From contig CAMWKY010000147.1 of assembly GCA_947174965.1 (NCBI GenBank), positions 1-5,861 of the forward strand: DNA of 5,861 nucleotides, written 5' to 3'. The position numbers and the translations under genes are program-made. Shown one piece after another: positions 1-5,861 of this stretch; within the stretch, counting starts at the first letter, position 1; each line of letters opens with the position of its first letter. The notes under the pieces were generated by a model that was given only the letters and a program-made list of their open reading frames with translations, was not told the origin of the DNA and made no database searches. Origin of the DNA: an uncultured Ruminococcus sp. GTDB lineage: Bacteria; Bacillota; Clostridia; Oscillospirales; Ruminococcaceae.

Positions 1-12
1 TCCTAAATGTTT

Positions 13-42
13 CTGAAATTATTGTAACACAAATTTTATAAT
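13..42 (+). promoter_or_regulatory. Candidate rightward early promoter for the transposition operon
   Basis: A perfect TATAAT (37-42) is preceded after 18 nt by CTGAAA (13-18), four of six matches to the -35 consensus. Transcription would begin near 49 and give a leader of about 60 nt before the transposase start. It interleaves with the leftward promoter, so RNA polymerase could not occupy both. A weaker -35 than the opposing promoter fits a lysogenic default, which is inference. Confidence 0.5.
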
Positions 43-49
43 TTGTCAA
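21..49 (-). promoter_or_regulatory. Strong leftward sigma-A promoter, probably for a divergent repressor gene
   Basis: Read on the minus strand, a perfect TTGACA -35 box (44-49) is followed by a 17-nt spacer and a TACAAT -10 box (21-26), five of six matches to consensus. A run of seven A on the same strand (54-60) lies just upstream of the -35 and could act as an UP element. Transcription would start near position 14 and leave the window to the left. In Mu-like phages the repressor is transcribed divergently from the transposition operon, so a repressor is the expected target, but that gene is not visible here. Confidence 0.75.
29..46. promoter_or_regulatory. Candidate operator, inverted repeat between the two promoters
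   Basis: ACAAAT (29-34) and ATTTGT (41-46) are perfect inverted repeats separated by 6 nt. The palindrome covers the spacer of the leftward promoter and the -10 of the rightward one. Its position and size suit a dimeric repressor or Ner-like regulator. A/T richness makes a chance palindrome possible. Confidence 0.4.
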
Positions 50-62
50 GAACTTTTTTTGC

Positions 63-88
63 GGAGCAGGTCAATTTTTTACTGCTCC
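63..88 (+). promoter_or_regulatory. Leader hairpin just upstream of the transposase ribosome binding site
   Basis: GGAGCAG (63-69) pairs perfectly with CTGCTCC (82-88) around a 12-nt T-rich loop. It ends seven bases before the AAAGGAGG Shine-Dalgarno sequence (95-102). There is no U-tract after it, so it does not look like a terminator. It may stabilise the 5' end of the early mRNA or affect ribosome access. Confidence 0.4.
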
Positions 89-108
89 ACGAAGAAAGGA
101 GGAAAAAG

Positions 109-2100
109 TTGGACTATTTATCAACAAAACAAGTTGCTGAGTTAAAAGGCTGTAAAGAACGATATATACAAAAACTTTGCAAGGACGGCAAGATAGAGGC
201 GATTCAGGTAACAAGCAGCAAGGACAGAATGAAATACCTGATACCTGTTTCGGCACTATCTGAAGACTTACAAGCAAAATATTATAAGCATAAACGAACA
301 GAAGCAGGAATTGCACCCGAAAAAAACGAATCTGAAAACAGTTCAGAAACAGCGTTTAAATACCGTTTAAAAGGTGTTTCAAAGGCGTTTGAGGAATTTT
401 CAGACACGGAGCGTATGAAAATAAAGTTCTGGATTGATTTGCTCAATGAATGGCAGGCAGAACGTTCCAGACGTAAGGACAAGACCGAGTTTGACAAGAT
501 ATTTGTCGCTCATCAGAAATATATCCACCCTGAAATCGAAATCAGCACGGATATTCTTTACCGAAAATATGCTGCTTATAAAAATAAGTGCTACGGAGAT
601 TTGCTTGATAAGCGTGGTGGCTGGAACAGAGGAAAAAGTAAACTCGAAGACGACAGTATCATCTGGCAGAACTTCCTGAGCGTATACCTTAACCAGAGCA
701 AGCCAAATATTGCACTCTGCTACAGAATGGTAACAGCATATATAGCTGAGGAACACCCTGAACTTGTTGAAGAAATCCCGTCAGTATCAAGTTTCAGAAG
801 AAAAATTGAAACCCTGCCTTTTGCGGTTCTGGACTACTCACATAATGGTGAAAAGGCGATGCGCGACCACTGTACTCCGTCCGCAATCCGTGACAAAAGC
901 GATATTTACGCAAATGACGGCTGGGTTATGGACAATTACACATTCGACGTTATAGTCAAGCAGGACGACAACTCAAAAAAGACAAGGAGACTTTACATAA
1001 CAACAGTTCTTGATGTAAAATCAAATGTCCTTGTCGGCTGGAACATCACCGAAAGCCCAGACAGCAATTCAACGCTTGATGCACTGTACTTCGCAATACT
1101 GAGGTACGGTATTCCAAAAAGGCTGTATTTTGACAACGGACGTGAATTTACCACACTTGATATTGCAGGTGAAAAACGCAACAGAAAAGTTGCAAAAAAC
1201 AAGAAAGGCGATATTCCGCTTACAATAGCAGAAAAGCTTGGTATAGAACTGATTTTTGCAAAGGTTACAAATGCTCAGGCGAAAGTCGTGGAGCGTATTC
1301 ACAGAGTAATCAAGGAGCAGTATTGTACAGCACAGTACGGCTACTGCGGAGGAAATGTTGTGGAACGTCCCGAAATACTCAAAACAAACATCAAAAACGG
1401 TACTGTTGAAACAGAGGCAGAACTACGCAGGACATTTGCTGATTTTGCCGACAATATATACAACGTCCAGCCTTACGGCAGCAGTGAAGCGAAGTATAAA
1501 AATATGCCGCTGTGCGATGTCTGGAACGCTTCAATCAAGGAAACCGAGTTCAGAAAGGCAAAAAAAGACGTTCTCAACCTGCTTATGATGAGAAATGCAG
1601 GATTCCAGACAATCAAAAAGAACGGCGTATTTATATGGTATCACAATGAAAAAATATGGTACTATGATAAAAATATCACATGGAAGCATATTGGTGAAAA
1701 AGTCTGTGTCAGATATGACAGAAACAACCCATCAGAAGTCAGACTTTATGATAAAGATGACAGGTATCTGTTCAGCTGGCATTGTGCAGACTGGCTTATG
1801 CTGAAATATTTCAGTGCAAGTGAAGAAGAACTTGCAGAACTCGGACGTGGAAAAGCAGATGTTGACAGACAGATAAAGGCACGTGCAAAAGAACTCAAAG
1901 GCAATGGTGTCCTTACACCAAAAAGCGGTCTGGAGTACATTGCAAGCCAGAATACAGGCAAATTCAATATACAGCAACCAAAAAATATAACTATTGTGAC
2001 AGCAAATGAAGAACCTGAAGAACGTATGGCAGCCGGTGCTGAGAACATAGTAATCGACAGGAAAAAAATGATAAAAAATGCAGAAATGAGGAAAAAATAA
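109..2100 (+). CDS. A: Mu-type DDE transposase (MuA-like)
   Basis: This is the DNA strand-transfer enzyme that binds phage ends and joins them to target DNA. TTG at 109 is chosen because AAAGGAGG (95-102) sits 6 nt upstream. The resulting protein is 663 residues, the length I recall for phage Mu A; an upstream TTG at 43 lacks a Shine-Dalgarno. Residues about 3-60 form a helix-turn-helix (STKQVAELKG...RYIQKLCKDGKI). The RNase H-like core carries D275 (VMDNYTFDV), D342 (YFDNGREF) and E395 (AKVVERIHR). These align with MuA D269, D336 and E392, with the same 67-residue D-D spacing. Residues about 507-558 resemble the MuA beta-barrel domain. The tail is very basic and ends in RKK. ATPase B follows without a gap. 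No frameshift or missing catalytic residue is seen, so it is probably active. Confidence 0.95.
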   Translation: MDYLSTKQVAELKGCKERYIQKLCKDGKIEAIQVTSSKDRMKYLIPVSALSEDLQAKYYKHKRTEAGIAPEKNESENSSETAFKYRLKGVSKAFEEFSDTERMKIKFWIDLLNEWQAERSRRKDKTEFDKIFVAHQKYIHPEIEISTDILYRKYAAYKNKCYGDLLDKRGGWNRGKSKLEDDSIIWQNFLSVYLNQSKPNIALCYRMVTAYIAEEHPELVEEIPSVSSFRRKIETLPFAVLDYSHNGEKAMRDHCTPSAIRDKSDIYANDGWVMDNYTFDVIVKQDDNSKKTRRLYITTVLDVKSNVLVGWNITESPDSNSTLDALYFAILRYGIPKRLYFDNGREFTTLDIAGEKRNRKVAKNKKGDIPLTIAEKLGIELIFAKVTNAQAKVVERIHRVIKEQYCTAQYGYCGGNVVERPEILKTNIKNGTVETEAELRRTFADFADNIYNVQPYGSSEAKYKNMPLCDVWNASIKETEFRKAKKDVLNLLMMRNAGFQTIKKNGVFIWYHNEKIWYYDKNITWKHIGEKVCVRYDRNNPSEVRLYDKDDRYLFSWHCADWLMLKYFSASEEELAELGRGKADVDRQIKARAKELKGNGVLTPKSGLEYIASQNTGKFNIQQPKNITIVTANEEPEERMAAGAENIVIDRKKMIKNAEMRKK

Positions 2101-3015
2101 ATGTATACACAGGAACAGCTTGAACTTCTTGAAAAATTGGAAGTTCTTCAAAAAGAAAGAAAGCTCACCCAGAACGGTGTTGCAGAACTTGTGGGGGTAT
2201 CAAAATCAGCTCTTTCACAGGCAAGAACCGGAAAACTTGAAAAAACACAGAAATTTTTTGATACACTTGCAGGCTATTTTGAGGTCAAGGAAAAAGCAAA
2301 ACTTACATACTCCGAACTGAAATATGTACCGACAAGCATTTCAGAGCATATTTACAATGTAATCAGCTTATGTCAGATAAAGGGCGGACTTGCTGTTGTT
2401 GTGGGCGATGCAGGTATCGGCAAATCAAAAGCAATACAGAAATTCACCACTGACAATCCGACAAGCAGCTTTTCAATAACGGTCAATCCATGTTTTTCCA
2501 ATATAAAAAGTATGCTGAAACTAATTGCAAACACAATAGGAGCTGTTCCGAAGCGTTCGAGCGACGAACTCTGGCTTTCAATTGCGGACAAGCTCACAGA
2601 CGGAACAGTGCTTATTTTCGATGAGGCACAGCATCTTAATATGAAAACTATCGAAGTGCTTAGAAGTTTTTCCGATTACTTCAACGACAGACATCAGACA
2701 CTCGGAATCTGCTTTATCGGAAATATTGAGATAATCGAAAGATTCGACAGTAAAAAGTTTGAACAGATTATAAACCGCACAAAACAAAGTCCCGTATTTC
2801 ACAAATCTGACATCACCCATGATGATATAAAGAAAATTTTCCCGATTCTTGAAGCAGAAAACATGGAAAAGGAAATTGATTATCTTTATAAGGTCACACA
2901 GACTGAACAGGCACTAAGAGGTGCAATAAACCTTTTTTCAAACGCCTATGACAACGAAAACATCACATACGAGGGACTTGCCGCTATGGCAGATTACATG
3001 GGTATTAAAGTATGA
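2101..3015 (+). CDS. B: MuB-like AAA+ ATPase, transposition target selector
   Basis: MuB-family proteins bind DNA in an ATP-dependent way, deliver target DNA to the transposase and activate it. The protein has 304 residues, close to MuB (312). Residues about 10-65 are a lambda-repressor-like helix-turn-helix (LTQNGVAELVGVSKSALSQ). Walker A is G102-S109 (GDAGIGKS), Walker B is LIFDEAQ with D174 and E175, a sensor-1 Asn is N208 (FIGN), and R226 (INRT) is a candidate arginine finger. The ATG directly follows the transposase TAA, with GAGG 9 nt upstream. Its stop overlaps the next start (ATGA), so A, B and the next gene are probably translationally coupled. ATP-binding residues look intact. TniB and TnsC are relatives, but size, N-terminal HTH and MuA-like partner favour MuB. 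Confidence 0.93.
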   Translation: MYTQEQLELLEKLEVLQKERKLTQNGVAELVGVSKSALSQARTGKLEKTQKFFDTLAGYFEVKEKAKLTYSELKYVPTSISEHIYNVISLCQIKGGLAVVVGDAGIGKSKAIQKFTTDNPTSSFSITVNPCFSNIKSMLKLIANTIGAVPKRSSDELWLSIADKLTDGTVLIFDEAQHLNMKTIEVLRSFSDYFNDRHQTLGICFIGNIEIIERFDSKKFEQIINRTKQSPVFHKSDITHDDIKKIFPILEAENMEKEIDYLYKVTQTEQALRGAINLFSNAYDNENITYEGLAAMADYMGIKV

Positions 3016-3398
3016 AGAAAACGAATAAAAAAACAAAAATCCTGCTCCATGCAGTTATATCAGTGGCTGTGACAACACAGCTGCTGAGCATACTCTGCTT
3101 CAGGCACTCGCTTACAATCGGCGGAGAAATACTTATACCCGTACTTGTACTGCTCATCAGGCAGGCGGCAATAAAAATTACGGATATATTCACCGGAATC
3201 AGAGACGAATTAAGAAATATGGAGGAAAACCGAATGAAATACCCGACAAAGCATCAGAGAATACTTCTCAAAAAATACGGACTTAATCCGAAAAAATGGA
3301 TTATCACGTCCGAAAACATCATGGAAATGAAAGCCGTCCACAGATATAGTGGAATTGTATGTGTACTCAATAAAAAGAGAGGTACGGACAATGAATAA
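3012..3398 (+). CDS. Small membrane protein fused in frame to a DUF6906-like C-terminus
   Basis: I do not recognise the N-terminal part. After a Lys-rich start it has two hydrophobic stretches (residues about 9-29 and 38-55), probably two membrane helices, followed by a charged stretch (about 58-74). Residues 75-128 resemble small phage proteins of the DUF6906 type, which share a pattern like KYGLNPKKW followed by a short beta-rich tail. The start ATG overlaps the stop of the ATPase gene (ATGA). A strong GGAGG (3221-3225) lies 8 nt before an in-frame ATG at 3234, so the C-terminal part is probably also made alone. The long form may thus be a genuine fusion, or a small membrane gene whose stop was lost. 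Function is unknown; the place just after A-B suggests an early accessory role. Confidence 0.6.
   Translation: MKKTNKKTKILLHAVISVAVTTQLLSILCFRHSLTIGGEILIPVLVLLIRQAAIKITDIFTGIRDELRNMEENRMKYPTKHQRILLKKYGLNPKKWIITSENIMEMKAVHRYSGIVCVLNKKRGTDNE
3234..3398 (+). CDS. DUF6906-like small phage protein, internal start of the longer frame
   Basis: This 54-residue product starts at an internal ATG with an excellent GGAGG site 8 nt upstream (3221-3225), stronger than anything before the long form's ATG at 3012. It reads MKYPTKHQRILLKKYGLNPK and continues with KKW and a short tail rich in Val, Ile and Lys. That pattern is what I recall for DUF6906 proteins of Firmicutes phages, which are normally stand-alone and about this size. 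No function is established that I know of. It overlaps the next gene by 8 nt. The family call is from memory of the pattern, not from a search. Confidence 0.55.
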   Translation: MKYPTKHQRILLKKYGLNPKKWIITSENIMEMKAVHRYSGIVCVLNKKRGTDNE

Positions 3399-3615
3399 CG
3401 AAAAATGCAGATTCAGTTCCTATGGAGGATATTGCAGAATACTTTCAGTCAAATCATGCGACGGCATGAACGAGGACTGCCCGTTCTATAAAACAGAAAA
3501 GCAGTTCCGTGAATCAGCAGACCGTGCAATACTTATAAACCGCAGAAAATGCAGATGTGAAAGCTGTACATATACCACAAAACCATGTCAGCTGTCTGTA
3601 TTCTATAAGAAATAA
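3391..3615 (+). CDS. Small Cys-rich protein, possible zinc-binding
   Basis: This 74-residue protein carries nine cysteines. They include CRF near the start, YCRI, SCDGM, DCPFYKT and a CRCESC cluster followed by a last Cys in KPCQL. Such spacing suggests metal binding, and the CPFYKT(E)KQF pattern is common in small Firmicutes phage proteins, but I know no function for it. The ATG at 3391 is chosen because GAGAGG (3377-3382) lies 8 nt upstream. An upstream in-frame ATG at 3349 has no good site. It overlaps the preceding stop by 8 nt, which suggests coupled translation. Confidence 0.75.
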   Translation: MNNEKCRFSSYGGYCRILSVKSCDGMNEDCPFYKTEKQFRESADRAILINRRKCRCESCTYTTKPCQLSVFYKK

Positions 3616-3638
3616 CAGTCAGAACAGAGGTAAGAAAA

Positions 3639-3827
3639 ATGATTACAGAAATACTTGAAGCTTTTGAAACCAAATTCAACAGAACTTTCAGAAATATCGA
3701 AGAAATAAGACAGGAATACTCAACAGTTGAAATACTTGATATATGGCTTGAATACGAAGGAATCGTCGGATATACACGCAACATAATTGATTTACTCGGC
3801 GAATGTGAAGTCTATATCGAAGAATAG
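3639..3827 (+). CDS. Small acidic protein of unknown function
   Basis: This 62-residue protein starts at ATG 3639 with CAGAGG (3625-3630) 8 nt upstream. It is strongly acidic and appears helical (ITEILEAFETKFNRTFRNIE, then further Glu/Ile-rich stretches). It has no Cys pair, signal peptide or membrane segment besides short hydrophobic patches. I do not recognise the family. Its TAG stop (3825-3827) shares its last base with the first base of the ribozyme's stem II, so cleavage at 3853 would leave its mRNA with a 3' hairpin right after the stop codon. Confidence 0.7.
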   Translation: MITEILEAFETKFNRTFRNIEEIRQEYSTVEILDIWLEYEGIVGYTRNIIDLLGECEVYIEE

Positions 3828-3891
3828 CCGAAACAGCGGACAAGCCCGCTGTCTGCCGTGAACGGTCGCACGGTACTGATGAGGCAGACCA
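3827..3891 (+). ncRNA. Type II hammerhead self-cleaving ribozyme, copy 1
   Basis: All hammerhead core parts occur in type II order. GCC (3827-3829) begins stem II, followed by GAA (3830-3832). Stem III is ACAGCGG (3833-3839) with CCGCTGT (3846-3852), 7 perfect pairs around a 6-nt loop. The cleavage-site C is 3853 (GUC), so the cut falls between 3853 and 3854. Stem I is TGCCGTG (3854-3860) with CACGGTA (3869-3875), including one G-U pair. CTGATGA is 3876-3882, and GGC (3883-3885) closes a 3-bp stem II. Loop I has GGTC (3864-3867), complementary to GACC (3887-3890), a probable pseudoknot that would compensate for the short stem II. It lies between the genes ending at 3827 and starting at 3909. 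Confidence 0.93.
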
Positions 3892-3908
3892 GAAAAGAGG
3901 TGTTGAAA

Positions 3909-4100
3909 TTGAAAATCACAATCGAAGCAGAAGCAAAAGAAATTGCTGATATTTTGTCGGCATTGAAAAGCCAGACATTTTCCAAAGATATTAAGCTGTT
4001 TCCACAAAAGAAAAGCTATATGTCAGGAGAATTAAGAAATCTTCTTGATTCCAGTGTAAGAAAAGCAATGAAAGAACTTAATGAGCAATTTAAAACATGA
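3909..4100 (+). CDS. Small protein of unknown function between ribozymes 1 and 2
   Basis: The start is TTG 3909, preceded by AAGAGGTG (3895-3902) at 6 nt; the TTG at 3903 is too close to it. The open frame extends upstream through the ribozyme from GTG 3858, but that GTG lies in stem I and has no ribosome binding site. The 63-residue product begins MKITIEAEAKEIADIL, a pattern I have seen in small Clostridia phage proteins without known function. It continues with a Lys-rich middle and an amphipathic helix at the C-terminus. Ribozyme cleavage at 3853 and 4192 would place this gene alone on a 339-nt RNA with a 55-nt 5' leader. Confidence 0.7.
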   Translation: MKITIEAEAKEIADILSALKSQTFSKDIKLFPQKKSYMSGELRNLLDSSVRKAMKELNEQFKT

Positions 4101-4104
4101 AAAT

Positions 4105-4143
4105 GAAGTGAAAGAAACAGACAATAAAAATTTGTTTCACTTC
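4105..4143 (+). repeat. Inverted repeat (hairpin) after the 3909-4100 gene
   Basis: GAAGTGAAA (4105-4113) and TTTCACTTC (4135-4143) are perfect complements of 9 bp around a 21-nt A-rich loop. After one G-G mismatch, three more A-T pairs are possible. A competing 6-bp pairing, GAAACA (4114-4119) with TGTTTC (4133-4138), shares bases with it. It starts 4 nt after the stop codon and has no U-tract, so termination is unlikely. It may protect a 3' end or influence folding of the ribozyme that begins 15 nt later. Confidence 0.55.
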
Positions 4144-4158
4144 AATAGTTCTGAAACA

Positions 4159-4230
4159 GCCGAAACAGCGGAGAATATCCTGCTCCGCTGTCTGCCGTGA
4201 ACGGTCGCACGGTACTGATGAGGCAGACCA
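4159..4230 (+). ncRNA. Type II hammerhead self-cleaving ribozyme, copy 2
   Basis: Stem II 5' strand GCC is 4159-4161 and GAA is 4162-4164. Stem III is 9 perfect pairs, ACAGCGGAG (4165-4173) with CTCCGCTGT (4183-4191), two more than copy 1 with both strands changed to match. The cleavage C is 4192, so the cut is 4192/4193. Stem I is 4193-4199 with 4208-4214, CTGATGA is 4215-4221 and stem II 3' strand GGC is 4222-4224. The pseudoknot candidate is GGTC (4203-4206) with GACC (4226-4229). From the 3' strand of stem III to the end it is identical to copy 1. It lies 58 nt after one gene and 19 nt before the likely GTG of the next. Confidence 0.93.
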
Positions 4231-4249
4231 AGAAAGCGTGGTGAATGAT

Positions 4250-4603
4250 GTGAACTGGACAGAAGATGATGAAATCAGATGCGAAACTGAACGTAAGGAA
4301 CAAAAACGAAAAATCATACAGAAAAAACTTGATGAGGCACAGCACAGGTATGATGAAGCAGAACGCAACTATCAGGACACAGGTTCATCAAGTGCTATGA
4401 GGACGATGCACAGAAATGAAGATATAATGATGATTTGCAGACTTGCACTTCAGGCACTTGACAATGTATGCGGAACGTGCGAAAATCGCAGACGCAACGC
4501 TAAATATGCTGTAAATAAATATAAAGAGGCAAAAGAATCGGGCAATAATGATGAACTTAATTTTGACAATATAATCGCTGATTTTATAGACTTACAGTAT
4601 TGA
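4250..4603 (+). CDS. Charged coiled-coil protein between ribozymes 2 and 3
   Basis: The start is uncertain among GTG codons at 4238, 4241 and 4250. I choose 4250 because a weak Shine-Dalgarno-like GTGGTGA (4238-4244) lies 5 nt before it, matching the layout after the other two ribozymes. This gives 117 residues. Residues about 10-45 are a heptad-like, highly charged helix (KKLDEAQHRYDEAERNY), probably a coiled coil. A second helical part carries VCGTCENRRR, a single CxxC, then an acidic C-terminus. I do not recognise the family. Its TGA stop (4601-4603) is 4 nt before ribozyme 3. Cleavage at 4192 and 4640 would free it as a 448-nt single-gene RNA with a 57-nt leader. Confidence 0.7.
   Translation: MNWTEDDEIRCETERKEQKRKIIQKKLDEAQHRYDEAERNYQDTGSSSAMRTMHRNEDIMMICRLALQALDNVCGTCENRRRNAKYAVNKYKEAKESGNNDELNFDNIIADFIDLQY
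4563..4590 (+). promoter_or_regulatory. Possible internal promoter upstream of ribozyme 3
   Basis: A perfect TTGACA (4563-4568) is followed after 16 nt by TATAGA (4585-4590), four of six matches to the -10 consensus. It lies inside the end of the coding region, so it may be chance. If active, RNA would start near 4597 and begin almost directly with ribozyme 3, which would then remove a leader of about 44 nt. Confidence 0.3.
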
Positions 4604-4607
4604 AACA

Positions 4608-4678
4608 GCCGAAACAGCGGAAAAATTCTACTCCGCTGTCTGCCGTGAACGGTCACACGGTACTGATGAGGCAGACCA
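4608..4678 (+). ncRNA. Type II hammerhead self-cleaving ribozyme, copy 3
   Basis: GCC is 4608-4610 and GAA 4611-4613. Stem III is 8 perfect pairs, ACAGCGGA (4614-4621) with TCCGCTGT (4632-4639), around a 10-nt loop unlike the other copies. The cleavage C is 4640, with the cut at 4640/4641. Stem I is 4641-4647 with 4656-4662, CTGATGA is 4663-4669 and GGC is 4670-4672. The pseudoknot candidate is GGTC (4651-4654) with GACC (4674-4677). The only difference from copies 1 and 2 in the 3' half is A at 4655 instead of G, the last base of loop I, outside every pairing. It sits between the genes ending at 4603 and starting at 4703. Confidence 0.93.
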
Positions 4679-4702
4679 AATAAATAAGCGGAGGTGATGA
4701 AA

Positions 4703-4975
4703 GTGAAACCAGTTGATGCAGACGAACTGTTCCAGAAAACTATATACATTATCAATGATGGAACAGATGATAAAGTGTTGAGAATTGTAGTTGGAATCTC
4801 GCTTGCTGAAACCGTCGAAGCCAGACCAGTTAAGCATGGCAAATGGATAAAACGTTCCGGGAACAGATATATGTTCTGTATTTATGACTGTTCTGAATGC
4901 AGATGTCCTAACCCAATAAAAACAAAATACTGTCCGAACTGCGGAGTTGAAATGAAGGAGGAAAACAATGACTAA
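4703..4975 (+). CDS. Small zinc-ribbon protein
   Basis: This 90-residue protein probably starts at GTG 4703, since GCGGAGGTGA (4689-4697) lies 5 nt upstream. The ATG at 4697 overlaps that site and cannot use it. It begins MKPVDADELF, seen in many small Clostridia phage proteins. After VEARPVKHGKWI it has a Cys-rich C-terminus: cysteines at CIYDCSECRC, then YCPNCGVEM. The CxxC...CxxC layout (CSEC, CPNC) fits a zinc ribbon. Its partner is unknown; nucleic-acid or protein binding is a guess. It is the first gene after ribozyme 3, and the next gene's ATG overlaps its stop by 8 nt. Confidence 0.8.
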   Translation: MKPVDADELFQKTIYIINDGTDDKVLRIVVGISLAETVEARPVKHGKWIKRSGNRYMFCIYDCSECRCPNPIKTKYCPNCGVEMKEENND

Positions 4976-5141
4976 CAATGAAATCTATGAAATTGCTCTG
5001 AAAATAGAGAACGGTGAAACTCTCAGCAATGAAGAAAAGCTGAAACTCATATTCATGCTTGGCGAACTGGCAGGATATAAGTCAAAGGAAGCAAAGAACA
5101 GGACATACAGGCATAATTATGGAGGTGATAAAAGTGAGTAA
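4968..5141 (+). CDS. Very small hypothetical protein (57 residues)
   Basis: ATG 4968 has an excellent AAGGAGG (4955-4961) 6 nt upstream, which makes this small frame believable. The product starts MTNNEIYEIALKIENGETLS and continues with a Lys/Leu-rich helix, then a basic tail ending near NYGGDKSE. I do not recognise a family. It overlaps the previous stop by 8 nt and the next start by 8 nt. Its last codons double as the next gene's ribosome binding site (GGAGGTGA, 5121-5128), a sign of coupled translation. Confidence 0.75.
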   Translation: MTNNEIYEIALKIENGETLSNEEKLKLIFMLGELAGYKSKEAKNRTYRHNYGGDKSE

Positions 5142-5313
5142 AGATATTGAATTTCAGACAGAATACGGCAAAGACGGAAAACAGTATCTTGTAGTCAGAA
5201 AAAGAGGCAGGCTCGCTCGTGACGATATGTGCGAGATTATCAGGCAGTACGAACTTGCAAGATTACGCCGTGCATCAGAACCGACAGACCAGAACAACGG
5301 TTATTTCAAATAA
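5134..5313 (+). CDS. Small basic hypothetical protein
   Basis: GTG 5134 is selected because GGAGGTGA (5121-5128) lies 5 nt upstream. The frame is open further upstream, to 5059, but no site there supports a start. The product has 59 residues. It begins MSKDIEFQTEYGKDGKQYLV, which suggests a short beta hairpin, then has an Arg-rich helix (RKRGRLARDD, IIRQYELARLRRA). The net positive charge could suit nucleic-acid binding, but there is no motif that shows it. Family unknown. Confidence 0.7.
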   Translation: MSKDIEFQTEYGKDGKQYLVVRKRGRLARDDMCEIIRQYELARLRRASEPTDQNNGYFK

Positions 5314-5330
5314 AAAACGGAGGTAAACCT

Positions 5331-5621
5331 ATGAAACTCACAAAAAAACAGGAAAAACAGCTTCTTGAAAAAGTCAGAGGAATCAAGGCTTTAGAAGCGC
5401 AGAAGAAAGAAATTGAAAACGAGATTGATGTACTTAAAGGCGAAATCAAAGATTTCATGACAAAGAAAAACATTTCAGAGTTTGCAGTTGATATTTTTAC
5501 AGTCCGCTACACTGATACAGCATCATCTAATTTTGACACAACAGCATTCAAGGTAACCCATGAGGAACTCTATAAGCAGTACCTTAAAACTAAAACTTAC
5601 AAGCGTTTTTCGATTACATGA
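5331..5621 (+). CDS. Small coiled-coil phage protein with a conserved C-terminal pattern
   Basis: ATG 5331 has GGAGGT (5319-5324) 6 nt upstream; the longer frame back to 5229 runs over the previous gene and has no such site. The 96-residue protein has an N-terminal charged coiled coil (residues about 3-45, KKQEKQLLEKV and QKKEIENEIDVLKGE). It is followed by a beta-rich part and a tail with SNFDTTAFK, HEELYKQYLK and KRFSI. That combination is familiar from small proteins in the early regions of Firmicutes phages, often beside recombination genes. I know of no assigned function. It is not the Gam nuclease inhibitor as far as I can tell, although it lies where Mu carries gam. Confidence 0.8.
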   Translation: MKLTKKQEKQLLEKVRGIKALEAQKKEIENEIDVLKGEIKDFMTKKNISEFAVDIFTVRYTDTASSNFDTTAFKVTHEELYKQYLKTKTYKRFSIT

Positions 5622-5685
5622 CAATATCTGCAAAAAACTCATGGTTCTGTAAAATCAGAAGTCCTGAAAACTGAAAAAAGTGAAC

Positions 5686-5713
5686 AGCTCCGGCGGAGAA
5701 AATCGTCGGGGCT
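5686..5713 (+). repeat. Hairpin in the 5622-5744 gap
   Basis: AGCTCCGGCG (5686-5695) pairs with CGTCGGGGCT (5704-5713) in ten consecutive pairs, two of them G-U, around an 8-nt loop (GAGAAAAT). No U-tract follows, so an intrinsic terminator is unlikely. It is the main structure in this 123-nt gap, which holds no ribozyme core and no gene with a plausible start. It may be an mRNA processing or stabilising hairpin ahead of the next gene. Confidence 0.45.
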
Positions 5714-5744
5714 ATTCCTGATTATAATGAACAGAGGCGGTATT

Positions 5745-5861
5745 ATGGCAAAAATAACCCGAAAACTTTATGCACTGGCGACAGAACTGAATCTTGTGGA
5801 GCGTGGCAATCCTGAAGACCCTTTTCATCAGATTGTGTACAGAATCACAGGCAAAGAACAC
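5745..5861 (+). CDS. Probable GemA/gp16-family phage protein, N-terminal part
   Basis: The frame runs off the right edge after 39 codons. ATG 5745 follows GAGGCGG (5734-5740) by 4 nt. The visible part includes ITRKLYALATELNLVE, then a short insertion and FHQIVYRITGKEH. GemA/gp16 proteins (DUF1018) of Mu-like phages have an N-terminal helix like IYALAKELGL followed by a LHxIVxxxTGKxS motif, so this fits well. Mu gp16 (GemA) is an early gene downstream of B, which matches the location. The call is based on 39 residues and remembered patterns, so another small phage family is possible. Confidence 0.55.
   Translation, partial: MAKITRKLYALATELNLVERGNPEDPFHQIVYRITGKEH

What the first reader, a model, noticed from the sequence alone, without database searches (positions are those of the whole stretch)
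3827..4678. Three tandem type II hammerhead ribozymes separate small genes in one Mu-like early operon
Three elements with complete hammerhead cores lie in direct repeat, each exactly between two genes, all on the coding strand. Cleavage would cut the polycistronic RNA after 3853, 4192 and 4640 and release single-gene RNAs of 339 and 448 nt. Type II hammerheads near clostridial prophage genes are known; repeated use as intercistronic processing sites in one operon is what I would call unusual. It would be a protein-free way to uncouple expression of small phage genes.
Basis: partly seen in the sequence, partly recalled or inferred. Interest (0 to 1): 0.93.

Follow-up and report, generated by a model that had tools for sequence, protein, structure and literature searches.

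The report
Ribozymes that split phage gene messages
Three copies of a known RNA-cutting motif, the hammerhead ribozyme, sit between the small early genes of a Mu-like prophage, where they would likely cut one long message into single-gene pieces, and in related prophages the same slots instead hold a knotted RNA that matched no catalogued family in our searches and likely does a similar job.

Summary
Three type II hammerhead ribozymes (RF02276, 56-59 bits, gathering score 37) lie in direct repeat at 3826-3893, 4158-4232 and 4607-4680, on the coding strand between genes downstream of MuA and MuB. Each has the full core, three stems and a GGUC/GACC pseudoknot that covaries across 125 hammerheads. 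The predicted cuts (3853, 4192, 4640) are correct; cleavage is untested here. That multiple prophage hammerheads may cut transcripts into single-gene mRNAs was published in 2011 with in vitro and E. coli data (PMC3088659), so this is a new member of a known kind. Two things go further. The hammerhead is usually fused to the upstream stop codon: 101 of 126 viral and 30 of 37 same-genus or same-order copies start within -2 to +6 nt of the stop of a long open frame, against about 5% of random positions. And at the slot before the gene preceding MuA, 25 informative loci carry a hammerhead (7), a covarying ~40-nt pseudoknot RNA without Rfam match (17) or neither (1), never both. The window's closest relative has hammerheads and a divergent pseudoknot in one early region. 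This pseudoknot is a candidate second RNA-processing element, possibly a new ribozyme.

The parts
3826..3893 (+). Type II hammerhead 1; predicted cut 3853/3854; stem II 3827-3829 with 3883-3885; pseudoknot loop I 3864-3867 (GGUC) with tail 3887-3890 (GACC)
   Evidence: RF02276, 58.8 bits; three-stem minimum-energy fold; pseudoknot covaries in relatives
4158..4232 (+). Type II hammerhead 2; predicted cut 4192/4193; pseudoknot 4203-4206 with 4226-4229
   Evidence: RF02276, 58.5 bits; fold
4607..4680 (+). Type II hammerhead 3; predicted cut 4640/4641; pseudoknot 4651-4654 with 4674-4677
   Evidence: RF02276, 56.4 bits; fold
3639..3827 (+). 62-aa gene of unknown function ('c2'); its TAG stop (3825-3827) overlaps hammerhead 1
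   Evidence: no family; found in 13 of 125 same-genus genomes, the own one included
3909..4100 (+). 63-aa gene between hammerheads 1 and 2; ribosome-binding site AGAGGTG at 3896-3902, TTG start
   Evidence: no Pfam or NCBIfam family; weak PHROG of unknown function on the longer reading 3903-4100 (E 2.4e-4)
4104..4144 (+). Inverted repeat (GAAGTGAAA...TTTCACTTC) between the stop at 4100 and hammerhead 2
   Evidence: fold
4250..4603 (+). 117-aa gene between hammerheads 2 and 3 ('c16')
   Evidence: a hammerhead follows it in 6 of 6 matches of at least 63% identity, this one included, and in 0 of 7 more distant matches (27-52%)
4703..4975 (+). 90-aa gene after hammerhead 3; replaced by a different 225-aa gene in the closest relative found (L032)
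   Evidence: blastn: homology to L032 ends at 4706 and resumes at 4955
109..2100 (+). Mu-like transposase A
   Evidence: phrog_310 E 2.2e-95; Mu-transpos_C, rve, HTH_Tnp_Mu_2, DDE_2
2101..3015 (+). MuB-like transposition ATPase
   Evidence: phrog_296 E 1.2e-44; AAA_22

Best explanation
Window 3826-3893, 4158-4232 and 4607-4680 encode three pseudoknotted type II hammerhead ribozymes that are predicted to cut the early prophage RNA after 3853, 4192 and 4640 and would thereby likely turn a polycistronic message into single-gene mRNAs. Shown here: the motifs, their fold, the conserved pseudoknot, the exact intercistronic placement and, for two of the three, the stop codon at the element's edge. 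Inferred: co-transcription, cleavage in the cell and its effect. Each cut would leave the upstream mRNA ending in the stem III hairpin with a 2',3'-cyclic phosphate, and the downstream mRNA starting with a 5'-OH and the 7-bp stem I hairpin 55-62 nt before its start codon, so both halves keep a whole reading frame, a ribosome-binding site and a structured end. Where the stop codon touches the 5' strand of stem II, a terminating ribosome would cover the catalytic strand, so cleavage likely follows the end of translation of the upstream gene. The likely purpose is to separate the decay and dosage of neighbouring small phage genes.
For: Model hits 19-22 bits above the gathering score. The three-stem fold is the minimum-energy fold in 3 of 3 copies. 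In 125 unique hammerheads (from 38 same-genus and same-order rows and 92 rows of 80 IMG/VR contigs) all four pseudoknot pairs form in 98, shuffled mean 34, maximum 45. Differences from the sister copies lie only in loops, stem III length and a tail end. Of 92 viral hammerheads 61 lie cleanly between two genes on their own strand, against 2.7% of random segments. A frame of at least 40 codons stops within -2..+6 nt of the hammerhead in 101 of 126 viral and 30 of 37 same-genus or same-order copies; random positions 330 of 5979 and 82 of 1706. Promoter- and terminator-like sites at 3000-5800 are at chance level (8 vs 6.9; 2 vs 2.1). Tandem prophage hammerheads from other bacteria cut in vitro, and a triple one also in E. 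coli (PMC3088659). A pseudoknot hammerhead cuts at 16 per min in 1 mM Mg2+ and 2 M NaCl (PMC11300833, passages).
Against: No RNA or activity data for this locus. Hammerhead 2 starts 57 nt after the stop, so the stop fusion is not universal. 31 of 92 viral copies were not cleanly intergenic and co-directional by my simple gene caller. Four of 18 consensus-matching hammerheads tested by Perreault et al. showed no cleavage in vitro. Tight packing of phage genes alone could bring stop codon and ribozyme together; I ran no control for that.
Confidence: 0.75

Rival explanations
1. The hammerheads matter mainly as DNA: near-identical linkers between genes at which homologous recombination swaps single-gene cassettes among phages.
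For: The gene after hammerhead 3 differs between the window and its 95.9%-identical relative, with breakpoints at the start codon (4706) and before the next gene (4955). The same upstream gene family meets different downstream families across a hammerhead, and the reverse. The three window copies match each other at 64-69 bases.
Against: Hammerhead junctions were not clearly more variable than others: pooled same-partner rates were 11 of 32 and 11 of 53, against 282 of 571 and 282 of 545 at other junctions, but per-family means were not lower (permutation 0.79 and 0.63). A pure linker would not need compensatory changes in the stems and pseudoknot.
Confidence: 0.12
2. The elements are kept as structured mRNA ends or ribosome-termination elements, and cleavage in the cell is slow or incidental.
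For: Stop codons usually abut them, and in related prophages the same slots hold a structured RNA that is not a hammerhead.
Against: The catalytic core is kept in all three copies and in the sister's three, and relatives cut in vitro and in E. coli.
Confidence: 0.1
3. They are passengers left by duplication inside the prophage, with no present function.
For: The three copies are nearly identical.
Against: A hammerhead stays after the 117-aa gene in 6 of 6 matches of at least 63% identity, and pairing is kept across 125 hammerheads.
Confidence: 0.04

Closest known systems
Type II hammerhead ribozymes, Rfam RF02276 (Perreault et al. 2011, PMC3088659)
   Same: Core, open stem II, closed stems I and III, loop I-tail pseudoknot, prophage location
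   Different: Nothing found in structure; stem II is 3 bp here
Clustered prophage hammerheads of Clostridium scindens, Azorhizobium caulinodans and Agrobacterium tumefaciens (PMC3088659, section 6 and Figure 3 legend; the figure itself was not seen)
   Same: Several hammerheads in one region flanking single genes; the A. tumefaciens set is also triple
   Different: Other hosts and genes; here in a Mu-like early region. The words 'stop codon' occur 0 times in that main text, so the stop-codon fusion does not seem to be described there
Pseudoknot hammerhead crystal structure (PMC11300833, abstract and passages)
   Same: [quoted passage not shown] same catalytic class
   Different: The crystal construct was designed to recognise a target RNA; six-pair pseudoknot there, four pairs here

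Membership tests
Hammerhead_II (RF02276) | Covariance-model score above gathering (37 bits) | tested here: met
   58.8, 58.5 and 56.4 bits
Hammerhead_II (RF02276) | Catalytic core CUGANGA, GAAA, UH at the cut | tested here: met
   CUGAUGA, GAAAC, GUC in 3 of 3 copies
Hammerhead_II (RF02276) | Stems I and III closed by loops, stem II open | tested here: met
   Minimum-energy folds of 3 of 3 copies
Hammerhead_II (RF02276) | Pseudoknot between loop I and the tail after stem II | tested here: met
   GGUC/GACC in 3 of 3 by sequence; covariation 98 of 125 vs shuffled maximum 45
Hammerhead_II (RF02276) | Self-cleavage | not testable with these tools
   Needs in vitro transcription
Clustered prophage hammerheads (PMC3088659) | Two or more hammerheads flanking single genes or short gene blocks of a prophage | tested here: met
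   Three hammerheads flanking two single genes, downstream of MuA and MuB
Clustered prophage hammerheads (PMC3088659) | Transcript cut into unit-length mRNAs | not testable with these tools
   No RNA data
Pseudoknot element of sister prophages: any Rfam 15 family | Covariance-model match | tested here: not met
   No match over the element in L181, L182, L183 at E<=0.5 or at gathering score in L021, L040, L042, L043, L044 and L269-L296; only sub-gathering snoRNA or lncRNA matches (E 3.2-7.2) in L283 1300-1500 at E<=10

The most novel reading that the evidence does not exclude
The hammerhead slots of these prophages take either of two RNAs: a hammerhead, or a ~40-nt H-type pseudoknot (P1 of 4-5 pairs, a UUCURA loop, a second helix of 5-7 pairs, tail AUCCCA) that matched no Rfam 15 family. 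It sits in the same stop-codon-adjacent place on the coding strand, before or after orthologous genes, and its helices are replaced with pairing kept. The bold reading is that it is a new class of small self-cleaving ribozyme (or another RNA-cutting signal) that stands in for the hammerhead, so the phage is selecting for a cut, not for a particular ribozyme.
Probability: 0.3. Interest if true: 0.9.

Novelty: new member of a known kind. Interest (0 to 1): 0.6.

Why it matters
Perreault et al. left the purpose of phage hammerheads open in 2011, and I found no later answer in the searches listed. The near-fusion to stop codons and the exchange with a second structured RNA at orthologous slots turn that into direct tests: compare cutting, mRNA ends and expression for hammerhead, pseudoknot and empty versions of one slot. 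If the pseudoknot also cuts, it would be a new natural ribozyme class and would show that cutting between phage genes is itself the selected trait.

Tried and rejected
Cassette-shuffling by DNA recombination at hammerheads: attractive from the swap after hammerhead 3, but the junction test was inconclusive, so it is a rival only.

Repeated switching of the slot before the gene preceding MuA: the tree of that gene puts the 7 hammerhead rows on one side of a branch (support 96/98), so this slot shows one switch, not many.

Pair counts on the larger alignment A3 were not made, because 25 of its 26 rows came from a parse that demanded full pairing; the fair test is A1. A1's rows were found with patterns for the hairpin only; these fix two G-C pairs of P1 but not the 3' strand of the second helix.

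A stretch at window 8-60 that can be drawn loosely like the sister pseudoknot (TCTGA with AT-rich complements) was dropped: the model gives no hit in the window at E<=1 and AT-rich pairing is easy by chance. A weak pairing of the GACC tail with the ribosome-binding site in the folds of the downstream fragments was dropped: 3-4 bp, and the fragments fold no better than shuffles.

An extra hammerhead-like string inside the 225-aa gene of L032 from a loose regular expression has no Rfam hit. Named families for the small genes between the hammerheads: none useful. Phage records: one match, MT835795.1, 21% of the query covered at 82.2%, unannotated.

Full report
What was checked. The window is one whole 5861-base contig (C147) of a 2.33 Mb draft genome in 371 contigs.

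The three elements are real. A scan of the window against all Rfam 15 families gives three Hammerhead_II hits 19-22 bits above the gathering score, all on the + strand; the other five matches at E<=10 are below their gathering scores. They are the only ones found in the genome draft. Each folds into the three-stem hammerhead as its minimum-energy structure. The loop of stem I carries GGUC and the tail after stem II carries GACC in all three, the pseudoknot that Perreault et al. describe for type II hammerheads.

Selection, not chance. Stem I pairs 1-6 form in 122 to 125 of 125 and the seventh in 81. All four pseudoknot pairs form in 98 of 125 against a shuffled mean of 34 and maximum of 45; partners include GACC/GGUC, GCCC/GGGC, CGCC/GGCG and GAUC/GAUC. 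Between the window and the closest relative found (L032, 95.9% identical over 3078-4706) the hammerheads differ only in loop bases, the length of stem III and one tail base.

Placement. In the window the TAG stop of the 62-aa gene shares two bases with hammerhead 1; hammerhead 3 starts 3 nt after a stop; hammerhead 2 starts 57 nt after one, with a hairpin in the gap. Start codons follow 15, 17 and 22 nt after the three elements. This is general. Among 126 viral hammerheads from the 120 contigs (6 more were too near a contig edge), 101 start within -2 to +6 nt of the stop of a frame of at least 40 codons (25 at -2, 30 at -1), against 330 of 5979 random positions on the same strands; among 37 same-genus and same-order hammerheads (1 more near an edge) it is 30, against 82 of 1706. 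By gene of 92 viral copies are cleanly between two co-directional genes, against 2.7% of random segments; the other 31 are overlaps, strand conflicts or contig ends in my simple gene caller, not examined one by one. The base before stem II is A in 106 of 125 copies and is often the stop codon's own base. Cleavage there cannot break the upstream frame, and a terminating ribosome would cover the strand that carries GAAAC; that last step is inference from recalled ribosome footprints. I ran no control that separates selected fusion from tight gene packing. Promoter-like and terminator-like sites between 3000 and 5800 are at chance level, which fits one long transcript but does not prove it.

Comparison with what is known. 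Perreault et al. (PMC3088659; abstract, section 6, first part of the Discussion and passages seen; [quoted passage not shown] tumefaciens set cuts in E. coli. They left the purpose open. A designed pseudoknot hammerhead has been crystallised and cuts at 16 per min in 1 mM Mg2+ and 2 M NaCl (PMC11300833; abstract and passages). The present case is a new member of that kind. Within the genus 22 of 125 genomes, the own one included, have at least one hammerhead, up to five.

Gene exchange. The 90-aa gene after hammerhead 3 is replaced by an unrelated 225-aa gene in L032, with homology ending at the start codon and resuming before the next gene. In L040 a member of that 225-aa family lies between two hammerheads. 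The 117-aa gene before hammerhead 3 is followed by a hammerhead in 6 of 6 matches of at least 63% identity, the window included, and in none of 7 more distant matches. Whether hammerheads are preferred joints is unresolved: pooled partner conservation is lower at hammerhead junctions (11 of 32 and 11 of 53 against 282 of 571 and 282 of 545), but family-averaged values are not (permutation 0.79 and 0.63; 35 hammerhead and 347 other junctions).

A second RNA in the same slots. Of 14 loci with the 62-aa gene, 7 have a hammerhead directly after it, 3 have instead a conserved ~40-nt element, 3 have another gene first, and 1 is at a contig edge. The element reads A-GGCU-UCUGA-ACGGUUG-AGCCU-n-CAGCCGU-AUCCCA: a hairpin whose loop pairs downstream, an H-type pseudoknot. 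It was collected by patterns covering the hairpin only, which fix two G-C pairs of P1; the downstream partner strand was not in the pattern. In the 23 sequences so found 98.9% of cells pair, against 12-52% when the partner is slid by 1-3 columns; four pairs change on both sides; covariation score 0.172 against a shuffled 0.083. More distant members replace whole helices with pairing kept: P1 AACGU/ACGUU with ACCGUUG/CAGCGGU or GCCAUUG/CAGUGGC, and AGUG/CACU with AGGGC/GCCCU, while the UUCURA loop and the AUYCCA tail stay, with a few departures. Not every divergent row pairs fully: L253 has an A-C mismatch, L265 needs a bulge, and L032 keeps three pairs of P1. No Rfam family matches it. A model of it (R1) finds 43 hits in 21 of 125 same-genus genomes; 5 of 394 genomes of the order sample including the own one, of which one, G260, is a CRISPR spacer that matches the element and not an element in place; and 1 of 391 of the class sample, the own one. 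It is a narrow family. The window itself has none at E<=1; its genome has one at C127:1796-1843.

Same slot, one or the other. The gene just before MuA (about 111-123 aa) was found 28 times in 22 of 125 genomes. Three loci were set aside (L269, contig edge; L289, partial match inside a 253-aa frame; L296, partial match with an internal stop). Of the other 25, the space before the gene holds a hammerhead in 7, the pseudoknot in 17 (16 by model at E<=0.1, one of them cut by a contig edge and five of them weak, E 1e-4 to 3e-3; plus L279, cut by an edge and read by eye) and neither in 1 (L290). None holds both at that place. On the tree of this gene the hammerhead rows lie on one side of a branch (support 96/98), so this slot records a single switch. 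A third gene, 'c56', is followed by a hammerhead in L021 and by the pseudoknot in L040, L220 and L229. Loci L021, L040, L042, L043 and L044 carry both kinds, and the closest relative of the window, L032, has a divergent pseudoknot (E 2.8e-4) before the gene preceding MuA and three hammerheads after MuB. Ten genomes have both kinds, 3.7 expected (P 4e-4, from the lists), which may only mean that they carry such phages. Of 24 distinct, fully pairing pseudoknots tested (1 more near an edge), 20 lie within -2 to +25 nt of the stop of a frame of at least 40 codons, against 143 of 1118 random positions. One IMG/VR contig (L231) has three in 2.3 kb, placed between genes like the hammerheads of the window.

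Reading. The safest statement is that these prophages keep a structured, mostly stop-codon-adjacent RNA at recurring intercistronic slots, that in the window all three are hammerheads and should cut, and that the other RNA likely has an overlapping function. Whether it cuts is unknown. I found no description of it, but beyond Rfam I ran only six paper searches in open-licence PMC papers, seen as listings except for the two papers named, so it may be in print elsewhere.

Noticed in passing
L181:1684-1731, L183:1678-1725, L042:1550-1597 (minus), L283:1338-1386, L231 (three copies), G000:C127:1796-1843: A covarying ~40-nt H-type pseudoknot RNA with no Rfam 15 match, on the coding strand mostly just after stop codons, in slots where other prophages have hammerheads.
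   Followed up: yes
L266 (G260:C16:38597-38629): In another genus of the same family a CRISPR array (repeats ATTTCAACTCACACGCCCCGTGTGGGGCGTGAC) has a spacer that matches this pseudoknot element, which fits its being part of phages that infect this family.
   Followed up: no
window 4703-4975 vs L032 7208-7885: The gene after hammerhead 3 is swapped for an unrelated 225-aa gene in a relative that is 95.9% identical over 3078-4706; breakpoints at the start codon and before the next gene.
   Followed up: partly
L272, L279, L283-L288, L295: stretch between the pseudoknot tail and the gene before MuA: By eye, a further conserved ~90-100 nt stretch (CAGCAGnAAUACACAGCAGUCACCGACCAACGAG...) follows the pseudoknot; other loci have only a short GAAA-loop hairpin there. 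L270 and L274 have a similar stretch after a hammerhead. Possibly another structured leader RNA.
   Followed up: no
L032:11318-11402, L036:1206-1290 (minus), L045:9567-9650, L046:7652-7738: RAGATH-28 RNA (RF03052) in four of these prophage regions.
   Followed up: no
L033, L035, L036, L038, L039, L045, L048, L052: A second recurring hammerhead slot, right before a 78-aa AbrB/MazE-like gene, in 8 of 9 loci with that gene (not L047).
   Followed up: partly
L290 upstream of position 1073: The one locus with neither element before the MuA-preceding gene has a plain inverted repeat there (GAAACUCCGUU...AACGGAGUUUC, by eye).
   Followed up: no
window 4104-4144: Imperfect 13-bp inverted repeat between the stop at 4100 and hammerhead 2, without a T run after it.
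   Followed up: partly
   Followed up: no
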